A stretch of 64,000 nucleotides of DNA from Sulfurimonas sp. CG01_land_8_20_14_3_00_36_23 (GTDB lineage: Bacteria; Campylobacterota; Campylobacteria; Campylobacterales; Sulfurimonadaceae). Positions 1-64,000 of the stretch are shown in pieces. The position numbers and the translations under genes were made by a program. Below the pieces are notes generated by a model, which saw only the letters and a list, made by a program, of their open reading frames with translations, did no database searches and was not told the DNA's origin. Where the stretch lies: assembly GCA_002781365.1 (NCBI GenBank), contig PETN01000007.1, positions 1-64,000 on the forward strand. Reading direction: 5' to 3'. Each line of letters opens with the position of its first letter. Within the stretch, counting starts at the first letter, position 1.

Positions 1-125
1 CTTGGTTGCATAATATTTCTCACTCTTTTTTTAGTTCTTTTATTTTATCTAATTGGCTCTGAAATTTTGTTGTTTAATCAGAGGGTTCAATTTATTAATC
101 TCATTCCCTGCTTCCCTGCAAATCG
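1..125. other. Window edge, no supported gene
   Basis: Nothing firm can be called here. On the minus strand an ATG at position 10 (MQP...) is preceded by GAGTGAG at a plausible distance and could start a gene that runs out of the window, but only three codons are present. Short lysine-rich reading frames ahead of it lack a start codon in frame. Confidence 0.3.
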
Positions 126-980
126 CTATTTATTATTTTGGCAAATCATTGCATACTTATCTGGCTTTCTATCTCTCAATAAACCCCAATACTCTCTCTG
201 CCTTGCATTCTCTTGTAAATCAAACTCGGCATAGAGTATCTCTTCTTTGTCACGAGAAGCTTCAGCTATTTTTGCACCTGTATAGTCTGTTATAAAAGAA
301 GAACCATAAAAGTTGAGGGAACAACTCTCGCCTTTCTCTTCTCCATATCTGTTTGCAACAACTACAGGAACCGTGTTCGTCGCGGCGTGTCCCATCTGCA
401 CTCTTTGCCAATGCTCTTTAGAATCGACATGAATCTCAGGTTCACTTCCAATAGCAGTCGGATAGAAAATAATCTCGGCACCCATAAGCGTTAAGGCTCT
501 AGCCGTTTCACAAAACCACTGATCCCAGCAGATTCCCACACCAATTTTTCCACATGCTGTATCCCAAACTTTAAAGCCCGTGTTACCTGGCTTAAAGTAG
601 AACTTCTCTTCATAACCAGGCCCGCATGGAATATGAGTTTTACGGTAGTTATCCATAACAGTTCCGTCATTGTCAACGAGCACAAGCGAGTTGAAATACT
701 CTTCACCTGCTCTCTCAAAGTAGCTCACCAAAAGGACGATTTTCAACTCTTTTGCAAGCTCTGCAAAATGCTTGATAAGCGTATTGCCCTCTCTAGGAGC
801 CGCCCATGAAAAATATTTCTCATCCATATCTTTACAAAAGTACAAACCCTCAAAAAGCTCAGGTAAAAGTACAATCTGCGCACCGTTTTTTGCCGCTTCT
901 CGTACCAGCTTCTGGGCTTTTGAAATATTTGCGGCTTTATCTTCACTCATGCTCATCTGAATCGCACTTACTTTGACCAT
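126..980 (-). CDS. aguB: N-carbamoylputrescine amidase
   Basis: Nitrilase-superfamily hydrolase that converts N-carbamoylputrescine to putrescine, CO2 and ammonia in the agmatine route to polyamines; cytosolic. With the start used here the Glu-Lys-Cys triad is visible: E41 in LPELFEG, K114 in YRKTHIP and C151 in GVGICWDQWF. The IHVDSKEHW and GEEKGESCSLNFYGSSF segments are typical of AguB rather than of general nitrilases. The frame opens with TTG at 992, but GGAG lies inside that extension, 6 nt before ATG at 980, so 980 is preferred (284 residues). It lies downstream of the parvulin gene on the same strand, separated by an inverted repeat. No agmatine deiminase gene lies in the window. Confidence 0.9.
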   Translation of the reverse strand: MVKVSAIQMSMSEDKAANISKAQKLVREAAKNGAQIVLLPELFEGLYFCKDMDEKYFSWAAPREGNTLIKHFAELAKELKIVLLVSYFERAGEEYFNSLVLVDNDGTVMDNYRKTHIPCGPGYEEKFYFKPGNTGFKVWDTACGKIGVGICWDQWFCETARALTLMGAEIIFYPTAIGSEPEIHVDSKEHWQRVQMGHAATNTVPVVVANRYGEEKGESCSLNFYGSSFITDYTGAKIAEASRDKEEILYAEFDLQENARQREYWGLLRDRKPDKYAMICQNNK

Positions 981-998
981 TTTTTTCTCCAATGTTTA

Positions 999-1033
999 GC
1001 ATGTGGAAATAGTTTATGGATATTTCCACATGC
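999..1033. repeat. Inverted pair of the 14-mer repeat
   Basis: GCATGTGGAAATA (999-1011) and its exact reverse complement (1021-1033) flank a 9-nt loop. The left copy is TTAGCATGTGGAAA (996-1009, one mismatch to the dispersed 14-mer), the right copy is the exact 14-mer (1023-1036). It lies between ppiC and aguB, which are co-oriented. No T-run follows on the transcribed strand, so a Rho-independent terminator is not obvious. Confidence 0.9.
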
Positions 1034-1040
1034 CAAGATA

Positions 1041-1319
1041 TTAACCTCTACTCGTTACTTCTAAAAGGTGATAACCAAATTGTGTTTTTATAGGACCGTA
1101 TAAAACTCCAACATCTCCACTAAACACAGCTGTATCAAACTCAGGTACCATTTGACCAGGACCAAACTTCCCTAAGTCGCCACCTTTTCTTCCTGATGGA
1201 CATTGTGAATAGGACTCTGCAATAGACTCAAAAGTAGCTCCGTTTTCTATCTCTGCTTTTAAAGTGTTACACTCATCTTCACTGCTTACTAAAATATGTC
1301 TTGCTGTTGCGTATGCCAT
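1041..1319 (-). CDS. Single-domain parvulin peptidyl-prolyl isomerase
   Basis: A 92-residue stand-alone rotamase of the PpiC/parvulin family. ARHILV near the N-terminus, SQCPSGRKGGDLGKFGPGQMVPEFD in the centre and the C-terminal GPIKTQFGYHLLEV are the family signatures. There is no signal peptide or extra domain, so it should act in the cytosol, like E. coli PpiC. The start ATG at 1319 has a GGAA-type ribosome site. The 14-mer inverted pair follows the stop codon. Confidence 0.88.
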   Translation of the reverse strand: MAYATARHILVSSEDECNTLKAEIENGATFESIAESYSQCPSGRKGGDLGKFGPGQMVPEFDTAVFSGDVGVLYGPIKTQFGYHLLEVTSRG

Positions 1320-1466
1320 CTGTAAATTCCTTCTCTTTTTTAGGGTGTAATTCTACTATAACTATCTTACACTTTAAAGAGTATTAACAATATAAAGTAG
1401 ATTTTATTTGTACCTTTTGAGTCTCTTATCTTCTGTATAATCCAAAAAATCAACTTAGGAGAAAAA

Positions 1467-1961
1467 ATGAAAAAAATAGTTATAGGAGTTCTAGCGGCTC
1501 TTTTATTTATAGGGTGTTCAAGTACTTCAAAAGATGTAGCAGTAGAGGCGAAACTAGTAGTAAACCAAACTTTAGCAGGCGTGCAACTCAATGACCAGTT
1601 TGGTAAACCACACACAATAGAGGCAGATACAAAAAAGGTGATTTTTGTTTTTTCAAAAGCTAATGGGCATGCATGTAATGAGTTTTTTGCAACAAAAAGC
1701 ACAACATATCTTCAAGAGAACAAAGCTGTTTTTGTTGCTGACTTCAGTGCCGCACCCTCTTTGATACGAAGTATGTTTATTATGCCAGGTCTCAAAGATT
1801 TCAATCACACTATCTTAGTTATTGATAATAAAAACAGTTCAGCTGCTTATAAAACAGAAGAGAATAGTGAAAATATTGTTGTTGCATCGCTTGAGAACCT
1901 CGTTATCACTGAGATTAAATACCTCACTACAACGCAAGAGTTAGAAAAAGAGCTGAAGTAG
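1467..1961 (+). CDS. Lipoprotein, thioredoxin-like fold possible
   Basis: The start is firm (AGGAGAAAAA then ATG). Residues 1-16 form a lipoprotein signal, with C17 in FIGCSS as the lipidated cysteine. The rest resembles peroxiredoxin/thioredoxin-type folds only loosely: VNQTLAGVQLNDQFGKPHTIEADTKKVIFVFSK has the N-terminal pattern of redoxin proteins, but there is no CxxC; one cysteine occurs in GHACNEFF. It is monocistronic, between oppositely oriented genes. Function is not assigned. Confidence 0.75.
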   Translation: MKKIVIGVLAALLFIGCSSTSKDVAVEAKLVVNQTLAGVQLNDQFGKPHTIEADTKKVIFVFSKANGHACNEFFATKSTTYLQENKAVFVADFSAAPSLIRSMFIMPGLKDFNHTILVIDNKNSSAAYKTEENSENIVVASLENLVITEIKYLTTTQELEKELK

Positions 1962-1999
1962 TTTTTGAACTTTGAACTTATGTAAGCTTCTCTTGAAGC

Positions 2000-2389
2000 T
2001 TACTCCATCGTTTTGTAGAGAGCTTCTGCCTCAGCTATCTCTTCTCTTGTAACTTTTTTTCTACAAGAGAGATAATGTACTTCTCCACTATCAAGAACGA
2101 TTGGGCTCACTGTTGAGAAGACCCAGTAAAAGCCACCTGATTTTGTCCTGTTTTTTACATACCCTGTCCAGATTTTTCCACTTTGTATAGTCGTCCATAA
2201 ATCTTTAAAAGCAGCTTTTGGCATATCTGGGTGTCTTACAATGTTATGCGGGCTTCCAACCAACTCGTCAAAAGAGTACTCAGATATTCGTATAAAGTCA
2301 TAATTGACCATAATGATAACGCCTTTGGCATCTGTCTCAGATATTATAAAATCATTATCACCTAAAAGTGTCTCTATTCCTTGTGCCAT
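2000..2389 (-). CDS. Aer/CetB-like PAS domain protein
   Basis: A 129-residue protein that is almost entirely one PAS domain of the Aer (FAD-binding) type. The run SPHNIVRHPDMPKAAFKDLW, followed by KNRTKSGGFYWVFSTVSPI, is the hallmark of Aer/CetB redox sensors. It has no transmembrane or signalling domain. It starts 9 nt after the MCP gene, with AGGAGAAGAAT before the ATG, so the two are surely co-transcribed. The arrangement recalls the bipartite energy-taxis receptors of Campylobacter (CetA signalling protein plus CetB PAS sensor); the pairing is inferred from gene order. Confidence 0.87.
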   Translation of the reverse strand: MAQGIETLLGDNDFIISETDAKGVIIMVNYDFIRISEYSFDELVGSPHNIVRHPDMPKAAFKDLWTTIQSGKIWTGYVKNRTKSGGFYWVFSTVSPIVLDSGEVHYLSCRKKVTREEIAEAEALYKTME

Positions 2390-2398
2390 ATTCTTCTC

Positions 2399-4081
2399 CT
2401 AAAACTTTTTACTACTAGCACTTTGGACTAGCTTACTCGATACATCTGTCAATAAAACACTTGTCGCACTAAAACTCTCTGCCATATCTACATTCGTTTG
2501 TGTAGAATCATTTATCTCGTTGATTGTATTGTTAATGCTCTCTATTTTCACATGCTGTTCTTGGATAGAAGTCGAAATATCTTGAGTGGATTGTCCTAGA
2601 GTATTGATGGTTACATTTATCTCTGCGAGTGATTTTTGTGTTCTCTCTGCAAGTTTTCTCACCTCATCGGCTACAACGGCGAACCCTCTTCCATGCTCCC
2701 CTGCACGTGCCGCTTCAATCGCTGCATTGAGAGCGAGAAGATTTGTTTGGTCGGCTATATCTTTGATGGCTTCTGTAACAACTTTAATATCACTTGATTG
2801 CTGACTTGTTTGAACTGCTTGTTCTGCTATCTCATTAATTTCATTGGTTATTGTATCGATGAGTTCGTTACACTCATTGAGGGCAACTGCTTGACTTTGA
2901 GACTGCTCTTTTAAAAGTTGGGCTGAAGTACTAAACTGACCTACCTCTTTTGAGAGCAAACTTCCATTTTCCATATCTGTTCTTGCAGCCTCTTGGAGCT
3001 TCCCGCCAATTTCATTAATGATTTCAATCATCATTTTAAAATCACCATACACTTCTGATTCATCAATTTTAGATCTATAATCATTTTGAGAGAACTTTTC
3101 AAGTGTCACTAAAATCTTTTTCACAGTCGCATCAAAATAGTCAGCCATGTGATTTTGTGCTTGCATAAGGTTTTGTACTTCAGGAGAGATTGCATGCGAG
3201 TACACTTTATTGCCAAAAGAGCCTCGCTCAATCTTAATCATCGTTATGACAGTCTCTGAAGATGCAATCATATCGACTTGAATTTGCTTCTCAACCGTCT
3301 CTATATATTTGTTTAAACATCTAAGAACCATCGATGCTTCATCATCATAGTGTATAGGGACAACCTTACTCTTATTATTTCTGATATTGAGAGAGTTGAT
3401 AACCCTATTGAGATGATTGAAGGCACCTAAAATTGTTTTGATAATAAGAAGCCCACTCAATACACTTAAGACAGTAAAGATAATTCCAAGCGTTATAATC
3501 AGCTTTTCTGCATTATTTATACTGGTATAAAAGGATTCAATTTCATTGTTAAAGACAGCCATTGTATTCTTTTCAAGTTTTTCTAGCGAGCCCAATAGTT
3601 TTTCAGCGATTGCATCAAACTTACCCATATATACATTTCCTACAGATGGACCATCTTGAATGTAAATATTTGCCATCTCTTTGCCCTTTTCATAAAATGG
3701 GGCATACGCTGTTTCAAGCTCAGCTACATCTTTTAGGAGGTTTAAGCGATTGTCGTTTTTAAAAATGCTTTTTAAAGTTACAATATTTTTTAATAGTGCT
3801 GTACTGTGTTCTTCTGCTTCCTTAAATCCATCATCATACCCTTTTGCTCCCCTTGTTGCGGAGATATCACTTAGCCACTGTTGCACCTGTGATAAGTCAT
3901 ACTTGATTTCATTTACAAGGTCAAGTTCTGGGATATTACTTGTTTGAATTCTCTTAAAAGATGAAACGGTCTCATCAAATTTCAAAAAAGAGATAGATGA
4001 CACCAAGACAAAGGAGAGAATAGATATAAAAACCAAAATAATGGTTTTTGATTTTATGGTTATATTTTTAAATTTAAACAT
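2399..4081 (-). CDS. Methyl-accepting chemotaxis protein
   Basis: Inner-membrane chemoreceptor of about 560 residues. TM1 is near residues 13-33, TM2 near 193-217, and between them lies a periplasmic helical sensor region of about 160 residues. The cytoplasmic tip is present: [21 protein letters not shown] then [19 protein letters not shown]. It ends soon after the second methylation helix, without a CheW-tether pentapeptide. The second of two tandem ATGs (4081) is better spaced from GAAGG. The PAS protein encoded just downstream is a likely partner. Unlike C. jejuni CetA it keeps a sizeable periplasmic domain, so it may also bind a ligand directly. Confidence 0.92.
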
Positions 4082-4168
4082 CATAGGCCTTCAGGATTAT
4101 ATTCGGGGAGGAATATTAACGAATGGTAAATGAAAAGTTACTTAATGGTTACATCTAATAATATTTGC

Positions 4169-6406
4169 TTATAATTCTAGTAGGACGGTATCTCTTCGTG
4201 TGGACTCAAACTTGCGGCAAGCACTCTCAAATGCAGCCCCTTCTCCAATGAGAATACACTTATGTTTTGCTCTTGTGATTGCGGTGTAAATGAGTTTGGT
4301 ATTGTGCATAATAAAGTGTGTGAAACTCATCGGAATCACGACGATGTCGTACTCCATCCCCTGCACTTTATGAATGGTGAGAGCATAAGAGAGCATAAGA
4401 TGTGACTTTAACTCCTCATACTCATACAAGACCACGACATCCTCGTTCGGATAAAAAACGAACACTTGTTCATCATCCTCTTCTATCTTAAAAAGCAGAC
4501 CGCTCATGCCGTTGAAGATTCTTCTTTGCGCAGAATCTTCGCCTAGCTTAAAGCCATCTCCGCTCCAAGAAGTCATGTTCTCGTTTTTTGTATGCACCAC
4601 TTTATCCATAAGTCTAAACTCTGTTCCCCCTTTTTTGACACACTTTTTAGGGTTTGGATTGAAGTACTCTTGAAGCACTTTGTTAAGGTTGTTAGAGCCT
4701 AAAGTTCCGCCCTTCATTGGAGTAATTACCTGAAAATAGTTCAGGTACTCTTTAATCTCTTTATTTTTGAGTCTCAAGCGAGCTTTATCAATGTTCTGGA
4801 CGACTTTATGAAGTATCTCAGCGACAATCTCGTTGGAATTCTCCTCTCTAAGCTCTTGAAGTGCGTCGGAAGAGAGCTGATTTTTAAGGGCATAATAGTT
4901 TGGTATAGAGAGATCAATAAACTCAAAATCCTCATACACTTTTCTATACTCAGGAACATTTCCAACACGTATCTCATTTGCAATAAGAGTTATAGCCTGC
5001 TCTTCACTCTGTCTGTAAATCTTTGTAAGTTTTACAATGGGTGCGATGTTTAACGTAAGTGCGTCACTTAAAACATTTCCTGCACCGATGGGAGGAAGTT
5101 GCGCATCATCCCCGACAATAATGAGAATTGCATTTTTATTGACTTTTGCCAAAAAACGAGCAAAAAGGGAGGAGTTAATCATCGAAGCTTCATCAATAAG
5201 CATAACGGCATAAGGAAAAGTATCGCGGCTCTCATGCTTGACTAAAAGAGATTGTATGGTCGCACTCTCGTAACCCGTTGTATCTGCGATTCGTTGTGAA
5301 GCGATGCCACTCAAGGCACAAGTCATTATCTCTTGCGTCTCATATCTTGTGTTGAGCAAATCAAGAATCGTTTTTGAAGTTGTACTCTTTCCTGTTCCTG
5401 CATAACCGACGAGAAAGAGCAGAGAGGCACCCTTGTTTATCATCTCGACTGCCTCTTTTTGCTGCGTACCTAAGTTGAGATTTCCACATGCCAAGAATGC
5501 GTCCAAATCTTTTACAAATCCACCGCTGTCAAGTTTAGCTCTCGCCTTAAAAGTGTCATACAAAAACTTCTCTGCATCGTAGAGTCTCGCGGGAGAGACT
5601 CTGTTGTTTTTCATCTGAACTATCTCCCCAGCAAGTACTCTTTGCACCAAGGCGCCCTCATAAATATTTTCTCTGTTCCTAAAACCAAGAAGCTCATTAA
5701 GCTCGTGAAAAAGCACATCTTTTGCAACGCAGGAGTTCCCCTGCTGTTCGCAGTAGTTTAGAAGCACGTAGTCCATCGCAGAGCCGATGCGGTTTTCATC
5801 CTCTTTTGGCACGCCCATTTTAAGTGCAAGTTCATCGGCACGTTTAAATCCTATGGAGTTGATGGAGGTTAAAATGTAAGGATTGTTTTTAATCTTTGTG
5901 CAGGGTTCATCTACATCTTTCATCGCAGTTGCGATAGTCGTAAGCAGTGCGGGAGAGACATCATAAGGGCTTAAAAATTCACCAAACTCTCGCATAGAGC
6001 GAAACTGTTTCCAAGAGGATTGAATCTTTTTGAGACGCTTCTCTTTGATGCCGTTAAACTCCAAGAGCCTCTCAATATCATTGTCGAGAATCTGCACCAA
6101 CTCCTCAGCACCAAACTTCTCAATAAGCTCAGCAGAGAGTTTTTTTGTAAAGCCTTTAATGATTTTGTTTAAAAAGAAGAAGAGTTCGCTTTGATTTACT
6201 TTTATGGAGTCAAATTTAAAAGTTTTACCATACTTCTTATGCTCTTGCCAATTCCCCTTTAGAGTGACTGCCGAGCCTACAATGTTTGAAACTTCACTCT
6301 CAAAGTACGTACCACTAACCTTCTCCCCATCCTTTAAAACTGCAATAAAAAAGCCCTCATCTTCAAAAAGGATTTTCTCAACTTGCCCCATGAGTGTTTC
6401 AATCAC
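4169..6406 (-). CDS. RecD2-like ATP-dependent helicase
   Basis: Superfamily 1B 5'-3' DNA helicase (745 residues) of the RecD/TraA type. The N-terminal OB-like and helix-hairpin-helix region (about 1-200, with SINSIGFKRADELA) is the RecD2 layout, as in proteins that work without RecBC. Walker A is GYAGTGKST (334-342), Walker B is LIDEASM (403-409), and the C-terminal LSYALTIHKVQGMEYD is motif V/VI-like. The start is GTG with AAGGA upstream, overlapping the end of mutY by 8 bp, so translation is coupled. An exact copy of the dispersed 14-mer lies inside the gene, where it encodes LACGN. Both genes serve DNA maintenance. Confidence 0.88.
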   Translation of the reverse strand: MIETLMGQVEKILFEDEGFFIAVLKDGEKVSGTYFESEVSNIVGSAVTLKGNWQEHKKYGKTFKFDSIKVNQSELFFFLNKIIKGFTKKLSAELIEKFGAEELVQILDNDIERLLEFNGIKEKRLKKIQSSWKQFRSMREFGEFLSPYDVSPALLTTIATAMKDVDEPCTKIKNNPYILTSINSIGFKRADELALKMGVPKEDENRIGSAMDYVLLNYCEQQGNSCVAKDVLFHELNELLGFRNRENIYEGALVQRVLAGEIVQMKNNRVSPARLYDAEKFLYDTFKARAKLDSGGFVKDLDAFLACGNLNLGTQQKEAVEMINKGASLLFLVGYAGTGKSTTSKTILDLLNTRYETQEIMTCALSGIASQRIADTTGYESATIQSLLVKHESRDTFPYAVMLIDEASMINSSLFARFLAKVNKNAILIIVGDDAQLPPIGAGNVLSDALTLNIAPIVKLTKIYRQSEEQAITLIANEIRVGNVPEYRKVYEDFEFIDLSIPNYYALKNQLSSDALQELREENSNEIVAEILHKVVQNIDKARLRLKNKEIKEYLNYFQVITPMKGGTLGSNNLNKVLQEYFNPNPKKCVKKGGTEFRLMDKVVHTKNENMTSWSGDGFKLGEDSAQRRIFNGMSGLLFKIEEDDEQVFVFYPNEDVVVLYEYEELKSHLMLSYALTIHKVQGMEYDIVVIPMSFTHFIMHNTKLIYTAITRAKHKCILIGEGAAFESACRKFESTRRDTVLLEL
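5481..5494 (-). repeat. Exact copy of the dispersed 14-mer
   Basis: TTTCCACATGCCAA on the plus strand, inside the recD2-like gene. Read on the coding strand it is TTG GCA TGT GGA AA (Leu-Ala-Cys-Gly-Asn). Confidence 0.95.
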
Positions 6407-7469
6407 GTTTCACTTCCTTGTAGAGTTTGAGTGCTTTTTGTGTCAGTGAAGAGATGGGAGCGGTATGAAGTTCGCTCAATGGCATCCAAACAACCTCTTC
6501 TTCCAAAGCGTCTAAATGGTAAAGATGTACATCCAAACGGTACTTTGTCACGGAGTGTTTAAAAGAGCCAAGCAGACTTTCCACATGGCAAAATGTTTCA
6601 ATCGAAGGAAGTTCTAACATATCTTTGTACATCCCCTCTTTTGAAATTTTCATGGCAATTGTACCATCTTTGACACATACGCCATAATGGAGTTTTTTCT
6701 CTTCATACACTTTGCTTTTTGTTTTGTAATATTTTGAGGGTTCCTCTTTGCCTTTGCAGTTCTCAAAAAGCGGACACACTTGGCAACCAGAGAGATGTTC
6801 CTCGCTTTCACTTAATTGGCACCCCAAGAGTACTTCCTCGCTTGCGCTCACGGCGCATGTGGGAATTTTAGGCAGACAAACCAACGAACCCAAATCCATA
6901 AGTGCAAGATTGTGTTCGGTTGGATTTTTGGTATTTAGAAAAGAGTCTGCAAGTTCCCATAACTGTGCCTCTTTTGCATCTTCCACACCAAAAAAACGCG
7001 CTAAAACTCTGGCGATGTTCGTATCCACCACGCTCACCTTTTGATGATAACCAAAACTGCAAATCGCACTCGCAGTATATTTTCCAATACCTGGTAAGTG
7101 TTGCAAAGATTTCATATCTTTTGGAAGTCTATCGGAACAAAGAATCGCAGAAGCATGAAGATTTTTCGCTCGTCTATAATACCCAAGCCCACTCCACATG
7201 CCAAACACCTCTTCAAGAGGAGCCTGCGAAAGTGCTAAAAGCGAGGGAAACTTCTCTAAAAACTGAAAATAATACTCCTCCGCCACCCGCTTCACCTGCG
7301 TCTGCTGAAGCATAATCTCACTCACATAAATAGCGTAAACATCCTCCGTATTACGCCAAGGCAAATCCTGACGACCATTGGTTTCATACCATTTGAGGAG
7401 TTTTTTTTGTGAGGTTTTTAGATGTTTTTGTGGCAAAAAAGAGTTCCTTGGTTTGTTAGTAAAAATCAA
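6399..7469 (-). CDS. mutY: A/G-specific adenine DNA glycosylase MutY
   Basis: Base-excision glycosylase that removes adenine opposite 8-oxoguanine. Residues 25-240 carry the HhH-GPD fold: DLPWRNTEDVYAIYVSEIMLQQTQ, the LPGIGKYTASAI hairpin and VVDTNIARVLARF. The [4Fe-4S] loop is unusual: a first Cys (PTC) is followed not by the usual six residues but by a duplicated segment before CQVCPLFENC. The C-terminal part is the MutT-like 8-oxoG recognition domain. The start is TTG overlapping the TGA of the upstream methyltransferase, so the exact start is uncertain. The gene is sandwiched in an overlapping methyltransferase-mutY-recD2 series. Confidence 0.93.
   Translation of the reverse strand: MIFTNKPRNSFLPQKHLKTSQKKLLKWYETNGRQDLPWRNTEDVYAIYVSEIMLQQTQVKRVAEEYYFQFLEKFPSLLALSQAPLEEVFGMWSGLGYYRRAKNLHASAILCSDRLPKDMKSLQHLPGIGKYTASAICSFGYHQKVSVVDTNIARVLARFFGVEDAKEAQLWELADSFLNTKNPTEHNLALMDLGSLVCLPKIPTCAVSASEEVLLGCQLSESEEHLSGCQVCPLFENCKGKEEPSKYYKTKSKVYEEKKLHYGVCVKDGTIAMKISKEGMYKDMLELPSIETFCHVESLLGSFKHSVTKYRLDVHLYHLDALEEEVVWMPLSELHTAPISSLTQKALKLYKEVKRD
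6780..6851 (-). repeat. 36-bp imperfect tandem duplication in the mutY Fe-S loop
   Basis: Two adjacent 36-bp units (6780-6815 and 6816-6851) agree at about 26 of 36 positions by hand alignment; both start TTGGCA and share CTTCCTCGCTT or a one-base variant of it. They encode two 12-residue units of the form SxSEExLxGCQ within the iron-sulfur cluster loop, adding an extra cysteine. The unit length is a multiple of three, so the reading frame is kept. Confidence 0.8.
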
Positions 7470-8215
7470 CTTTTCTTAAAAATAAAAAGATGCTCATGCA
7501 TAATAAGTAAAAAATTTGCTTCTTTACTTTTGTTCACCCAAAACCCAGTAGCTTTACAGTTATGTTGATGTTTAATAATATCTTCTTTAAGCTCAAAACC
7601 TGCTTTTAAAAACCTTTGCATGACCATGAATGCCAAAGGTTGATACATTTTATTTCTTCTTGTATCTCCGATTAAAATTGCGCAATATTTCTCTTTTTTT
7701 AAAACCCTATAAAACTCATTTGCCACTTTTTCCATCTCATCACAAAACTTCTCTAAATCATGTATATTTGACAAGTCTTGTTCAATTTGTTTTTCACTGT
7801 ATTTTATAATATCTGCATAGGGTGGGTGGTTGAGAATAAAATCAATTGTTTCATCTTTGAGCATTGGGAGTTCTCTTGAATCATTCAAATCTACTTTAAT
7901 TTTCGGATTGTATTCACACTCAAATTCTAATGCTTTATTTGTAAGTTCTATGGCATGTGGATTTATGTCTAAAGCTAAAAGGTGACGATTGAGAAGTTTG
8001 CATTCAATAGCGGTCGTTCCACCGCCAATCATAGGGTCAAGTAAACAATCTTTTTCGCTTGTGTATCTTATAATAAGATTTCTAACAACTTCAGGAGCCC
8101 AATTTCCTCTATACTTTGAGTTGTGTGTTGCCCAGTTCCCGCGACGAGCAAAACTCCAAACAGTTGTACACTCTTGCTCGAAATTTTCAGGATGGAATTT
8201 TTTTATTTTAGACAT
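7466..8215 (-). CDS. DNA methyltransferase, N4/N6 amino type
   Basis: A 249-residue SAM-dependent methyltransferase. The SAM-binding motif is DPMIGGGTTAIECKLL (60-75), followed by ALDINPHAIELTNKAL; the catalytic motif is NHPPY (129-133), where His takes the usual Asp/Asn/Ser position before PPY. The N-terminal TTVWSFARRGNWATHNSKYRGNWAPE matches site-specific DNA methylases that often accompany DpnII-type endonucleases. It overlaps the 103-residue gene upstream by 13 bp and mutY downstream by 4 bp. It is probably a second methylase of the adjacent restriction system, but its target cannot be read from sequence. Confidence 0.82.
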   Translation of the reverse strand: MSKIKKFHPENFEQECTTVWSFARRGNWATHNSKYRGNWAPEVVRNLIIRYTSEKDCLLDPMIGGGTTAIECKLLNRHLLALDINPHAIELTNKALEFECEYNPKIKVDLNDSRELPMLKDETIDFILNHPPYADIIKYSEKQIEQDLSNIHDLEKFCDEMEKVANEFYRVLKKEKYCAILIGDTRRNKMYQPLAFMVMQRFLKAGFELKEDIIKHQHNCKATGFWVNKSKEANFLLIMHEHLFIFKKS

Positions 8216-8514
8216 AATTCTAAATACTCTGTTTTTATAAGTAAACTCGGATAATCAAATTCAAATGAGTAATCAAATACATCAGGATGTTTAGGGTCTA
8301 TTTTTTTATCTATCTCTTCATACTCTTCATCTGATTCACAAAAAACAAGAGAATAGTCCTCTAATGTTTCAAACTCGCAAGTTCTACCTTTTCGCTCATA
8401 AAACCATTCCCAATGTTTACTACACCAAACCATATAGTTATCGATGATGTAGTCAGTCACTAACTCACTTTCTTCTGCTATATAAAGTTTTTTATAATTT
8501 TTCATTATCATCAT
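8203..8514 (-). CDS. Small acidic hypothetical protein
   Basis: A 103-residue protein with no family I recognise. It is acidic and aromatic-rich (DNYMVWCSKHWEWFYERKG, then a run of Glu/Asp/Tyr) and has no signal peptide or membrane segment. GAGGATAAG precedes three in-phase ATG codons, so the precise start is uncertain by up to three residues. It overlaps the start of the methyltransferase gene and follows a TATAAT-containing gap, so it leads a separate transcript. Its position inside a restriction locus suggests a control, inhibitor or accessory protein; that is inference only. Confidence 0.65.
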   Translation of the reverse strand: MMIMKNYKKLYIAEESELVTDYIIDNYMVWCSKHWEWFYERKGRTCEFETLEDYSLVFCESDEEYEEIDKKIDPKHPDVFDYSFEFDYPSLLIKTEYLELCLK

Positions 8515-8591
8515 CTTATCCTCAATCTATATTATATATAATAGCAGATTGAATGATAAAATTTAAATTACATTGCAATTTGTCATAAATA
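8515..8591 (-). promoter_or_regulatory. Likely promoter of the small-ORF/methyltransferase transcript
   Basis: This short A+T-rich gap between the endonuclease stop and the 103-residue gene holds TATATAAT-like sequence on the minus strand about 20 nt before the start codon, with GAGG just after it. It is the only non-overlapping junction within the restriction locus. Confidence 0.45.
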
Positions 8592-9479
8592 TTACTGTAT
8601 TTGACAAATCTCTTTTAATACTCCATTTTTTAACATGTCAAGATTTATAACATAATCATTATGTATAAAAGTTTCTTCTAAGGGCTTAAGTGAAGTTAGC
8701 CAGCCTTTGCCGTCTGTTATCCAGACAAAATCAATGTTTTGAGATTTTACAAAATCATTCAGATATTGATATTCGCCAGCAGTTGCTTTGAGCTTTGAAC
8801 CACCGCCGCTATAATAGTTTACTTCCATCAAAAAAAGTTTGTTTTTTGTTCTATCAAACAAAGCGAAGTCAAATCTTCTGCTATTTTTATCAATTTTTAT
8901 ATCGTAGTTGAAAAATTCTTTTATTCTTTTTTGCGTTGCTTGTTCTATGAATTGTAAGTTATTATTCTCCTCACAAAACTCTTCTAAAAACTTATAGACA
9001 AGTTTTTCCATAATGTCGCCCGTTCTATTTTTTCTAGCATTTGTATCAAAACCAACTTCAACACCAAAACAGTAGTCGACTAAATTTTTAACTGCTTTAC
9101 TTTCAAAAATATCTCTAAGTCCACTTTCATTAAAAAATATCAGTAGCTCTTTCTTGATGTTTTCATTCATGACATCGTGAAAGATGTATTTTTTATTTTC
9201 TGGTATCAAAGTCTCCATATTTGTAATTATTGGTGTGCTAAATAGCTTATCATCTCTAATGGCAATCAAGATAGGAAGTATTTTTCTAACTTTTGGATAC
9301 TCTTCTATTAAAGACAAAAACTCACTTTCAATATTATCTTTCCCTATTAGATAGTTGAGGAGATTTAACTCTTTTTCTATCTTTTTTACATTTACTTTCA
9401 CTTTTTCAAAGCCAGTAAAATAGTCCCATGTAAAAATTGAGTCTTGAAGTGTATTTTTTAAAGTTTCAAAATTATTCAT
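8592..9479 (-). CDS. DpnII/MboI-family type II restriction endonuclease
   Basis: A 295-residue nuclease of the DpnII type, whose characterised members cut unmethylated GATC. The C-terminal catalytic core is visible: RRFDFALFD (D204), then LFLMEVNYYSGGGSKLKATAGEYQYL with E219 and N221. The E-x-N-[FY]-Y-x-[GS]-G-G-S-K-L pattern is specific to this family. NARKNRTGDIMEKLV (148-162) is the conserved upstream block. It overlaps the AIPR gene by 8 bp, so expression follows that gene. The cognate methylase is the Dam-type enzyme at the head of the operon. Confidence 0.9.
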   Translation of the reverse strand: MNNFETLKNTLQDSIFTWDYFTGFEKVKVNVKKIEKELNLLNYLIGKDNIESEFLSLIEEYPKVRKILPILIAIRDDKLFSTPIITNMETLIPENKKYIFHDVMNENIKKELLIFFNESGLRDIFESKAVKNLVDYCFGVEVGFDTNARKNRTGDIMEKLVYKFLEEFCEENNNLQFIEQATQKRIKEFFNYDIKIDKNSRRFDFALFDRTKNKLFLMEVNYYSGGGSKLKATAGEYQYLNDFVKSQNIDFVWITDGKGWLTSLKPLEETFIHNDYVINLDMLKNGVLKEICQIQ

Positions 9480-11193
9480 TTATACTTCTTCCTAGCTCTG
9501 ATAAATAAGTTTTTGGTGTATTCCCTCTAAATAGCACAGCATCAGAAAAATCATCATTAAGTATAGACTTTTCTTTATTCCGTATATATTCGATATCTTG
9601 TAATGCTTCATCATATAGAGATATTAACTCATCACTTTTTGTATCTTTATTAAGTATTTTGATAAAATACATTATATAGTATGTTGCATGAGTAAGATAT
9701 GGTTTTTCTCCTTTTAATTCCAGTTTTTTATTTTCAATATCTTGATACAAATTGAAAATTAACAGAATATCTTCTGCCGTTAATAAATCATTAAAAATTT
9801 CACTATACTTATTTGAAAAAATAATACTTTTTTTATTTTTTGCTTCACCTAGCATATTTAAATAATATGCTAAATATGCTTGTGCAAATTTTTCTGAATC
9901 AATTCTTTTATCTTTACTTTGAGCTTCATATTGATTTTTCTTTCTTTCATAATAATATCCATACGCTTGGAGCTCTTTTTCAAGTTTAATTTGTATGATA
10001 TCAATAGACCTTACATCTCGATTTGTTACAGGATTTTGATTATTAGTATATTCTGCTATCTTACTTTTAAAAATAGGATCTTTTGTTTCGTAAACTCTAC
10101 ATAGCAAAGAAATATCTTCAAAATCTTCCACAGATTCATTAAATGCTTCTTTTAAAGAATGAATAGTTTGACTTCCGTTAACAACCTGCAGTCCTAATAA
10201 TTTAACAGGAAAGTTACTTTTTCCCTGATAATCAATCTCATTGCAAGTTATAGTAACACCATTATTAAAATAAAAAAACTTACTTGACTCATCTTCATCG
10301 AGCGCAGTTTTTTTAATATTTTTATTAATATTTGAACGTTGCTTTAAATATACTCTTACATTATCTTCAAAAGCATTTTCATTAATTTCAGCATTTTTAA
10401 TTTCAGAGTCTTCTGCATCAAGATTATCTCTTAGCCCATCATCATTTGATGTAATCCTAATTAAATCTTTTGCGCTCATCTCAAAAATGAGTGCCCGATA
10501 TCCATATTCACTTTTCTCAAAAAAGTTTTTCCCTTCTACTCTAAACCTACCATTAATAGTTTCCTTTTTTTCAGTCAATTTTTCAGAAATTTGTGGAACT
10601 AATATGTAGTTAATTTCAACATCACTTTTATAGTCATCATATAAAGAATTTTTAAATACTCTTTCTTCATCTTCAGTAAATCCTTTATAAAGGTTTGAAA
10701 CAAAATGAACCTTGAAAGTAAATCTTATATTTTTATCTTGTAAAAGAAATATTTCTTTTATTCTTTCTTGTAAAATAGGATTTGCATTTTCAGGGATAGT
10801 TCTTTCAAAAATATCTTTTAAAATATCTTTGATTTTTGGTATTTCTGATGATTCAAATTGTTTGTTTTTAATTTTCTCAAATCCACTTTTATAGTATTTA
10901 AAATTCAAGAGATGAACTGTCTTTTCTTCTTCATCAATTATTATAGAATCTATACCTTTATCATGAGGAAAATCTGTTTTTTTATAGTCATTCTGTCTTG
11001 TAATAAAATTAGTATCAGTAATTGAAGTGTAAGATTCATCTTCTTGTAAATTAAAAATTCTTTCTAATACAAAGAATAAAAAAGCCATAGAAGGCTCAGT
11101 GAATTTATACTTTCTTCCATAATCTTGAAGATATTTATTAACATAAGACTCTATTAACGTATAGTCTTGAAATGATTTGATGATTTCAGCCAA
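9472..11193 (-). CDS. AIPR family protein
   Basis: A 573-residue AIPR (abortive infection phage resistance) protein. The family hallmarks are FYFNNGVTITC (about 307-317) and LLGLQVVNGSQTIHSL (about 332-347). Upstream, KGIDSIIIDEEEKTVHLLNFKYYKSG (79-104) looks like a PD-(D/E)xK-type nuclease core with N-x-K in place of E-x-K. It overlaps the dam gene before it and the endonuclease gene after it by 8 bp each, so the three are translationally coupled. A nuclease-linked defence role is known for members of the family; a role inside a GATC restriction system is inferred from position. The gene is notably A+T rich. Confidence 0.88.
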   Translation of the reverse strand: MAEIIKSFQDYTLIESYVNKYLQDYGRKYKFTEPSMAFLFFVLERIFNLQEDESYTSITDTNFITRQNDYKKTDFPHDKGIDSIIIDEEEKTVHLLNFKYYKSGFEKIKNKQFESSEIPKIKDILKDIFERTIPENANPILQERIKEIFLLQDKNIRFTFKVHFVSNLYKGFTEDEERVFKNSLYDDYKSDVEINYILVPQISEKLTEKKETINGRFRVEGKNFFEKSEYGYRALIFEMSAKDLIRITSNDDGLRDNLDAEDSEIKNAEINENAFEDNVRVYLKQRSNINKNIKKTALDEDESSKFFYFNNGVTITCNEIDYQGKSNFPVKLLGLQVVNGSQTIHSLKEAFNESVEDFEDISLLCRVYETKDPIFKSKIAEYTNNQNPVTNRDVRSIDIIQIKLEKELQAYGYYYERKKNQYEAQSKDKRIDSEKFAQAYLAYYLNMLGEAKNKKSIIFSNKYSEIFNDLLTAEDILLIFNLYQDIENKKLELKGEKPYLTHATYYIMYFIKILNKDTKSDELISLYDEALQDIEYIRNKEKSILNDDFSDAVLFRGNTPKTYLSELGRSINE

Positions 11194-12058
11194 GATTACT
11201 CCTTATAAGTAGTTCACTAATTTTTCCACGCCCACTACCCTTACTATTTATAAATCTATTCGCCTGAATATTTTTAATTTCAAACTCTTTATAAAGCTCT
11301 TTTATAAAATCTGTATCAGAATTACTATGGATAACTTTACATCCATTTTTATCTAACTCTTCAAATACATCAAATAGCTCTTTCTGCTCTTTATCTAAAA
11401 AAGAAAACTCACTATAGGATGTAAAACTTGATGTTTGTGTTAATGGATAATATGGAGGATCGAAATATACAAAGTCATCTTTTGAAGCATGTTTTAGTAC
11501 ATCTTTATATGAAGCGTTTAAAATTATTGCAGATTGTAAAGCTTCACTTGCACTATAAATAACTTCTTCATCACAAATGTTTGGGTTTTTGTAACTCCCA
11601 ATAGGTACATTATGATAGCCTTTGCTATTGACTCTATAAAGTCCATTAAAACATGTTTTGTTTAAATATATAAATCTCGAAGCTCGCTCGACTTCACTTC
11701 TTTTCAAAAAGTTTTCGCCTCTGTCCCAAGCTCGTACTTCATAATAAAACTCTTTGGAATGTTGTTTTTTTAATTCATTTAAATTGTTTATTAAATCTAT
11801 GGGATTATTTTTTACAACTTTGTAGGCATTGATAAGTTCTGTATTTATATCAAATAAATAAACTTTTTTATCTTTCAAAAACCCAAGTGAATAGAGTTCA
11901 AAAAACATTGCGCCGCCACCAACAAAAGGCTCAAAATAGTTATTAAATTCTTTTGGAATGAGTGGAATAATTTGAGATAAAAGACCTCTTTTACCACCAA
12001 CCCATTTTACAAAAGGCTGATACTTTGTAAAATTTGATAGTTTTTGTGGTGCGGTCAT
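11186..12058 (-). CDS. Dam-type DNA adenine methyltransferase (M.DpnII-like)
   Basis: N6-adenine methylase of the D12 class (Dam, M.DpnII), expected to modify GATC and protect the host from the endonuclease two genes downstream. FVKWVGGKRGLL (16-27) and FEPFVGGGAMFFEL (43-56) form the SAM site, TCFNGLYRVNSKGYHNVPIG is the conserved central block, and FVYFDPPYYPLT carries the catalytic DPPY (200-203). An upstream ATG exists at 12082, but AAGGGAAACAAAA stands right before ATG 12058, so that start is chosen (290 residues). It heads the dam-AIPR-endonuclease operon. Confidence 0.93.
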   Translation of the reverse strand: MTAPQKLSNFTKYQPFVKWVGGKRGLLSQIIPLIPKEFNNYFEPFVGGGAMFFELYSLGFLKDKKVYLFDINTELINAYKVVKNNPIDLINNLNELKKQHSKEFYYEVRAWDRGENFLKRSEVERASRFIYLNKTCFNGLYRVNSKGYHNVPIGSYKNPNICDEEVIYSASEALQSAIILNASYKDVLKHASKDDFVYFDPPYYPLTQTSSFTSYSEFSFLDKEQKELFDVFEELDKNGCKVIHSNSDTDFIKELYKEFEIKNIQANRFINSKGSGRGKISELLIRSNLG

Positions 12059-12114
12059 TTTTGTTTCCCTTTTTGATTGCATATTATTTTAGGGCAATAT
12101 TTATAATAAAAATA

Positions 12115-12123
12115 TGCTATAAT
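12115..12123 (+). promoter_or_regulatory. Extended -10 promoter firing antisense to the micro-ORF
   Basis: TGCTATAAT is a full TGnTATAAT extended -10 element on the plus strand. No plus-strand protein gene follows for 2 kb, so transcription starting near 12130 would produce RNA antisense to the micro-ORF and its ribosome site. This is the geometry of an antitoxin RNA. No clear terminator for this RNA is seen. Confidence 0.45.
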
Positions 12124-12134
12124 TTTGACAGTTG

Positions 12135-12261
12135 GGACAGTTAGAGAGCGCGAACTCTCTAAAAGCTTTTAATATACTTTTACTTCCAAAAGAAGCAAAA
12201 GAATAACAATTATGATGGTGAGTCGCATTGTTATATCCTTAAAAAAGGCTGACCCTGTCCC
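12135..12261. repeat. 127-bp segment bounded by a 7-bp inverted repeat, with inner hairpins
   Basis: GGGACAG (12135-12141) and CTGTCCC (12255-12261) are exact reverse complements at the ends. Inside are TTAGAGAG-6 nt-CTCTCTAA (12141-12162) and ATAACAAT-16 nt-ATTGTTAT (about 12204-12235). The ends also resemble those of REP/MITE-like elements, but no transposase is present. Confidence 0.55.
12169..12228 (-). CDS. Candidate Ibs-like type I toxin peptide
   Basis: A 19-codon ORF, MRLTIIIVILLLLLEVKVY, with a strong ribosome site (AAGGAT, 6 nt before ATG). Length, start (MRL followed by Ile/Val/Leu only) and terminal Tyr match the E. coli Ibs peptides, which I recall as MMRLVIILIVLLLISFSAY for IbsC. 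Ibs peptides insert in the inner membrane and are silenced by the Sib antisense RNA. Here too a plus-strand promoter points across the ORF, and stem-loops surround it. It is far below the size of usual gene calls. The similarity is by eye; expression and toxicity are unproven. It may be a lone resident gene or came with the neighbouring restriction locus. Confidence 0.5.
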   Translation of the reverse strand: MRLTIIIVILLLLLEVKVY

Positions 12262-12341
12262 ACCTTCTCCTTCACAATACAACAAAACAATCAAATCGCC
12301 AACTGACAATCTGAGTTTACAGCAACTTTTTTCTATGATTT

Positions 12342-12363
12342 AAAAATATGACAAATAGTCATA
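12342..12363 (-). terminator. Terminator of glyQ
   Basis: On the minus strand TATGAC-TATTT-GTCATA is followed by TTTTT, starting 5 nt after the glyQ stop codon. The stem is short (6 bp) but perfect. Confidence 0.65.
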
Positions 12364-12367
12364 CTTA

Positions 12368-13249
12368 CTAAGCTTTCACCCTCGCATTTCTATCAGCTTC
12401 CTGAGCTTTATAAAGTTCAGCACACCCTTTTGAGAGTTCACGGATTTTTAGGATGTAGTTTTGTCTCTCTGTTTGGCTGATTGCTTTTCTTGCATCGAGG
12501 ACATTGAAAGTGTTTGCCGCCATCATACATAAATCGTATGCTGGTAATGGAAGTCCTGCTTCGAGGGTTCTGAGGCACTCATTGCTTTTTGCGTTAAACT
12601 CTGCGAAGAGCATCTCAACATCTGCAACTTCAAAGTTATACTTGCTAAACTCTATTTCACTCTCTTTATGTACATCTTTGTAGAGTGTTTTTCCATGCTC
12701 GTTCTCATTCCAAACGATGTCAAAAACATTATCTACACCTTGAAGGTACATTGCAAGTCGCTCAGTTCCGTAAGTGATTTCAACTGCAACAGGGTTACAC
12801 TCGATTCCGCCTACTTGTTGGAAGTAGGTAAACTGTGTCACTTCCATTCCGTTAAGCCATACTTCCCAGCCAAGACCCCATGCACCAAGTGTTGGAGACT
12901 CCCAGTTATCTTCTACGAAACGGATGTCATGTTGTGAAACATCAAGTCCTAAAAACTCCAATGATTTGAGGTAAAGCTCTTGAATATTGTCAGGGCTTGG
13001 TTTGATGAGAGCTTGAAACTGATAGTAGCTTCCAAGTCTGTTCGGATTTTCTCCATATCTTCCATCTGTTGGACGGCGAGAAGGTGCAACATAAGCAACA
13101 GACCACGGAGTTGAATCTAGTGAGCGTAAAAATGTAGCAGGATGAAAAGTTCCTGCACCCGCTGGAATATCGTAAGGCTGAACGATGTTACAACCCTGTT
13201 TCATCCAAAATTCTTGTAGTTTTAGTAACATTTCGCTAAAAGTTATCAT
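12368..13249 (-). CDS. glyQ: Glycyl-tRNA synthetase alpha subunit
   Basis: Catalytic subunit of the bacterial alpha2beta2 glycyl-tRNA synthetase. The full family length (293 residues) and hallmark blocks are present: [42 protein letters not shown] at the start, [24 protein letters not shown], and [25 protein letters not shown]. The glyS (beta) gene is not adjacent, which is common in Campylobacterota. It is a single gene with its own terminator, transcribed toward the micro-ORF gap. Confidence 0.97.
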
Positions 13250-13302
13250 TGTGGTAATGCCTCGTATAAATAATTGCGAAATTATACCTTAGATGATTAC
13301 GG

Positions 13303-14109
13303 CTAGAACTTAAATGCAACTCCTAATTTTAGATATTGGCTCTCTGCCTTGCTATCTGGTTCATAGTATCCTACTCCTCCTGCATAGACAAGGTTCGATC
13401 TCCCTAGGCTTTGCTTTTGAAACACCATTGTACAAAACAGCTCTATCAGTTTGTTATATTGATAGCGAATCGGCAGAGAGACTTCTAAGATATTGGCACT
13501 GCTTAAGATAAACTCTAAATCAAAACTATTGAGATACATTTTTGGATTGATTCCATACTGATACTCTGCTAAGAGTTCTACACTGAACCTCTCACTCATC
13601 TTATACTTCGCGCCTACGGCAGGTCGAAGTGAGTACCAAGTATAGGTTTCTACTTGAGAAGCACTCAGTGCTCTGCGCCAATAGTGATAACCTACTCCAA
13701 TCCCGTAGCTAAGCTCAAGATAAGGGGATAAAAGAGTACTATAACTATAAGCTACATCCATATCTACTAAGATGTTTTGAGTTGTGCTCGTGACACTTCC
13801 ATAGGCTCCGCCATTTTCAAGATAGGAGCCTGTGTAAAGCGTGTCTCCACCTAAAAGTATCACATTTGCCTCGAGCATCTCATAGGAGTCACTTCGCGTT
13901 GATAAAAGATAGCCTAGACCCATATCTACACCGACTATTGTGCCTAAAGATGCCTCTTCACTATCTATAAGCTCGCCGTACGGAGTGTACTCTCGATAAT
14001 CCATACTCATGCCAACAAGAGATATGGAAGCCGTTGCATCTGCCTCTTTACAAAGGAGCGTAGTTGAGACAATTACTAAGCTAAAAAACATATATCTAAA
14101 AAATCTCAT
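13303..14109 (-). CDS. Predicted outer-membrane beta-barrel protein
   Basis: A 268-residue secreted protein of unknown function. The signal peptide is about residues 1-24 (MFFSLVIVSTTLLCKEADA). The mature part alternates polar and aromatic residues in strand-like segments (YSYSTLLSPYLELSYGIGVGYHYW, FSVELLAEYQYG) and ends LKLGVAFKF with the C-terminal Phe of barrel proteins. It is monocistronic between glyQ and the divergently transcribed M6 protease gene. I do not recognise a specific family. Confidence 0.7.
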   Translation of the reverse strand: MRFFRYMFFSLVIVSTTLLCKEADATASISLVGMSMDYREYTPYGELIDSEEASLGTIVGVDMGLGYLLSTRSDSYEMLEANVILLGGDTLYTGSYLENGGAYGSVTSTTQNILVDMDVAYSYSTLLSPYLELSYGIGVGYHYWRRALSASQVETYTWYSLRPAVGAKYKMSERFSVELLAEYQYGINPKMYLNSFDLEFILSSANILEVSLPIRYQYNKLIELFCTMVFQKQSLGRSNLVYAGGVGYYEPDSKAESQYLKLGVAFKF

Positions 14110-14194
14110 TAAAAACGAAACCTCTCTTTTTGTGCTAACAATGAATTAACAAATGAATAAGTATAATAGCGCAAAAGCACCTTAGGAAGAGTTA

Positions 14195-15517
14195 ATGCTA
14201 AAATATTTTTTATCACCACTACTTTGTATATTTTGTGTTGCTTGTAGCCCATCTTCAAGTAACACAGTGAGTACCTCTTCTGATAATGGAACTACTAATG
14301 ATGTGGTAACTCCAAGCCTTGCCGTAGTTCCACATGCCAAAACATCTATCCCTATGCTAGCTATTTTAGTGAGTTACAACAACATCACCATCGATGCACC
14401 CGATGCCACTTGGAGTGAAAAACTTTTTGGAACAAACCCACATCAGCTCAACAACTACTATGCAGAGATAAGCAACTCAAAGTTCCAATTTACAAAAGCA
14501 AATGAGAGTAACGCAACTCTGAATGATGGCGTTGTAAGTGTGCATCTCAATTACAACCACCCCAATACAAGTGTAAGTTCTACTTCATTTGACTCTATGG
14601 CGTATCCTGATTTAAAAGATGCTTTAGTAGCTGTGGATGCGCAAGTCGATTTTTCAAACTTTGATAGCGATGCCAATGGAGTAATCAGTTCAGATGAACT
14701 CGTCCTTACCTTTATTATTGCTGGGTATGAAGATGCGTATGAGGGCACCCATGTAACCAACGGTATCTGGGCACATCAATATTGCATGAACGACTCTGCA
14801 AACATACCAACACTTGATAGCGTCTCTTTAATGGACTGTTCAACTGGTGGAAAATTTGCTCTTTTTGGAGAAAAGCACAACCTAGCCAATCCGCATGATG
14901 CAACTATAGGTATCATAGCCCATGAACTCGGACACGCTGCCTTTGCTTTTCCAGATTTGTATAATACTGCTGGTTCCTATGGTGGCATTGGCTATTTTGG
15001 CCTGATGGGAAGTGGTCTGTGGGCGAGACAAGACAGTGTAGAATTTCATGGAAATACACCTACACATGTAACTGCTTGGAACAAAGTCTATACAGGATGG
15101 GTTACACCAAGAAGTGCAACTGGATCAACAACTTTAAGTGAGACAGCTTCTGCCTCTTATGATATTATAAAAATTCCTATAAACTCAAGTAGCTACTATC
15201 TTTTAGAAAACAGAAACAACAGTGGCTATGACAAAGGACTCTTCTCCTTAAAAGGTACCTTCAACGGTGGTATGGCTTTGTGGAAAATAGATGAAACAAA
15301 GCTAAGCAAATCCTACTTTGACGCCAATACCGTCAATGCAGATACAGCCAACAAGGGTGTAGATTTAGTAGAAGCTGCAAATGCAACACTTGATACGCTA
15401 GCCCATGATGCAGGCGATGAAAAAGCACTTTTTTACCTCGAAAATGTAAGCTCTTATGAAAGTTCTGTAACAGGTATATCTTCAAGAGGTTCACTTATGA
15501 CCCTCACCATACAATAA
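14195..15517 (+). CDS. M6-family zinc metalloprotease lipoprotein
   Basis: A 440-residue secreted protease related to immune inhibitor A (peptidase family M6). Lipobox CVAC with C17. A classical EF-hand calcium loop lies at 157-168 (DSDANGVISSDE). The zinc motif HELGH is at 243-247, followed by the M6-type FPDLYN and the YFGLMGSGLWA Met-turn region. The usual N-terminal propeptide of M6 proteins (QPDGTxFxAxxxGDExxxWxETxDGY) is missing here; the protein goes almost directly from a Ser/Thr linker to the catalytic domain. That missing module is encoded by the next gene. TAATGC follows the RBS GGAAGAG; the start is convincing. Confidence 0.85.
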   Translation: MLKYFLSPLLCIFCVACSPSSSNTVSTSSDNGTTNDVVTPSLAVVPHAKTSIPMLAILVSYNNITIDAPDATWSEKLFGTNPHQLNNYYAEISNSKFQFTKANESNATLNDGVVSVHLNYNHPNTSVSSTSFDSMAYPDLKDALVAVDAQVDFSNFDSDANGVISSDELVLTFIIAGYEDAYEGTHVTNGIWAHQYCMNDSANIPTLDSVSLMDCSTGGKFALFGEKHNLANPHDATIGIIAHELGHAAFAFPDLYNTAGSYGGIGYFGLMGSGLWARQDSVEFHGNTPTHVTAWNKVYTGWVTPRSATGSTTLSETASASYDIIKIPINSSSYYLLENRNNSGYDKGLFSLKGTFNGGMALWKIDETKLSKSYFDANTVNADTANKGVDLVEAANATLDTLAHDAGDEKALFYLENVSSYESSVTGISSRGSLMTLTIQ

Positions 15518-15526
15518 GGAAAATTT

Positions 15527-15886
15527 ATGAAACTAACAATGATACTTTTACTGATGATTGGACAACTCTTAGCAGCTCCTGCTTTTAATAAATCACGACT
15601 CTTCAAACAGGCGGATGGAACTACTTTTAGTGCAAAAGCTGTCGGAGATCAAAATTTAAACTGGATTGAAACAGCGGATGGCGAAGTTTTGATTTATGAT
15701 GAAGTGAGTAAAAACTTTGATTATGCAAAGATACAAAACGGGGAACTCAAAGCATCTGGGGCAAGATATGAAGAGGGGAACTCTCTCCGAGTCAGAGCCA
15801 TTTCCCGCGTCAATAAAATGAACAAAAGCGAACTTTATAACTTATGGAGAGAAAAACGAAAAGCCGCTCAAAATAAAAAACGCTAA
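15527..15886 (+). CDS. Stand-alone M6-propeptide-like periplasmic protein
   Basis: A 119-residue protein with a signal peptide (1-16, ...GQLLA). Residues about 22-80 (RLFKQADGTTFSAKAVGDQNLNWIETADGEVLIYDEVSKNFDYAKIQNGEL) match the pattern of the N-terminal prodomain found fused to many M6 metalloproteases, which is QxDGTxFxaxxxGDexxxWxeTxDGexvxyd. The C-terminus is a basic helix. It lies 9 nt after the M6 protease gene and has its own AAGGAAAA ribosome site. The likely role is an inhibitor or folding helper acting in trans on its neighbour; that is inferred. It overlaps the end of the convergent DUF89 gene by 4 bp. Confidence 0.72.
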   Translation: MKLTMILLLMIGQLLAAPAFNKSRLFKQADGTTFSAKAVGDQNLNWIETADGEVLIYDEVSKNFDYAKIQNGELKASGARYEEGNSLRVRAISRVNKMNKSELYNLWREKRKAAQNKKR

Positions 15887-16740
15887 ATAAACTTACAGAC
15901 ACTATCTCCAATCTCTCTGCCTAAAGAGTTGGCGACAACTCCACACTTCACTTTGAGTAAAAAACAGATATTTTTTCTGTGCGTGGGGCTTAAACACTCA
16001 TAATTTCCCATCCCTTTTGCTATGACCAAATCTGCCGTGTCAAAGAGTTCTTTGGCATGTGGATTTGCACGCGAATAGGTAAAGCCAGGAGTATTGACTC
16101 CACTATCTACAAGATTGCAAAGCTTATCAAATCCAGCCTCTTTTGCCTCTTTCATAGTTACATCATTGATGATGGGCTTACCTCGAACCATATAGGAGAA
16201 GTTGGCATGTGGAAATAGCTCTTGGAGTGTCTCTATAAAGAGATAATCAAAGATATGCTCGCCCACATTATCGCCGATTATCAAAACAGTTTTGGCATGT
16301 GGAAGTTGTTCTTGCAAGAGATGAAAATCGCTCTGTGCAAACTCTGTCTCAAAAATCTTTTCAAGTTCCTCTTCCAAATCAAACTCAACCTCAGCCGCCA
16401 AATCTATAACATTTCCTGCGACTGCAATCTTTGTGGCTGTTAAGAGTCTGTTTTGGCATGTGGAAAGTTTATTTGTAAGGAGGGGTACAAAGGAGAGCGC
16501 TTTTTTTGTAGAGAGTGCTTTGACCTCATCATAAAGGTCTTTTTTATTGGCTATTTGAGCCATTTTTTCATAAACATCCGCAGCTATTTCGGGAGGAGAT
16601 TTCAGATAAGAGAACTCTTTACTCATCTCTTGGACTGTGAAAGTGAGCTTATTTGAGAGTGCAGGAGAAGCGTTTATGGCATGAGAGACTTTTTCACTTT
16701 GATGGATAATACATCCAACACACGCCTCATCGATAACCAT
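15883..16740 (-). CDS. DUF89/ARMT1-like damage-control phosphatase family protein
   Basis: A 285-residue DUF89 protein. Characterised relatives are metal-dependent phosphatases that clear damaged or excess sugar phosphates. N-terminal CVGC (8-11), ILIIGDNVGEHIFDYLFIETL, VRGKPIINDVTMKEAKEAGFD, LVDSGVNTPGF and DLVIAKGMGNYECL are the family blocks, and the Asp/Asn metal ligands are present. It follows the DUF3972 gene, with start and stop sharing a base (TAATG type), so the two form an operon. The coding sequence holds four copies or near copies of the dispersed 14-mer within 415 bp, encoding NPHAK, FPHAN, LPHAK and STCQN. Confidence 0.87.
   Translation of the reverse strand: MVIDEACVGCIIHQSEKVSHAINASPALSNKLTFTVQEMSKEFSYLKSPPEIAADVYEKMAQIANKKDLYDEVKALSTKKALSFVPLLTNKLSTCQNRLLTATKIAVAGNVIDLAAEVEFDLEEELEKIFETEFAQSDFHLLQEQLPHAKTVLIIGDNVGEHIFDYLFIETLQELFPHANFSYMVRGKPIINDVTMKEAKEAGFDKLCNLVDSGVNTPGFTYSRANPHAKELFDTADLVIAKGMGNYECLSPTHRKNICFLLKVKCGVVANSLGREIGDSVCKFI
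16202..16215 (+). repeat. Exact copy of the dispersed 14-mer
   Basis: TTGGCATGTGGAAA inside the DUF89 gene; on the coding strand it encodes Phe-Pro-His-Ala-Asn. Confidence 0.95.
16453..16466 (+). repeat. Exact copy of the dispersed 14-mer
   Basis: TTGGCATGTGGAAA inside the DUF89 gene, in a different reading frame from the 16202 copy (Ser-Thr-Cys-Gln-Asn). Near copies sit at 16052 and 16292. Confidence 0.95.
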
Positions 16741-17210
16741 TAGTTTGTATGTTCGTCGATAGCCTTATTCCACATAAGCTTATACTTTCTTCGCATAAAC
16801 TCAACCTCTTGCTGTGAAAGCTTCAACTGCTCTGTGAGCGCGGCGATTGTTTTTCTATCTTCATCATAAAGCTCTTGCAAAGAGCCAAGTGCTTCTCGTA
16901 AAAATGTATTTTCAACTTTTACCGCTTCAATGGTTTCATCTTTAGCATCAAGCACTTTTTCATGAAGATTGATAATCGTACCGATTGTTTTTTCTATAAA
17001 CTCAGGCTGAACCATCATCTCATGTGTATTTCGAGAAGAGAGCTCTCGCAATTTGGCTGGAACAACTTCAGAAGTTCCCTTAGAAGGGTCTATATATCTC
17101 ACACCATCTTCAACTTTGATTGTGAGCTTACCTCTTTGTATTAAATCCTCAATCGCTGATAAATCAAGTCCTGTTAATGCGATATACTCTTCATCACTCA
17201 TCCACTGCAT
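16740..17210 (-). CDS. DUF3972-type protein
   Basis: A small cytosolic protein of about 156 residues. The N-terminal MSDEEYIALTGLDLSAIEDLIQRGKLTIKVEDGVRYIDPSKG looks like a helix-turn-helix or excisionase-type module; a long coiled coil follows (about 70-150). I believe it is DUF3972, a family confined to Campylobacterota; the name is from memory. The frame opens with a TTG at 17222, but GGAG lies within that extension, so ATG 17210 is used. It lies between purE and the DUF89 gene on the same strand. Confidence 0.7.
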   Translation of the reverse strand: MQWMSDEEYIALTGLDLSAIEDLIQRGKLTIKVEDGVRYIDPSKGTSEVVPAKLRELSSRNTHEMMVQPEFIEKTIGTIINLHEKVLDAKDETIEAVKVENTFLREALGSLQELYDEDRKTIAALTEQLKLSQQEVEFMRRKYKLMWNKAIDEHTN

Positions 17211-17235
17211 AAAAATCTCCAAAATAGGCTTTAGC

Positions 17236-17736
17236 CTATATATTAATTATTGTCTCAATCTCTAAAGAGTCCATCTCAACTTTTTTAGCTTTTGAAATAC
17301 GATCCTCTTGTAGCTTCACTGAGAGTTCCTCATTGTCAAGTGCTAAAATCTGCATCGCTAAATAAGCAGAGTTAATAGCCCCTGCTTTTCCTATTGCCAC
17401 TGTAGCAACTGGCATTCCAGCGGGCATCTGAACAGTAGAAAGAAGTGCATCTATCCCTGATAATGCAGAAGCACTCATAGGAACACCAATAATTGGTTTT
17501 ACAGTTTTAGAAGATAAAACACCCGCTAAGTGCGCTGCCATACCAGCTGCTGCGATAAAAACTTTTGCACCTTTTTTTTCTGCTGTTTTAATATACTCTT
17601 TTGTTCTCTCTGGAGAGCGGTGTGCTGAAGAGATAACCATCTCATAACTTACACCAAAAGCTTCTAGTGTGTCAGAACAAGATTTCATTACCTCGTAATC
17701 ACTTTTACTTCCAATAACAATAGATACAAATTTCAT
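17236..17736 (-). CDS. purE: N5-carboxyaminoimidazole ribonucleotide mutase
   Basis: Class I PurE (166 residues), which converts N5-CAIR to CAIR in purine biosynthesis. SIVIGSKSDYEVMKSC (substrate loop), ISSAHRSPERT (catalytic His), AAAGMAAHLAGVLSSKTVKPIIGVPM and MPAGMPVATVAIGKAGAINSAYLA are all present. purF lies 10 kb away in the opposite direction; purK is not in the window. A leading gene of the purE-DUF3972-DUF89 run. Confidence 0.96.
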   Translation of the reverse strand: MKFVSIVIGSKSDYEVMKSCSDTLEAFGVSYEMVISSAHRSPERTKEYIKTAEKKGAKVFIAAAGMAAHLAGVLSSKTVKPIIGVPMSASALSGIDALLSTVQMPAGMPVATVAIGKAGAINSAYLAMQILALDNEELSVKLQEDRISKAKKVEMDSLEIETIINI

Positions 17737-17780
17737 TTCTTATTTCCTGATTTTTTAATTTCAAAATTATACATAAATTT

Positions 17781-19073
17781 CTATTTTTTTGGCTGTGTGC
17801 CCATATCATCCGTTGCAGGTATACGTAAAAAAGTATAAGCAGGGAGTGGTGTTGGAAGTGTGATAGGGTTTAGATTTCCACTATGTACTTCTTCCCAAAC
17901 TTTTTTATTTTCTGCAACAAGCTTTTTCAACTTTAGATAGAGTCTTCCATCTCTTTCGTAGGTTGAACCAATCTCATTATCGACTATCTCTATTTGTGAC
18001 TCAAGAGGAGCGACTATCTCCAACTCATCATTGACAAGCGTTTTATACTTACATAAAAAGTGTGTGCCAGCTTCATTGACGACACCACTCACCTGATGTG
18101 TTCCAAGTTGCATAGAAAAGTCCAAGCTTTGTGTGTCATGTTTTTCAAATGGTCTATTGATAAGATAAGCATCTGTATAACCACGGTTTTGAAGAGATTG
18201 CAACTCGTACTGATATTTGTCGCTATCCATCGTGCCTTCATAGTAATCATTGAGTGCCATTCTATACGCTTTTGCAGTCACTGCCGCATAATAGGCTGTT
18301 TTTGTACGACCCTCAACTTTGATGGAGTCCACTGCCCCACTCTCTAAAAGTTCTTGGATGTGTGAAGCAAGGTTTAAATCTTTTGAGTTCATGATGTAGG
18401 TTCCAACACCCTCATCCTCTTCGAGCTTAAAGAGTGTTCCAGTCTCGGGGTTTGAAGCAAATATCTCATAAGGAAATCTGCAATCATTTGCACAACTTCC
18501 ACGATTTGGAACTCTCCCACTTTGCAGAGTTGAAATAAGACATCTACCGCTATATGCAAAACACATAGAGCCATGGACAAAAACTTCAAGCTCCAAATCA
18601 GGTATCTCTTTTTTTATCTCTTTTAAATCTTTTAGGGAAATCTCTCGGGCAGTAATAATCCTCGTTGCTCCCATATCATGATAGATTTGTGCATCCAAAA
18701 CATTCATTACATTTGCTTGAGTTGAGAGGTGCAGTGGCATCTCTGGTGCTAAGTCATGACAAAGTTTCAACACACCTGGAGTTGCAACAATGAACGCATC
18801 TGGCTTGAGCTCATTCATAGCAATGATATGTTTTTTAAGTAGGTTAAGTTGGGAGTTAAAAGGAAAACCGTTTATAGTTGCATAGACTTTTTTTCCTCTT
18901 GCATGGGCATACTCTATCCCCTCTTTAAACTCCTCCATGCTAAACTCTTTACCAGAGCGAATACGAAGAGAGAAGTGGCTTACACCGCCATAGACAGCAT
19001 CTGCGCCGAAATCAAGTGCAATTTTTAATTTTTCTAAAGTTCCTGCGGGGGAAAGAAGTTCAACTTTTTTCAT
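17781..19073 (-). CDS. U32 family peptidase / tRNA hydroxylation-type protein
   Basis: A 430-residue U32 protein. VELLSPAGTLEKLKIALDFGADAVYGG at the N-terminus, FVHGSMCFAYSGRCLIS and GRVPNRGSCANDCRFPY form the conserved cysteine set that binds an iron-sulfur cluster in relatives. SIKVEGRTKTAYYAA and the C-terminal U32_C-like domain follow. Proteins of this form include TrhP (YegQ), which hydroxylates tRNA uridine 34, and the Helicobacter gene annotated as collagenase PrtC. The tRNA role is more likely than extracellular collagenase, as there is no signal peptide. It is downstream of cheZ but behind a terminator. Confidence 0.87.
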   Translation of the reverse strand: MKKVELLSPAGTLEKLKIALDFGADAVYGGVSHFSLRIRSGKEFSMEEFKEGIEYAHARGKKVYATINGFPFNSQLNLLKKHIIAMNELKPDAFIVATPGVLKLCHDLAPEMPLHLSTQANVMNVLDAQIYHDMGATRIITAREISLKDLKEIKKEIPDLELEVFVHGSMCFAYSGRCLISTLQSGRVPNRGSCANDCRFPYEIFASNPETGTLFKLEEDEGVGTYIMNSKDLNLASHIQELLESGAVDSIKVEGRTKTAYYAAVTAKAYRMALNDYYEGTMDSDKYQYELQSLQNRGYTDAYLINRPFEKHDTQSLDFSMQLGTHQVSGVVNEAGTHFLCKYKTLVNDELEIVAPLESQIEIVDNEIGSTYERDGRLYLKLKKLVAENKKVWEEVHSGNLNPITLPTPLPAYTFLRIPATDDMGTQPKK

Positions 19074-19125
19074 TTATATTCTCATTGTTATTTTAATGAG
19101 ATTATATCTAAAATTGAGTAGTACA

Positions 19126-19164
19126 AAAAGAGGATTGCCCTACTCTGCTAATGATGTAGGGCAA
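19126..19164 (-). terminator. Terminator downstream of cheZ
   Basis: On the minus strand TTGCCCTAC - 12 nt - GTAGGGCAA is followed by TCCTCTTTTT. The 9-bp perfect stem and U-rich tail make it a convincing intrinsic terminator between cheZ and the U32 gene. Confidence 0.8.
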
Positions 19165-19175
19165 GAGAGATAGAA

Positions 19176-19883
19176 CTATTTTCCAAACTGTGCTAAAAGT
19201 GCCTCAATCTCATCTACGGATGCTGTGTCATTATGTGTATCGCCCACTATATGTGTAGCGGAAGCAACACGTTTTTCATCATCAATTTTACCTTCAAAAA
19301 GTGTATTCATATATTTTGATAAGGCACGCATTACATTGATAACACGCTCAATTTTTTGACGGTGAATATCTTGATACTGCATAATATCCATAACATTCAT
19401 TATAGAGTCACCACTGTTTTGAAGTGTTTCTACGGTTTCATTGAGTTCAGTAATCGCTTCTGTGTTTTGTGCTAAAGAGCTCTTAAAAGCTTCAACTTCT
19501 GGAAACTTTGTACTCAGAGTTGTAAAGAGTTCAACATTCGCTGTTAATGTTTTGATAACCCTTTGCAAATTCTCTTCTTTCTCCATCAAATCTGAACTAA
19601 TCACTTCGATAATGTCAAAAATCTCACTCGCTTTCTCTTCGCTTTCTTTGGTTACATCATCAAGCTGATGTACCATTTTGTTCTCATCGGTTGCAGGAAG
19701 TGGCCAGTGATGGGCTGTCTCATCACTGTAACCAGAAGGAACAACTTTTTCTTTAGAACTTTTACTCGTTGTAACTTCTTCCTCTTGCTCTACATCGTCC
19801 ATTTTCTCAGTTGTATTCTCTTCAAAAGTATCGATATCATCAATCTCTCCATTCATCAACGCATCTAATTCTTCTTGTGTCAT
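19176..19883 (-). CDS. cheZ: CheZ-like chemotaxis phosphatase
   Basis: Predicted CheY-P phosphatase of the divergent epsilon-proteobacterial CheZ type (235 residues). An N-terminal MTQEELDALMNGEIDD peptide resembles the FliM/FliN-type docking motif. The helical core then carries MDIMQYQDIHRQKIERVINVMRAL; the D-x-x-x-Q active-site pattern of CheZ corresponds to MQYQDIHRQKIE. The C-terminal SVDEIEALLAQFGK is the CheY-docking-like tail. The open frame continues 33 codons upstream, but GGAG lies 9 nt before ATG 19883, so that start is used. The cheZ-U32 adjacency repeats the HP0170-HP0169 order of Helicobacter. Confidence 0.85.
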   Translation of the reverse strand: MTQEELDALMNGEIDDIDTFEENTTEKMDDVEQEEEVTTSKSSKEKVVPSGYSDETAHHWPLPATDENKMVHQLDDVTKESEEKASEIFDIIEVISSDLMEKEENLQRVIKTLTANVELFTTLSTKFPEVEAFKSSLAQNTEAITELNETVETLQNSGDSIMNVMDIMQYQDIHRQKIERVINVMRALSKYMNTLFEGKIDDEKRVASATHIVGDTHNDTASVDEIEALLAQFGK

Positions 19884-19962
19884 CCGACGTCTCCATTGTA
19901 TCAAATAGGATAATTTATTATTTGTCACTATAATATCATAAAATTGTATAAATGAGATAACA

Positions 19963-20742
19963 ATGATAATTGATATACACAACCATACGACACTCTGTAA
20001 TCACGCTGAGGGGGAGATGTCAGAGTACATACAAAAAGCTATACAAAGTGGTACAAAACACTTCGGTTTTTCAGAGCATGCTCCGATGGATTTTGATCCA
20101 AAATACCGTATGAGCTTTCATCAAATGCAACAGTATGAGAGTGATGTATTAGACCTCAAAGAGGAGTACAAGAGTCAAATCAACATACTTTTAGGTTATG
20201 AAGTTGACTATCTTGAAGGGCACATGGATGAACGAGTACTGAATGCAAATGTAGATTATCTCATCGGTTCAGTCCACTTTATAGATGATTGGGGTTTTGA
20301 CAACCCAGAGTTTATCGGAAGATATGAGAGCGAAGATATTGATGCAATTTGGCAGAAATATTTTGATGCAGTTGAGAAGATGGCACAGAGCAGACTCTTT
20401 GACATCGTTGGGCATGTGGATTTAATCAAAGTCTTTAAATTTCTGCCAAATAGACCTATTTTAGAGATATGCAAAAATGCACTTCTTGCTATCAAAGCGT
20501 CCGATATGGTTCTTGAGATAAATATGGCAGGTTTGAGAAAACCAATACATGAACCCTATCCATCTTTAGAGATTTTGCAAGAGGCTTTCAGACTCAAAAT
20601 ACCTATCACTTTTGGCTCAGATGCACATGCACCCGAACAAGTGAGTCTCTATGCAAAAGAGGTTCAAAAGATAGCCAAAGAGGTTGGTTATACGGAGTGC
20701 GCGCTCTTTCAAAACAGAAAAAGAGAGATGATAGAGATTTAG
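19963..20742 (+). CDS. PHP-domain histidinol-phosphatase (HisJ-like)
   Basis: A 259-residue PHP metallohydrolase. DIHNHTTLCNHAEG at the N-terminus, GFSEHAPM, GYEVDYLEGH, GSVHFID, IVGHVDLIK and TFGSDAHAPEQV supply the ligands of the trinuclear metal site typical of HisK/HisJ-type L-histidinol-phosphatases. It is transcribed away from cheZ and overlaps the convergent DUF2721 gene by 4 bp. hisIE is elsewhere in the window; the histidine role is the best inference but other phosphoesters are possible. Confidence 0.85.
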   Translation: MIIDIHNHTTLCNHAEGEMSEYIQKAIQSGTKHFGFSEHAPMDFDPKYRMSFHQMQQYESDVLDLKEEYKSQINILLGYEVDYLEGHMDERVLNANVDYLIGSVHFIDDWGFDNPEFIGRYESEDIDAIWQKYFDAVEKMAQSRLFDIVGHVDLIKVFKFLPNRPILEICKNALLAIKASDMVLEINMAGLRKPIHEPYPSLEILQEAFRLKIPITFGSDAHAPEQVSLYAKEVQKIAKEVGYTECALFQNRKREMIEI

Positions 20743-21191
20743 ATTCTCCCTTTAAAATAGAGTGAAGCCATAAAAATTTCTCTTAAAAAGAGAGAGAGGG
20801 CTGTAACAAACGATGTCATTGCCATAATAAACAGAGTTGCTATTGCAAAGGCACCATTAAAGGCAAAAAAAGCACTTAAAAACATAATCATGATGACAAG
20901 GGAAACTAAAAAACCAGTCATTGTGCAAAATAAAATAGCATAGTTCATATTGCCAACTCTCTTATCCAAATAGATTTTTTTTCTTCTTATCTCCTCTTTA
21001 TATACCCCTTCAATCTGCTCTTGGAGTTTATCTGTTTGTATCTCATCTTTATCGATAATACGAGACAGTCTACCAACAAAAACATTTAAAACACCAGCCA
21101 CACCTGCAAGTAAAAAAACAGGGGCGACTGCAAGCTGAATCAGGTGAGAAACAGTGTTTACAGAGTTACTATCTGCTAAAATTTCAATCAT
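20739..21191 (-). CDS. DUF2721 membrane protein
   Basis: A small inner-membrane protein of 150 residues. NSVNTVSHLIQLAVAPVFLLAGVAGVLNVFVGRLSRIIDK is the DUF2721 signature: a first hydrophobic helix followed by a cytoplasmic RLSRIID helix. Two further helices fill about residues 83-135. Function is unknown. The frame opens 9 codons earlier, but GGGAG just before ATG 21191 supports this start. It lies 28 nt after ppsA and may share its transcript. Confidence 0.82.
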   Translation of the reverse strand: MIEILADSNSVNTVSHLIQLAVAPVFLLAGVAGVLNVFVGRLSRIIDKDEIQTDKLQEQIEGVYKEEIRRKKIYLDKRVGNMNYAILFCTMTGFLVSLVIMIMFLSAFFAFNGAFAIATLFIMAMTSFVTALSLFLREIFMASLYFKGRI

Positions 21192-21218
21192 GCATACTCC
21201 CAAAAAAATAATCCGCAA

Positions 21219-23624
21219 TTATATTGCAGATTTTCTCGTTTTCATCTCTTTTAATTCCAATTCAGTAACAAGTTGATGCATCTTATAAAAAGAGTCAGGG
21301 TTTAAAGAGAGTGAATCTATAGAATTTTCAACTAAAAACTGTGTGATTTCAGGGTAGTCTGAAGGTGCTTGTCCGCAAATTCCTATATATTTCTTCGCTT
21401 TTTTACAAGCTTCTATCGCCATAAGCAACATTTTTTTGACCGCTTCATCTCGTTCATCAAAGATATGTGCAATCTTTGCACTCTCTCTATCGACTCCAAG
21501 CGTAAGCTGTGTAAGGTCATTTGAACCTATGGAATACCCATCAAAAATTTCTAAAAATTTATCTGCCAAGATGACATTTGCTGGAATCTCGCACATTGCA
21601 TAGATTTCAAGTCCATTGACTCCCTGCACTAACCCTTGCTGATTCATAATCTCTATAACTTTTTTTCCCTCTGCAGGTGTTCTTACAAAGGGAATCATGA
21701 TTTTTACATTTGTCAGTCCCATCGCATCACGCACTCTTTTTAAAGCCTCACACTCCCACTCAAAAGCCTCTTTGTAGCTCTCATCATAGTAGCGACTCGC
21801 TCCTCTAAAACCTATCATAGGGTTCTCTTCTTCCCCCTCATACTTAAAGCCGCCAAGCATATTTCTATACTCATTACTTTTAAAATCGCTTGTTCTAATG
21901 ATGACTGGTTTTGGATAAAAAGCAGCGGCGATTGTCCCCACACCTTCACTTATTTTTTGTAAGAAAAACTCTTTTGCATCTTTGTATGCAGAGGTAAGAG
22001 AGAGGATCTCCTGCTCACTTTCCACATGCCAACCTTTGTGCATATCTACCAAAGCCATAGGGTGTGCCTGGATAGAGTGACTCATAATAAACTCCATTCG
22101 TGCAAGCCCTACTCCATCGCTTGGCATCTTTGCAAGATTAAATGCTTCGGCTGGATTTCCTATGTTTATAAATATTTTTGTTTTTGTTGCTTGGAGCGCA
22201 CCAAGTGCTACACTCTCTTTTTTGTACTTTAACTCTCCCTCGAAAATAGAACCTTCATCACCATACGCACAACTCACCGTGACACGCTCTCCAGTTGTAA
22301 CTACTTCGGTAGCATTATTACATCCAACCACAGCGGGAACTCCTATTTCACGAGCGACTATTGCCGCATGGCAGGTGCGACTTCCACGGTTCGTTACAAC
22401 GGCAGAAGCTTTTTTCATAATCGGTTCCCAGTCTGGATTTGTTGTGTCTGCCACCAAAACTTCACCCTCTTTAAATGAAGCAAATTCAGAAGTATCGTGA
22501 ATGATTCTCACTCGCCCAGTTCCTATTTTATCTCCAACGGCTCGACCAGTTGTTAAAACTTTCGCACTCTCTTTATCGAGTAGTGAGTACTTCTCAATTG
22601 CCACTCCTTCTTGAAGCTTACTTTGAACTGTTTCAGGTCTTGCTTGAACAATATAGAGTTTATTGTCTCGCCCATCTTTTGCCCACTCTATGTCCATAGG
22701 ACGCTTATAATGCTCTTCAATAACAAGTGCCTGTTTTGCTAACTCGATGACCTCATCATCCGTCAGAGAGAAGCTCGTTTGCTCTTTATGAGTTGTGCTA
22801 ACATTGAGGGTATGGCTCCCCTCGTCCGCATAAAGCATCTTCTCTTTTTTGCTCCCAAGGGAACGCTTTAAAATAGTGTGGATTCCATGTTTGAGTGTAG
22901 GTTTGAAAACAAGAAACTCATCCGCATTGACTCTCCCTCCAACAATATTCTCGCCCAATCCCCAAATAGAGTCTATAAGTATGAGATTTTGCGAGCCGCT
23001 CTCTGTGTCAAGAGTAAACATTATCCCGCTTGAAGATATATCACTGCGTATCATCTTTTGTACACCAATAGAGAGAGCAACTTTAAAGTGGCTAAAGCCT
23101 CGACTTGTACGGTAGCTGATAGCTCTATCTGTAAAGAGTGAAGCGTAACACCCTTTGACACTTTGAAGAAGTTTTGGAAGTGTTGTAATATTTAAAAAGG
23201 TCTCTTGTTGTCCTGCAAAAGAGGCATCAGGTAAATCTTCCGCAGTTCCTGAAGATCGGACTGCGACATCGATGTTTTGGGAGTTATACTCTTTGGAGAG
23301 TCTTATGTAGGCTTCTTCTATCTCCTCCACTACAGCATGTGGAAGTTGTGCATTTAAAATCAGTTCTCGAATCTCTTTGCCTCTGGCTTGAAGGCTAAGC
23401 GTATCGGAAATATTCAAATCTTGAAGTATATTGTAAATCTTCTCTTTGATGCCATTCTCTTCTAAAAGAAGCCAATAAGCCTCACTCGTAGTTGCGAAGC
23501 CATTGGGAATATTGATGCCTTTTGAAGAGAGATTTTTATACATCTCTCCAAGCGAAGCGTTTTTACCGCCAACCATTGGAATATCTGCTATCGTGAGTTC
23601 ATTGAAAAATCGTATATACTTCAT
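21219..23624 (-). CDS. ppsA: Phosphoenolpyruvate synthase
   Basis: About 800 residues; makes PEP from pyruvate and ATP, a key gluconeogenic step and in Campylobacterota also part of carbon fixation through the reverse TCA cycle. The N-terminal ATP-grasp (GGKNASLGEMYKNL, VAVRSSGTAEDLPDASFAGQQETFLN), the phospho-His domain (TNRGSRTCHAAIVAREIGVPAVVG) and the C-terminal PEP/pyruvate barrel (GLARMEFI, IGSNDLTQLTLGVDR, GICGQAPSD) are complete. AAAGGAG precedes the ATG at 23624. An exact dispersed 14-mer lies in it, encoding WHVES. Confidence 0.96.
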   Translation of the reverse strand: MKYIRFFNELTIADIPMVGGKNASLGEMYKNLSSKGINIPNGFATTSEAYWLLLEENGIKEKIYNILQDLNISDTLSLQARGKEIRELILNAQLPHAVVEEIEEAYIRLSKEYNSQNIDVAVRSSGTAEDLPDASFAGQQETFLNITTLPKLLQSVKGCYASLFTDRAISYRTSRGFSHFKVALSIGVQKMIRSDISSSGIMFTLDTESGSQNLILIDSIWGLGENIVGGRVNADEFLVFKPTLKHGIHTILKRSLGSKKEKMLYADEGSHTLNVSTTHKEQTSFSLTDDEVIELAKQALVIEEHYKRPMDIEWAKDGRDNKLYIVQARPETVQSKLQEGVAIEKYSLLDKESAKVLTTGRAVGDKIGTGRVRIIHDTSEFASFKEGEVLVADTTNPDWEPIMKKASAVVTNRGSRTCHAAIVAREIGVPAVVGCNNATEVVTTGERVTVSCAYGDEGSIFEGELKYKKESVALGALQATKTKIFINIGNPAEAFNLAKMPSDGVGLARMEFIMSHSIQAHPMALVDMHKGWHVESEQEILSLTSAYKDAKEFFLQKISEGVGTIAAAFYPKPVIIRTSDFKSNEYRNMLGGFKYEGEEENPMIGFRGASRYYDESYKEAFEWECEALKRVRDAMGLTNVKIMIPFVRTPAEGKKVIEIMNQQGLVQGVNGLEIYAMCEIPANVILADKFLEIFDGYSIGSNDLTQLTLGVDRESAKIAHIFDERDEAVKKMLLMAIEACKKAKKYIGICGQAPSDYPEITQFLVENSIDSLSLNPDSFYKMHQLVTELELKEMKTRKSAI
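22019..22032 (-). repeat. Exact copy of the dispersed 14-mer
   Basis: TTTCCACATGCCAA on the plus strand inside ppsA. The coding strand reads T TGG CAT GTG GAA A (Trp-His-Val-Glu), a third reading frame for the motif. Confidence 0.95.
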
Positions 23625-23684
23625 CACATCTCCTTTGAAGAGTCTTAGATGCTATTCTACTCTTTTTTCAAAGAGTCACTCTAC

Positions 23685-24128
23685 TTAACTCTTGGTATTG
23701 ACAAGCCACATCGAAAAAATATTCAAATAATCCCAAAAGGATTGAATATACTCCTCTGAAACTCCTTCCTCTGTAAGTGCTTCTAATAACGGTGCATAAA
23801 GACCCAGCCAAGTTTTACGAGCCGTTTCATCTATACGAAATGGAGCATGACGACCGACCATTTGAGGTGCTCCACGATTTTGAGTAAAGTAGTCTGGTCC
23901 ACCACATACTTGGATGAGAAAATCAAAAGCATGTTTTTTTGCCTCTGCAAAATCTTCTGGATCAAAGATAGGGAACAAAAAGGCTATCTCACTCGTTTCG
24001 ATTGAATCATAATGCGCATACACCAACTTTTTAAATCTCTCCTCCCCAACTTCTTGTAAAAAACCAGGATGAGGCATTGTAGCAGGTGGTCGAACTCCAA
24101 TTTCTCCATTAGAGATGATAAGTTTCAT
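23685..24128 (-). CDS. Group II truncated haemoglobin
   Basis: A 147-residue single-domain globin. VYAHYDSIETSEIAFLFPIFDPEDFAEAKKHAFDFLIQVCGGPDYF, then RGAPQMVGRHAPFRIDETARKTWLGLY, follows the TrbO pattern: GGPxxYxxxRGxP, proximal His in RHAPF and the G8 Trp in WLGLY. Relatives bind O2 or NO and take part in redox or NO stress. It is transcribed divergently from trxA and stands alone. The group assignment rests on pattern only. Confidence 0.85.
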   Translation of the reverse strand: MKLIISNGEIGVRPPATMPHPGFLQEVGEERFKKLVYAHYDSIETSEIAFLFPIFDPEDFAEAKKHAFDFLIQVCGGPDYFTQNRGAPQMVGRHAPFRIDETARKTWLGLYAPLLEALTEEGVSEEYIQSFWDYLNIFSMWLVNTKS

Positions 24129-24161
24129 AGCAAACCTTTTTTTATTATTTAACCCATTTTA

Positions 24162-24290
24162 TTGAAACATTTGTTAGAAGCGAATAAAATAACGCACTCT
24201 TTACCCAAGGGATGCGAGAGAAGAGATGAAGTCTCTTTTTTACGCCCTTTATGAAGTGTTACTTTTTTGCTTAAAGGGCTTCTTTTATCC
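24162..24290 (+). ncRNA. Candidate small RNA between globin and trxA genes
   Basis: TTGAAA (24162-24167), a 17-nt spacer and TAAAAT (24185-24190) form a good plus-strand promoter with no protein gene behind it. Then comes AAGAGA-TGAAG-TCTCTT followed by a T-run (24221-24240), and a second hairpin GCCCTTTA-20 nt-TAAAGGGC followed by TTCTTTT (24244-24286). Both hairpins have their U-tails on the plus strand, where no upstream protein gene needs terminating. A transcript of roughly 45 to 90 nt starting near 24197 is the simplest explanation. No known RNA family is recognised. Confidence 0.4.
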
Positions 24291-24353
24291 TTCACAACTC
24301 TTTATAATATATTGAAAATGAATATATAAAGAGGCATTTAATCTACAGACATG

Positions 24354-24359
24354 TATAAT
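24354..24359 (+). promoter_or_regulatory. trxA promoter -10 box
   Basis: TATAAT 35 nt before the trxA start, with an AAAAGGAAATAACAG ribosome site after it. No -35 match, as is usual in this group. Confidence 0.65.
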
Positions 24360-24393
24360 TCATCTATATTAATAATTGAAAAGGAAATAACAG

Positions 24394-24714
24394 ATGGGAA
24401 AATATATAGATTTAACTGCATCAAACTTTGAAGCAACTTTAGCTGATGGCGTATCTTTAGTTGACTTTTGGGCACCATGGTGTGGACCTTGTCGCATGAT
24501 TGCACCTATAGTAGAAGAGCTAGCAGGAGACTACGAAGGTAAAGCAAATGTTTGTAAAGTAAATACAGACGAAGAGCAAGATATTGCTGTTAAATTTGGT
24601 ATCCGTTCTATTCCAACTATTTTGTTCTTCAAAAATGGTGAAATGGTAGACCAAATTGTTGGAGCACAATCCAAACAAGCTCTAGCTGCAAAAATCGACG
24701 CTCTTTTAGCGTAA
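24394..24714 (+). CDS. trxA: Thioredoxin
   Basis: A 106-residue thioredoxin with the active site WAPWCGPCRMIAPIVEELA (CGPC) and the cis-proline in IRSIPTILFF. It reduces cytosolic protein disulfides and is recycled by TrxB, encoded two genes downstream. Leads the trxA-unknown-trxB run. Confidence 0.97.
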   Translation: MGKYIDLTASNFEATLADGVSLVDFWAPWCGPCRMIAPIVEELAGDYEGKANVCKVNTDEEQDIAVKFGIRSIPTILFFKNGEMVDQIVGAQSKQALAAKIDALLA

Positions 24715-24734
24715 TTTCACAAAAGAGTTATAGT

Positions 24735-25223
24735 TTGGCAAAGAGAGGAGGCAAAAGCTTCTTATCTCTGTCTACTCTTTTGGCTTCATTTTTTGGCGCG
24801 GCTATGATAGCTGCCGCCTTTGCCTACTTTAACTACAAATTTTCGGAATACAAATTCATAGACTTTAAGGATTGGGTTTTTTACGAAAAAAATGATATTT
24901 TCACACCTCAAGCCGATAAATACATAGTAATCTTCTACTCATCCAAAGAGAAAGGGACAATGGAGAAGTTGGCAAATACCAATCTCAACATTCCGATTCT
25001 TGCGATTGATTACTACAATGAAGTACAAACAAAGAGTGAAAACACCATCTTTTTAAGATCTGGTACAAAAACTTCACTCTCGTTTATTCAAAGATTTAAC
25101 ATCTATGAATCACCCTCTATCTTCTTTATAAAAAAATCAAAAGAGACTCTTTATAAACAAGATAGTATGATACGAAAACTTGACAATTTGGAAGAGTTAT
25201 CGCAACAAGTTAATAACTTATAA
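24735..25223 (+). CDS. Membrane-anchored thioredoxin-fold-like protein lacking cysteines
   Basis: A 162-residue protein between trxA and trxB. One transmembrane helix at about 8-28, then a soluble domain with YIVIFYSSKEKGTMEKLANTNLNIPILAIDYYN and RFNIYESPSIFFIKKS, whose beta-alpha-beta order and ESPSIFFI strand copy the thioredoxin cis-Pro region. There is no cysteine anywhere in the protein, so no redox activity is possible. The start is TTG with a weak ribosome site. The role may be a scaffold or partner of the thioredoxin system; the fold assignment is tentative. Confidence 0.68.
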   Translation: MAKRGGKSFLSLSTLLASFFGAAMIAAAFAYFNYKFSEYKFIDFKDWVFYEKNDIFTPQADKYIVIFYSSKEKGTMEKLANTNLNIPILAIDYYNEVQTKSENTIFLRSGTKTSLSFIQRFNIYESPSIFFIKKSKETLYKQDSMIRKLDNLEELSQQVNNL

Positions 25224-25243
25224 ATTACAATTAAGGAATGAAT

Positions 25244-26188
25244 ATGATACTCGATTGCGCAATTATAGGAGGAGGACCTGCTGGTCTTACTGCTGGACTT
25301 TACACCACTCGCGGTGGATTAGAAAATGTAACTATGTTTGAAAAGGGTATGCCTGGTGGACAGATTACATCAAGTTCTGAAATAGAAAACTATCCTGGTG
25401 TCACGGGAGAGATTACAGGTATGGATCTGATGATGCCATGGCCAGAGCAGTGTCAAAAGTTTGGTCTTAAACATGCAATGGTTGAAGTTCTACGCGTAAG
25501 TAAAGAGGGCAACTTATTTACGATTCACAAAGGTGACGGCACAACAGAGCAAGCACATAGTGTTATCATAGGTACAGGTTCATCTCCTCGTCGTGCTGGG
25601 TTTAAAGGTGAAAATGAGTTTTTTGGAAGAGGAGTAAGTACCTGTGCTACGTGTGATGGTTTTTTCTATAAAGGCAAAGAAGTTGCTGTAATAGGTGGTG
25701 GGGACACTGCTTTAGAAGAGGCACTTTATCTTGCAAAACTCTGTTCGAAAGTCTATCTAGTACACAGAAGAGACTCTTTCCGTTCAGCTCCAAATACTGT
25801 TGAGAGAATTAAAAAAACTGAGAATATAGAGCTTGTTTTAAACTCTGTACCTGATGAAGTCTATGGAGATGCAATGGGTGTGACTGGATTAAAAGTAAAA
25901 AACAACAATGGTGAAATTCGTGATATTGCAGTTCCAGGAGTATTTACTTTTGTTGGAAACGATGTAAACAACCAAACACTTATTCAAGAAGATGGTACTT
26001 TTTTATGTGAGATGAATGCTTCTGGTGAAGTGATTGTTGATATAAGCATGAAAACTTCAGTTCCTGGGCTTTTTGCAACTGGGGATATGAGAATTGCAGC
26101 TCCAAAGCAAGTTGTAAGCGCAGCAGGTGATGGTGCAGTTGCGGCACTTCAAGCTATCTCTTATGTAGATGAGTTGCTCAATGATTAA
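25244..26188 (+). CDS. trxB: Thioredoxin reductase
   Basis: NADPH-dependent FAD flavoprotein of 314 residues. FAD site [12 protein letters not shown], redox pair CATC in [34 protein letters not shown], and the C-terminal GLFATGDMR...[17 protein letters not shown] are standard. AAGGA directly abuts the first ATG (25238) but is well spaced from the second at 25244, chosen here. The end overlaps dapB. Confidence 0.96.
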
Positions 26189-26948
26189 AGTTGGTGTTTT
26201 TGGGGCAAGTGGCAGAGTAGGTAAACTCTTATTAGAAGATTTAAAAAACACATCTGATATGAGTCTGAGTGCTGTTTATGTTCGTAATAATTTAGACTTT
26301 TCTATCGACCCATCGGTTTTAGTGACTGCGGATATGAAATCATTTCTTAATGCTTCAGATGTAATTATAGATTTTTCACTTCCTGATGCTTGTGAAACTC
26401 TTTTAGAAGTTGCTGTAAAAGTTCCAAAACCTTTAGTTATAGGGACAACTGGGCTCAATACGCATCAGATTAATCTCCTCAAAGATGCAAGTGAGTTGAT
26501 GCCTATCCTCTATGCAACAAATATGTCGCTAGGAGTAGCACTTCTCAATAAGCTTGTATTTCAAGCATCTGCTACACTTAAAGAGTTTGATATAGAGATA
26601 GTAGAGATGCACCATAAACATAAAAAAGATGCTCCAAGTGGCACAGCTTTAACATTAAGTGAATCTGCTGCGAAGGGAAGAGATCTTGATATCAATAGTG
26701 TGCGCGTAAGTGGCAGAGATGGAAACATTGGAGAGAGAACAAAAGATGAGATCGCTGTTATGGCACTCAGAGGTGGGGACATTGTCGGTCGTCATACTGT
26801 TGGTTTTTATAATGATGGTGAATTTCTAGAACTCAATCATACGGCCACTTCTAGAAATACTTTTTCTAAAGGTGCCATAAGAGCTGCACATTGGTTAGCA
26901 GATAAAGAGAACGGCTTATACTCCATCTCAGATTGTTTAGAGTTATAG
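26181..26948 (+). CDS. dapB: 4-hydroxy-tetrahydrodipicolinate reductase
   Basis: Lysine and diaminopimelate pathway reductase of about 255 residues. NAD(P)-binding [14 protein letters not shown], the VIGTTGL turn, the catalytic [19 protein letters not shown] and [34 protein letters not shown] are all present. ATG 26181 is preferred over 26169; it lies inside the end of trxB, so the two are coupled. dapB followed by purF is also the order I recall in Campylobacter. Confidence 0.95.
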
Positions 26949-26986
26949 TTTATATAAAAGTAAACTCTATCTTAATCTGATTTTAG

Positions 26987-26992
26987 TATAAT
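26987..26992 (+). promoter_or_regulatory. purF promoter -10 box
   Basis: TTTTAGTATAATTCG 41 nt before the purF start in the 84-bp gap after dapB. It implies that purF has its own promoter even though it follows the trxA-dapB genes. Confidence 0.6.
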
Positions 26993-27032
26993 TCGATTCT
27001 AACAACATGATCTATTTTACAAGGAAATTATT

Positions 27033-28388
27033 TTGCGAGAAGATGTTAATGAAAAGTGTGCGGTTGTAGGTATATTCGGTCATCAAGAGGCTTCAAAATT
27101 AGCTTACTTCTCTCTTCATGCACTCCAACATCGTGGTCAAGAAGCAGCTGGGATAAGCTCTTCTGACGGGGTTAAACTTCATACTATAAAAAAACGCGGT
27201 TTAGTAATGCGTGTCTTTGATGAAGCCAAACTAAAAACTTTAAGTGGTTCAAGTGCTATCGGACATACAAGATACTCTACTGCTGGTGATGACTCTATTC
27301 TTGATGCACAACCAGTATTCGCAAGATATGACTTAGGTGAAATGGCCATTGTCCACAATGGCAATCTTACTAATGCAGATGAAGTAAGAAAAGCTCTTAT
27401 TAAAAAAGGTGCGATATTTCAAACCTATATGGATACAGAAAATCTCATCCACCTTATAGCAAAAAGTGAAAAAGCAAAACTCATAGATAGAATTATTGAT
27501 GCTGTCCATAGAATTGAAGGTGCATTTTCTCTTGTATTTTTAAGCAGAACAAAAATGTTTGCTATGAGAGACCGTCATGGTTTTCGTCCACTAAGTCTTG
27601 GAAGACTTCCTTCTGGTGGCTATATCGTTGCATCAGAAACTTGTGCTTTTGACCTTGTTGGTGCGACCTATATTCGTGATGTTGAGCCGGGAGAACTGCT
27701 CATTTTCGAAAAAGACAAAGAGCCTATAAGTATCAAAGTATTTGAGCCTACACCTAAGCACTGTATATTTGAGTATGTTTACTTTGCCCGTCCTGACTCC
27801 TCTGTTTTTGGTCAATCTGTTTATCAAACAAGAAAAAATATGGGTAAAGAGCTTGCACATGTAAGTCCTGTAGAAGCAGATTTAGTTATCCCTGTTCCCG
27901 ATGGTGGAGTTCCATCAGCTATAGGCTATGCACAAGAGAGTGGAATCCCTTATGAGATGGGGATTATGAGAAATCATTATATTGGCAGAACATTTATTGA
28001 ACCTACGCAAGAGATGCGTGATTTAAAAGTAAAAATGAAACTCTCGCCAATGATTGATATCATAAAGGGCAAACGTGTTATCGTGATTGATGACTCGATT
28101 GTAAGGGGAACAACTTCAAGAAGAATTATTAGAATGTTAAAAGAAGCAGGTGCGAGTGAAGTTCATATGCGTGTCTCTTCTCCTCCGACTACTGACCCTT
28201 GCTTTTATGGTGTAGATACTCCAGATAAAGAGCACTTAATAGCAGCAAATAAAACAATCGATGAAATATGTAAATATATAGAGGCAGACTCTTTAGCTTA
28301 TTTAGATGAGGCATCTCTACTAAGAAGTGTAAATGCTACTAAAGACAACTACTGTACTGCATGTTTTACTGGTAAATATATAGTTTAA
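27033..28388 (+). CDS. purF: Amidophosphoribosyltransferase
   Basis: First committed enzyme of purine synthesis (451 residues). A short propeptide MREDVNEK precedes the Ntn nucleophile C9 (CAVVGIFGH), so processing is needed for glutaminase activity. LQHRGQEAAGI and GHTRYSTAG belong to the glutaminase half; the PRPP loop VIVIDDSIVRGTTSRRIIRMLKEAGA belongs to the transferase half. Three C-terminal cysteines (DPCFYGVD, NYCTACFTG) could bind an Fe-S cluster as in Bacillus-type PurF. The start is TTG with AAGGAAA. Confidence 0.96.
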   Translation: MREDVNEKCAVVGIFGHQEASKLAYFSLHALQHRGQEAAGISSSDGVKLHTIKKRGLVMRVFDEAKLKTLSGSSAIGHTRYSTAGDDSILDAQPVFARYDLGEMAIVHNGNLTNADEVRKALIKKGAIFQTYMDTENLIHLIAKSEKAKLIDRIIDAVHRIEGAFSLVFLSRTKMFAMRDRHGFRPLSLGRLPSGGYIVASETCAFDLVGATYIRDVEPGELLIFEKDKEPISIKVFEPTPKHCIFEYVYFARPDSSVFGQSVYQTRKNMGKELAHVSPVEADLVIPVPDGGVPSAIGYAQESGIPYEMGIMRNHYIGRTFIEPTQEMRDLKVKMKLSPMIDIIKGKRVIVIDDSIVRGTTSRRIIRMLKEAGASEVHMRVSSPPTTDPCFYGVDTPDKEHLIAANKTIDEICKYIEADSLAYLDEASLLRSVNATKDNYCTACFTGKYIV

Positions 28389-28398
28389 CTTCGGATTT

Positions 28399-29361
28399 AT
28401 GTTGGAACAAATATATACTTACGGTAATTATCTCACAAATAAGTTTGGCTGTAAGGTCTACAAAGTAGGTATTAATATCTCTGGTTTTACCTGCCCAAAT
28501 ATTGATGGAACTGTTGCAAAAGGTGGCTGTACCTTTTGTGAAAATGACTCTTTTAGTGCAAACACGGGTGAAGTGCAAGAGCTAAAGGGTTTTCATCTCA
28601 ATCTTCATTCAAAAGAGAATCCCTTCTTAGAGAAGCAACTACAGCAACTAGGACTACAGTTTAATGCACTTAGTAAAAAACAGACACAAGAGTACGGAGC
28701 GCAAAAGTTTCTTGTATATTTTCAATCTTTTACAAACACCTATGCCCCCTTTGAAACACTCAAAGCTCTTTATGACAAAGCCCTCTCATTTCCTAATGTT
28801 GTCGGATTAAGTATTGGCACACGTTCAGATAGTATTACAGAAGAGACTCTGGATTACCTCGCTCTTTTAAATAGAGATAAAGAGATATGGATAGAGTTTG
28901 GGATTCAATCTGTCTATGATGAAACTTTAGAAAAGATTAACAGAGGGCATGATAGTGCAAATGTAAAGAGGTGGATTTTAAAAGCCAAAGAAAGAGGATT
29001 GAATGTTTGTGGACATCTTATCTTTGGACTTCCAGATGAGACAAAAGAGATGATGCTAGAGACTTCCAAACAGGCTTATGCTTGGGGAATCGACTCTGTA
29101 AAATACCATCCACTTTATGTTGTAAAAAAAACAGCTTTAGCAAATGAGTTTACTAAAGGAGCTTTTTCGCCAATCAGCGAAGAGGAGTATCTTGATGTAC
29201 TCGTTGAATCTATACAAATGAAACCTAAGAGTGTATCTGTACAGAGAGTCACTGCTGGAATCAACAACAATTCCCTCCTCGCTCCAGATTGGTGTAGAGA
29301 GAAGAATATTCAAATCAAACATATCAATAAAGCACTCAAGCAAATAGGACTTAAATACTAA
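28399..29361 (+). CDS. TIGR01212-type radical SAM protein
   Basis: A 320-residue radical SAM enzyme of the YhcC/TIGR01212 family. The cluster motif is the long-spaced FTCPNIDGTVAKGGCTFCENDSF rather than the short CxxxCxxC. FLVYFQSFTNTYAP, LSIGTRSDS, IEFGIQSVYDETLEKINRGHD and HLIFGLPDETKEMM are standard family blocks. It starts 10 nt after purF and is probably co-transcribed. Substrate unknown. Confidence 0.88.
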   Translation: MLEQIYTYGNYLTNKFGCKVYKVGINISGFTCPNIDGTVAKGGCTFCENDSFSANTGEVQELKGFHLNLHSKENPFLEKQLQQLGLQFNALSKKQTQEYGAQKFLVYFQSFTNTYAPFETLKALYDKALSFPNVVGLSIGTRSDSITEETLDYLALLNRDKEIWIEFGIQSVYDETLEKINRGHDSANVKRWILKAKERGLNVCGHLIFGLPDETKEMMLETSKQAYAWGIDSVKYHPLYVVKKTALANEFTKGAFSPISEEEYLDVLVESIQMKPKSVSVQRVTAGINNNSLLAPDWCREKNIQIKHINKALKQIGLKY

Positions 29362-29366
29362 TCGTA

Positions 29367-29921
29367 TTAATGCCCTGTAACTTTTGTAAAATCAGAAACA
29401 CTTCTAAAATATGGCGGATAATCAAAATAGACTCTAAAAGGTTGTGAATCCCCAGGTTGTAGATTTTTAGCAACAACAAACTCTCTAATTATGGTCTGTT
29501 CCTTATAAGCATCACTTCTATCATTTTTACTAAAGAAAAAGTCCATAAATCCACTTGCCTTATAAAAAGAGCCTGATTTTACATTCCCAGTAGCATGTCC
29601 CTTGTTTACAATCTTCACTTCAAATGTAACCTCTCCAATTGGATAGTTACCCTCATTTTTTACGATACCTGTATAGATGATTTTTTCTATTCCTAGTAAC
29701 CTTTTATTTTTCACTTTATAGAGTTTAGCTATTTTTGTATATTTATCTACTGCTATAATTGAAAAACCAATCATTAAAAGCGCGACAAGAGATATAGAAA
29801 AAAGCACTGAAAAAAGCAACTTTTTACTTGGTTGTCTAAAGGCTGAAACCATTCCAGCTATAGCTACAAGAAGAATAATTCCAATAACTATAAAATGCCA
29901 TATATTAAAAAGTGTTATCAT
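29367..29921 (-). CDS. DUF2393-type membrane protein
   Basis: A 184-residue protein with two N-terminal membrane helices (about 5-27 and 33-55) and a periplasmic beta-rich domain (IIYTGIVKNEGNYPIGEVTFEVKIVN), reminiscent of DUF2393, which I associate with Campylobacterota. It overlaps the preceding DUF2393-like gene by 4 bp. The two are tandem paralogs by shape. Function unknown. Confidence 0.72.
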   Translation of the reverse strand: MITLFNIWHFIVIGIILLVAIAGMVSAFRQPSKKLLFSVLFSISLVALLMIGFSIIAVDKYTKIAKLYKVKNKRLLGIEKIIYTGIVKNEGNYPIGEVTFEVKIVNKGHATGNVKSGSFYKASGFMDFFFSKNDRSDAYKEQTIIREFVVAKNLQPGDSQPFRVYFDYPPYFRSVSDFTKVTGH

Positions 29922-30433
29922 TTACATTTAGCTCCCAATGAAATATTATACTCTTTTGTATAAGTAAAAGGTTCAATGATGAGCTTAAACTCTCTCGTTT
30001 CACCTTTTTGAATAGCATCTTCTAAAATGCTCATCTCTTGAAATGCTTTAAAACTATAGAGGTAATTTTTTAATTTGTTTGCGCTTGTTTTATAAAGAGA
30101 TGCTGTGATTTTACAACTTTTAAAGTCAACATTTGATTCATTCACAAGAGTTCCCATCAAAACAATGGCTTGAGTAAAGGTTAACTCTTTTTGACTCACT
30201 ATGTTTGTAGAGTTTTTAAACATTGTATTATGCATTTTCACATACCCAAGAGTAGGTCCTAAGATAAGAGTAAGAAAAGCAAAAAGAAGGATAATAATCG
30301 AGAGTGCTGTTTTTCTTCGCAGCACCATTCCTAAAATAATGAAAAGCAAAAAGAGAAAAAAACTAGCACCAAAAAGGATGTAATCATATCCAATCAAATC
30401 ATCTATGAATCTTCCTATTGCTGTGCTGTTCAT
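29918..30433 (-). CDS. DUF2393-type membrane protein, second copy
   Basis: A 171-residue protein with helices at about 18-37 and 43-63, then a domain with QAIVLMGTLVNESNVDFKSCKITASLYK, the same layout as its downstream neighbour. Its start shares one base with the hisIE stop. The pair may form a heteromer at the membrane; that is inferred from adjacency. Confidence 0.72.
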   Translation of the reverse strand: MNSTAIGRFIDDLIGYDYILFGASFFLFLLFIILGMVLRRKTALSIIILLFAFLTLILGPTLGYVKMHNTMFKNSTNIVSQKELTFTQAIVLMGTLVNESNVDFKSCKITASLYKTSANKLKNYLYSFKAFQEMSILEDAIQKGETREFKLIIEPFTYTKEYNISLGAKCK

Positions 30434-31113
30434 TACTCAGGTCTTGCATTTTTTTCGGCTATACCACTCATGTTAAATCTGCGGGCTAACTCTTGTTTGA
30501 CTCTATCAGGAGAGATGTTTTTAGCAGCTAATGCTACAAGCATGTGATAAGTTAAGTCTGCTGCTTCATAAACCATCTCATGTTCATCATTATCTTTATA
30601 AGCAAAGCTAAATTCACCTGCTTCTTCTACAATCTTTTTAAGTATCGTGTTATCACCCTTAGCAAAAAGCTTAGCAGTCCAAGAAGATGCAGGATCTGCA
30701 TTTTTACGCTCTTGCAGAGTATGATAAAGGGTCTCTATAACGCCATACATCGCTTCAGAATTCACTTTGACTTCAGAAGTGCTCTCCCCTGATTCTAGTT
30801 CTGTAAAGAAGCATGATGTATGCCCTGTATGGCATGCAACTCCCTCTTGGGTTACTTTTATAAGAAGGGTATCATTATCGCAGTCAATATTAAAGGAGTG
30901 AATTGTTTGCGTATGTCCGCTACTCTCCCCTTTTTTCCAAATTCGCTTTTTTGAACGAGAGAAGTAGTGTGCTATTTTTGTTGTGAGTGAAAGTTCTAAA
31001 GCTTGCTTATCCATATAAGCCATCATTAGAACTTCGTTCGTAGTGTTATCTTGAACGATTACTGGCAAAAGATCAATCTTTTGCCAGTCTATTTTATTTA
31101 TGATTGCTTGCAT
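30433..31113 (-). CDS. hisIE: Bifunctional PR-AMP cyclohydrolase / PR-ATP pyrophosphohydrolase
   Basis: Two steps of histidine synthesis in one 226-residue protein. The HisI part (1-115) has PVIVQDNTTNEVLMMAYMDKQAL, WKKGESSGHTQ and the zinc ligands DCDNDTLL...CHTGHTSCF. The HisE part has VEEAGEFSFAYKDNDEHEMVYEAADLTYHMLVALA. It sits in the ilvE-SPFH-hisIE-DUF2393-DUF2393 run with very short spacers. Confidence 0.95.
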   Translation of the reverse strand: MQAIINKIDWQKIDLLPVIVQDNTTNEVLMMAYMDKQALELSLTTKIAHYFSRSKKRIWKKGESSGHTQTIHSFNIDCDNDTLLIKVTQEGVACHTGHTSCFFTELESGESTSEVKVNSEAMYGVIETLYHTLQERKNADPASSWTAKLFAKGDNTILKKIVEEAGEFSFAYKDNDEHEMVYEAADLTYHMLVALAAKNISPDRVKQELARRFNMSGIAEKNARPE

Positions 31114-31121
31114 ATCTCTAC

Positions 31122-32219
31122 TTATTGAGCCGTAGTTCTCTGCTTAGCGTCTTTCATATCAACCCAGATATTTGGAGTTGAGCCACCAGGAGTTAAGAAA
31201 ATCTTTGCATCTTTATTTTCACGAAGCGCATCATTAAATAAACCTTGTACTCTTAACTGCTCTAATTGTAAAAGCTGAGATGTTAAAGATTTTGAGATTA
31301 AATAGTTCGCTTTTGATTTTGCATCTGCATCAATTGTAATTGCATCTGCTATACCTTGTGCTTCGATTCTAGCTTTTTGAGCAACACCTTCTGCTTCTGC
31401 TGCGCGCTTAAGTGCTTCTTGTTTTGCACGTTGTACATCTTGCTCTGCTTTTTGAACTTCTTGCTTTGCAACTTGTACGCGTTCTATCTGCTCTTTTACT
31501 TTTTCTGGCAAACCAATCTCACGAAGTTGAACGGACTGAAGATCCGCTGGAGAGTTTTGAAGACCTGTTACACTCGCTCTTACACCTTTGTCAATCTCAT
31601 CGGCAATAACATTTCTTTGTTGTGGAAGTGACTCAGCGTCATACTTACCAACAACATTACGAACAACATCACGAACAACAGGGTTAATAATTTTGTCTTC
31701 CCAGCTAAATCCCCAGTTGGAAATAGTTTGTGCTGCAAATTGTGAATTTAGTCTATATTGAACAGTAAGTTCTATAGTAACTGGAAGTCCACGTTTATCT
31801 AAAACTGTTACAGCTGGTTTCACATTGATTCCAGCTGCATTTCCACCACTTGCCTCAATTTTTGAAGCATAGTTGATAATACGAACTTTTGTATCGACTG
31901 TATAAACTTTTTGAATCACTGGAATAATAAAGTGAAGACCTGGAAGAAGTGCTTGATCTTGGTATTTACCATTTGTACTTAAAATACCTCTTTCCCCCTC
32001 TTGGATGATGGTAAAAGGCTTTGCAAGTACGAGTAAAATCACAACTGCTACTACAAAATAGAGCAGCCCTGCTTTTCCTCCGCCGAAGTTAAACTCTATA
32101 TTTGGCATTTTAGGACCATTTCCACCACCGTTACCACCTGAGTTTCCTGAAGTTTTTTTATCAAATCCTCCATTCTCGCTCTTTTTTTTGTTGAAATAAT
32201 CATTCATATCTGATGCCAT
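31122..32219 (-). CDS. Prohibitin/SPFH family membrane protein
   Basis: A band-7 protein of about 365 residues. A glycine/asparagine-rich cytosolic N-terminus (GGNGGGNGPKMPNIEFNFGGGK) precedes one transmembrane helix (about 50-72) and then the SPFH domain (PFTIIQEGERGILSTNGKYQDQALLPGLHFIIPVIQKVYTVDTKVR). A long alternating Glu/Ala/Lys coiled coil (EVQKAEQDVQRAKQEALKRAAEAEGVAQKARIEAQG) follows. It resembles prohibitins and HflK/C, which scaffold the inner membrane and FtsH. ATG 32219 has AAGGAT about 10 nt upstream. hisIE follows after 8 nt. Confidence 0.88.
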   Translation of the reverse strand: MASDMNDYFNKKKSENGGFDKKTSGNSGGNGGGNGPKMPNIEFNFGGGKAGLLYFVVAVVILLVLAKPFTIIQEGERGILSTNGKYQDQALLPGLHFIIPVIQKVYTVDTKVRIINYASKIEASGGNAAGINVKPAVTVLDKRGLPVTIELTVQYRLNSQFAAQTISNWGFSWEDKIINPVVRDVVRNVVGKYDAESLPQQRNVIADEIDKGVRASVTGLQNSPADLQSVQLREIGLPEKVKEQIERVQVAKQEVQKAEQDVQRAKQEALKRAAEAEGVAQKARIEAQGIADAITIDADAKSKANYLISKSLTSQLLQLEQLRVQGLFNDALRENKDAKIFLTPGGSTPNIWVDMKDAKQRTTAQ

Positions 32220-32245
32220 TGTTATGTTATCCTTCATTTAATTTG

Positions 32246-33166
32246 TTAGTTTACGTATGTTAAGTAGTGCTCATACTCTCTGTTTCGACCAAACACTATA
32301 TCAAAATATGCACTCTGAATTTTTTCTGTCATCTCACCACGTGCGCCGTTACCTATCACTCTTGCATCTATTAAACGAACAGGTGTTATCTCTGCCGCTG
32401 TTCCCGTTAAAAATGCTTCATCGGCTATATATATCTCTTCTCTTGTAATTCTTCTTCGAACAACATTTATACCCATATTCTGAGCCATCTCTATCACCGT
32501 TTTTTGAGTAATAGACTCAAGTGCATTATCACTTGGAGGAGTAATAAGTTCTCCATTTCTTACCATAAAAAAGCTTGCGCCACTTGCTTCTGCAACATAC
32601 CCTTGGTCATCCAAGAGAAGTGCTTCATCATATCCACAATCAATAGCTTCATACTTCGCCATTTGAGAGTTTAAATAGTTACCAGTTGCTTTAGCTTTAC
32701 CCATGTTTGAAGTGTTCGCTGGACGAGTCATAGAGACTATTTTTAGCTTTATGCCTTTTTTCATCCCCTCTTCACCGAGGTAAGCACCCCACTCCCAAGC
32801 AGCGATAGCAGTTTCAACTGGAACATTTTTATGATAAATACCCATAACACCATAGCCTAAGAATGCAAATGGACGGAGATAAACATTGTCTCCATCAAAT
32901 TCATTTTTTCTTATCAAATCTATTTGCGCTTGATTCAGCTCTTCAACACTAAAAGGAATATCTATAAGCGTCATTTTTGCTGATTCTTTCAATCTTTTTG
33001 TATGATCATTGAGACGAAAGATTGCATAACCTCGCTCAGTTCTATAAGCCTTCGTTCCTTCAATAACACCATTTCCATAATGAATTGTATGTGTTAAGAC
33101 ATGCACTTTTGCATCATCCCAAGATACAAACTTTCCATTCATCCAAATATATTTGGCAGCTTCCAT
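32246..33166 (-). CDS. ilvE: Branched-chain amino acid aminotransferase
   Basis: Fold-type IV PLP enzyme (306 residues) for the last step of valine, leucine and isoleucine synthesis. WMNGKFVSWDDAKVHVLTHTIHYGNGVIEGTKAY opens the protein; the PLP lysine lies in GKAKATGNYLNSQMA; GYDEALLLDDQGYVAEASGASFFMV and GTAAEITPVRLID are conserved. Leads the operon that runs to DUF2393. Confidence 0.95.
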   Translation of the reverse strand: MEAAKYIWMNGKFVSWDDAKVHVLTHTIHYGNGVIEGTKAYRTERGYAIFRLNDHTKRLKESAKMTLIDIPFSVEELNQAQIDLIRKNEFDGDNVYLRPFAFLGYGVMGIYHKNVPVETAIAAWEWGAYLGEEGMKKGIKLKIVSMTRPANTSNMGKAKATGNYLNSQMAKYEAIDCGYDEALLLDDQGYVAEASGASFFMVRNGELITPPSDNALESITQKTVIEMAQNMGINVVRRRITREEIYIADEAFLTGTAAEITPVRLIDARVIGNGARGEMTEKIQSAYFDIVFGRNREYEHYLTYVN

Positions 33167-33360
33167 TCAATCTCCAGTAAACATTACATTTTAAGTCTTG
33201 CATTCTACCTAAAATGATATTTATAATGTATTAACTCTATTATCGATTTAACTTGCAACTTGTATCAAAGTATATGCAAAAATGAAAATTAAGTATTTTT
33301 CTATATAATTCGCCCAAATTATATATATAAGAAAGACTCTGTCTTACAAGAGGGAAAATA

Positions 33361-34530
33361 TTGACTCATAGATACGCGAAATATTCAGAAATAGATAAAG
33401 AACAATTACAAAAAGATATAGATGAGATAAAAGAGAAGATTGGCGCTCCTACTGAGGAAGATTTTTTACACTTGCTAAAGCTTGAGAGATGGGGTAGATT
33501 TTCTACCTTTTTTGGCTATTTTATAGTCTTTGCACTTAGTTTGTTAGAGATATCTACGATTGGCATATCGCCTCTACTATTTTGGTCCTTTGCAGTTATA
33601 GCAGCTCTTTTTATAGGGGTTGGAAATGTCTCAAGATGGGCAAATACAACACACCCAATTTTGCACGCTGCGTATGACAAAGTTCCAAATATTCCACTGA
33701 GATATACTAAAGCTGGCTTTTCTCGTGGAATGAATCGCTATGTACAATGGCTTGATTGGATTAAGCCTGAAGCTTGGGAGTATGAGCATAACATTATGCA
33801 TCACTACCATTTAGGAGAGCATGAAGATCCAGACAATGTTGAAAAAAACCTCCAATGGCTTATCCAGTCAAAGACTCCAATGTTTTTACGCTACGTTATT
33901 GTCTATCTCTTTGCTGGCATGTGGAAAGTTGCATACTATGCTCCAAACACACAACTTATTTTAGAGAATAAAGAGAGAAGAAAGAGAAAAGAAGAGCCGA
34001 TTGAAGGGTATAGTTGGAACCCTTTGAGTGGGCAAGGTGCGAAACTTTGGAAGGAGTCTCTCTTACCTTATGGTCTTATCAAATTTATAGTGATTCCATT
34101 GCTCTTTATTCCCCTTGGAATGGAAGCCGTTTTCAATGCCTTTATCATCACTTTGATGGCAGAGTTTGTAGCAAATATTCACTCCTTTTTGGTGATTGTT
34201 CCAAACCATTCAGCAGAAGATATCTACATGTTTAACGAGCCACACAAGAGTCAAGGAGAGTTTTATTTGCGTCAGATTATGGGAAGTGTAAACTACAACA
34301 CTGGCTCAGATTTGATTGATTTTGCTCACGGATGGTTAAACTATCAAGTGGAACATCATCTTTTTCCAAATCTTCCTCTCTCTCAGTACCAAAAGATGCA
34401 ACCAATCGTAAAAGAGATTTGTAAAAAGCATAACTTAGAGTATCGTCAAGAGAGTGTTTTTAAACGCGCTTATATGACGATAGAACTTATGGTTGGAAAG
34501 ACAAAACTATTAAGAGTGGATGGTATCTAA
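33361..34530 (+). CDS. Membrane fatty acid desaturase family protein
   Basis: A 389-residue integral membrane enzyme. Histidine boxes: HNIMHHYHLGEHEDPDN, NHSAEDIYMF and the last box VEHHLFPNLPLSQYQ bind the diiron centre of PF00487 desaturases. Two hydrophobic hairpins (about 50-90 and 235-280). The start is TTG with GAGGGAAAATA. It meets the second desaturase tail to tail with a 4-bp overlap. Introducing double bonds in acyl chains is the likely role; regiospecificity is not readable. A near copy of the 14-mer occurs at 33914. Confidence 0.87.
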   Translation: MTHRYAKYSEIDKEQLQKDIDEIKEKIGAPTEEDFLHLLKLERWGRFSTFFGYFIVFALSLLEISTIGISPLLFWSFAVIAALFIGVGNVSRWANTTHPILHAAYDKVPNIPLRYTKAGFSRGMNRYVQWLDWIKPEAWEYEHNIMHHYHLGEHEDPDNVEKNLQWLIQSKTPMFLRYVIVYLFAGMWKVAYYAPNTQLILENKERRKRKEEPIEGYSWNPLSGQGAKLWKESLLPYGLIKFIVIPLLFIPLGMEAVFNAFIITLMAEFVANIHSFLVIVPNHSAEDIYMFNEPHKSQGEFYLRQIMGSVNYNTGSDLIDFAHGWLNYQVEHHLFPNLPLSQYQKMQPIVKEICKKHNLEYRQESVFKRAYMTIELMVGKTKLLRVDGI

Positions 34531-35483
34531 TACGCTTTTATCGCATCATTTATCTGAATATAGGCTTGGATTGGCGTAGTTTCAAAGTACTCTATATTAT
34601 GTCTTTTTGCGAACTCTTTCGTCATTTTTTGCACCTTTAAGAGGTTGAATCTTGGTGCTTTTGGAAAGAGATGATGCTCGATTTGCGTATTGAGTCCGCC
34701 ATAAAACCAGTGAACAAAAGCTCCACCGCTCAAAGAACGACTCGTTCGCATTTGAAGCTCCATCCAAGAGAGCCCTCTCCCCTCTTCTAAATCAAACACC
34801 TCACACCCTAAATGGTTTGTAATAAAACCAAATGCAAGCCAAGGTGAAAGCGTAAAGTGAAGCGTAAGAAATACGATTAACACATCACTCCACGGTAAAA
34901 TGTAAAGAAGCGTACCCCAGATAAGTGGCCAATGCAGAAGCATCAAACCTAGCTCAAAATAGTTTTTTCTTTTGAGGACAAAATTATAAGATTGTACGAT
35001 AAAAGCGGCATACATAAAAAACATCGCACCCCAGAAAACAATATGTTTGTACCTCTTTAAAAAGGGTTTACTCCCTTTGTTCTTTGGAGTAAATGCGCCA
35101 TCAAGTGCCATAATGTCTTCATCTTTTTCTATTACATTACACCAAGTGTGATGTTTGATATTATGTTTAAAATCCCACCATGAAGAGGAGTTGCTTAAAA
35201 TAATAGCCGAGAAAGGGTAGCTCAACTTCATCGCCAGAGACTTACTTTTAAAATATTGTGTATGAAGAATATCATGCGAGATAAAAACAGCACGGGTAAA
35301 GACAAGCGTCATGAAAAGACCTAAAAGAAATGGGTTCCACATGGGAGCAGTTACAAAAATCAAAAGCATAGAAGCGAGCACCGCTACCATCTCAATTGAA
35401 CCACGGATAGGAACACGCTGAAGCAATCCTGCTGCTCTCACTTCACTCTTTAATGCATCAAATAAATCCACTTTTTTGTTCAT
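34527..35483 (-). CDS. Second membrane fatty acid desaturase family protein
   Basis: A 318-residue desaturase with HDILHTQ, HNIKHHTWCN and QIEHHLFPKAPRFNLLKVQ as the three His boxes and four membrane segments. It is clearly a paralog of its convergent neighbour in catalytic pattern but shares little else. The QIEHH box is typical of front-end or delta-type desaturases. Its promoter shares the gap with the ABC operon and the 34-bp palindrome. Confidence 0.87.
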   Translation of the reverse strand: MNKKVDLFDALKSEVRAAGLLQRVPIRGSIEMVAVLASMLLIFVTAPMWNPFLLGLFMTLVFTRAVFISHDILHTQYFKSKSLAMKLSYPFSAIILSNSSSWWDFKHNIKHHTWCNVIEKDEDIMALDGAFTPKNKGSKPFLKRYKHIVFWGAMFFMYAAFIVQSYNFVLKRKNYFELGLMLLHWPLIWGTLLYILPWSDVLIVFLTLHFTLSPWLAFGFITNHLGCEVFDLEEGRGLSWMELQMRTSRSLSGGAFVHWFYGGLNTQIEHHLFPKAPRFNLLKVQKMTKEFAKRHNIEYFETTPIQAYIQINDAIKAY

Positions 35484-35562
35484 ACCTACACCATAATTTT
35501 AAATTAAAAAGGCAGAATTATAGCTTGACTCAACTGAAATAAGCTATCAAAATATCTATGCG

Positions 35563-35596
35563 CTTTGGCATGTGGAAATATTTCCACATGCCAAAG
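35563..35596. repeat. Perfect 34-bp palindrome made of two 14-mer copies
   Basis: CTTTGGCATGTGGAAAT is followed immediately by its exact reverse complement, with no spacer. Each arm holds one exact 14-mer (35565-35578 and 35581-35594). It lies between the divergent desaturase and ABC permease genes, 79 nt from the desaturase start and 64 nt from the permease start. Confidence 0.97.
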
Positions 35597-35660
35597 TTTT
35601 AAAGTAATTGTATGCGAAGCAAACAAAGAGTAGAATTGAAAAAATAGATATTGAGGCTCG

Positions 35661-36884
35661 ATGATGTTTAGACTTGCTCTTAAAAATATTCTCTTTTACA
35701 AAGGTCGTTCCATTACGACTTTTGCGCTTACCTTCATCTCGGCTATGCTCTTTATCGTCTATGTCTCCATGATGGATGGCTCCCATAAATCTATGCTTGA
35801 AAATACTCTCAAAATCTACACTGGTGCGATTGAAATTTATCATAAAGATTATCGTGATATTGGCGGAAATGAGTATCTTATCAAAGATGTTACTTCAATC
35901 ACAAATAAACTTACACAGATTCAAGGTGTGAAAGCTTATACGGCTCGTTATGAGACCTATGGACTGCTCTCAACAAAAGAGAGTTCTGCGGCTTCAATGA
36001 TTGCAGGAATAGAGCCAGAGCAGGAGAGAGTGATAAGCTCTCTCGCAACAGCTCTCAGAGAGGGAGAGTTTTTATCAAACGAGTCACAAAACTGTCTCTA
36101 TGGGGGAGCTGGATTGATAGAGAAGTTAAAACTCCAACTTGGGGACGAGGTTGCTTTTGTCGGAGCTGCAAGTGATAACTCTTTTGCGGCAGATATTTTT
36201 AAAGTTTGCGGCATTTTTAAAACAGGTTCCTTTGAGTTTGATTTGAGTAGCTCCTTTGTCAGCAGAAACTACTTTGACAAACTTATGATGGCACAAAATA
36301 AGGCTTCTTACATCACAATCAAGGTAGATGATTTAGAAAATGTCGATGCCATCAACGAGCAAATAGTTGCAGTACTCAATGATGTGGAGCTAGAGTCTCT
36401 TACATGGAAAACCTTAATGAAAACTATGGTGGAGGCGATGGAGGTGGATAGCATCTTTGGCTACATCTCTCTATCTCTCTTTTTGGTTGTCATCTTTTTT
36501 GTGATTATGATTTATGGCTTCATCAATGTCAGCACACGCATCAAAGAGTTTGGAGTTCTGAGATGTATAGGTTTTTCAAACGCGCATATTTTCTCACTTC
36601 TATTTTATGAAATCTTTATACTCTCTTCTTTAGCTCTTTTATTGGCTGCACCTATCGCAGGCTACATCTGCTACTACTACTCTGTGCATCCCATTGTGAT
36701 TGAAGGGATTGCAGATATGTATAAAGATTATGGAATTGTCTCAGATGAGATACCCTTTAACTTTGATATTTTGACCCTAAGCTGGAATCTAGCACTCATC
36801 TATCTGCTTAATTTTCTAAGTATTTTATACCCCTACTTTTACATCAACTCCTTCAAACCCATAGAGGCGACAAAACATGTTTAA
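35661..36884 (+). CDS. ABC transporter permease, FtsX/LolC-like
   Basis: A 407-residue permease with the MacB/FtsX topology: an N-terminal helix (about 13-35), a large periplasmic domain and three C-terminal helices (about 270-395), with RIKEFGVLRCIGFSNAHIFSLL as the conserved coupling region. First of four tightly linked genes (perm-perm-ATPase-outer-membrane protein). Most likely extracts a lipoprotein or lipid, or works with an outer-membrane partner; the substrate is unknown. Confidence 0.85.
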   Translation: MMFRLALKNILFYKGRSITTFALTFISAMLFIVYVSMMDGSHKSMLENTLKIYTGAIEIYHKDYRDIGGNEYLIKDVTSITNKLTQIQGVKAYTARYETYGLLSTKESSAASMIAGIEPEQERVISSLATALREGEFLSNESQNCLYGGAGLIEKLKLQLGDEVAFVGAASDNSFAADIFKVCGIFKTGSFEFDLSSSFVSRNYFDKLMMAQNKASYITIKVDDLENVDAINEQIVAVLNDVELESLTWKTLMKTMVEAMEVDSIFGYISLSLFLVVIFFVIMIYGFINVSTRIKEFGVLRCIGFSNAHIFSLLFYEIFILSSLALLLAAPIAGYICYYYSVHPIVIEGIADMYKDYGIVSDEIPFNFDILTLSWNLALIYLLNFLSILYPYFYINSFKPIEATKHV

Positions 36885-38088
36885 ACTCATACTGAAAATG
36901 GCTTGGAAGAACTCATTTGCAAGACCTGCCAGAACACTTTTACTCATTATCATGATTGCTGTAAGTATGAGTATGATGCTTGGAATTGAGGGGCTTTATG
37001 ATGGTATGGTTCTTAACATGGCTGACAAAAGCAAGAGAAGCGACAGCGGAGAGATAAGTATCTTCGCAAAAGAGTACAGAATCAACAGAGATTTAAAACA
37101 GCGCATAGCAGATGCCAAAACAATACAAAAAGAGCTTCAAATGATGGAGGGTGTTCGCTCTGTAGTTTTGAGAGTAAGCGCAGATGGGCTTGCCTCCACT
37201 GCCAGAAAATCCTCTTTTGCCCAGATACGAGGAGTAAATCTACAAGAGGAAGAGAGTTTTGGAAAATTTAGCGATTTTTTACAAGAGGGTGAGATAAACT
37301 TTTCTAAACGGGGTGCTTTTGTAGGAGTGGAGTTAGCAAAAACATTAAAACTCAAAGTAGGCTCTAAAGTTATCTTTTCAACACAAGATAGTAGCGGTGA
37401 GATAAGTTCCATGGTACTTAAAGTAGCTGCGATTGTTCAAACAACAAACATAGTTCTCGACACAAGCACCCTCTTTGTTGATATAAAAAAAGTGCAAAAA
37501 TTTTTAGGACTCAAAGAGCGTGAGGCGACACAAATAGCCATAAGAACAGAGAGTGAACAGCTCTACGAAACACTTAAGAAAAAATATCCAACTCTAGATG
37601 TAAAAAGCTTTTTCGAGTTACAACCAATGATAGAGATGATGGAAGAGATGATGGTAATTTTTAACTCCATTACTTTCTTTATTGTGATGAGTGTTGTTTT
37701 TGTGGGGATATTTGGTGTTATGTATGTCTCAGTGCTCGATAGAATCCGCGAGTTTGGTATCATGCTCTCTATTGGAATGCAGTATAAGCAGATACGCTTA
37801 CAAATCTATTTAGAAGCGATGTTTATAGGGCTTTTTGGCTTTGTAAGTGGTGGGATTATAGGACTCTTTTTACTTATTTATTTACGAGATTACGGGCTTG
37901 ATTTTAGTGCATTTGCCGATGCCTTGCAGAGTTGGGGGTATGAGACCATCATCTATGGAACCATTAAGTTCTCCTACTTCAGCACAACTTTTTTTGCCAT
38001 TATGAGTGCATCTCTACTGAGCGTGATTATCCCACTTAGAAAAATCAAAAAACTCAATCCCATCGAGGTTATAAAGGCTGACAAATGA
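36877..38088 (+). CDS. ABC transporter permease, FtsX/LolE-like
   Basis: A 403-residue paralog with the same layout: N-terminal helix at about 17-37, periplasmic domain, and C-terminal helices with RIREFGIMLSIGMQYKQIRLQI. It overlaps the first permease gene by 8 bp and the ATPase gene by 4 bp (ATGA). The two permeases most likely form a heterodimer as LolC-LolE do. Confidence 0.86.
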   Translation: MFKLILKMAWKNSFARPARTLLLIIMIAVSMSMMLGIEGLYDGMVLNMADKSKRSDSGEISIFAKEYRINRDLKQRIADAKTIQKELQMMEGVRSVVLRVSADGLASTARKSSFAQIRGVNLQEEESFGKFSDFLQEGEINFSKRGAFVGVELAKTLKLKVGSKVIFSTQDSSGEISSMVLKVAAIVQTTNIVLDTSTLFVDIKKVQKFLGLKEREATQIAIRTESEQLYETLKKKYPTLDVKSFFELQPMIEMMEEMMVIFNSITFFIVMSVVFVGIFGVMYVSVLDRIREFGIMLSIGMQYKQIRLQIYLEAMFIGLFGFVSGGIIGLFLLIYLRDYGLDFSAFADALQSWGYETIIYGTIKFSYFSTTFFAIMSASLLSVIIPLRKIKKLNPIEVIKADK

Positions 38089-38750
38089 TACAACTGCAAA
38101 ATGTTCACAAATATTTTTTCAAAGATGAGCCAAGAGAGGTTCATGCCCTTAATGATATAAACCTAACCATAGAAGATGGCGAGTTTACACTCTTTAGCGG
38201 ACCCTCAGGATGTGGGAAAACAACACTTCTCAACGCCATCGGCGCACTAGACAGTATAGAGAGCGGCAAGATTTTTTTCAATGATAAAGAGATAAGTTCT
38301 TTGAGTGAAGAGGAGCGAACTACGATACGATTAAATGAGATGGGATTTGTTTTTCAAGCTTATAATCTTGTGCCAGTTCTCAGTGTCGAGGAGAACATCG
38401 GTTTTATAATGAAACTTCGTGGGTTTAGTGATACGCAGATAAGAGAGAGGGTTTTAGAAGTCGCTTCCATGTTAGAGATAGAGAACAAACTAAGCTCACT
38501 TCCACATGCCCTAAGCGGAGGACAACAACAACGCGTTGCAGTTGCCCGCGCAGTTGCCGCAAAACCAAAGGTTATCTTAGCAGATGAACCCACAGCAAAT
38601 CTTGACTCTAAAAACTCAAAAGCTTTGATGGATATGATGCGAGATTTGAACGAGAAAGAGGGTGTAAGTATTTTGTTTGCTTCCCATGATGAGTATATTT
38701 TAAAGAGTGTGCGACGTGTTGTAAAGCTTAGTGACGGTGCTTTACTCTAA
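38085..38750 (+). CDS. ABC transporter ATP-binding protein, LolD/MacB-like
   Basis: A 221-residue ATPase. Walker [11 protein letters not shown]-loop VFQAYNLVPVLSVEENI, signature [14 protein letters not shown], Walker B VILADEPTANLDS and switch FASHDEY are complete. The NLVPVLSVEEN block is the LolD/MacB subfamily pattern. Its stop overlaps the start of the outer-membrane protein gene by one base. Confidence 0.93.
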   Translation: MIQLQNVHKYFFKDEPREVHALNDINLTIEDGEFTLFSGPSGCGKTTLLNAIGALDSIESGKIFFNDKEISSLSEEERTTIRLNEMGFVFQAYNLVPVLSVEENIGFIMKLRGFSDTQIRERVLEVASMLEIENKLSSLPHALSGGQQQRVAVARAVAAKPKVILADEPTANLDSKNSKALMDMMRDLNEKEGVSILFASHDEYILKSVRRVVKLSDGALL

Positions 38751-39904
38751 TGTTTAAAAAGTTCCTTCCTTTTTTACTTCTATTTCCACATGCCGTAATG
38801 GCTGAGTTTAATTATAGAGTACAAAACAGTAACTTTACAATCTCACAACCCTCAGAATTTCCACATGCCAATAAGAGCTATCTTTATAACTATGATAGGT
38901 TACGTTTTTTAGGAGATTATTCAGAAGATGGATTTCTCTTTACTCTTATTGGGGATGGTATCAATTATTTAGGAAACGGCTACGTAAGCTCTAGTAGTTT
39001 TGAGGCTTTGCAACTCCAAAAATCCGACACTCCCTTTAATACCCAAAGCTCTTTTTATAACTATGAGGGAGGAAGTGCCTATGCTAAGCTCTACAGAGTC
39101 TACGCTGGGTATGAAGATGAACAAAACAGAGTTATCTTAGGTTTGCAAAATATCACCATGGGCGTAGGTCGTATCTGGACACCGACAAACCTCTTTAATC
39201 CAAAAAACTCTTACGCACTCGAGAGTGATGAAATTTTTGGAGTAGCAGCACTCGCATACACAAGATACCTGAGTGAGACTTCACACGTGATGGTTGTAGC
39301 CAGCCAAAAAAGCAACAACACTTTTAAATATGGGGCAAGATATAAAACCTTTTTAGATTTTGCAGATTTTGCAATCGATGTTGTAAGCTCTAATGATACG
39401 AAAATGCTAGGGTATGAAGTAGAAGGAAATCTGGCTGATACTGGAATAGAGCTGAGAAGCGAGGGTGCATATATAAAAAGCACTCTTAAGACTACTACAA
39501 ACAGGGAAGAAGAGCGCGAGTTTTATCAGGCTATTATCGGGGCTGATTATGGATTTGTGAACGGGGTGACTGTGGTATTTGAGGCATTGTACTCTTCACA
39601 AAAATTTTCGTATGAAGAGAGTATTTTAAATCTTGACTCTGAGGTTTTCTCAAACCTCACCTACGCAAAACTCTCTACAGGGATAACACTCTCTTATAGT
39701 TTGAATCTCTTTTTAGATGCTTCACTGCTCTATATAGAGAGTTTTGGCGATAAAAACTCTCGTTTCATCTCGCCAAATCTAACCTATACACTCAATGACT
39801 TCAACAGCTTGACTCTTGGAGCCATGCTCTATGATGGAGAGAGTAGCTCTGAGTTTGCTCAAAGTGGTAATAGCTACTACTTTAAATGGATTCTCTCTTT
39901 TTAG
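38750..39904 (+). CDS. Predicted outer-membrane protein of the ABC operon
   Basis: A 384-residue secreted protein. Signal peptide 1-18 (FLLLFPHAVMA). The body looks like a beta-barrel or DUF1302/alginate-export-like protein: YDRLRFLGDYSEDGFLFTLIGDGINYLG, YRVYAGYEDEQNRVILGLQNITMGVGRIWTPTNLFNP, and a C-terminal ...YYFKWILSF ending in Phe. Translationally coupled to the ATPase gene, so it is likely the outer-membrane end of the system. One exact and one near 14-mer lie in the first 125 bp of the gene. Confidence 0.75.
   Translation: MFKKFLPFLLLFPHAVMAEFNYRVQNSNFTISQPSEFPHANKSYLYNYDRLRFLGDYSEDGFLFTLIGDGINYLGNGYVSSSSFEALQLQKSDTPFNTQSSFYNYEGGSAYAKLYRVYAGYEDEQNRVILGLQNITMGVGRIWTPTNLFNPKNSYALESDEIFGVAALAYTRYLSETSHVMVVASQKSNNTFKYGARYKTFLDFADFAIDVVSSNDTKMLGYEVEGNLADTGIELRSEGAYIKSTLKTTTNREEEREFYQAIIGADYGFVNGVTVVFEALYSSQKFSYEESILNLDSEVFSNLTYAKLSTGITLSYSLNLFLDASLLYIESFGDKNSRFISPNLTYTLNDFNSLTLGAMLYDGESSSEFAQSGNSYYFKWILSF
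38858..38871 (-). repeat. Exact copy of the dispersed 14-mer
   Basis: TTTCCACATGCCAA within the outer-membrane protein gene (Phe-Pro-His-Ala-Asn). A 12-of-14 copy lies 75 bp upstream at 38783. Confidence 0.95.
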
Positions 39905-41559
39905 TTAAACGCTCTGTTTAATGCACTAAAGAGCGCTAAAATAGATGCAGTTGCAATGTCATTATCTTCACCCACACCAAAACATGAAATGATTTCATCT
40001 GTTTGTATCTCAATGTATGCTATCGCTTTTGCAGAGCTTTTATCTCCACAAGAGTGCTCAAAGTATGAGTTGATTGTAAACTCATTTGTATAATCTTTCA
40101 TAAGGGCATTTTTACATGCATCTATAGGACCATTGCCCTCACCTTTTGCAGTAATCTCTTTGCCATTATAGTTATAAACTAAAGTGCATGTGGAAATCTT
40201 TTTATCAGAAGAGAGTGTTAAATCTACTAAAGAGATATGCTCTTTTGCATTGAAATAAGTATCTCTAAAGATTTGTAAAATCTCTTCGGCTTCAAGTTCT
40301 CTTCCCTTCTCATCTGTAACCATTTGAACGACGCGACCAATCTCGGGGTGCATTGCTTTTGGGAGTTGATACGCATAATTTTTCTCTAAGATGTACGCTA
40401 TTCCACCTTTTCCAGATTGAGAGTTGATTCTTATAATACTCTCATAGGTTCGACCTACATCTTTTGGATCGATTGGTAAGTAAGGAACTTCCCAGAAACT
40501 ATCAGCTTTTCTTTTTTGGAACGCCAAACCTTTGTTTATCGCATCTTGATGTGAACCTGAAAAGGCTGTATAGACTAACTCACCCACATAAGGATGACGA
40601 GGATGTGTTGGCAATTCAGTACATCGCTCCACTATCTCTATTACCTCATTGACATTGGAAAAGTCAAGTTCTGAGTCGACACCCTGAGAAGTCATGTTTA
40701 AAGCAAGCGTGATAATATCAACATTCCCTGTTCGCTCGCCATTGCTTAAAAGTGTGCCTTCAACTCTATCTGCACCAGCCAAAAGAGCAAGTTCTGTAGC
40801 CGCAACAGAGGTTCCTCTATCGTTATGTGTATGTGTAGATATTAAAACATTTTCTCGGTTGTTTAAATGGTTGCTCATCCACTCAATCTGGTCTGCATAA
40901 ATGTTTGGCGTTGCCATCTCTACCGTCGCAGGGAGATTTATAATCACTTTTCTCGTTGGACTAATGCCCCATCTCTCAGTTACTGCATTACATATTTTTG
41001 CAGCGTACTCTAACTCTGTACCTGTGAAACTCTCAGGAGAGTACTCTAAGAAAATCTGTCCATCATGAAGTTTTTCATACTTTTTAACTAAATCAACACC
41101 CTCTAGGGCTAAAGCAATTATCTCCTCTTGAGACATTGCAAACACTATTTTTCTCTGAGCGGTTGAAGTTGAGTTATAGATATGTACAGTCGCTTTTTTT
41201 ACACCTTGTAAAGATTCAAAAGTTTTGGCAATCAAATGCTCTCTTGCTTGAACTAAAACTTGAATCGTAACATCATCAGGAATAAGTTTATCATCCACAA
41301 GACGACGAAGAAAATCAAATTCTACTTTTGAAGCAGATGGGAAACCTACCTCTATTTCTTTAAATCCAAGTTTTACTAAGAGTGTAAAAAGTTCAAGTTT
41401 TTTGTTCATATCCATAGGGTTCACAAGTGCTTGATTTCCATCACGTAAATCTACACTACACCACTTAGGAGCTTTTGTAATTGTATTGTCTGGCCATTTT
41501 CTATTTGGCAAATCTATTTTTGGATAAGGTCTGTATTTACCTTGTGCTATTTGATTCAT
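39901..41559 (-). CDS. leuA: 2-isopropylmalate synthase
   Basis: First step of leucine synthesis (552 residues, the long LeuA type with C-terminal leucine-binding domain). DLRDGNQALVNPMD, VGFPSASKVEFDF, and the metal ligands in LISTHTHNDRGTSVAATELALLAGADRVEGTLLSNGERTGNVD are present. It overlaps the convergent outer-membrane protein gene by 4 bp. A hairpin stands right at the start of its likely transcript. Confidence 0.96.
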   Translation of the reverse strand: MNQIAQGKYRPYPKIDLPNRKWPDNTITKAPKWCSVDLRDGNQALVNPMDMNKKLELFTLLVKLGFKEIEVGFPSASKVEFDFLRRLVDDKLIPDDVTIQVLVQAREHLIAKTFESLQGVKKATVHIYNSTSTAQRKIVFAMSQEEIIALALEGVDLVKKYEKLHDGQIFLEYSPESFTGTELEYAAKICNAVTERWGISPTRKVIINLPATVEMATPNIYADQIEWMSNHLNNRENVLISTHTHNDRGTSVAATELALLAGADRVEGTLLSNGERTGNVDIITLALNMTSQGVDSELDFSNVNEVIEIVERCTELPTHPRHPYVGELVYTAFSGSHQDAINKGLAFQKRKADSFWEVPYLPIDPKDVGRTYESIIRINSQSGKGGIAYILEKNYAYQLPKAMHPEIGRVVQMVTDEKGRELEAEEILQIFRDTYFNAKEHISLVDLTLSSDKKISTCTLVYNYNGKEITAKGEGNGPIDACKNALMKDYTNEFTINSYFEHSCGDKSSAKAIAYIEIQTDEIISCFGVGEDNDIATASILALFSALNRAFN

Positions 41560-41586
41560 AGTGAATCCTTTTTAAACTTGAAATTT

Positions 41587-41625
41587 GATAGTTACACTCT
41601 TAGAACTATCGTAAGTGGAATTATA
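41587..41625 (-). promoter_or_regulatory. leuA promoter and 5' leader hairpin
   Basis: On the minus strand TATAAT (41620-41625) is followed by a likely start near 41613 and then GATAGTT-10 nt-AACTATC (41587-41610). So the leuA mRNA should begin with a 7-bp hairpin, followed by AAAAGGA before the ATG. No leucine-rich leader peptide was found. Confidence 0.5.
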
Positions 41626-41670
41626 TCGAATTTAAGATTATAGAATTTGAGGGTATTGCAAAATAGTCTG

Positions 41671-42573
41671 TTATTCTAATATTACTGTAAAAACAGCCCC
41701 TACATCTGAGTTGTGAACGTTAATACTTCCATGATGCTTTTGAACAATTTGAGAGCTCATATACAAGCCAATTCCTGTTCCTTTACCCTCTTTTTTTGTT
41801 GTCACATTTGGTTTAAATATACTCTTTATTACAGGTTCAGGAATACCACCAGCATTATCATAAAATTCAATATAAACTTTATCGTTCTCTTCATAGGCTT
41901 TAATATTAATTGTTCTATCTTTTGTCTGTTTTTCGTTAAATGCATCCACAGAATTACTTATGAAGTTGATAAAGAGATGCTTAAACTCATTCGCAATTCC
42001 TTCAATCATAAGTGCCTCATCTATATCCACATGCAAAGTGACATTTTGAGAAATAAGTTCATCTTTTAGTAATATCTGTACACTCTCTATGCAGGCTAAG
42101 ATAGAGAAGAGTTGTTTATCTTTTGAAGGGCGGAAGAATGTTCTAAATTCATTGAGAGTGCTTATCATATATTCTATTTGTGTGTGGATAGTGGTTGTCA
42201 TCTCTTCTATATACTCTCCATCAACCAATCCATTTGAAAAGTCATGACTCAGCATATCGCTCATCATACTGATAGAGTTCAGAGGTTGTTTCCATTGGTG
42301 TGCTACAGCATCAATCATTTCACCCATTGCTGCCATCTTTGCTTGCTGTTCTAGCATAAGGTCTTTTTTTTTGTTTGTCTTACTTGTTAAAATATTTTGT
42401 TTATCCCACTGCTTTAGTAAAAAAGTATTTTGTTTGAGAGAGCGCTCATACTGTTTTTGTTCAGTACGATACAAGGCTATAAGTTTATCTATTTTTTTAT
42501 CTATACCATTGGCGGAGTTTCTAGAAAGTTTTACAACATCATTGATAAGATCTTCAGTCTCTTGTTTTCTCAT
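41671..42573 (-). CDS. Cytosolic sensor histidine kinase
   Basis: A 300-residue kinase without membrane segments. A coiled coil (about 30-80) leads to the DHp helix with GEMIDAVAHQWKQPLNSISMMSDML (phospho-acceptor His) and a HATPase_c domain with N-box NSVDAF, VYIEFYDNAGGIP and GKGTGIGLYMSSQIVQKHHGG-type G boxes. It belongs to the HWKQPLN family abundant in Campylobacterota. No response regulator or sensor domain is adjacent, so its input is unknown. Confidence 0.88.
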   Translation of the reverse strand: MRKQETEDLINDVVKLSRNSANGIDKKIDKLIALYRTEQKQYERSLKQNTFLLKQWDKQNILTSKTNKKKDLMLEQQAKMAAMGEMIDAVAHQWKQPLNSISMMSDMLSHDFSNGLVDGEYIEEMTTTIHTQIEYMISTLNEFRTFFRPSKDKQLFSILACIESVQILLKDELISQNVTLHVDIDEALMIEGIANEFKHLFINFISNSVDAFNEKQTKDRTINIKAYEENDKVYIEFYDNAGGIPEPVIKSIFKPNVTTKKEGKGTGIGLYMSSQIVQKHHGSINVHNSDVGAVFTVILE

Positions 42574-42650
42574 TGGGCTCTGCTAATATCTGTATTTTGT
42601 TCTATTATAGCAAAATTTTAAAGGATGTTAAATAGTTAGAAGCTTTATTT

Positions 42651-42670
42651 ATTCCCGCAAGTGCGGGAAT
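42651..42670. terminator. Stem-loop after glnA
   Basis: ATTCCCGC-AAGT-GCGGGAAT is a perfect 8-bp GC-rich stem 27 nt after the glnA stop. The T-run lies on the plus-strand side, so as a terminator for the minus-strand glnA it lacks a good U-tail. Confidence 0.5.
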
Positions 42671-42696
42671 TTTTGTAGTATTAAGCTTGAAAAAGC

Positions 42697-44127
42697 TTAG
42701 CACTGATATGTAGTTTTGAACTCGTAAGCAGTTGGACGACCTTCATCTGGCCATACATCACGCTCAAATCTATAGTGTCTGTAAGCCTTTAAAAACTCTT
42801 CTGTAAATACAGGCTTTAAGAAGTCATTGTCACGAACTAGTGCCTCTAATGAACCACGAAGTGTGTGTGGCATTTGAGGAATACCTTTTTCACGAATCTC
42901 ATCTAAAGAGAGTTCATATAAATCTTCATCCATTGGACCAATTGGAACCTCTTTGTTTTTGATACCATCAAGACCAGCCATCATCATAGTAGCAAATGCA
43001 AGGTAAGGACAAGCAGTACTATCTGGGAATCTCATCTCAATACGAGTAGCTTTTTCACCAGCACCATAAGGGATACGGCAAGATGCTGAACGGTTTTGAG
43101 AAGAGTAAGTTAGTACGCTTGGAGCTTCAAACCCTGGAAGTAATCTTTTATATGAGTTTGTTGTAGGGTTCGTAAACGCAGCAACTGAACGTGCATGTTT
43201 AAAAATACCACCAACATAGTTAAGACCCATTTCAGAGATGTTTGCATAGTTTCCTTCTTTATAGAAAAGGTTTTTACCCTCTTTCCATAATGATTGGTGA
43301 ACGTGCATACCATTACCATTATCGCCAAACATTGGTTTTGGCATAAATGTAGCTGTTTTACCATTTAGGTGCGCAACCATTTTTACAACATATTTATATT
43401 TTTGAACATTGTCAGCTGCACCGATGATATCAGAGAAAACAACACCAATTTCATGTTGCCCTTGTGCAACTTCGTGATGACCAAGAACAACTTCTAAACC
43501 AATTTGTTCCATAATCAACATCATTTCAGCACGCATATCTACACCAGTATCTGTTGGAGCTACTGGGAAATAACCACCCTTAGTTCCTGGACGGTGTGCA
43601 TTGTTGTACCCATCTGCATAATCAGTGTTTGAATTCCAACCACCCTCTTCAGTATCAACTCTATAGCCAGCTTCGTTAATATTATCAATAAATGTTACAT
43701 TGTCAAATACAAAAAACTCATTTTCAGGTCCAAAATATGCTGCATCAGCGATTCCTAAAGACTCTGCATGTTTAAGAGCAGCTTTAGCGATTGAACGAGG
43801 ACATCTTTCGTATGGTTGATTTTTATAAATATCAAAAACATCACAAAAAACAATGATGGTCGGATCAGCAGTAAATGGATCTAAAAAAGCAGAACCTGCA
43901 TCAGGTTTAAGTAACATATCTGACTTGTTGATTGGTTGCCATGCATCAATAGATGAACCATCAAATGGTAAACCACCCTCAAAGTGTCCAGCATTTACAG
44001 CGCTCATTCTATAACTTACATGGTGCCATGTTCCTTTAATATCTGTAAATCTAAAGTCTACAAACTGAACATCATTTTCTTCACAAAAAGTAAAAAACTC
44101 TTCCGTAGTATTAACAAATTTTCCCAT
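42697..44127 (-). CDS. glnA: Glutamine synthetase, type I
   Basis: Ammonia-assimilating dodecameric enzyme (476 residues). [54 protein letters not shown] and [13 protein letters not shown] are type I blocks. [10 protein letters not shown] occupies the place of the adenylylation-site NLYDLP segment and keeps its Tyr. Monocistronic with about 170 bp of upstream A+T-rich sequence and a stem-loop after it. Confidence 0.97.
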
Positions 44128-44299
44128 TTAATCTCTCCCTATTAAAATAATGCGTATAGTATATCTGATTTTTTTCAATAAAATATTGAATTATGATTAA
44201 TATTTAATCATCCTACTTTTAGTTTTGTAAATTTATAAAGAAATCACTCTTTTTATAAAAAATTTCTATGCTTATAGAACTAAAAATAGCAAAATAACA

Positions 44300-44971
44300 C
44301 TAACGATAGTTACTCATTTCTCCACCTTGCTGTGCATACATCATCAAGTTGGCAATATTTACAGATCTATCACATGCTCTTTCTAATTTACGAAGTGTTC
44401 CCAAAACTTTTACATACTCTATAGATAGCTCTCGCTCATCTATGATAAGTGTCATAATCTCTTTTTCCAAAATAGCAAAAAGGTCATCATTCTTACTCTC
44501 TTCAACCATAATTTTTGTATAGAAATCATGAATATTACAATCATCCAATCCTTTAAAACATGCGAGAATTGCTTCCAAAGAGTTAATTGTACTTTTGTGC
44601 AATTGAATTATAGTTCCATTGAGAGGTTCTAAATCACATTTACTCTGAGAGTGGTCTCGCATACGGCGAGCATATTTTTTGACACCTGCACCAATACTGA
44701 TTATTTCATTTGTCATTTTCAGATATGCGACAAGTGAGCGGAGCTCTCTTGCCTCTGGACCAAATAGAGCAAAAGTTTTGATAATTTCATTATCAATCAT
44801 ATCTCCTTGAGCCGCTATATTTACAAGCTTATCCTGCGCTTCTTTAAAGCCATCTTGGTTATTGCATATGTACGCATCCAAAGACAATTGGTTTGCTACT
44901 ACTATATTTTCAAGCAGATTTGACATCATCACTCTTATTTCATCTATTTTGTTATCATATTTTGTTGACAT
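44300..44971 (-). CDS. phoU: PhoU-like phosphate signalling protein
   Basis: A 223-residue helical protein with two PhoU-type repeats; E/D-rich stretches such as ARELRSLVAYLKMTNEIISIGAGVKKYARRMRDH, and LRKLERACDRSVNIANLMMY, contain the family E/D-xxx-D and RxxERxxD metal-binding motifs. It ends the pstCAB-phoU order, 52 nt after pstB. In other bacteria PhoU links Pst activity to PhoR-type signalling. Confidence 0.85.
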   Translation of the reverse strand: MSTKYDNKIDEIRVMMSNLLENIVVANQLSLDAYICNNQDGFKEAQDKLVNIAAQGDMIDNEIIKTFALFGPEARELRSLVAYLKMTNEIISIGAGVKKYARRMRDHSQSKCDLEPLNGTIIQLHKSTINSLEAILACFKGLDDCNIHDFYTKIMVEESKNDDLFAILEKEIMTLIIDERELSIEYVKVLGTLRKLERACDRSVNIANLMMYAQQGGEMSNYR

Positions 44972-45023
44972 CTATATATTTCCTTTTTTTGTTACTTTCT
45001 CGAACATTTATTCTAAGAATAAA

Positions 45024-45809
45024 TCACCCGAATTTTCCAGTTATATACTCTTCTGTAAGTTTTTCTCTTGGAGTGACAAACATATCTTCCGTTTTGCCCA
45101 GCTCAATAAGCTCTCCTAAATACATAAACCCTGTATAGTCACTTACTCTAGCGGCTTGTTGCATATTGTGCGTAACAATGATGATAGAGACTCTCTCTTT
45201 GAGTTCAACTATCAGCTCTTCAATCCCTGAAGTAGAGATAGGGTCTAACGCAGAAGTTGGTTCATCAAAAAGAAGCACTTCAGGTTCAACTGCAATAGCA
45301 CGAGCGATACAAAGTCTCTGTTGTTGACCACCAGAGAGTCCATTTGCATCATGTTTAAGTCTATCTTTTACCTCTTTCCAAATCGCTGCATCTTTAAGAG
45401 CTTTCTCAACTCTGTCACTTAGTTCACTCTTGTTTTTCATCCCTTGAAGTCTCATACCATAAGCAACATTGTCAAAAATGCTCATAGGAAAGGCTGTAGG
45501 TTTTTGAAAAATCATTCCTATCTGTATTCTAAGGTTGATTAAGTCCTCTTTCTCTTGCAAGATATTTCTACCTTTAAAGAGAATTTCTCCATCATATTTA
45601 TTCCCTGGATAGAGGTCGTGCATACGATTAAAACTTCTCAGAAGTGTTGTTTTACCACAGCCTGATGGTCCAATAAGTGCAGTAATGCTATGTTTTGCAA
45701 TAGGCATAGTTAATTTTTTAATACTCGCTTGTTCCGCAGATGCATATGTAAACTCGAAATCTTTTACCTCAAGTGTTTTTTCTTCTAGTATTTCAGCAAT
45801 AGTTGCCAT
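45024..45809 (-). CDS. pstB: Phosphate ABC transporter ATPase
   Basis: A 261-residue ATPase. [64 protein letters not shown] and [22 protein letters not shown] are the PstB-specific forms of the ABC motifs. Third gene of the pst operon, 3 nt after pstA. Confidence 0.97.
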
Positions 45810-45812
45810 ATT

Positions 45813-46655
45813 TTATTTACCCCTTTTCTTTAATAAAAATAGTCTTCCAAGTATATTGAGACCTAAAATAAACATACTTAATATGAATGCGGCTGCCCAA
45901 CCGAGTTTTTGCCAATCTTCATAAGGCGATGTTGCATAATTAAACATTGTTACTGTAAGTGATGCCATAGGCTCATTCATATTCGTATTTAAAAAATTAT
46001 CATTAAATGATGTAAAAAGCAGTGGTGCAGTCTCTCCTGCTACACGTGCTACACCTAAAAGAATACCAGTCAATATTCCAGCTTTTGCTCCACGATAGAC
46101 AACTTGCATAATAACCTTATACTTTGGAGCACCAAGAGCAAATGCAGCTTCGCGAAGCGTGGAAGGAACCAATTGAAGCATATCATCTGTAGTTCTTAAA
46201 ATGATTGGTAACATAATTATTGTGAGTGCAATAGAGCCTGCCCATCCACTAAAATGACCCATTGGAGCGACAACGACGGCATACACAAAAGCACCTATTA
46301 CGATACTTGGGGCACTCATCATAATATCTGAAATATCACGGATTGTTTCAGCTAATTTTGATTGTTGTCCATACTCACTTAGATAGGTTCCTGCTAAAAT
46401 ACCTAGAGGAACACCAAAGAAAGTAGCAACTCCCACAATCATCAGCTGTCCGATAAGTGCATGTTTCAAGCCACTCTCTTCATATCCTGGAGGTGCACCC
46501 TCTTGTGAGAAAATATTCCAACTTAGGGCATCGACTCCATTTAAAATCAACACGCCTAAAATCCAAAACAAAAAGCCAATCCCTATAATGGCTGAGAGCG
46601 TTGAGAGCATCATGACTATATTATTTACAATAATTCTTTTTTGCGTATGTGTCAT
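45813..46655 (-). CDS. pstA: Phosphate ABC transporter permease PstA
   Basis: A 280-residue inner-membrane permease with six helices. The coupling loop is LREAAFALGAPKYKVIMQVVYRGAKAGILTGILLGVARVAGETAPLLFT. Its start shares a base with the pstC stop. Confidence 0.95.
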   Translation of the reverse strand: MTHTQKRIIVNNIVMMLSTLSAIIGIGFLFWILGVLILNGVDALSWNIFSQEGAPPGYEESGLKHALIGQLMIVGVATFFGVPLGILAGTYLSEYGQQSKLAETIRDISDIMMSAPSIVIGAFVYAVVVAPMGHFSGWAGSIALTIIMLPIILRTTDDMLQLVPSTLREAAFALGAPKYKVIMQVVYRGAKAGILTGILLGVARVAGETAPLLFTSFNDNFLNTNMNEPMASLTVTMFNYATSPYEDWQKLGWAAAFILSMFILGLNILGRLFLLKKRGK

Positions 46656-47524
46656 TATGCAATCCTTTTTCTACGTAAAAAGTAAAATTTTGCAATCGAT
46701 ATAATTGTAAAACTGATAATAAGGAGTAAAAGTGACAACTCAAAAAGAGAGGAGTAGTAAAGTCCTGAATCTGCCTCATTAAACTCATTAGCAAGCGTAA
46801 CAGGAATGGAAGTCGCAGGAGCTGTAATATCTAGAGAGATATTATGAACATTACCCATAACAAAAGTGACCGCCATTGTTTCACCAATTGCACGACCAAG
46901 TGCTAAGATAAAAGAGCCAATGATACCTGCTTTTGCATATGGAATAATGATATCTTTTATAACATCCCACTTTGTTCCACCAAGCGCATATGCTGACTCT
47001 TTAAGTATATCTGGTGTTGTGTTCATAGCATCGCGTGTAACTGCGGCCATAAATGGAAGAATCATAATCGAGAGCACAATCCCTGCTGTAAGCATACTTA
47101 TCCCAATTCCACCAACATGGTCACGAATGATTGGCACAAAGTAAAAAAGTCCCCACATCCCGTAGATGACTGATGGTATTGCTGCTAAAAGCTCTATTGA
47201 AACACCCACAGGAGATTTCAATTTTGCTGGTGCTAATTCACTTAAAAAGATTGCAACACCGATTGCCAGAGGCACAGCCAAAACCATTGCAATAAAAGTT
47301 GATAAAACAGAACCGTAAATTGCAGGTAGTGCCCCAAATTTTTCTAGATTTGGTGCCCATTTTGTCTCTGTTACAAAATCAAACCCAAGAGCAGTAATAG
47401 ACTCCATGGAGTTTTGTAGTAGAACAGTAAAAATCCATGCTACAAGCAATAAAATTGACATAGCAACAAATCTACTTGCATATCTAAAAAGTTTATCTAT
47501 AAAAATACTCAAGTTTATCTCCAA
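46655..47524 (-). CDS. pstC: Phosphate ABC transporter permease PstC
   Basis: A 289-residue permease; coupling loop LKESAYALGGTKWDVIKDIIIPYAKAGIIGSFILALGRAIGETMAV. First gene of the minus-strand pst operon, behind a Pho-box-type promoter shared with nothing else on that strand. The binding protein gene pstS lies 2 kb away in the opposite direction, beyond the two ppk2 genes, instead of heading the operon. Confidence 0.95.
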   Translation of the reverse strand: MEINLSIFIDKLFRYASRFVAMSILLLVAWIFTVLLQNSMESITALGFDFVTETKWAPNLEKFGALPAIYGSVLSTFIAMVLAVPLAIGVAIFLSELAPAKLKSPVGVSIELLAAIPSVIYGMWGLFYFVPIIRDHVGGIGISMLTAGIVLSIMILPFMAAVTRDAMNTTPDILKESAYALGGTKWDVIKDIIIPYAKAGIIGSFILALGRAIGETMAVTFVMGNVHNISLDITAPATSIPVTLANEFNEADSGLYYSSLFELSLLLLIISFTIISIAKFYFLRRKRIA

Positions 47525-47539
47525 TTTAAAAAGTCACTA

Positions 47540-47573
47540 ATTCTAAGAAATAATGGTTACAAATAGGTTACCA
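47540..47573 (-). promoter_or_regulatory. Pho-box promoter of pstC
   Basis: On the minus strand TGGTAACCTAT and TTGTAACCATT are two 11-bp half-sites (47573-47552), then 6 nt, then the -10 box TAGAAT (47545-47540). The 11-bp spacing fits a PhoB-type dimer bound in the -35 zone. Confidence 0.75.
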
Positions 47574-47678
47574 AAATATTCTAAAATTAAATAATAGATT
47601 AAGAAACATAAGACTATAGTTTACTAAAAAAAGGCTTTCGTAGCAAAGTTTATAGTTGGATTAAAGGGAAAAACAGTA

Positions 47679-48575
47679 ATGGAACACAGTGAAGAACACG
47701 CATTTGAAATAGATGGGGCAGAAGTTTCATTAAAAGAGCTCATTGCTCTCTACAGAAAAACAAATGTTAAAGAGGCTTTTTTTACGAAAGCTAAACAAAA
47801 AAGAGCGGATGAGCAGAAATTAAAACCTTATCAAGCAGAGCTTATTAAGTTACAAAAATATCTTGAAACAACAAAACAAAAAATGATTATTCTTTTTGAA
47901 GGTCGTGATGCAGCTGGAAAAGGTGGTACGATTAGAAGAATCACTAGATATATGGATGAGAAACATTACCGTGTAGTTGCTCTTGGCAAGCCGACTGAAC
48001 AGCAAAAAAGCCAATGGTTTTACCAAAAATATGTGCAACATTTTCCTACTGCTGGAGAAATTGTTCTCTTTGATAGAAGCTGGTATAATCGAGCGATGGT
48101 TGAATCCGTTTTTAATTTTTGTACTCCCCAAGAGTATGAAAATTTCATGGATGGGGTAAAGGGTTTTGAAAATGACCTTACACGCCATGGAATCATCCTG
48201 ATTAAACTCTACTTTAGTGTTACGAAAGTGGAACAAGCAAGAAGATTTGAGCGACGCAAAAATGATCCACTTAGACAGTGGAAACTGAGCGAAATAGATC
48301 TTCAAGCCCAAGAAAAATGGGATGAATTTACAACTACAAAATACAATATGATTAAGCAGACACATTCTCACAATGCTCCTTGGACAATTATCAGGTCCAA
48401 AGATAAACAAAAAGCAAGAATCGAGTCTTTAAAGGTGATTTTAAACTCTGTGGATTATGATGGAAGGGAAGAGAGTTTAAACTATGCCCTAGACCCTAAG
48501 ATAGTAATATCTGGGGCAAGAGAGATAGAAATTATGGATGCGCAAGTCTTAAGTAGTGGTAAATTTATAGGATAG
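47679..48575 (+). CDS. ppk2: Polyphosphate kinase 2, first copy
   Basis: A 298-residue PPK2-family enzyme that transfers phosphate between polyphosphate and nucleotides. Walker A-like ILFEGRDAAGKGGTIRRITRYM, then EIVLFDRSWYNRAMVE (Walker B region) and the lid FERRKNDPLRQWKLSEIDLQA. It has an N-terminal extension of about 40 residues not seen in the next copy. The genes are divergent from pstC and 14 nt apart from the second ppk2. Direction (NTP-making or polyP-making) cannot be read from the sequence. Confidence 0.92.
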   Translation: MEHSEEHAFEIDGAEVSLKELIALYRKTNVKEAFFTKAKQKRADEQKLKPYQAELIKLQKYLETTKQKMIILFEGRDAAGKGGTIRRITRYMDEKHYRVVALGKPTEQQKSQWFYQKYVQHFPTAGEIVLFDRSWYNRAMVESVFNFCTPQEYENFMDGVKGFENDLTRHGIILIKLYFSVTKVEQARRFERRKNDPLRQWKLSEIDLQAQEKWDEFTTTKYNMIKQTHSHNAPWTIIRSKDKQKARIESLKVILNSVDYDGREESLNYALDPKIVISGAREIEIMDAQVLSSGKFIG

Positions 48576-48589
48576 AGTGTAAAACGATT

Positions 48590-49426
48590 ATGAAAAAAAA
48601 TAAAAAGAGTGACAAAAATAGAGATGGAAAGGTTCAAGTCTGGGTGAAAGAAGAGACCTTAGCATATGACAAGGAGCTCTTAAAACTTCAAGTAGAACTT
48701 CTTAAATTTCAAAACCATGTCAAAGAGCAAGGTCTTAAAATTCTCATGATTTTTGAAGGTCGTGATGCTGCGGGGAAAGGCGGCACGATTAAAAGAATCA
48801 CAGAACATCTCAATCCAAGGGGTGCAAGGGTAGTCGCCTTGGAAAAACCAAGCGACAAAGAGACTACGCAGTGGTATTTTCAAAGATATGTCACCCACTT
48901 GCCTGCAGCTGGAGAGATAGTAATGTTTGACAGGAGTTGGTATAACCGTTCCATGGTTGAGCCTGTTATGGGCTTTTGTACAGAGAGAGAACATCATAAG
49001 TTTTTAAACGATGCACCTAAATTTGAAAAAATGATAGTAGATGAAGATATTAAAATTTTTAAATTTTATTTTTCAGTATCTAAAGCTGAACAGGCAAAAA
49101 GATTTAAAGAGAGAGAAACAGACCCTTTAAAACAGTATAAGTTTTCCGCTGTAGATAAAGAGTCTCAAAAGTTATGGAACGAATACTCACTAGCAAAATT
49201 CATGATGCTTAGCTCAACGCACACTATCGTTGCTCCATGGACAGTTATAAAAAGTGATGACAAAAAAAAGGCGAGAATTAACTGTATAAAACATATACTC
49301 AACTATGTTGACTATCCAGATAAAATCAAAGATAATGAGATAGTTGTTGATAAGGATATTGTTATTTTTGGAAGAGATGAAGCTATAGCTATGGAGAAAA
49401 AGTTTAAATTTTCACTCAAACCATAA
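48590..49426 (+). CDS. ppk2: Polyphosphate kinase 2, second copy
   Basis: A 278-residue PPK2 with MIFEGRDAAGKGGTIKRITEHLNPRGARVVAL, EIVMFDRSWYNRSMVEP and FKERETDPLKQYKFSAVDKESQ. It is a tandem paralog of the preceding gene, and its stop codon abuts the Pho box of pstS by 2 nt. Having two PPK2 genes between pstC and pstS puts polyphosphate metabolism within the phosphate-uptake locus; the two may differ in nucleotide preference. Confidence 0.92.
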   Translation: MKKNKKSDKNRDGKVQVWVKEETLAYDKELLKLQVELLKFQNHVKEQGLKILMIFEGRDAAGKGGTIKRITEHLNPRGARVVALEKPSDKETTQWYFQRYVTHLPAAGEIVMFDRSWYNRSMVEPVMGFCTEREHHKFLNDAPKFEKMIVDEDIKIFKFYFSVSKAEQAKRFKERETDPLKQYKFSAVDKESQKLWNEYSLAKFMMLSSTHTIVAPWTVIKSDDKKKARINCIKHILNYVDYPDKIKDNEIVVDKDIVIFGRDEAIAMEKKFKFSLKP

Positions 49427-49428
49427 GA

Positions 49429-49462
49429 TTGTAATCTGCTTGTAACATTGTAGTTTTATAAT
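49429..49462 (+). promoter_or_regulatory. Pho-box promoter of pstS
   Basis: TTGTAATCTGC and TTGTAACATTG (49429-49450) are adjacent 11-bp direct repeats; 6 nt later comes TATAAT (49457-49462). Same geometry as the pstC and porin promoters. Confidence 0.8.
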
Positions 49463-49495
49463 TTCGCCATCTTAACACTACAAAAGGAAACAACA

Positions 49496-50500
49496 ATGTT
49501 CAAGCGTATCGCTTCTGCTGCTCTTATCGCAGCTGTAACTCTTACTTCATCTTTCGCGGAAGATAAAATCAATGGTGCTGGTGCATCTTTCCCAGCTCCT
49601 GTTTACTATGACTGGGCTTATAACTACAAAGCTGACACTAAAAACAGTGTAAACTACCAATCTATTGGTTCTGGTGGCGGTATCAAACAAATTACTAAAA
49701 GAGTTGTAGATTTTGGTGCAACGGATGCTGCTTTAACTACTTTAAAATTAGCAAAAGCAAATTTATTTCAATTTCCAGCAGTTATTGGTTCAATTGTTGT
49801 TGCTTTCAATGTTGAAGGCATCGCTGATGAGACTTTAAAATTAACGAATGCACAAGTTGCAGATATTTTCGCAGGTAAAATCACTATGTGGAATGACCCA
49901 GCTATCGTAGCTAACAACCAAGGTGTGCAACTTCCAAATCAAAAAATAGTTGTAGTTCACCGTTCAGACGGGTCTGGTACAACTTTTAACTTTACTTACT
50001 ATCTTAGTGAAAGTTCAGAGAACTGGAAAAACAACTATGGAGCAGGTAAAGCAATTGACTGGGCTACAGGTATTGGTGGAAAAGGGAATGAGGGTGTTTC
50101 TAACATAGTAAAACAAACTCCTTATTCAATTGGCTATATTGAAAATGCTTACAAAGAGAAAAACAATCTTTCAGCAGCTGTACTTCAAACTGCAAGCGGT
50201 AAATGGGTAAAAGCAACTGAAGATAACTTCAAAGCTGCTGCAAAGTATGCAACTTGGACAAAAAAGCAACATTTTTACTCTGTTTTAGCACTCCAAGCAG
50301 GTGACACTTCATACCCAATCGTTGCAGCTACATTTATTCTTCTTCCTAGAGAAGGTGGCGAGATGAACAAAAAAGTAATCGCTTTTTATGACTATGCTTT
50401 CAAAAATGGTGACGAATCTGCTAAGAAATTAGGTTACATCCCACTTCCAGAAGAAACTAAAAAAATGATTAGAGAGTATTGGGCAACTAATATTCAATAA
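49496..50500 (+). CDS. pstS: Phosphate-binding protein PstS
   Basis: Periplasmic binding protein of 334 residues with signal peptide 1-21 (TLTSSFA). INGAGASFPAPVYYDWAYNYK, SIGSGGGIKQI, DFGATDAAL and VHRSDGSGTTFNFTYYLS line the phosphate site. It is monocistronic, with a Pho box upstream and a strong terminator downstream, fitting high expression under phosphate limitation. Confidence 0.97.
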   Translation: MFKRIASAALIAAVTLTSSFAEDKINGAGASFPAPVYYDWAYNYKADTKNSVNYQSIGSGGGIKQITKRVVDFGATDAALTTLKLAKANLFQFPAVIGSIVVAFNVEGIADETLKLTNAQVADIFAGKITMWNDPAIVANNQGVQLPNQKIVVVHRSDGSGTTFNFTYYLSESSENWKNNYGAGKAIDWATGIGGKGNEGVSNIVKQTPYSIGYIENAYKEKNNLSAAVLQTASGKWVKATEDNFKAAAKYATWTKKQHFYSVLALQAGDTSYPIVAATFILLPREGGEMNKKVIAFYDYAFKNGDESAKKLGYIPLPEETKKMIREYWATNIQ

Positions 50501-50536
50501 TCCAGAGTTAACATTTCATTTATTCCCCCTCCCTTT

Positions 50537-50577
50537 AAAGAGTTTCGCGTCCTGACCCGCGGAACTCTTTTTTTTTT
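50537..50577 (+). terminator. Strong terminator of pstS
   Basis: AAAGAGTTTCGCG - 8 nt - CGCGGAACTCTTT makes a 13-bp stem with one G-U pair, followed by at least seven T. Confidence 0.93.
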
Positions 50578-50622
50578 AATTTCCTAACCTTTAAAACTTC
50601 AAAAATCAAAAATCAAAATCAT

Positions 50623-50636
50623 TTAGCATGTGGAAA
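50623..50636 (+). repeat. Near-exact copy of the dispersed 14-mer
   Basis: TTAGCATGTGGAAA, one mismatch, in the gap between the pstS terminator and the Pho box of the porin. The same one-base variant occurs at 996-1009. Confidence 0.85.
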
Positions 50637-50671
50637 TATCTACATAAAGAACAACTACTTTAACGTCTGTT

Positions 50672-50705
50672 TTGTAATCATTATGTAACCTAAGCACTTT
50701 ATAAT
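50672..50705 (+). promoter_or_regulatory. Pho-box promoter of the porin gene
   Basis: TTGTAATCATT and ATGTAACCTAA (50672-50693), 6 nt, TATAAT (50700-50705). The match to the pstS promoter in sequence and spacing is close. Confidence 0.8.
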
Positions 50706-50735
50706 GCTGACAACAAAAAAACAAGGAACTCAAAA

Positions 50736-51899
50736 ATGAAAAAAATCGTTTTATCGACTATTGCTGCTATTGCAGTTGGTGTTACTAGCTTAAGTGCAGG
50801 ACAACAGTTTTATGTAAACGAAGACGGACAAGTGTTTACAACTTCTGCGACAGATCGCATAGCAATTGATCAAAAAGAGACGGATGTATTCTCTCATGCT
50901 GATAAACTAAAGTTTAACGGTTTAGCGTATTTAGGTTTAACTAGCACGGACTATAGAGCTGCTGAGAGTTCTAAAGCTGACACAAGCAAGTTTGAACTTC
51001 GTCGTGCTTACTTTCAACTTAAAGCGTATCTTTTAGAAGATAAAAAAAGTTATTACCGTGTAACTATGGATGCGACAAATGTAGCTGGTTACCAAACTGT
51101 TATCCTTAAATACGCTTATCTTTACTTAAATAATGTTTTACCTTTCACAGGTGTTGAGTTAGGTCAAGTTCACCGTCCATGGATTGATTATGAAGAGCAT
51201 AACTCATGGGGTTACCGTGATATTCAAAAAGTATTTGTTGAAGAGAAAAACACAGCACACTTAACAAACTCAGCGGACTTAGGTTTTAACTTCAAAACAA
51301 AAACTAAATATTTTGATAGTGAAATTGGTATGTTCCAAGGTGAGGGTTACCATACTGCAGAAGCAAACAATGATGGTATGTCTTTAGAGTGGAGAGCAAC
51401 TGCACACCTTTTAGGTGTAAATGGTAAAGATAAATTTACAAAAAAAACATATGCTGATGTATCTTTTTATGGTCAATACAATACAAGACATACGGCTGAT
51501 ACTGCGGCAAAATCAGGCTATTCAGATTTAGTATTTGGTGGTTTACATGCAGTATTTAATACGCCAGCATTCCAAATAGCAGGTCAATATATTCTCTCTA
51601 CTGATACATCAGATGTAACTGGCGAAGTATCTAAACAAGCTGGTTCAGGTTACAATGCACATACTATAGCTCGTTTTGGTTCAGACCATCAATATGCTGT
51701 TCTAGGTCGTTATGATTCATGGACTGCTAATAAATTTATTGATGCGGACGAAGTTGAAAACAGAACATATACTCTTGGTGCTTCATGGCAACAAAATGAA
51801 AATGTACAATGGGTAGCAAATGTTACAACTACAGATAATCAAAATAACAGTAGCTTAAATGCTAATATGTACATGCTTACAGCACAAGTAGAGTTCTAG
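50736..51899 (+). CDS. OprP/OprO-like porin, probably phosphate-starvation inducible
   Basis: A 387-residue outer-membrane protein. Signal peptide 1-21 (VTSLSAG). FELRRAYFQLKAYLLEDKKSYYRVTMDATN is the conserved strand pair of phosphate-selective porins (PF07396-like), and the protein ends ...MYMLTAQVEF with the terminal Phe. The Pho box upstream supports a role in anion or phosphate entry. Family assignment is by pattern; substrate selectivity is inferred from regulation. Confidence 0.82.
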   Translation: MKKIVLSTIAAIAVGVTSLSAGQQFYVNEDGQVFTTSATDRIAIDQKETDVFSHADKLKFNGLAYLGLTSTDYRAAESSKADTSKFELRRAYFQLKAYLLEDKKSYYRVTMDATNVAGYQTVILKYAYLYLNNVLPFTGVELGQVHRPWIDYEEHNSWGYRDIQKVFVEEKNTAHLTNSADLGFNFKTKTKYFDSEIGMFQGEGYHTAEANNDGMSLEWRATAHLLGVNGKDKFTKKTYADVSFYGQYNTRHTADTAAKSGYSDLVFGGLHAVFNTPAFQIAGQYILSTDTSDVTGEVSKQAGSGYNAHTIARFGSDHQYAVLGRYDSWTANKFIDADEVENRTYTLGASWQQNENVQWVANVTTTDNQNNSSLNANMYMLTAQVEF

Positions 51900-51945
51900 A
51901 AAACAAAGTTTTTAATTTTCATCCCTTTTCCCCCTTCCCTTATTT

Positions 51946-51979
51946 TGTGTAAAGCCTTTTATGGCTTTACACAAATTTT
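51946..51979 (+). terminator. Terminator of the porin gene
   Basis: TGTGTAAAGCC-TTTTAT-GGCTTTACACA is a perfect 11-bp stem followed by AATTTT, 46 nt after the stop. The exact 14-mer at 51977 begins inside its tail. Confidence 0.85.
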
Positions 51980-51990
51980 CCACATGCCAA
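51977..51990 (-). repeat. Exact copy of the dispersed 14-mer
   Basis: TTTCCACATGCCAA directly after the terminator of the porin gene, in the intergenic region before the diiron-protein gene. Confidence 0.95.
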
Positions 51991-52134
51991 TATCTCTTTT
52001 ATATATAGCTAATCACAATAACCATACTAAACATTCAGTCGCATAACAGCTAAATAAAAACATCAGTTTTAAATAGTAAACATATTTTCATTTATCATCA
52101 GTTATAATCATCGTATTAACACAAAGGTAGGTGT

Positions 52135-52917
52135 ATGTCTAAAAATTTAATCACTGAAAATATGTATACAACTGTTGATTCTATGGATACTATTTTGCTA
52201 CATGAGTCTGATGGACATAAAATTTATTGGATGGGAATCGAAGAAGAGACAGCATTTAGATGTAATGTCTATCTTATTGAAGATAATGATGAATATATAT
52301 TAGTCGACCCTGGTAGCAGAATCTATCATGAAGAGCTGAAAAAAAGAGTCTCTACCATTGTTGACCCAAAGAAAATCAGTGGGCTTATACTATGCCATCA
52401 AGATTCAGATGTAGCTGCTTCAATGGTTGATTGGCTGGATGTCAATAGTGAAATTCAAATCATTACATCTAAACGTGCGAATGTCTTGCTCCCTTACTAT
52501 GGAAGAAGTGATTACAGCTTTTATGATATCGCAGAGGAAGGGGTGTATACATTTAAAAGTGGGAGAGTCTTGAAATTTATAGAAGCTCCTTTTTTGCATT
52601 TTCCAGGTGCATTTACGACTTTAGATACAACCGCGAACATGCTTTTTTCTGGAGATATATGGGCTGCTTTAGATATAGAGTGGAACTTGGTTGTGAGTGA
52701 TTTTGAAGCACACAAATCCAATATGGATCTTTTTCATATTGATTACATGGCATCCAATGTTGCTTCAAAAGGGTATGCTAGAAAAATAGAAAAAGAGCTT
52801 ATCGAAGCGATACTTCCGCAACATGGCTCAATCATAAATAGTGAAAATATACCAAACGCGATTGAATACTTGAAAAATTTGCAATGTGGTTTAGACATTG
52901 CATACAGTGACCTATAG
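52135..52917 (+). CDS. Diiron O2-binding (ODP/FDP-type) metallo-beta-lactamase-fold protein
   Basis: A 260-residue stand-alone beta-lactamase-fold domain. Metal ligands: H88-x-D90-x-D92 (LCHQDSDVA), H155, D174 and H230. The intervals 92 to 155 (63) and 155 to 174 (19) equal those of flavodiiron proteins; Asp replaces the usual Glu at the second position. No flavodoxin domain follows, as in the ODP sensors that bind O2 reversibly and signal to chemotaxis or transduction proteins. The next gene, 11 nt away, encodes a GGDEF-EAL protein, so this is probably an O2 sensor feeding c-di-GMP. The enzyme alternative (O2 or NO reduction) needs an external flavin donor. Confidence 0.8.
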   Translation: MSKNLITENMYTTVDSMDTILLHESDGHKIYWMGIEEETAFRCNVYLIEDNDEYILVDPGSRIYHEELKKRVSTIVDPKKISGLILCHQDSDVAASMVDWLDVNSEIQIITSKRANVLLPYYGRSDYSFYDIAEEGVYTFKSGRVLKFIEAPFLHFPGAFTTLDTTANMLFSGDIWAALDIEWNLVVSDFEAHKSNMDLFHIDYMASNVASKGYARKIEKELIEAILPQHGSIINSENIPNAIEYLKNLQCGLDIAYSDL

Positions 52918-52928
52918 AAAGTGAAAAT

Positions 52929-54809
52929 ATGTCTGAAGATTTAGAAAGAAAAATCAAAGTTCTTGAGAGAAAGTTACGACTTTTTGAAGAGGCGATGCAT
53001 CAAACGACTGTACTTAGAAAGAAGTATGATGAGGCTAGAAAATCTTTAAAAAGTATGAACACGCAGCTTGAGCAAAAAGTAGTAGAGCGGACACAAAAAG
53101 TTGAAGATGAGCGTCAGTACCTTCAAGCTGTCATCAATAGTGTAGAAAACCCTATTCTAGTCATAAAAGAAGATTATAGTGTTGACCTTATGAATTCATC
53201 TTTGTATAAAAAAATTGATTTTTCTCTTGTTAAAGATGTAAATAATCCGAAGTGTTATGAAGTCTCTTATGGGCGCTCAACTCCTTGTCATCATGATAAT
53301 CACCCATGTCTTCTTCAGAAGGTCTTAGCTACAAAAAAACATGAAAAATCAGTTCATATGTATTTTGATAAAAATGATGAAAAACATTATGTCGAACGCT
53401 CTGCATCACCTCTATTTGATAAAGAAAATAGATGTATAGGAATTATAGAGTCGGCGAATGATGTTACAGAGTATCTAGAAGTACAAGATGAATTACGAGA
53501 ACAAAAAAGTGTATTAGATTTTCAAGCCCATCATGATGCCCTGACAGGATTGCCAAATCGCTTGCTTTTTAATGATCGCTTAAATCAGTCCATTGAAAAG
53601 GCAAAGCGAAACAAGGAGGGTCTCGCAGTTTTTTTTATAGACCTAGATAGGTTTAAAGAGATTAATGACTCTCTAGGACATAAGAGTGGTGATATAGTTT
53701 TACAAGAGGTCTCCTCCAGAATAACATCTATCATAAGAAAAGAAGACACCGTCTCTCGTTTAGGCGGAGATGAGTTTACAATTTTAATGACTGAGTTAAA
53801 CAGAGCGCAAGATGCCTCACTCTTAGCACAGAAAATCTTGGATGTTTTATCTGAGCCGATTAAGATAGAAAAAAACACACTTTATGTATCTAGCAGCATA
53901 GGAATTAGCTTGTTCCCTCAAGATGACACTGATGCTCAAAACCTTTTAAAATACGCAGATGCAGCAATGTATAAAGCTAAAGCAGAAGGACGGAATAATT
54001 TTCAGTTTTACTCTTCTGAAATGACACAAATGGCATTTGAACATGTCGCTATGGAAGCAAGTCTTCGCCAAGGAGTTGATAATGGTGAATTTATCGTTTA
54101 CTATCAACCACAAATCGATGGAGAGTCTGGTCAGTTTCTTGGAATGGAAGCCTTAGTTCGCTGGAATCATCCAACACTCGGCATGGTCTATCCACTTAAG
54201 TTTATTCCATTAGCTGAGGAGATAGGGCTGATTATAGCTTTGGACCGTTTTGTGATGAAAACAGCGATGAAACAGATAGTTGAGTGGTATGCTAAAGGAC
54301 TTAGCCCTGGAGTAATGGCACTCAATTTATCCATGAAACAACTCCATCAAAAAGATTTTATGGATGTTGTTAAAAATATGCTTGAAGAGACACAATGTAA
54401 GCCAGAGTGGATAGAGCTTGAAGTGACTGAGAGCAATATTATGACAAATCCAGAAGATACTATAAAACTTCTTCATCAGCTTACAGATATTGGTATTAAG
54501 CTGGCAATAGATGACTTTGGAACAGGATACTCATCGCTCTCCTATTTAAGCCGATTACCAATAGATAAGCTTAAAATTGACAAATCGTTCATACAAGAGC
54601 TACCATTTCATCAAGAAGATGTTGCTATTACAAGAGCTGTTATCGCTCTTTCTAAAAGTTTAAATCTTAGGGTTATAGCAGAAGGTGTTGAGACGAAAGA
54701 ACAAAAAGATTTTTTAGTTGCAAATGGATGCAAAAGCATTCAAGGGTACTTTTATGCAAGAGCAATGTCCTACGATAATTTAGAAAAAATGTTAACTGCA
54801 ACGAGTTGA
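52929..54809 (+). CDS. Cysteine-rich PAS-GGDEF-EAL c-di-GMP protein
   Basis: A 626-residue cytosolic protein. A coiled coil (1-65), a PAS domain (about 66-185) with C109, C120 and C127 in KCYEVSYGRSTPCHHDNHPC, GGDEF at 279-283 with an I-site RKED (270-273) five residues before it, and EAL at 407-409. The EAL half has N-x-S, EVTE, DDFGTGYS (528-535), K and E residues needed for catalysis, so both halves may be active. It follows the diiron protein directly. The Cys/His cluster could bind a metal, heme or Fe-S centre, so the protein may have its own sensing besides that of the partner. Confidence 0.92.
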   Translation: MSEDLERKIKVLERKLRLFEEAMHQTTVLRKKYDEARKSLKSMNTQLEQKVVERTQKVEDERQYLQAVINSVENPILVIKEDYSVDLMNSSLYKKIDFSLVKDVNNPKCYEVSYGRSTPCHHDNHPCLLQKVLATKKHEKSVHMYFDKNDEKHYVERSASPLFDKENRCIGIIESANDVTEYLEVQDELREQKSVLDFQAHHDALTGLPNRLLFNDRLNQSIEKAKRNKEGLAVFFIDLDRFKEINDSLGHKSGDIVLQEVSSRITSIIRKEDTVSRLGGDEFTILMTELNRAQDASLLAQKILDVLSEPIKIEKNTLYVSSSIGISLFPQDDTDAQNLLKYADAAMYKAKAEGRNNFQFYSSEMTQMAFEHVAMEASLRQGVDNGEFIVYYQPQIDGESGQFLGMEALVRWNHPTLGMVYPLKFIPLAEEIGLIIALDRFVMKTAMKQIVEWYAKGLSPGVMALNLSMKQLHQKDFMDVVKNMLEETQCKPEWIELEVTESNIMTNPEDTIKLLHQLTDIGIKLAIDDFGTGYSSLSYLSRLPIDKLKIDKSFIQELPFHQEDVAITRAVIALSKSLNLRVIAEGVETKEQKDFLVANGCKSIQGYFYARAMSYDNLEKMLTATS

Positions 54810-54820
54810 ATTCTTTCGGT

Positions 54821-56032
54821 TTAAAGCTTCTGTTTTTTCGATGTCAATGCTTTTACTAGAGCACTTCTTATTGAGAGGTATGCAGCTTTATTATTCTCTA
54901 GCATCTTCTCTTCGGATTTAACTAATCGTATGATTCTTTCCAACTCTTTTTCCAACTCCATATACTTTGCAATTGTATGTTTGTTGAGCAGTTTAGATGT
55001 GAGTTCAGTTTTTTTATCTCTAAGTTCCTGAAGCTCTTGCTTTAAATCATTTATCTCTTTTGTGAGTTCCTTTCTCTCATTGCTCTCTTTGGCTAAATCT
55101 AATGCATCACGACATTTATCGACTTTGACCATTCCTTTTGCAATATTGTGTTCAAGCGTTGCTTTTTCTTTTAAGAGTAGAGACTGATACTCTGTAGGTG
55201 TTAAATCATCGATATGCATCCCGAAAAGTTCGTCATCTATCCTATGAAAATCTTCTTTTAGTTTTTGAATAGATATATCTATTTTGACATATATTTTTAC
55301 AATAGACAAAATAGAGATGATGTTCCACTTCAAGCCATTTTCTGCTCCAAGTGAGGGAACTTTATATTTTACACCACCCACTGCAATAACATTTTGAGAG
55401 TAGTATTTTATAAATTCATTGATATATTGATTGGAGCGAGCGACCTCTTTTAGCATTAAGTCTGCTATATGACCAAATACTTCTTTAAAATGAATTCTAA
55501 ATATATACCCTGAAAAACCATTAAAAAAATCACTATTATTATCAAGTTTTTCCATCAATTTTTTTGTAATAATCGTTTGTATAGAGGGAAAGACATATTT
55601 TTCATACGTAGCGTTATCTATGTGTTGTTCTAAAAGGTACGTTGTAACAAACTGCTCTGCTACTGAGAAGAAAAAATTTCCATTCTCCTCTTTTTTGAAG
55701 AAATCATTATAAAAAGAGATTAACTCATCCTCATCAATTCCATTGTATCGATTTGCAACTGTGTTCTGCTCTTCTTGAGTGACACGATGTCTTTTTGAGT
55801 CATCAAATATTTTTATAAAGATACTCTCTGTTTTGATAATTACAATATCACTGCTCTTAAGCTCAAGAGCCTCTCGTACAGCACTCTTTATAAGGTCTTT
55901 ATCCTCTGTAAGCGTAAATAGCACTTCTCTTAACTCTGTCACGAGAAGTATTTGATCCTCTTTATCGTTATAATCAAAAGCAATAAGATGTTCGTTTTTC
56001 ACAATAGTATTAATAAGAGATTTTAATTTCAT
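54821..56032 (-). CDS. Hypothetical coiled-coil protein
   Basis: A 403-residue cytosolic protein that I do not recognise. The first 240 residues are mixed alpha/beta (DYNDKEDQILLVTELREVLFTLTEDK, then a helical region); residues about 250-400 are a charged coiled coil (ELTKEINDLKQELQELRDKKTEL). It has no membrane segment or signal. It converges on the c-di-GMP gene with 11 nt between the stops. No conserved catalytic motif is visible. Confidence 0.7.
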   Translation of the reverse strand: MKLKSLINTIVKNEHLIAFDYNDKEDQILLVTELREVLFTLTEDKDLIKSAVREALELKSSDIVIIKTESIFIKIFDDSKRHRVTQEEQNTVANRYNGIDEDELISFYNDFFKKEENGNFFFSVAEQFVTTYLLEQHIDNATYEKYVFPSIQTIITKKLMEKLDNNSDFFNGFSGYIFRIHFKEVFGHIADLMLKEVARSNQYINEFIKYYSQNVIAVGGVKYKVPSLGAENGLKWNIISILSIVKIYVKIDISIQKLKEDFHRIDDELFGMHIDDLTPTEYQSLLLKEKATLEHNIAKGMVKVDKCRDALDLAKESNERKELTKEINDLKQELQELRDKKTELTSKLLNKHTIAKYMELEKELERIIRLVKSEEKMLENNKAAYLSIRSALVKALTSKKQKL

Positions 56033-56140
56033 TTTCTTTCCATAGTGAAATTATAGCCTTTTAAATTTAATTTACTTAGAGAGAAAGTTCCTACAAAGGG
56101 ATTTTTACAAAAATGTGAAAAAATAGGAAACACCTAAAAC

Positions 56141-57202
56141 TCACTCTTTAATGATCCATAAATGACTATACCAATACCATCGCCCATCTTTTGCAGGAGC
56201 TGTGCATGTATAGCGGTCTCTTGGACCTTTGAGCTTACTCTTTGCTTTAATATTGAGTTCAGTTTTAGAGACCCACTCCATATCCATCTTATCACCATTT
56301 GCTGTAAAACATCCAAGGTTTATTATGGGATGCTGGAGCTTTATGTTTAAAAGAGGTGGATTTTGCAAGCCTACAAGAGGGTCTCTTGGTGTAATAGATT
56401 TCACCGCTAAAGGAAGAGTATTTACTTTCAAGATAAAGCCTTTTTTTGTGCCAAAGATCTCAGACATTGGAAAGCGTGGCACTGCTCGTAAATCACTTGA
56501 AGCATCCACAACTCCTGAAGTTTGTACCACTCCAACATAATCCAGCTCTTTTAATAAGTCTGCAACTTCTTGGTTATATTCGCCAAAAGGATAAGAGAAG
56601 AGTTTAGGCTGGGTATTTGTAGTAGCTCCTAACTCTTTTTGTAACCTTGTTTGCGCTTTTTCAATCTCTTTTCTTGCACGCCTCTCCCAATCCTCTCTAC
56701 TCTCTGAGTCCCCTCTAGTCATATATGCAGGATGGTTTAAAGAGTGATTTGCAAACTCTCCCCCATTTAAGCTCATCTCTCGCATGTTATCCCAGCTCAT
56801 GTAGTTTTTACTTTTTACATCTACTGAATGGGTACTTACAAAAACCGTAAATGGAAATTTTTTAGCTTTAAGTCTAGGATAGGCATTTGTATAGGTAGTC
56901 TTGTAGGCATCATCCACAGTAATCGCAACTGTTTTTGGTGGGAATTTTTTACCTTCTAGAATTGTACTGATTACCTTTGAGAGCGGCCATACTGTATAGT
57001 TATTATCTTGTAAATATTGTAAATGTTGTTCAAACTGCTCTAGTTTAATGTTTGTCGATTTATATTTAGAATTACCAAAACGATGGTAAGTAAGAACAAC
57101 TGCATGCCCTAGGTTTTCATCTAAACTCTCTTTTGTATCCGTAGCAAACACGACCACGTTACTTACTAAAAGATATATCAATAAACTTATGACTCTTCTC
57201 AT
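56141..57202 (-). CDS. Polysaccharide deacetylase family protein
   Basis: A 353-residue secreted or membrane-anchored NodB-type deacetylase. N-terminal hydrophobic segment (1-20). VVLTYHRFG is motif 0/1, AITVDDAYKTTYTNAYPRLKAKKFPFTVFV has the catalytic DD pair, and FANHSLNHPAYM supplies the metal His ligands. The C-terminal about 100 residues form an additional beta-rich domain. Removal of acetyl groups from GlcNAc polymers (peptidoglycan or exopolysaccharide) is likely. Confidence 0.86.
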   Translation of the reverse strand: MRRVISLLIYLLVSNVVVFATDTKESLDENLGHAVVLTYHRFGNSKYKSTNIKLEQFEQHLQYLQDNNYTVWPLSKVISTILEGKKFPPKTVAITVDDAYKTTYTNAYPRLKAKKFPFTVFVSTHSVDVKSKNYMSWDNMREMSLNGGEFANHSLNHPAYMTRGDSESREDWERRARKEIEKAQTRLQKELGATTNTQPKLFSYPFGEYNQEVADLLKELDYVGVVQTSGVVDASSDLRAVPRFPMSEIFGTKKGFILKVNTLPLAVKSITPRDPLVGLQNPPLLNIKLQHPIINLGCFTANGDKMDMEWVSKTELNIKAKSKLKGPRDRYTCTAPAKDGRWYWYSHLWIIKE

Positions 57203-57259
57203 ATAACTTCCCCTATTTTATTGCATGACATCATAGTCAAAATTCAGATGAAAGTAAAC

Positions 57260-57988
57260 TTATCGAGAGAAGCGCTTTAAAGCACTCTTCTCAAAGTAGT
57301 GTTTAGAGATATTTATATCATACTGCACATCTTCTATATGAATCTCTGTAAAACTCTCTTTTTTGTCACTTGGTTGGATTTTCCAGTAGGTAGGAAAATA
57401 GTATTCCCCTATTTTTTTCACATTTTCATATAAAAATTCTCTTACTTCTTTACCCTCTTCATCATAAAAAATATCTCGTACTGAGGTATAGGTTCTTGTG
57501 TCTATATTTGTAATTATTTTTCCCCAGACAACTGCGGCATCCTCTTTTGGAAGAAGTTCTATACTTATTATCGTTGCATTTTTCTCTAAGACTCTTGCAT
57601 CATAATCTTCTATCAAAGAGCTTTGCTTTACCATATCATCGTTGGTGATATTACTTCCCATCCAGTTTTGCAGCATCATGGATGGAGGTATTTTTATCAC
57701 CCGCTCTATTTTTGGGATATATTGCCACATCTCATTTTCAAGGCTTAAAAAAGTTATTCCTCTCTCTTTTGGAGGGTAGGTAATCTTTACAAAACTTTTT
57801 TTAGTTCCCTCGGACCAGCTTTGCATTTTCATTGTCCGCTCATGATTTTGTGAGACTATCTTCATACTTAGCTCTATGTAAATATTTTTCCCACGCATAT
57901 TTTCATCGACTTTTTTTATAATATCCGCGGCTTCATCTGAGAGTAATAGAGATGAAATAAGTATTAATAGCGTAAAAATTTTAAACAT
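57260..57988 (-). CDS. LolA-like outer-membrane lipoprotein-sorting protein
   Basis: A 242-residue periplasmic protein with signal peptide 1-17. DENMRGKNIYIELSMKIVSQNHERTMKMQSWSEGTKKSFVKITYPPKERGITFLSLENEMWQYIPKIERVIKIPPSMMLQNWMGSNITNDD is the hallmark block of the LolA-like family (PF17131), different from true LolA. Relatives are usually encoded beside FtsX-type ABC or RND exporters; here the nearest such ABC operon is 20 kb away. It is divergent from the response regulator gene and may share its operator. Confidence 0.82.
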   Translation of the reverse strand: MFKIFTLLILISSLLLSDEAADIIKKVDENMRGKNIYIELSMKIVSQNHERTMKMQSWSEGTKKSFVKITYPPKERGITFLSLENEMWQYIPKIERVIKIPPSMMLQNWMGSNITNDDMVKQSSLIEDYDARVLEKNATIISIELLPKEDAAVVWGKIITNIDTRTYTSVRDIFYDEEGKEVREFLYENVKKIGEYYFPTYWKIQPSDKKESFTEIHIEDVQYDINISKHYFEKSALKRFSR

Positions 57989-58012
57989 CCAAAGCTCCTA
58001 TTTGAGTTATTC

Positions 58013-58051
58013 TAACACTTTAACACTTTGCTAACACTAATAGAATATAAT
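58013..58051 (+). promoter_or_regulatory. TAACAC operator and promoter of the response regulator gene
   Basis: TAACAC at 58013, 58021 and 58032; the last two are 11 bp apart. TATAAT follows at 58046-58051, 14 nt after the last repeat start. With this -10 box the transcript would start at or next to the ATG (58057), and no Shine-Dalgarno is present, so a leaderless mRNA is possible. Confidence 0.62.
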
Positions 58052-58056
58052 AAGCC

Positions 58057-58695
58057 ATGAGCAAAAAAATATTACTTTTAGAAGATGACACACTTCTACT
58101 ACAAACACTTCAAGAACTTTTAGAATCTGAGGGCTACGCTGTTACAAGTGTGGCATGTGGAAATGATGCGATTGATGCTTCGTATGAGGATAGTTTTGAT
58201 TTGTATGTTTTTGACATCAATGTGCCTGACATGAATGGTTTAGAACTTTTAGAGAGTCTTAGAAATGCTGATGACAACACGCCTGCTATCTTTATAAGTG
58301 CGCTGATTGACTTACAATCTATCTCTAAAGCTTTTGAGATAGGCGCAGAGGATTATCTTAAAAAGCCTTTTTTTCCTGAGGAGTTGCTTCTAAGAGTAAA
58401 CGCGAAACTCTCACGCAAAAGTGTCGCTATTCGTTACAGAGATTTAGAGTTTGACTCTATAACAAAAACCCTGCGCAAAGAGGGCAAAGTTGTCGCCCTT
58501 GGTGAAGTTCAGGAGCAACTTTTTGAGCTTTTTATTACAAATATTTCCAAGGTGCTTGATAAAGAGATACTTATGGAGTGTTTAGAAAAACCCTCTCCTG
58601 AGGCACTACGAGTGGCACTTACAAAACTAAAACAGACAACAGGTCTAGAGATAAAAAATCTTCGCGGCATAGGATATATCCTTGAACAAAGTTGA
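58057..58695 (+). CDS. OmpR-family response regulator
   Basis: A 212-residue two-domain regulator. Receiver: acidic pair in LLLEDDTLLL, phospho-Asp in DLYVFDINVPDMNGLELL, Thr/Ser in ISAL and the Lys in YLKKPF. The C-terminal winged helix ends LKQTTGLEIKNLRGIGYIL. It overlaps the kinase gene by 14 bp. A near copy of the 14-mer (58150) falls in the receiver, encoding ACGND. Confidence 0.93.
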   Translation: MSKKILLLEDDTLLLQTLQELLESEGYAVTSVACGNDAIDASYEDSFDLYVFDINVPDMNGLELLESLRNADDNTPAIFISALIDLQSISKAFEIGAEDYLKKPFFPEELLLRVNAKLSRKSVAIRYRDLEFDSITKTLRKEGKVVALGEVQEQLFELFITNISKVLDKEILMECLEKPSPEALRVALTKLKQTTGLEIKNLRGIGYILEQS

Positions 58696-59737
58696 ACTTG
58701 AATCTTTTTTAAAAAGTTTTATACTTTTTTTCGGCTCTTTAACGCTTCTGATTGCAACCCTCTTTTACATCAACTATACCAAAGAGGTACAAACACTCAA
58801 TGAGACACTTTTTTCGCAAATGCGTGTGTGCAGTTTTGATTTGAAATGTGAACAGTTCAAGATAGATTTTGTCGAGAAAAAAGAGCAAAAGCTCTATACT
58901 CTCTACAGTGATAAAGATGGACTTACAAGCTACTACCCTATTCCAAACTCACAAATCTACTATATGCTTATAAACTTTGCTCCCAAACTCTACACGCAAG
59001 AGCTTCAAAAACTACAAAAAACTGCTCTGTGGAACTTTCTTGCAATCCTTGTCGTCGTTTTGATACTCTCCACTCTCTTCTCCATTTATGCACTCTATCC
59101 TCTTAGGAATGCTCTACTCTTAACGCAAGAGTTTATAAAAGATATACTTCACGATTTCAATACCCCCTTAGCATCACTGAGACTCAACAGTTCGATGCTC
59201 AAAAAGGAGATAGGAGAGAATTCTAAGGTTGAGAGAATCGAGCAGAGTGTTAAGAGCGTTCTTGACCTCCAAGAACATCTTCGCTCCTATCTTCACAACC
59301 ACGCTCTGCAAAAAGAGGAGTTTGATTTGAAGGAGCTTCTACAAGAGCGCGTAGCTATATTAGAAAAAAACTACCCTACACTAGATTTCAGACTTGAGAT
59401 GCAAAGCAGAAAGCTTTTCGTAAATCGAGAGCTTCTCACCCGAGTTTTAGACAATCTTCTTATCAATGCAGCCAAATATAACAAGAAAAATGGATTTATT
59501 GAGATTCACTACCATCCAAAAACATCCGCTTTAGAGATAAAAGATTCGGGCGTGGGTATCAAAAACACCAAAAAGATTTTTCAGAGATTTTATAAAGAGC
59601 AAGAGAGAGGTATAGGGATAGGCTTACATATAGTGAAAAAACTATGCGATGAAGCAGGTATCAAAATCAGTGTTCAAAGCAGACTCGGTGAGGGCTCTCT
59701 TTTTATACTCTCTCTTGATGCGCTTACACTTGACTAA
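58682..59737 (+). CDS. Sensor histidine kinase
   Basis: A 351-residue membrane kinase. Helices at about 12-30 and 115-140 bracket a periplasmic sensor of about 85 residues with two cysteines (VCSFDLKCEQF). The DHp box reads KDILHDFNTPLASLRLN (acceptor His); VLDNLLINAAKYNKKNGFIEI is the N-box, and IKDSGVGI and ERGIGIGLHIVKKLCDEAG are G boxes. It is the cognate kinase of the preceding regulator; no HAMP domain is evident. The paired cysteines may form a redox-sensitive disulfide; this is inferred. Confidence 0.91.
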   Translation: MNKVELESFLKSFILFFGSLTLLIATLFYINYTKEVQTLNETLFSQMRVCSFDLKCEQFKIDFVEKKEQKLYTLYSDKDGLTSYYPIPNSQIYYMLINFAPKLYTQELQKLQKTALWNFLAILVVVLILSTLFSIYALYPLRNALLLTQEFIKDILHDFNTPLASLRLNSSMLKKEIGENSKVERIEQSVKSVLDLQEHLRSYLHNHALQKEEFDLKELLQERVAILEKNYPTLDFRLEMQSRKLFVNRELLTRVLDNLLINAAKYNKKNGFIEIHYHPKTSALEIKDSGVGIKNTKKIFQRFYKEQERGIGIGLHIVKKLCDEAGIKISVQSRLGEGSLFILSLDALTLD

Positions 59738-59776
59738 CACTCTACTTACACATCGCTAACGCAACTGTGGGATAAT
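59735..59776 (+). promoter_or_regulatory. TAACAC operator and promoter of the small periplasmic protein gene
   Basis: TAACAC (59735), TTACAC (59746) and TAACGC (59757) are spaced exactly 11 bp. GATAAT (59771-59776) begins 14 nt after the last repeat start, as in the response regulator promoter. The first repeat overlaps the kinase stop codon. Confidence 0.65.
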
Positions 59777-59804
59777 AACAGTATCAAAACACAAAGGACA
59801 CAAG

Positions 59805-60251
59805 ATGAAAACTTTACACTTAAGCGCAACTTTAATGTTGCTAGGAACTTTAACATTAGGCACGGCGGCTACGATTGATGAGCAAATCGCTACAATTCAA
59901 ACAGCAACGCCAGAAGAGAGAGTTACTTTAGTCAATGAGTTTAAAACAACGCTCTCTACACTCAGCATAGAAGAGCGGGCAGCCGCAGTAGATAAACTTC
60001 GTTCATCTATGCAAGAGAGAGGTTTACAGAATCAGTCTCAAACGCAGACAAAAACACGTACACAAACACAAAACAGAGAGAGAGTCCACTCAAATCAAGG
60101 ACAAGTAGATGGAGAGATGTTGAGAAATCAAAAAATGAATCAAAATCATGCTGGTTCACAAGCGATGGGTCAAGGCGTGATTTCTACACATGCCACAGAT
60201 GGAGCTCCTATAGGTGGAAATACTCAAAACCACTTTATGGGTAAAAGATAA
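59805..60251 (+). CDS. Small periplasmic Gln-rich protein, likely target of the two-component system
   Basis: A 148-residue protein with signal peptide 1-21 (LTLGTAA). A helical half with two similar segments (TPEERVTLVNEFKTTLSTL and SIEERAAAVDKLRSSM) precedes a Gln/Thr/Asn/Arg-rich tail with no cysteine. The layout recalls periplasmic CpxP/Spy-type proteins but without their LTxxQ motif. It lies directly behind the kinase gene and carries its own operator. Function unknown. Confidence 0.72.
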   Translation: MKTLHLSATLMLLGTLTLGTAATIDEQIATIQTATPEERVTLVNEFKTTLSTLSIEERAAAVDKLRSSMQERGLQNQSQTQTKTRTQTQNRERVHSNQGQVDGEMLRNQKMNQNHAGSQAMGQGVISTHATDGAPIGGNTQNHFMGKR

Positions 60252-60299
60252 CTTAAAATGAGAGTGCCCTCCTTGTGAGGGTAATAAAAAAGGATATAC

Positions 60300-61112
60300 A
60301 TGTATAAAATACTATTGCCATTACTACTACTTGCATCCCTAGAGCTCTCTGCCTATAGTGACTATGATATGGATGGAGTTGAAGATAGCTCCGATCAGTG
60401 TCAGAACACTCCTCTAAGCGACCTTGTAGATACAAGTGGATGTACAATTAAAACGCTCAAAAGTCCGCATAACTTCGACATTATTATAGGAATGAACTTT
60501 ACACAAACAGCCTACGATACGCTTGATAAATCCGATACAACTACAGCAAGTCTACAAGTAGATTACTACTATAAAGCGCTCTCTCTTCAAGCAAGCACTT
60601 CTTATTATGATACACAGAGTGTTACTTACAATGAGAGTGGTTCAAATGACTCCTTTATTGGTGCATACTATAAACTTATGCCCACAAGCAATCTCAACAT
60701 TACGCTTGGTGCAGGTGCAATTTTAGCAACCTATATGACAACACTCAACAATAACAATACAGACTATGTAGCATCTCTAAGTGCGAGCTATATGCTTGAT
60801 AATGTCAATCTTTTTGGCGGTTACAGCTATACTCTTGTCAATGATGAGGATGTAGGTACGGATGTTATCTATCAAAATAGTTCTTCGTATAATCTAGGCT
60901 TAGGCTTTTATCCTACAAACAGACTCTATGTGAGTGCATCTTACAATAACAGTGAGAGTGTGTATACAAATGTTGATGTTATAGAGACGGCTTCGTTTTA
61001 TGGGTATTACAAGATAGATGAGAATTGGTTCACTACTTTAAGTTATGCGTATGGATTAAGCGATAGTGCGAGTGATAGCTTTACTTCACTGCGTTTAGGA
61101 TATTACTTCTAA
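60300..61112 (+). CDS. Outer-membrane protein with thrombospondin type 3-like repeat
   Basis: A 270-residue protein. Signal peptide 1-18 (LELSA), then a calcium-binding type 3 repeat DYDMDGVEDSSDQCQNTP with C33 and C48 able to form a disulfide, then a strand-rich region (YYYKALSLQASTSYYD, LGLGFYPTNRLYVSASYNNS) ending in ...SLRLGYYF. It resembles OmpA-type N-terminal barrels but lacks a peptidoglycan-binding domain. A hairpin (CCCTC-CTTGT-GAGGG) lies in the 48-nt gap upstream. Confidence 0.75.
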   Translation: MYKILLPLLLLASLELSAYSDYDMDGVEDSSDQCQNTPLSDLVDTSGCTIKTLKSPHNFDIIIGMNFTQTAYDTLDKSDTTTASLQVDYYYKALSLQASTSYYDTQSVTYNESGSNDSFIGAYYKLMPTSNLNITLGAGAILATYMTTLNNNNTDYVASLSASYMLDNVNLFGGYSYTLVNDEDVGTDVIYQNSSSYNLGLGFYPTNRLYVSASYNNSESVYTNVDVIETASFYGYYKIDENWFTTLSYAYGLSDSASDSFTSLRLGYYF

Positions 61113-61116
61113 CTCT

Positions 61117-61149
61117 TGGCATGTGGAAATCTCAAACAAAGAGATTTCT
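61117..61149. repeat. Exact 14-mer overlapping a stem-loop between convergent genes
   Basis: The exact 14-mer TTGGCATGTGGAAA is at 61117-61130. Its end continues into GAAATCTC-AAACAAA-GAGATTTC (61127-61149), a perfect 8-bp stem. The position between convergent stop codons (61112 and 61161) fits a shared termination signal. Confidence 0.85.
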
Positions 61150-61160
61150 ATCGCTTCAAA

Positions 61161-63158
61161 TCAGAAGAGTAACTGCTCTTGCGGATCAGAGGAGACTTCT
61201 GTATTTGGTGCTTTTGAGATATCACTGAAATACTCTTTTTTCCCATTAATATCTACAGCAATTATTCCCTCAGGAACTTTAAACTCTCTTTGTATCTGAG
61301 GATAGAGCTTCAAAACATTCTCATAAAACATTGAAAAAGCAGGTCCTGCGATTCTTCCTCCTGTCTCTCTTTTGTACATTGGAGTATTATCATCATTACC
61401 AAACCAGACTATAGTCTCAATCGTTGGAGAGTAGCCTGCGAACCAGCCATCTACATTGTTATTTGTAGTACCAGTCTTTCCTGCTAACTCGATTCCTCTA
61501 ACACCAGCTCTTCTCCCCGTTCCACGCGTGACAACATCTTTAAGAATAGAGGTCATAATAAAAGCCTGTTGCTCTGTTGTAATGATTTTACTATGTTCGC
61601 TCTTTTCATAAAAAGCAACACCTTTTTTATCTATAGAACTCACTAAATGCGGTTCTAACTGCACCCCGCCATTTGCAAAGGAGGTATAGTATTTTGCAAG
61701 TTCTAAAGGAGAGAGTGAAATCGTACCTAAGGAGATAGACAAATCAGGAGGGAGATTCTCTATTCCAAACTTTTCAAACTCATTTAAGAGTTGTTTGAGT
61801 CCTATATCATTTACGAGATTAATGGTCGCCAAGTTTCTTGAGTGCACAAGTGCTTCTCGAAGAGGAATCAGTCCCATATAATTTTTCTCATAATTGTTTG
61901 GCTGCCATTTTAACTCTTCGCCATCTTTTTCATAACTATAGGTTCGGGCAATATCCACCAACTTTGTAGCACCAGAGTATCCTAAATCAATAGCAACCTG
62001 ATAGATAAAAGGTTTAAAAGCAGAACCAGGTTGGCGACGACCCTGCGTTGCTCTATTGTAGGAGCTTACTTCATAATCATAACTCCCAACAAGCGCTAAA
62101 ATATCTCCTGTTTTTGAGTCCAAACTTACCAATGCACCATTTAAAATCGATGTATTTATATCAGAAAGAGCGAGTGTTGAATCTGCTTCAGACTCCTCTT
62201 GGTCTTTGATTTTATACTCTTCAATTCTTTTAAGCGACTCTTCATAAGCATACTTTACAGCTTTTTCACCTACTTCTTGGAGTCTAAGATCTATGGTTGT
62301 GTAAATCTCATACCCACCTGTTTTTATATCTTCGATGCCAAAAGAGGAGGATCTTCTTATCACTTCATCTACAATAAAAGGCGCTCTGTTTTGTGTTAAA
62401 GTATCATCATAGACTGTGGGAGATTCGAGGAGTGCTTTTTCATAAGAGGGAGTATCAATCCAGCCAAGTGCATACATTCGACTGATAACACGGTTAGCTC
62501 TGCCCATGGATATTTCATAATTTTTTGTTGGGGCGTAGGTACTTGGTGCTTTTGGAAGACCTACCAAGATTGCCATCTCTTTGAGTGTTAAATCCTCTAG
62601 TTTTTTATGAAAATAGCCATCTGCTGCCGTTTTTACTCCATAGTAACCATGTCCAAAATAGATCTCATTTAAGTATCGCTCTAAAATCTGCTCTTTAGTT
62701 AGAGAGAGCTCTATTTTAAGAGAGTAGATAAGCTCTTTTACTTTTCTTGATAATTTTTTTTCTCTGGTTAAAAGCATATTTTTTACAAGTTGCTGCGTGA
62801 TTGTACTTGCACCCTCAACCATTTTTCCTGCTTTTATATCTTTGATAATCGCACGAAAGATAGCATCTAGATTGATTCCACTATGTTCAAAAAAAGTTGT
62901 ATCTTCTATAGCAACGAGTGCTTCTATGATTCGCGGAGGAATCTCCTCAAAAGATGCGTAATATCTATGTTTATCATCAAAAAGATTCGCTATTTTCTCA
63001 CCATTTTTATCATAAATTCTTGTCGTCACAGATGGGTTATATTTGACTAAAGAAGAGACATCGTAGGTTGATTGTGTTAGGAAATACCCCAAAACCAAGA
63101 ATGGAACTAAAATTCCAAGGAGTAAAAGTACAAAAGATATCTGTTTGATTATTTTCAT
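61161..63158 (-). CDS. Class A penicillin-binding protein 1A
   Basis: A 665-residue bifunctional peptidoglycan synthase. N-terminal membrane anchor (about 8-28); GT51 transglycosylase motifs EDTTFFEHSGINLDAI, GASTITQQLVKNMLLTREK and RYLNEIYFGHG; transpeptidase motifs SxxK in RQPGSAFKPFIY, SRN in LVHSRNLATINL and KTGTTNN. It follows the ABC ATPase gene with a 4-bp overlap and is the last gene of the bioF-ABC-PBP1A series. Confidence 0.95.
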   Translation of the reverse strand: MKIIKQISFVLLLLGILVPFLVLGYFLTQSTYDVSSLVKYNPSVTTRIYDKNGEKIANLFDDKHRYYASFEEIPPRIIEALVAIEDTTFFEHSGINLDAIFRAIIKDIKAGKMVEGASTITQQLVKNMLLTREKKLSRKVKELIYSLKIELSLTKEQILERYLNEIYFGHGYYGVKTAADGYFHKKLEDLTLKEMAILVGLPKAPSTYAPTKNYEISMGRANRVISRMYALGWIDTPSYEKALLESPTVYDDTLTQNRAPFIVDEVIRRSSSFGIEDIKTGGYEIYTTIDLRLQEVGEKAVKYAYEESLKRIEEYKIKDQEESEADSTLALSDINTSILNGALVSLDSKTGDILALVGSYDYEVSSYNRATQGRRQPGSAFKPFIYQVAIDLGYSGATKLVDIARTYSYEKDGEELKWQPNNYEKNYMGLIPLREALVHSRNLATINLVNDIGLKQLLNEFEKFGIENLPPDLSISLGTISLSPLELAKYYTSFANGGVQLEPHLVSSIDKKGVAFYEKSEHSKIITTEQQAFIMTSILKDVVTRGTGRRAGVRGIELAGKTGTTNNNVDGWFAGYSPTIETIVWFGNDDNTPMYKRETGGRIAGPAFSMFYENVLKLYPQIQREFKVPEGIIAVDINGKKEYFSDISKAPNTEVSSDPQEQLLF

Positions 63159-63844
63159 TTTCTAAATGTCCTATTTGTAAAACCAGCTTCTATTAAAGTT
63201 TTTGTATAAATCTCTTGAGGCATGCGTAAGACCTCTTGTAAATTCCCACTCTCAACCAGCTTTCCCTCTTTTATGATACATATATCTTCGCACAAAGCGC
63301 TAGCTGACTCCATATCATGGGTTACAAAAAGAATTTTAAAGCCAAACTCTTTTTGTAATCTCTTTAACAGCTCTAAAATCAGAACTCTCGTCTGCGGGTC
63401 GAGCGCAGTTGTTGGTTCATCAAGTAAGAGGAGTTTTGGCTCTGACTCTAGTGCCATTGCAATCACAACTCTTTGAAGTTGCCCGCCTGAGAGCTCAGGA
63501 GGAAATCTCTCAAGTAAATCTTCATCAAGACCAACCTGTGAGAAAAGTTTTTTTACCCTCTCTGGTGCAACAAAAAACTGCTCTTTAATCTTTGTAAGTG
63601 GAGAGAGTGCCGTAAAAGGATTTTGGGGAACAAAAGAGAGTGATTCCCCTGCCCTTAACGCATAGGCACTGCTGTGTTCTAACTCCATCTGCATAGCACT
63701 TGGCAACATTCCAAGGAGTGCTTTGAGTGTTAAACTTTTCCCACTTCCACTCTGCCCAACAAGCGCAAGAGAGGAGATAATTTCAAAATCTATATCTACT
63801 AAAGTTTGATTGTTCAAGCTGATATGTAATTTGGAAATTTTCAT
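63155..63844 (-). CDS. Orphan ABC ATPase of the peptide/nickel (DppD-like) type
   Basis: A 229-residue ATPase. Walker A GQSGSGKSLT, Q-loop FVPQNPFTALSPLTKIKEQF, signature ELSGGQLQRVVIAMA and Walker B LLLLDEPTTALDP are complete, with the DppD/NikD-type SPLTKI pattern. The genes on both sides encode an acyltransferase-type PLP enzyme and a PBP, with no permease, so its partner is elsewhere or it has another role. It starts on the stop of bioF (ATGA). Confidence 0.88.
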   Translation of the reverse strand: MKISKLHISLNNQTLVDIDFEIISSLALVGQSGSGKSLTLKALLGMLPSAMQMELEHSSAYALRAGESLSFVPQNPFTALSPLTKIKEQFFVAPERVKKLFSQVGLDEDLLERFPPELSGGQLQRVVIAMALESEPKLLLLDEPTTALDPQTRVLILELLKRLQKEFGFKILFVTHDMESASALCEDICIIKEGKLVESGNLQEVLRMPQEIYTKTLIEAGFTNRTFRK

Positions 63845-64000
63845 TTTTTTATTTTATCCAAAATAATGCATAACTCTCTTAACTCTTCACTGCTTTGCCC
63901 CAATCTCGCTATAAGTCTGATAATCGCCTTTGGCACAGTAGGCTCTCTTATCCCACCAACGCCAAACCCTTTTTTAGAGAGTTCATCACGAATCTGCATC
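63841..64000 (-). CDS. bioF: 8-amino-7-oxononanoate synthase, 3' end only
   Basis: The last 52 codons of a gene that enters from the right. The peptide ends IRDELSKKGFGVGGIREP, then TVPKAIIRLIARLGQSSEEL and a basic tail. This matches the C-terminus of BioF-like alpha-oxoamine synthases (xxVxxIRPPTVP...RLRITLSAxHT). The bioF next to PBP1A order is also the one I recall for Helicobacter pylori (HP0598/HP0597). Too short to distinguish BioF from other alpha-oxoamine synthases with full certainty. Confidence 0.72.
   Translation of the reverse strand, partial: MQIRDELSKKGFGVGGIREPTVPKAIIRLIARLGQSSEELRELCIILDKIKK

Follow-up and report, generated by a model that had tools for sequence, protein, structure and literature searches.

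The stretch of DNA analysed here (the window, 64,000 nucleotides from Sulfurimonas) carries two consecutive open reading frames on the forward strand, which are separated by 11 nt (Table 1). The first one encodes a stand-alone oxygen-binding diiron protein (ODP) and the second one a PAS-GGDEF-EAL protein. When we scanned for promoters and terminators, promoter-like matches were fewer than in shuffled sequences and terminator-like matches were about equally frequent. Just upstream (47679-51899), we recognized by eye a pair of neighboring genes (about 280-300 aa each) that resemble polyphosphate kinase 2 and, after them, one gene for a PstS-like phosphate-binding protein and one for a porin-like protein. 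Judging from these gene products, this segment is likely to be a phosphate cluster.

Table 1. Features of the ODP locus (positions of the window)
Feature	Position	Strand	Basis
Stand-alone ODP, 260 aa, predicted sensor subunit	52135..52917	+	PF19583, PDB matches, AlphaFold/Foldseek, invariant ligands
First ligand motif H88-Q-D90-S-D92, predicted diiron site	52396..52410	+	H/D/D invariant in 58/58 aligned ODPs
PAS-GGDEF-EAL protein, 626 aa, predicted output enzyme	52929..54809	+	Pfam, motif conservation in orthologous partners, shared gene order
Proposed ODP-docking helix, residues ~1-46 of the GGDEF-EAL protein	52929..53066	+	Alignments, profile search, helix prediction

Comparison of the upstream gene product with Pfam identified the ODP family (PF19583, residues 41-231, E 1.7e-58) with a score of 198.1 bits, which compares with a curated cut-off of 27.2. 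This family and its parent Lactamase_B were the only ones detected. The Pfam scan found neither a rubredoxin domain nor the C-terminal flavodoxin (FMN) domain that characterizes flavodiiron proteins, and the chain stops at residue 260. Among the PDB sequence matches, the ODP entries 6qrq (5e-39) and 6qnm (8.9e-34) ranked above the flavodiiron proteins. A similar order was obtained at the structural level, where the AlphaFold model of the protein (pLDDT 88.6) matched the crystals of T. maritima and T. denticola ODP. In Foldseek, ranks 1-10 were all ODP chains (TM 0.80-0.91) and flavodiiron proteins came after them. All six predicted diiron ligands (H88, D90, D92, H155, D174, H230) are present, and none of them varies in an alignment of 58 ODPs, which comprises 19 clade members (19/19) and 39 other ODPs (39/39), those of T. 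denticola and T. maritima among them. The same is true for Gln229 of the ODP-type site (58/58). In addition, the alignment revealed residues that distinguish the window clade from other ODPs (A40, R42, R62, Y127, E150, D180, A210, G213, A242, Y245, Y257). The spacing of the ligands (H-x-D-x-D-62-H-18-D) agrees with that of flavodiiron proteins. The first motif corresponds to the ODP version, in which Asp replaces Glu at the second ligand and Val93 replaces the following His. By family model, fold, and ligands, the window protein is a true ODP, in which the ligand set H-x-D-x-D, H, D, Q-H occurs without a flavodoxin domain. These data agree with the initial annotation, which had assigned the protein to the ODPs because of six diiron ligands at flavodiiron spacing and a missing flavodoxin domain.

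Flavodiiron proteins (ROO, FprA, NorV) have the metallo-beta-lactamase-type diiron domain in common with ODP, but they carry a flavodoxin domain and reduce O2 or NO. A separate protein of flavodiiron length (C13, open frame of 414 aa) is encoded elsewhere in the window's genome. With this fold and with O2/NO reductases among its relatives, the ODP might itself be an enzyme, either a scavenger of O2, NO, or peroxide or a metallo-hydrolase, which is merely co-expressed with the c-di-GMP gene. We consider this explanation very improbable, since the protein lacks a flavodoxin or rubredoxin domain for electrons and since its first motif does not contain the HxHxDH that zinc hydrolases need. Moreover, nearly all partners are signalling proteins with a shared N-terminal helix (see below) and no tested unrelated open reading frame scores comparably. 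Because of the ligands and the missing electron-transfer domain, both the metallo-hydrolase and the O2/NO reductase readings were rejected.

In the product of the downstream gene, Pfam detected a PAS (1e-7), a GGDEF (1.2e-53), and an EAL domain (2.3e-74). The cyclase motif RLGGDEF (GGDEF at residues 279-283) and the I-site RKED (RxxD, residues 270-273) are intact and so are the phosphodiesterase motifs EALVRW, DDFGTG, KIDKSF, and AEGVET. Since the catalytic motifs of a bifunctional GGDEF-EAL protein are all intact, the partner could be both a diguanylate cyclase and a phosphodiesterase. Open reading frame coordinates, Pfam domains, and motifs thus confirm that a GGDEF-EAL gene directly follows the ODP gene, as had been proposed. 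This gene order recurs in G030, G371, G026, and others. In the PAS domain of the partner (residues ~103-130, window 53235-53320), cysteines of the pattern KCYEV...PC......C are conserved in the orthologues and possibly constitute a second redox or metal input. With such a PAS domain in the window partner, ODP may be just one of two inputs.

Altogether, 23 distinct loci of the ODP clade were collected from Campylobacterota, Gammaproteobacteria, and Zetaproteobacteria. They comprise the window, L064 (G030), L036 (G286), L108 (G388), L136, L140, L141, and 16 loci from a GTDB scan. L140 and L141 originate from a search directed at Gammaproteobacteria, and duplicates across searches (e.g., L079/G371, L081/G026, L082/G425, L086/G015) were counted once. 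In 22/23 loci, the gene that follows in the same orientation either overlaps the ODP gene or starts no more than about 20 nt from it. At L065, for which all frames were listed, a GGDEF gene lies 4 nt downstream of ODP. The ODP of L079, which is located in a MAG of the window's genus Sulfurimonas (G371), is 73% identical to the window ODP. The exception is L093, where ODP has no partner and is followed by tgt (named by eye) in convergent orientation. In related Arcobacter-like genomes, the tgt-adjacent site contains ODP followed by helix-GGDEF (L036) or by helix-PAS (L090). Because 22 of the 23 loci keep an adjacent partner, the two genes do not stand apart in most relatives, and the conservation of the gene pair, for which the initial annotation had suggested a check, was borne out within the clade. 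When 397 sampled Campylobacterota genomes were searched with an ODP-clade profile, six of them scored >430 bits, the next ODP reached 283 bits, and ODP-kinase fusions about 190 bits or less. The 283-bit protein (L109:1495-2307, G428) is a divergent orphan, which is positioned between the window clade and the other ODPs and has no helix partner. With six of 397 genomes, the pair is rare and therefore not general in the phylum; it is uncommon in Campylobacterota yet spread over several lineages.

The output domains of the 22 partners vary, and c-di-GMP enzymes are most frequent among them (13/22). Six partners are GGDEF-EAL proteins (window, L064, L079, L080, L081, L091), and in the assembled sequences of L080 and L081 the frame is interrupted. 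Seven carry GGDEF without EAL (L082, L084, L086, L092, L036, L140 with PAS, L141 with GAF), eight are histidine kinases (L083, L136, L085, L087, L088, L089, L094, L108), and a single one (L090) consists of PAS plus coil without catalytic domain. The kinases of L136 and L108 and the GGDEF domain of L084 were assigned by sequence similarity or motif. A c-di-GMP-type response regulator is also present at three of the eight kinase loci, namely REC-HD-GYP at L083 and REC-GGDEF at L108 and L136, the last of which is incomplete at the locus end and a weak match. L036, L082, L086, and L092 are merely composed of helix/coil and GGDEF, and thus, ODP is the only evident sensor there. According to the ODP tree, which has long branches and several open deep forks, the output switched between c-di-GMP and kinase at least four times inside the clade. 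No chemoreceptor was found as partner among the clade members, and the window ODP is not a chemotaxis-coupled ODP in this respect. The dual c-di-GMP enzyme proposed by the initial annotation is present in the window, but it is not a conserved feature, since the output varies and GGDEF-EAL accounts for 6/22 partners. Similarly, its suggestion that the sensor fold acts on c-di-GMP instead of chemotaxis is strengthened as far as the partners are non-chemoreceptors, but with kinases in 8/22 cases the output would not be c-di-GMP alone. The conserved feature is ODP together with a helix-tagged output, and dual GGDEF-EAL proteins are one form of it. As a separate observation, one Arcobacteraceae MAG (G437) harbors two ODP-kinase pairs (L131 and, as second pair, L136). 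Each of these two loci has an additional histidine kinase gene, which terminates immediately ahead of ODP, and a response regulator gene located after the partner kinase.

Despite their different outputs, all 22 partners have the first ~45 residues in common. In the window partner, residues 3-72 are predicted to form one helix, and among 18 aligned partners Leu12 and Gln25 (window numbering) are invariant at constant spacing. When a helix profile built on 17 partners (window left out) was run against the window's genome, the window partner alone matched (6.5e-13) and the next best hit was at 0.2. Seven of the 397 Campylobacterota genomes matched this profile and six of them are exactly those with an ODP-clade score of >430 bits, although these helix and ODP profile figures are descriptive and not strict probabilities because the genomes are kin. 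The seventh match (G301, 4e-4) lies in an unrelated gene and was rejected as a coincidental coiled coil. Partners outside the profile also carry the helix (L136, 52.8 bits; L108, 39.7; L141, 39.2; L140, 30.3), and the best unrelated open reading frame among 676 scored 20.0 bits. In ODP-kinase fusions, the profile did not detect the helix (5.4 bits or less). Since the helix tracks the separate ODP and not the output type, and since it is missing in the fusions, its distribution fits the signature of a docking segment.

Alternatively, the shared helix may be an inherited coiled-coil linker, and the partners would then be controlled by their own PAS domains without any contact to ODP. The generic coiled-coil composition of the helix and the PAS domain of the window partner are consistent with such a scenario. 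However, several partners have no sensor domain apart from the helix, and the helix has persisted through the four or more changes of output class that the ODP tree implies. Its absence from the ODP-kinase fusions, in which docking is unneeded, points in the same direction. Thus, we regard a mere linker as unlikely and prefer the docking function.

The window's genome encodes a second, different stand-alone ODP (L069; G000 C52, 3833-6128), which has relatives at L070-L078. These proteins are encoded directly after a ~500-aa REC protein with a C-terminal RxxxR...DxSxxA motif. A chemoreceptor neighbor of these other stand-alone ODPs (G000 C52) was rejected because the preceding gene encodes this REC protein, and a PilZ domain at its C-terminus, for which the motif was considered, was not confirmed by Pfam. 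It is this L069-L078 branch of the ODP tree, and not the window clade, with which the chemotaxis-related ODPs from T. denticola and T. maritima group. ODPs fused to other domains are widespread in Campylobacterota (L022-L033, L040-L057). Of these, L027 was scanned and proved to be an ODP-histidine kinase; the remaining ones look similar, and some of them are longer. A natural ODP-GAF-like-GGDEF fusion (L029:126-1865) represents a cis version of the sensor-output pair. Both types of fusion involve the same sensor domain and related outputs as the window pair, but here the sensor is fused in cis.

The association of the helix with a separate ODP, the switches of the output, the partners without sensor domain, and the c-di-GMP-type response regulator genes led us to interpret the unit as a diiron sensor that acts in trans. 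In the window, the two genes probably form a unit, in which the stand-alone ODP docks in trans on the helix and shifts c-di-GMP turnover. In such a mechanism, the diiron site of ODP would be one of those at which O2 is bound reversibly as a peroxo adduct, and the contact with the GGDEF-EAL protein would be made in trans via the N-terminal helix of the latter. Depending on whether ODP is oxygenated, iron-loaded, or in the apo form, the register of the coiled coil or the geometry of the dimer may then change. As the coiled coil would run via PAS to GGDEF and EAL, c-di-GMP synthesis could shift relative to c-di-GMP breakdown, and the sign of this regulation (O2 raising or lowering c-di-GMP) is not predictable from the sequence. 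The unit is supported by the 22/23 loci at which adjacent same-strand partners share the helix on unrelated outputs and by the natural fusion of ODP with GAF-like and GGDEF domains in the same family (L029). On the other hand, the helix could be a dimerization coil that was retained by shared descent and is not a docking site, L093 keeps ODP without partner, and the partner at L090 has no catalytic domain.

As to the ligand of ODP, O2 is most likely, and NO or iron are possible. The same trans-acting architecture might respond to nitric oxide, iron availability, or redox state instead of O2. The ODP ligand set is common to flavodiiron NO reductases, many carriers probably live in anoxic or sulfidic habitats, judging from their record names, and T. 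denticola ODP reportedly senses Fe(II) as well as O2, according to the title of a 2019 paper by Muok et al. However, structure 6r9n shows that O2 is stably bound as a peroxo adduct in the closest solved relatives, and nothing in the ODP sequence favors NO over O2. We therefore consider a signal other than O2 a possible but distinctly less probable variant and retain O2 as the preferred ligand.

The ODPs of T. denticola and T. maritima (6qnm, 6r9n, 6qrq, 6qwo; Muok et al. 2019) share family, fold, and ligands with the window ODP, and they are likewise separate sensor subunits serving a genetically coupled partner. Their partner is a cytoplasmic chemoreceptor/CheA, whereas ODPs of the window clade are paired with helix-bearing c-di-GMP enzymes or histidine kinases. 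The gene of T. denticola ODP is coupled to a receptor that lacks sensing and membrane modules (PMC7666581), and ODP has been described as an auxiliary subunit in contact with the receptor and with the ability to bind both iron and O2 (PMC6978683). By analogy, the best functional parallel of the window unit is H-NOX (e.g., Shewanella woodyi SWOO_2751/SWOO_2750), which is also a stand-alone gas sensor acting in trans and whose genes usually adjoin those of histidine kinases or DGC/PDE enzymes (PMC8738867). However, H-NOX has a haem fold with NO as ligand and is unrelated to ODP. Non-haem diiron sensing is also tied to c-di-GMP turnover in the hemerythrin proteins VcBhr-DGC and Bhr-HD-GYP of Ferrovum (PMC8846402), but there the hemerythrin is fused in cis and differs from ODP in iron site and fold. 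A census of c-di-GMP sensors lists haem-PAS, globin, and hemerythrin for oxygen or redox and contains no occurrence of ODP (PMC8846402). Our literature search, with the original ODP paper outside its scope, found no paper on ODP acting on c-di-GMP or kinases.

Taken together, the best reading is that ODP, much like H-NOX, probably switches c-di-GMP enzymes or kinases in trans. We also lean, by a narrower preference, towards a portable two-part system, in which the diiron O2 sensor ODP acts in trans via a short transferable docking helix. During evolution, such a system would have been combined with diguanylate cyclases, with dual GGDEF-EAL enzymes, and with histidine kinases, and this in Campylobacterota as well as in several lineages of proteobacteria. 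ODPs have been published as chemotaxis sensors. If our reading is true, the ODP diiron sensor would also control c-di-GMP turnover and two-component kinases, and one exchangeable helix would mediate both outputs. The 260-aa sensor and the 236-aa cyclase of Sulfuricurvum would provide a small soluble test case for a gas sensor switching a cyclase across a protein interface. Such a system would bear on how O2 is coupled to sessile or motile life in bacteria of oxic-anoxic interfaces.
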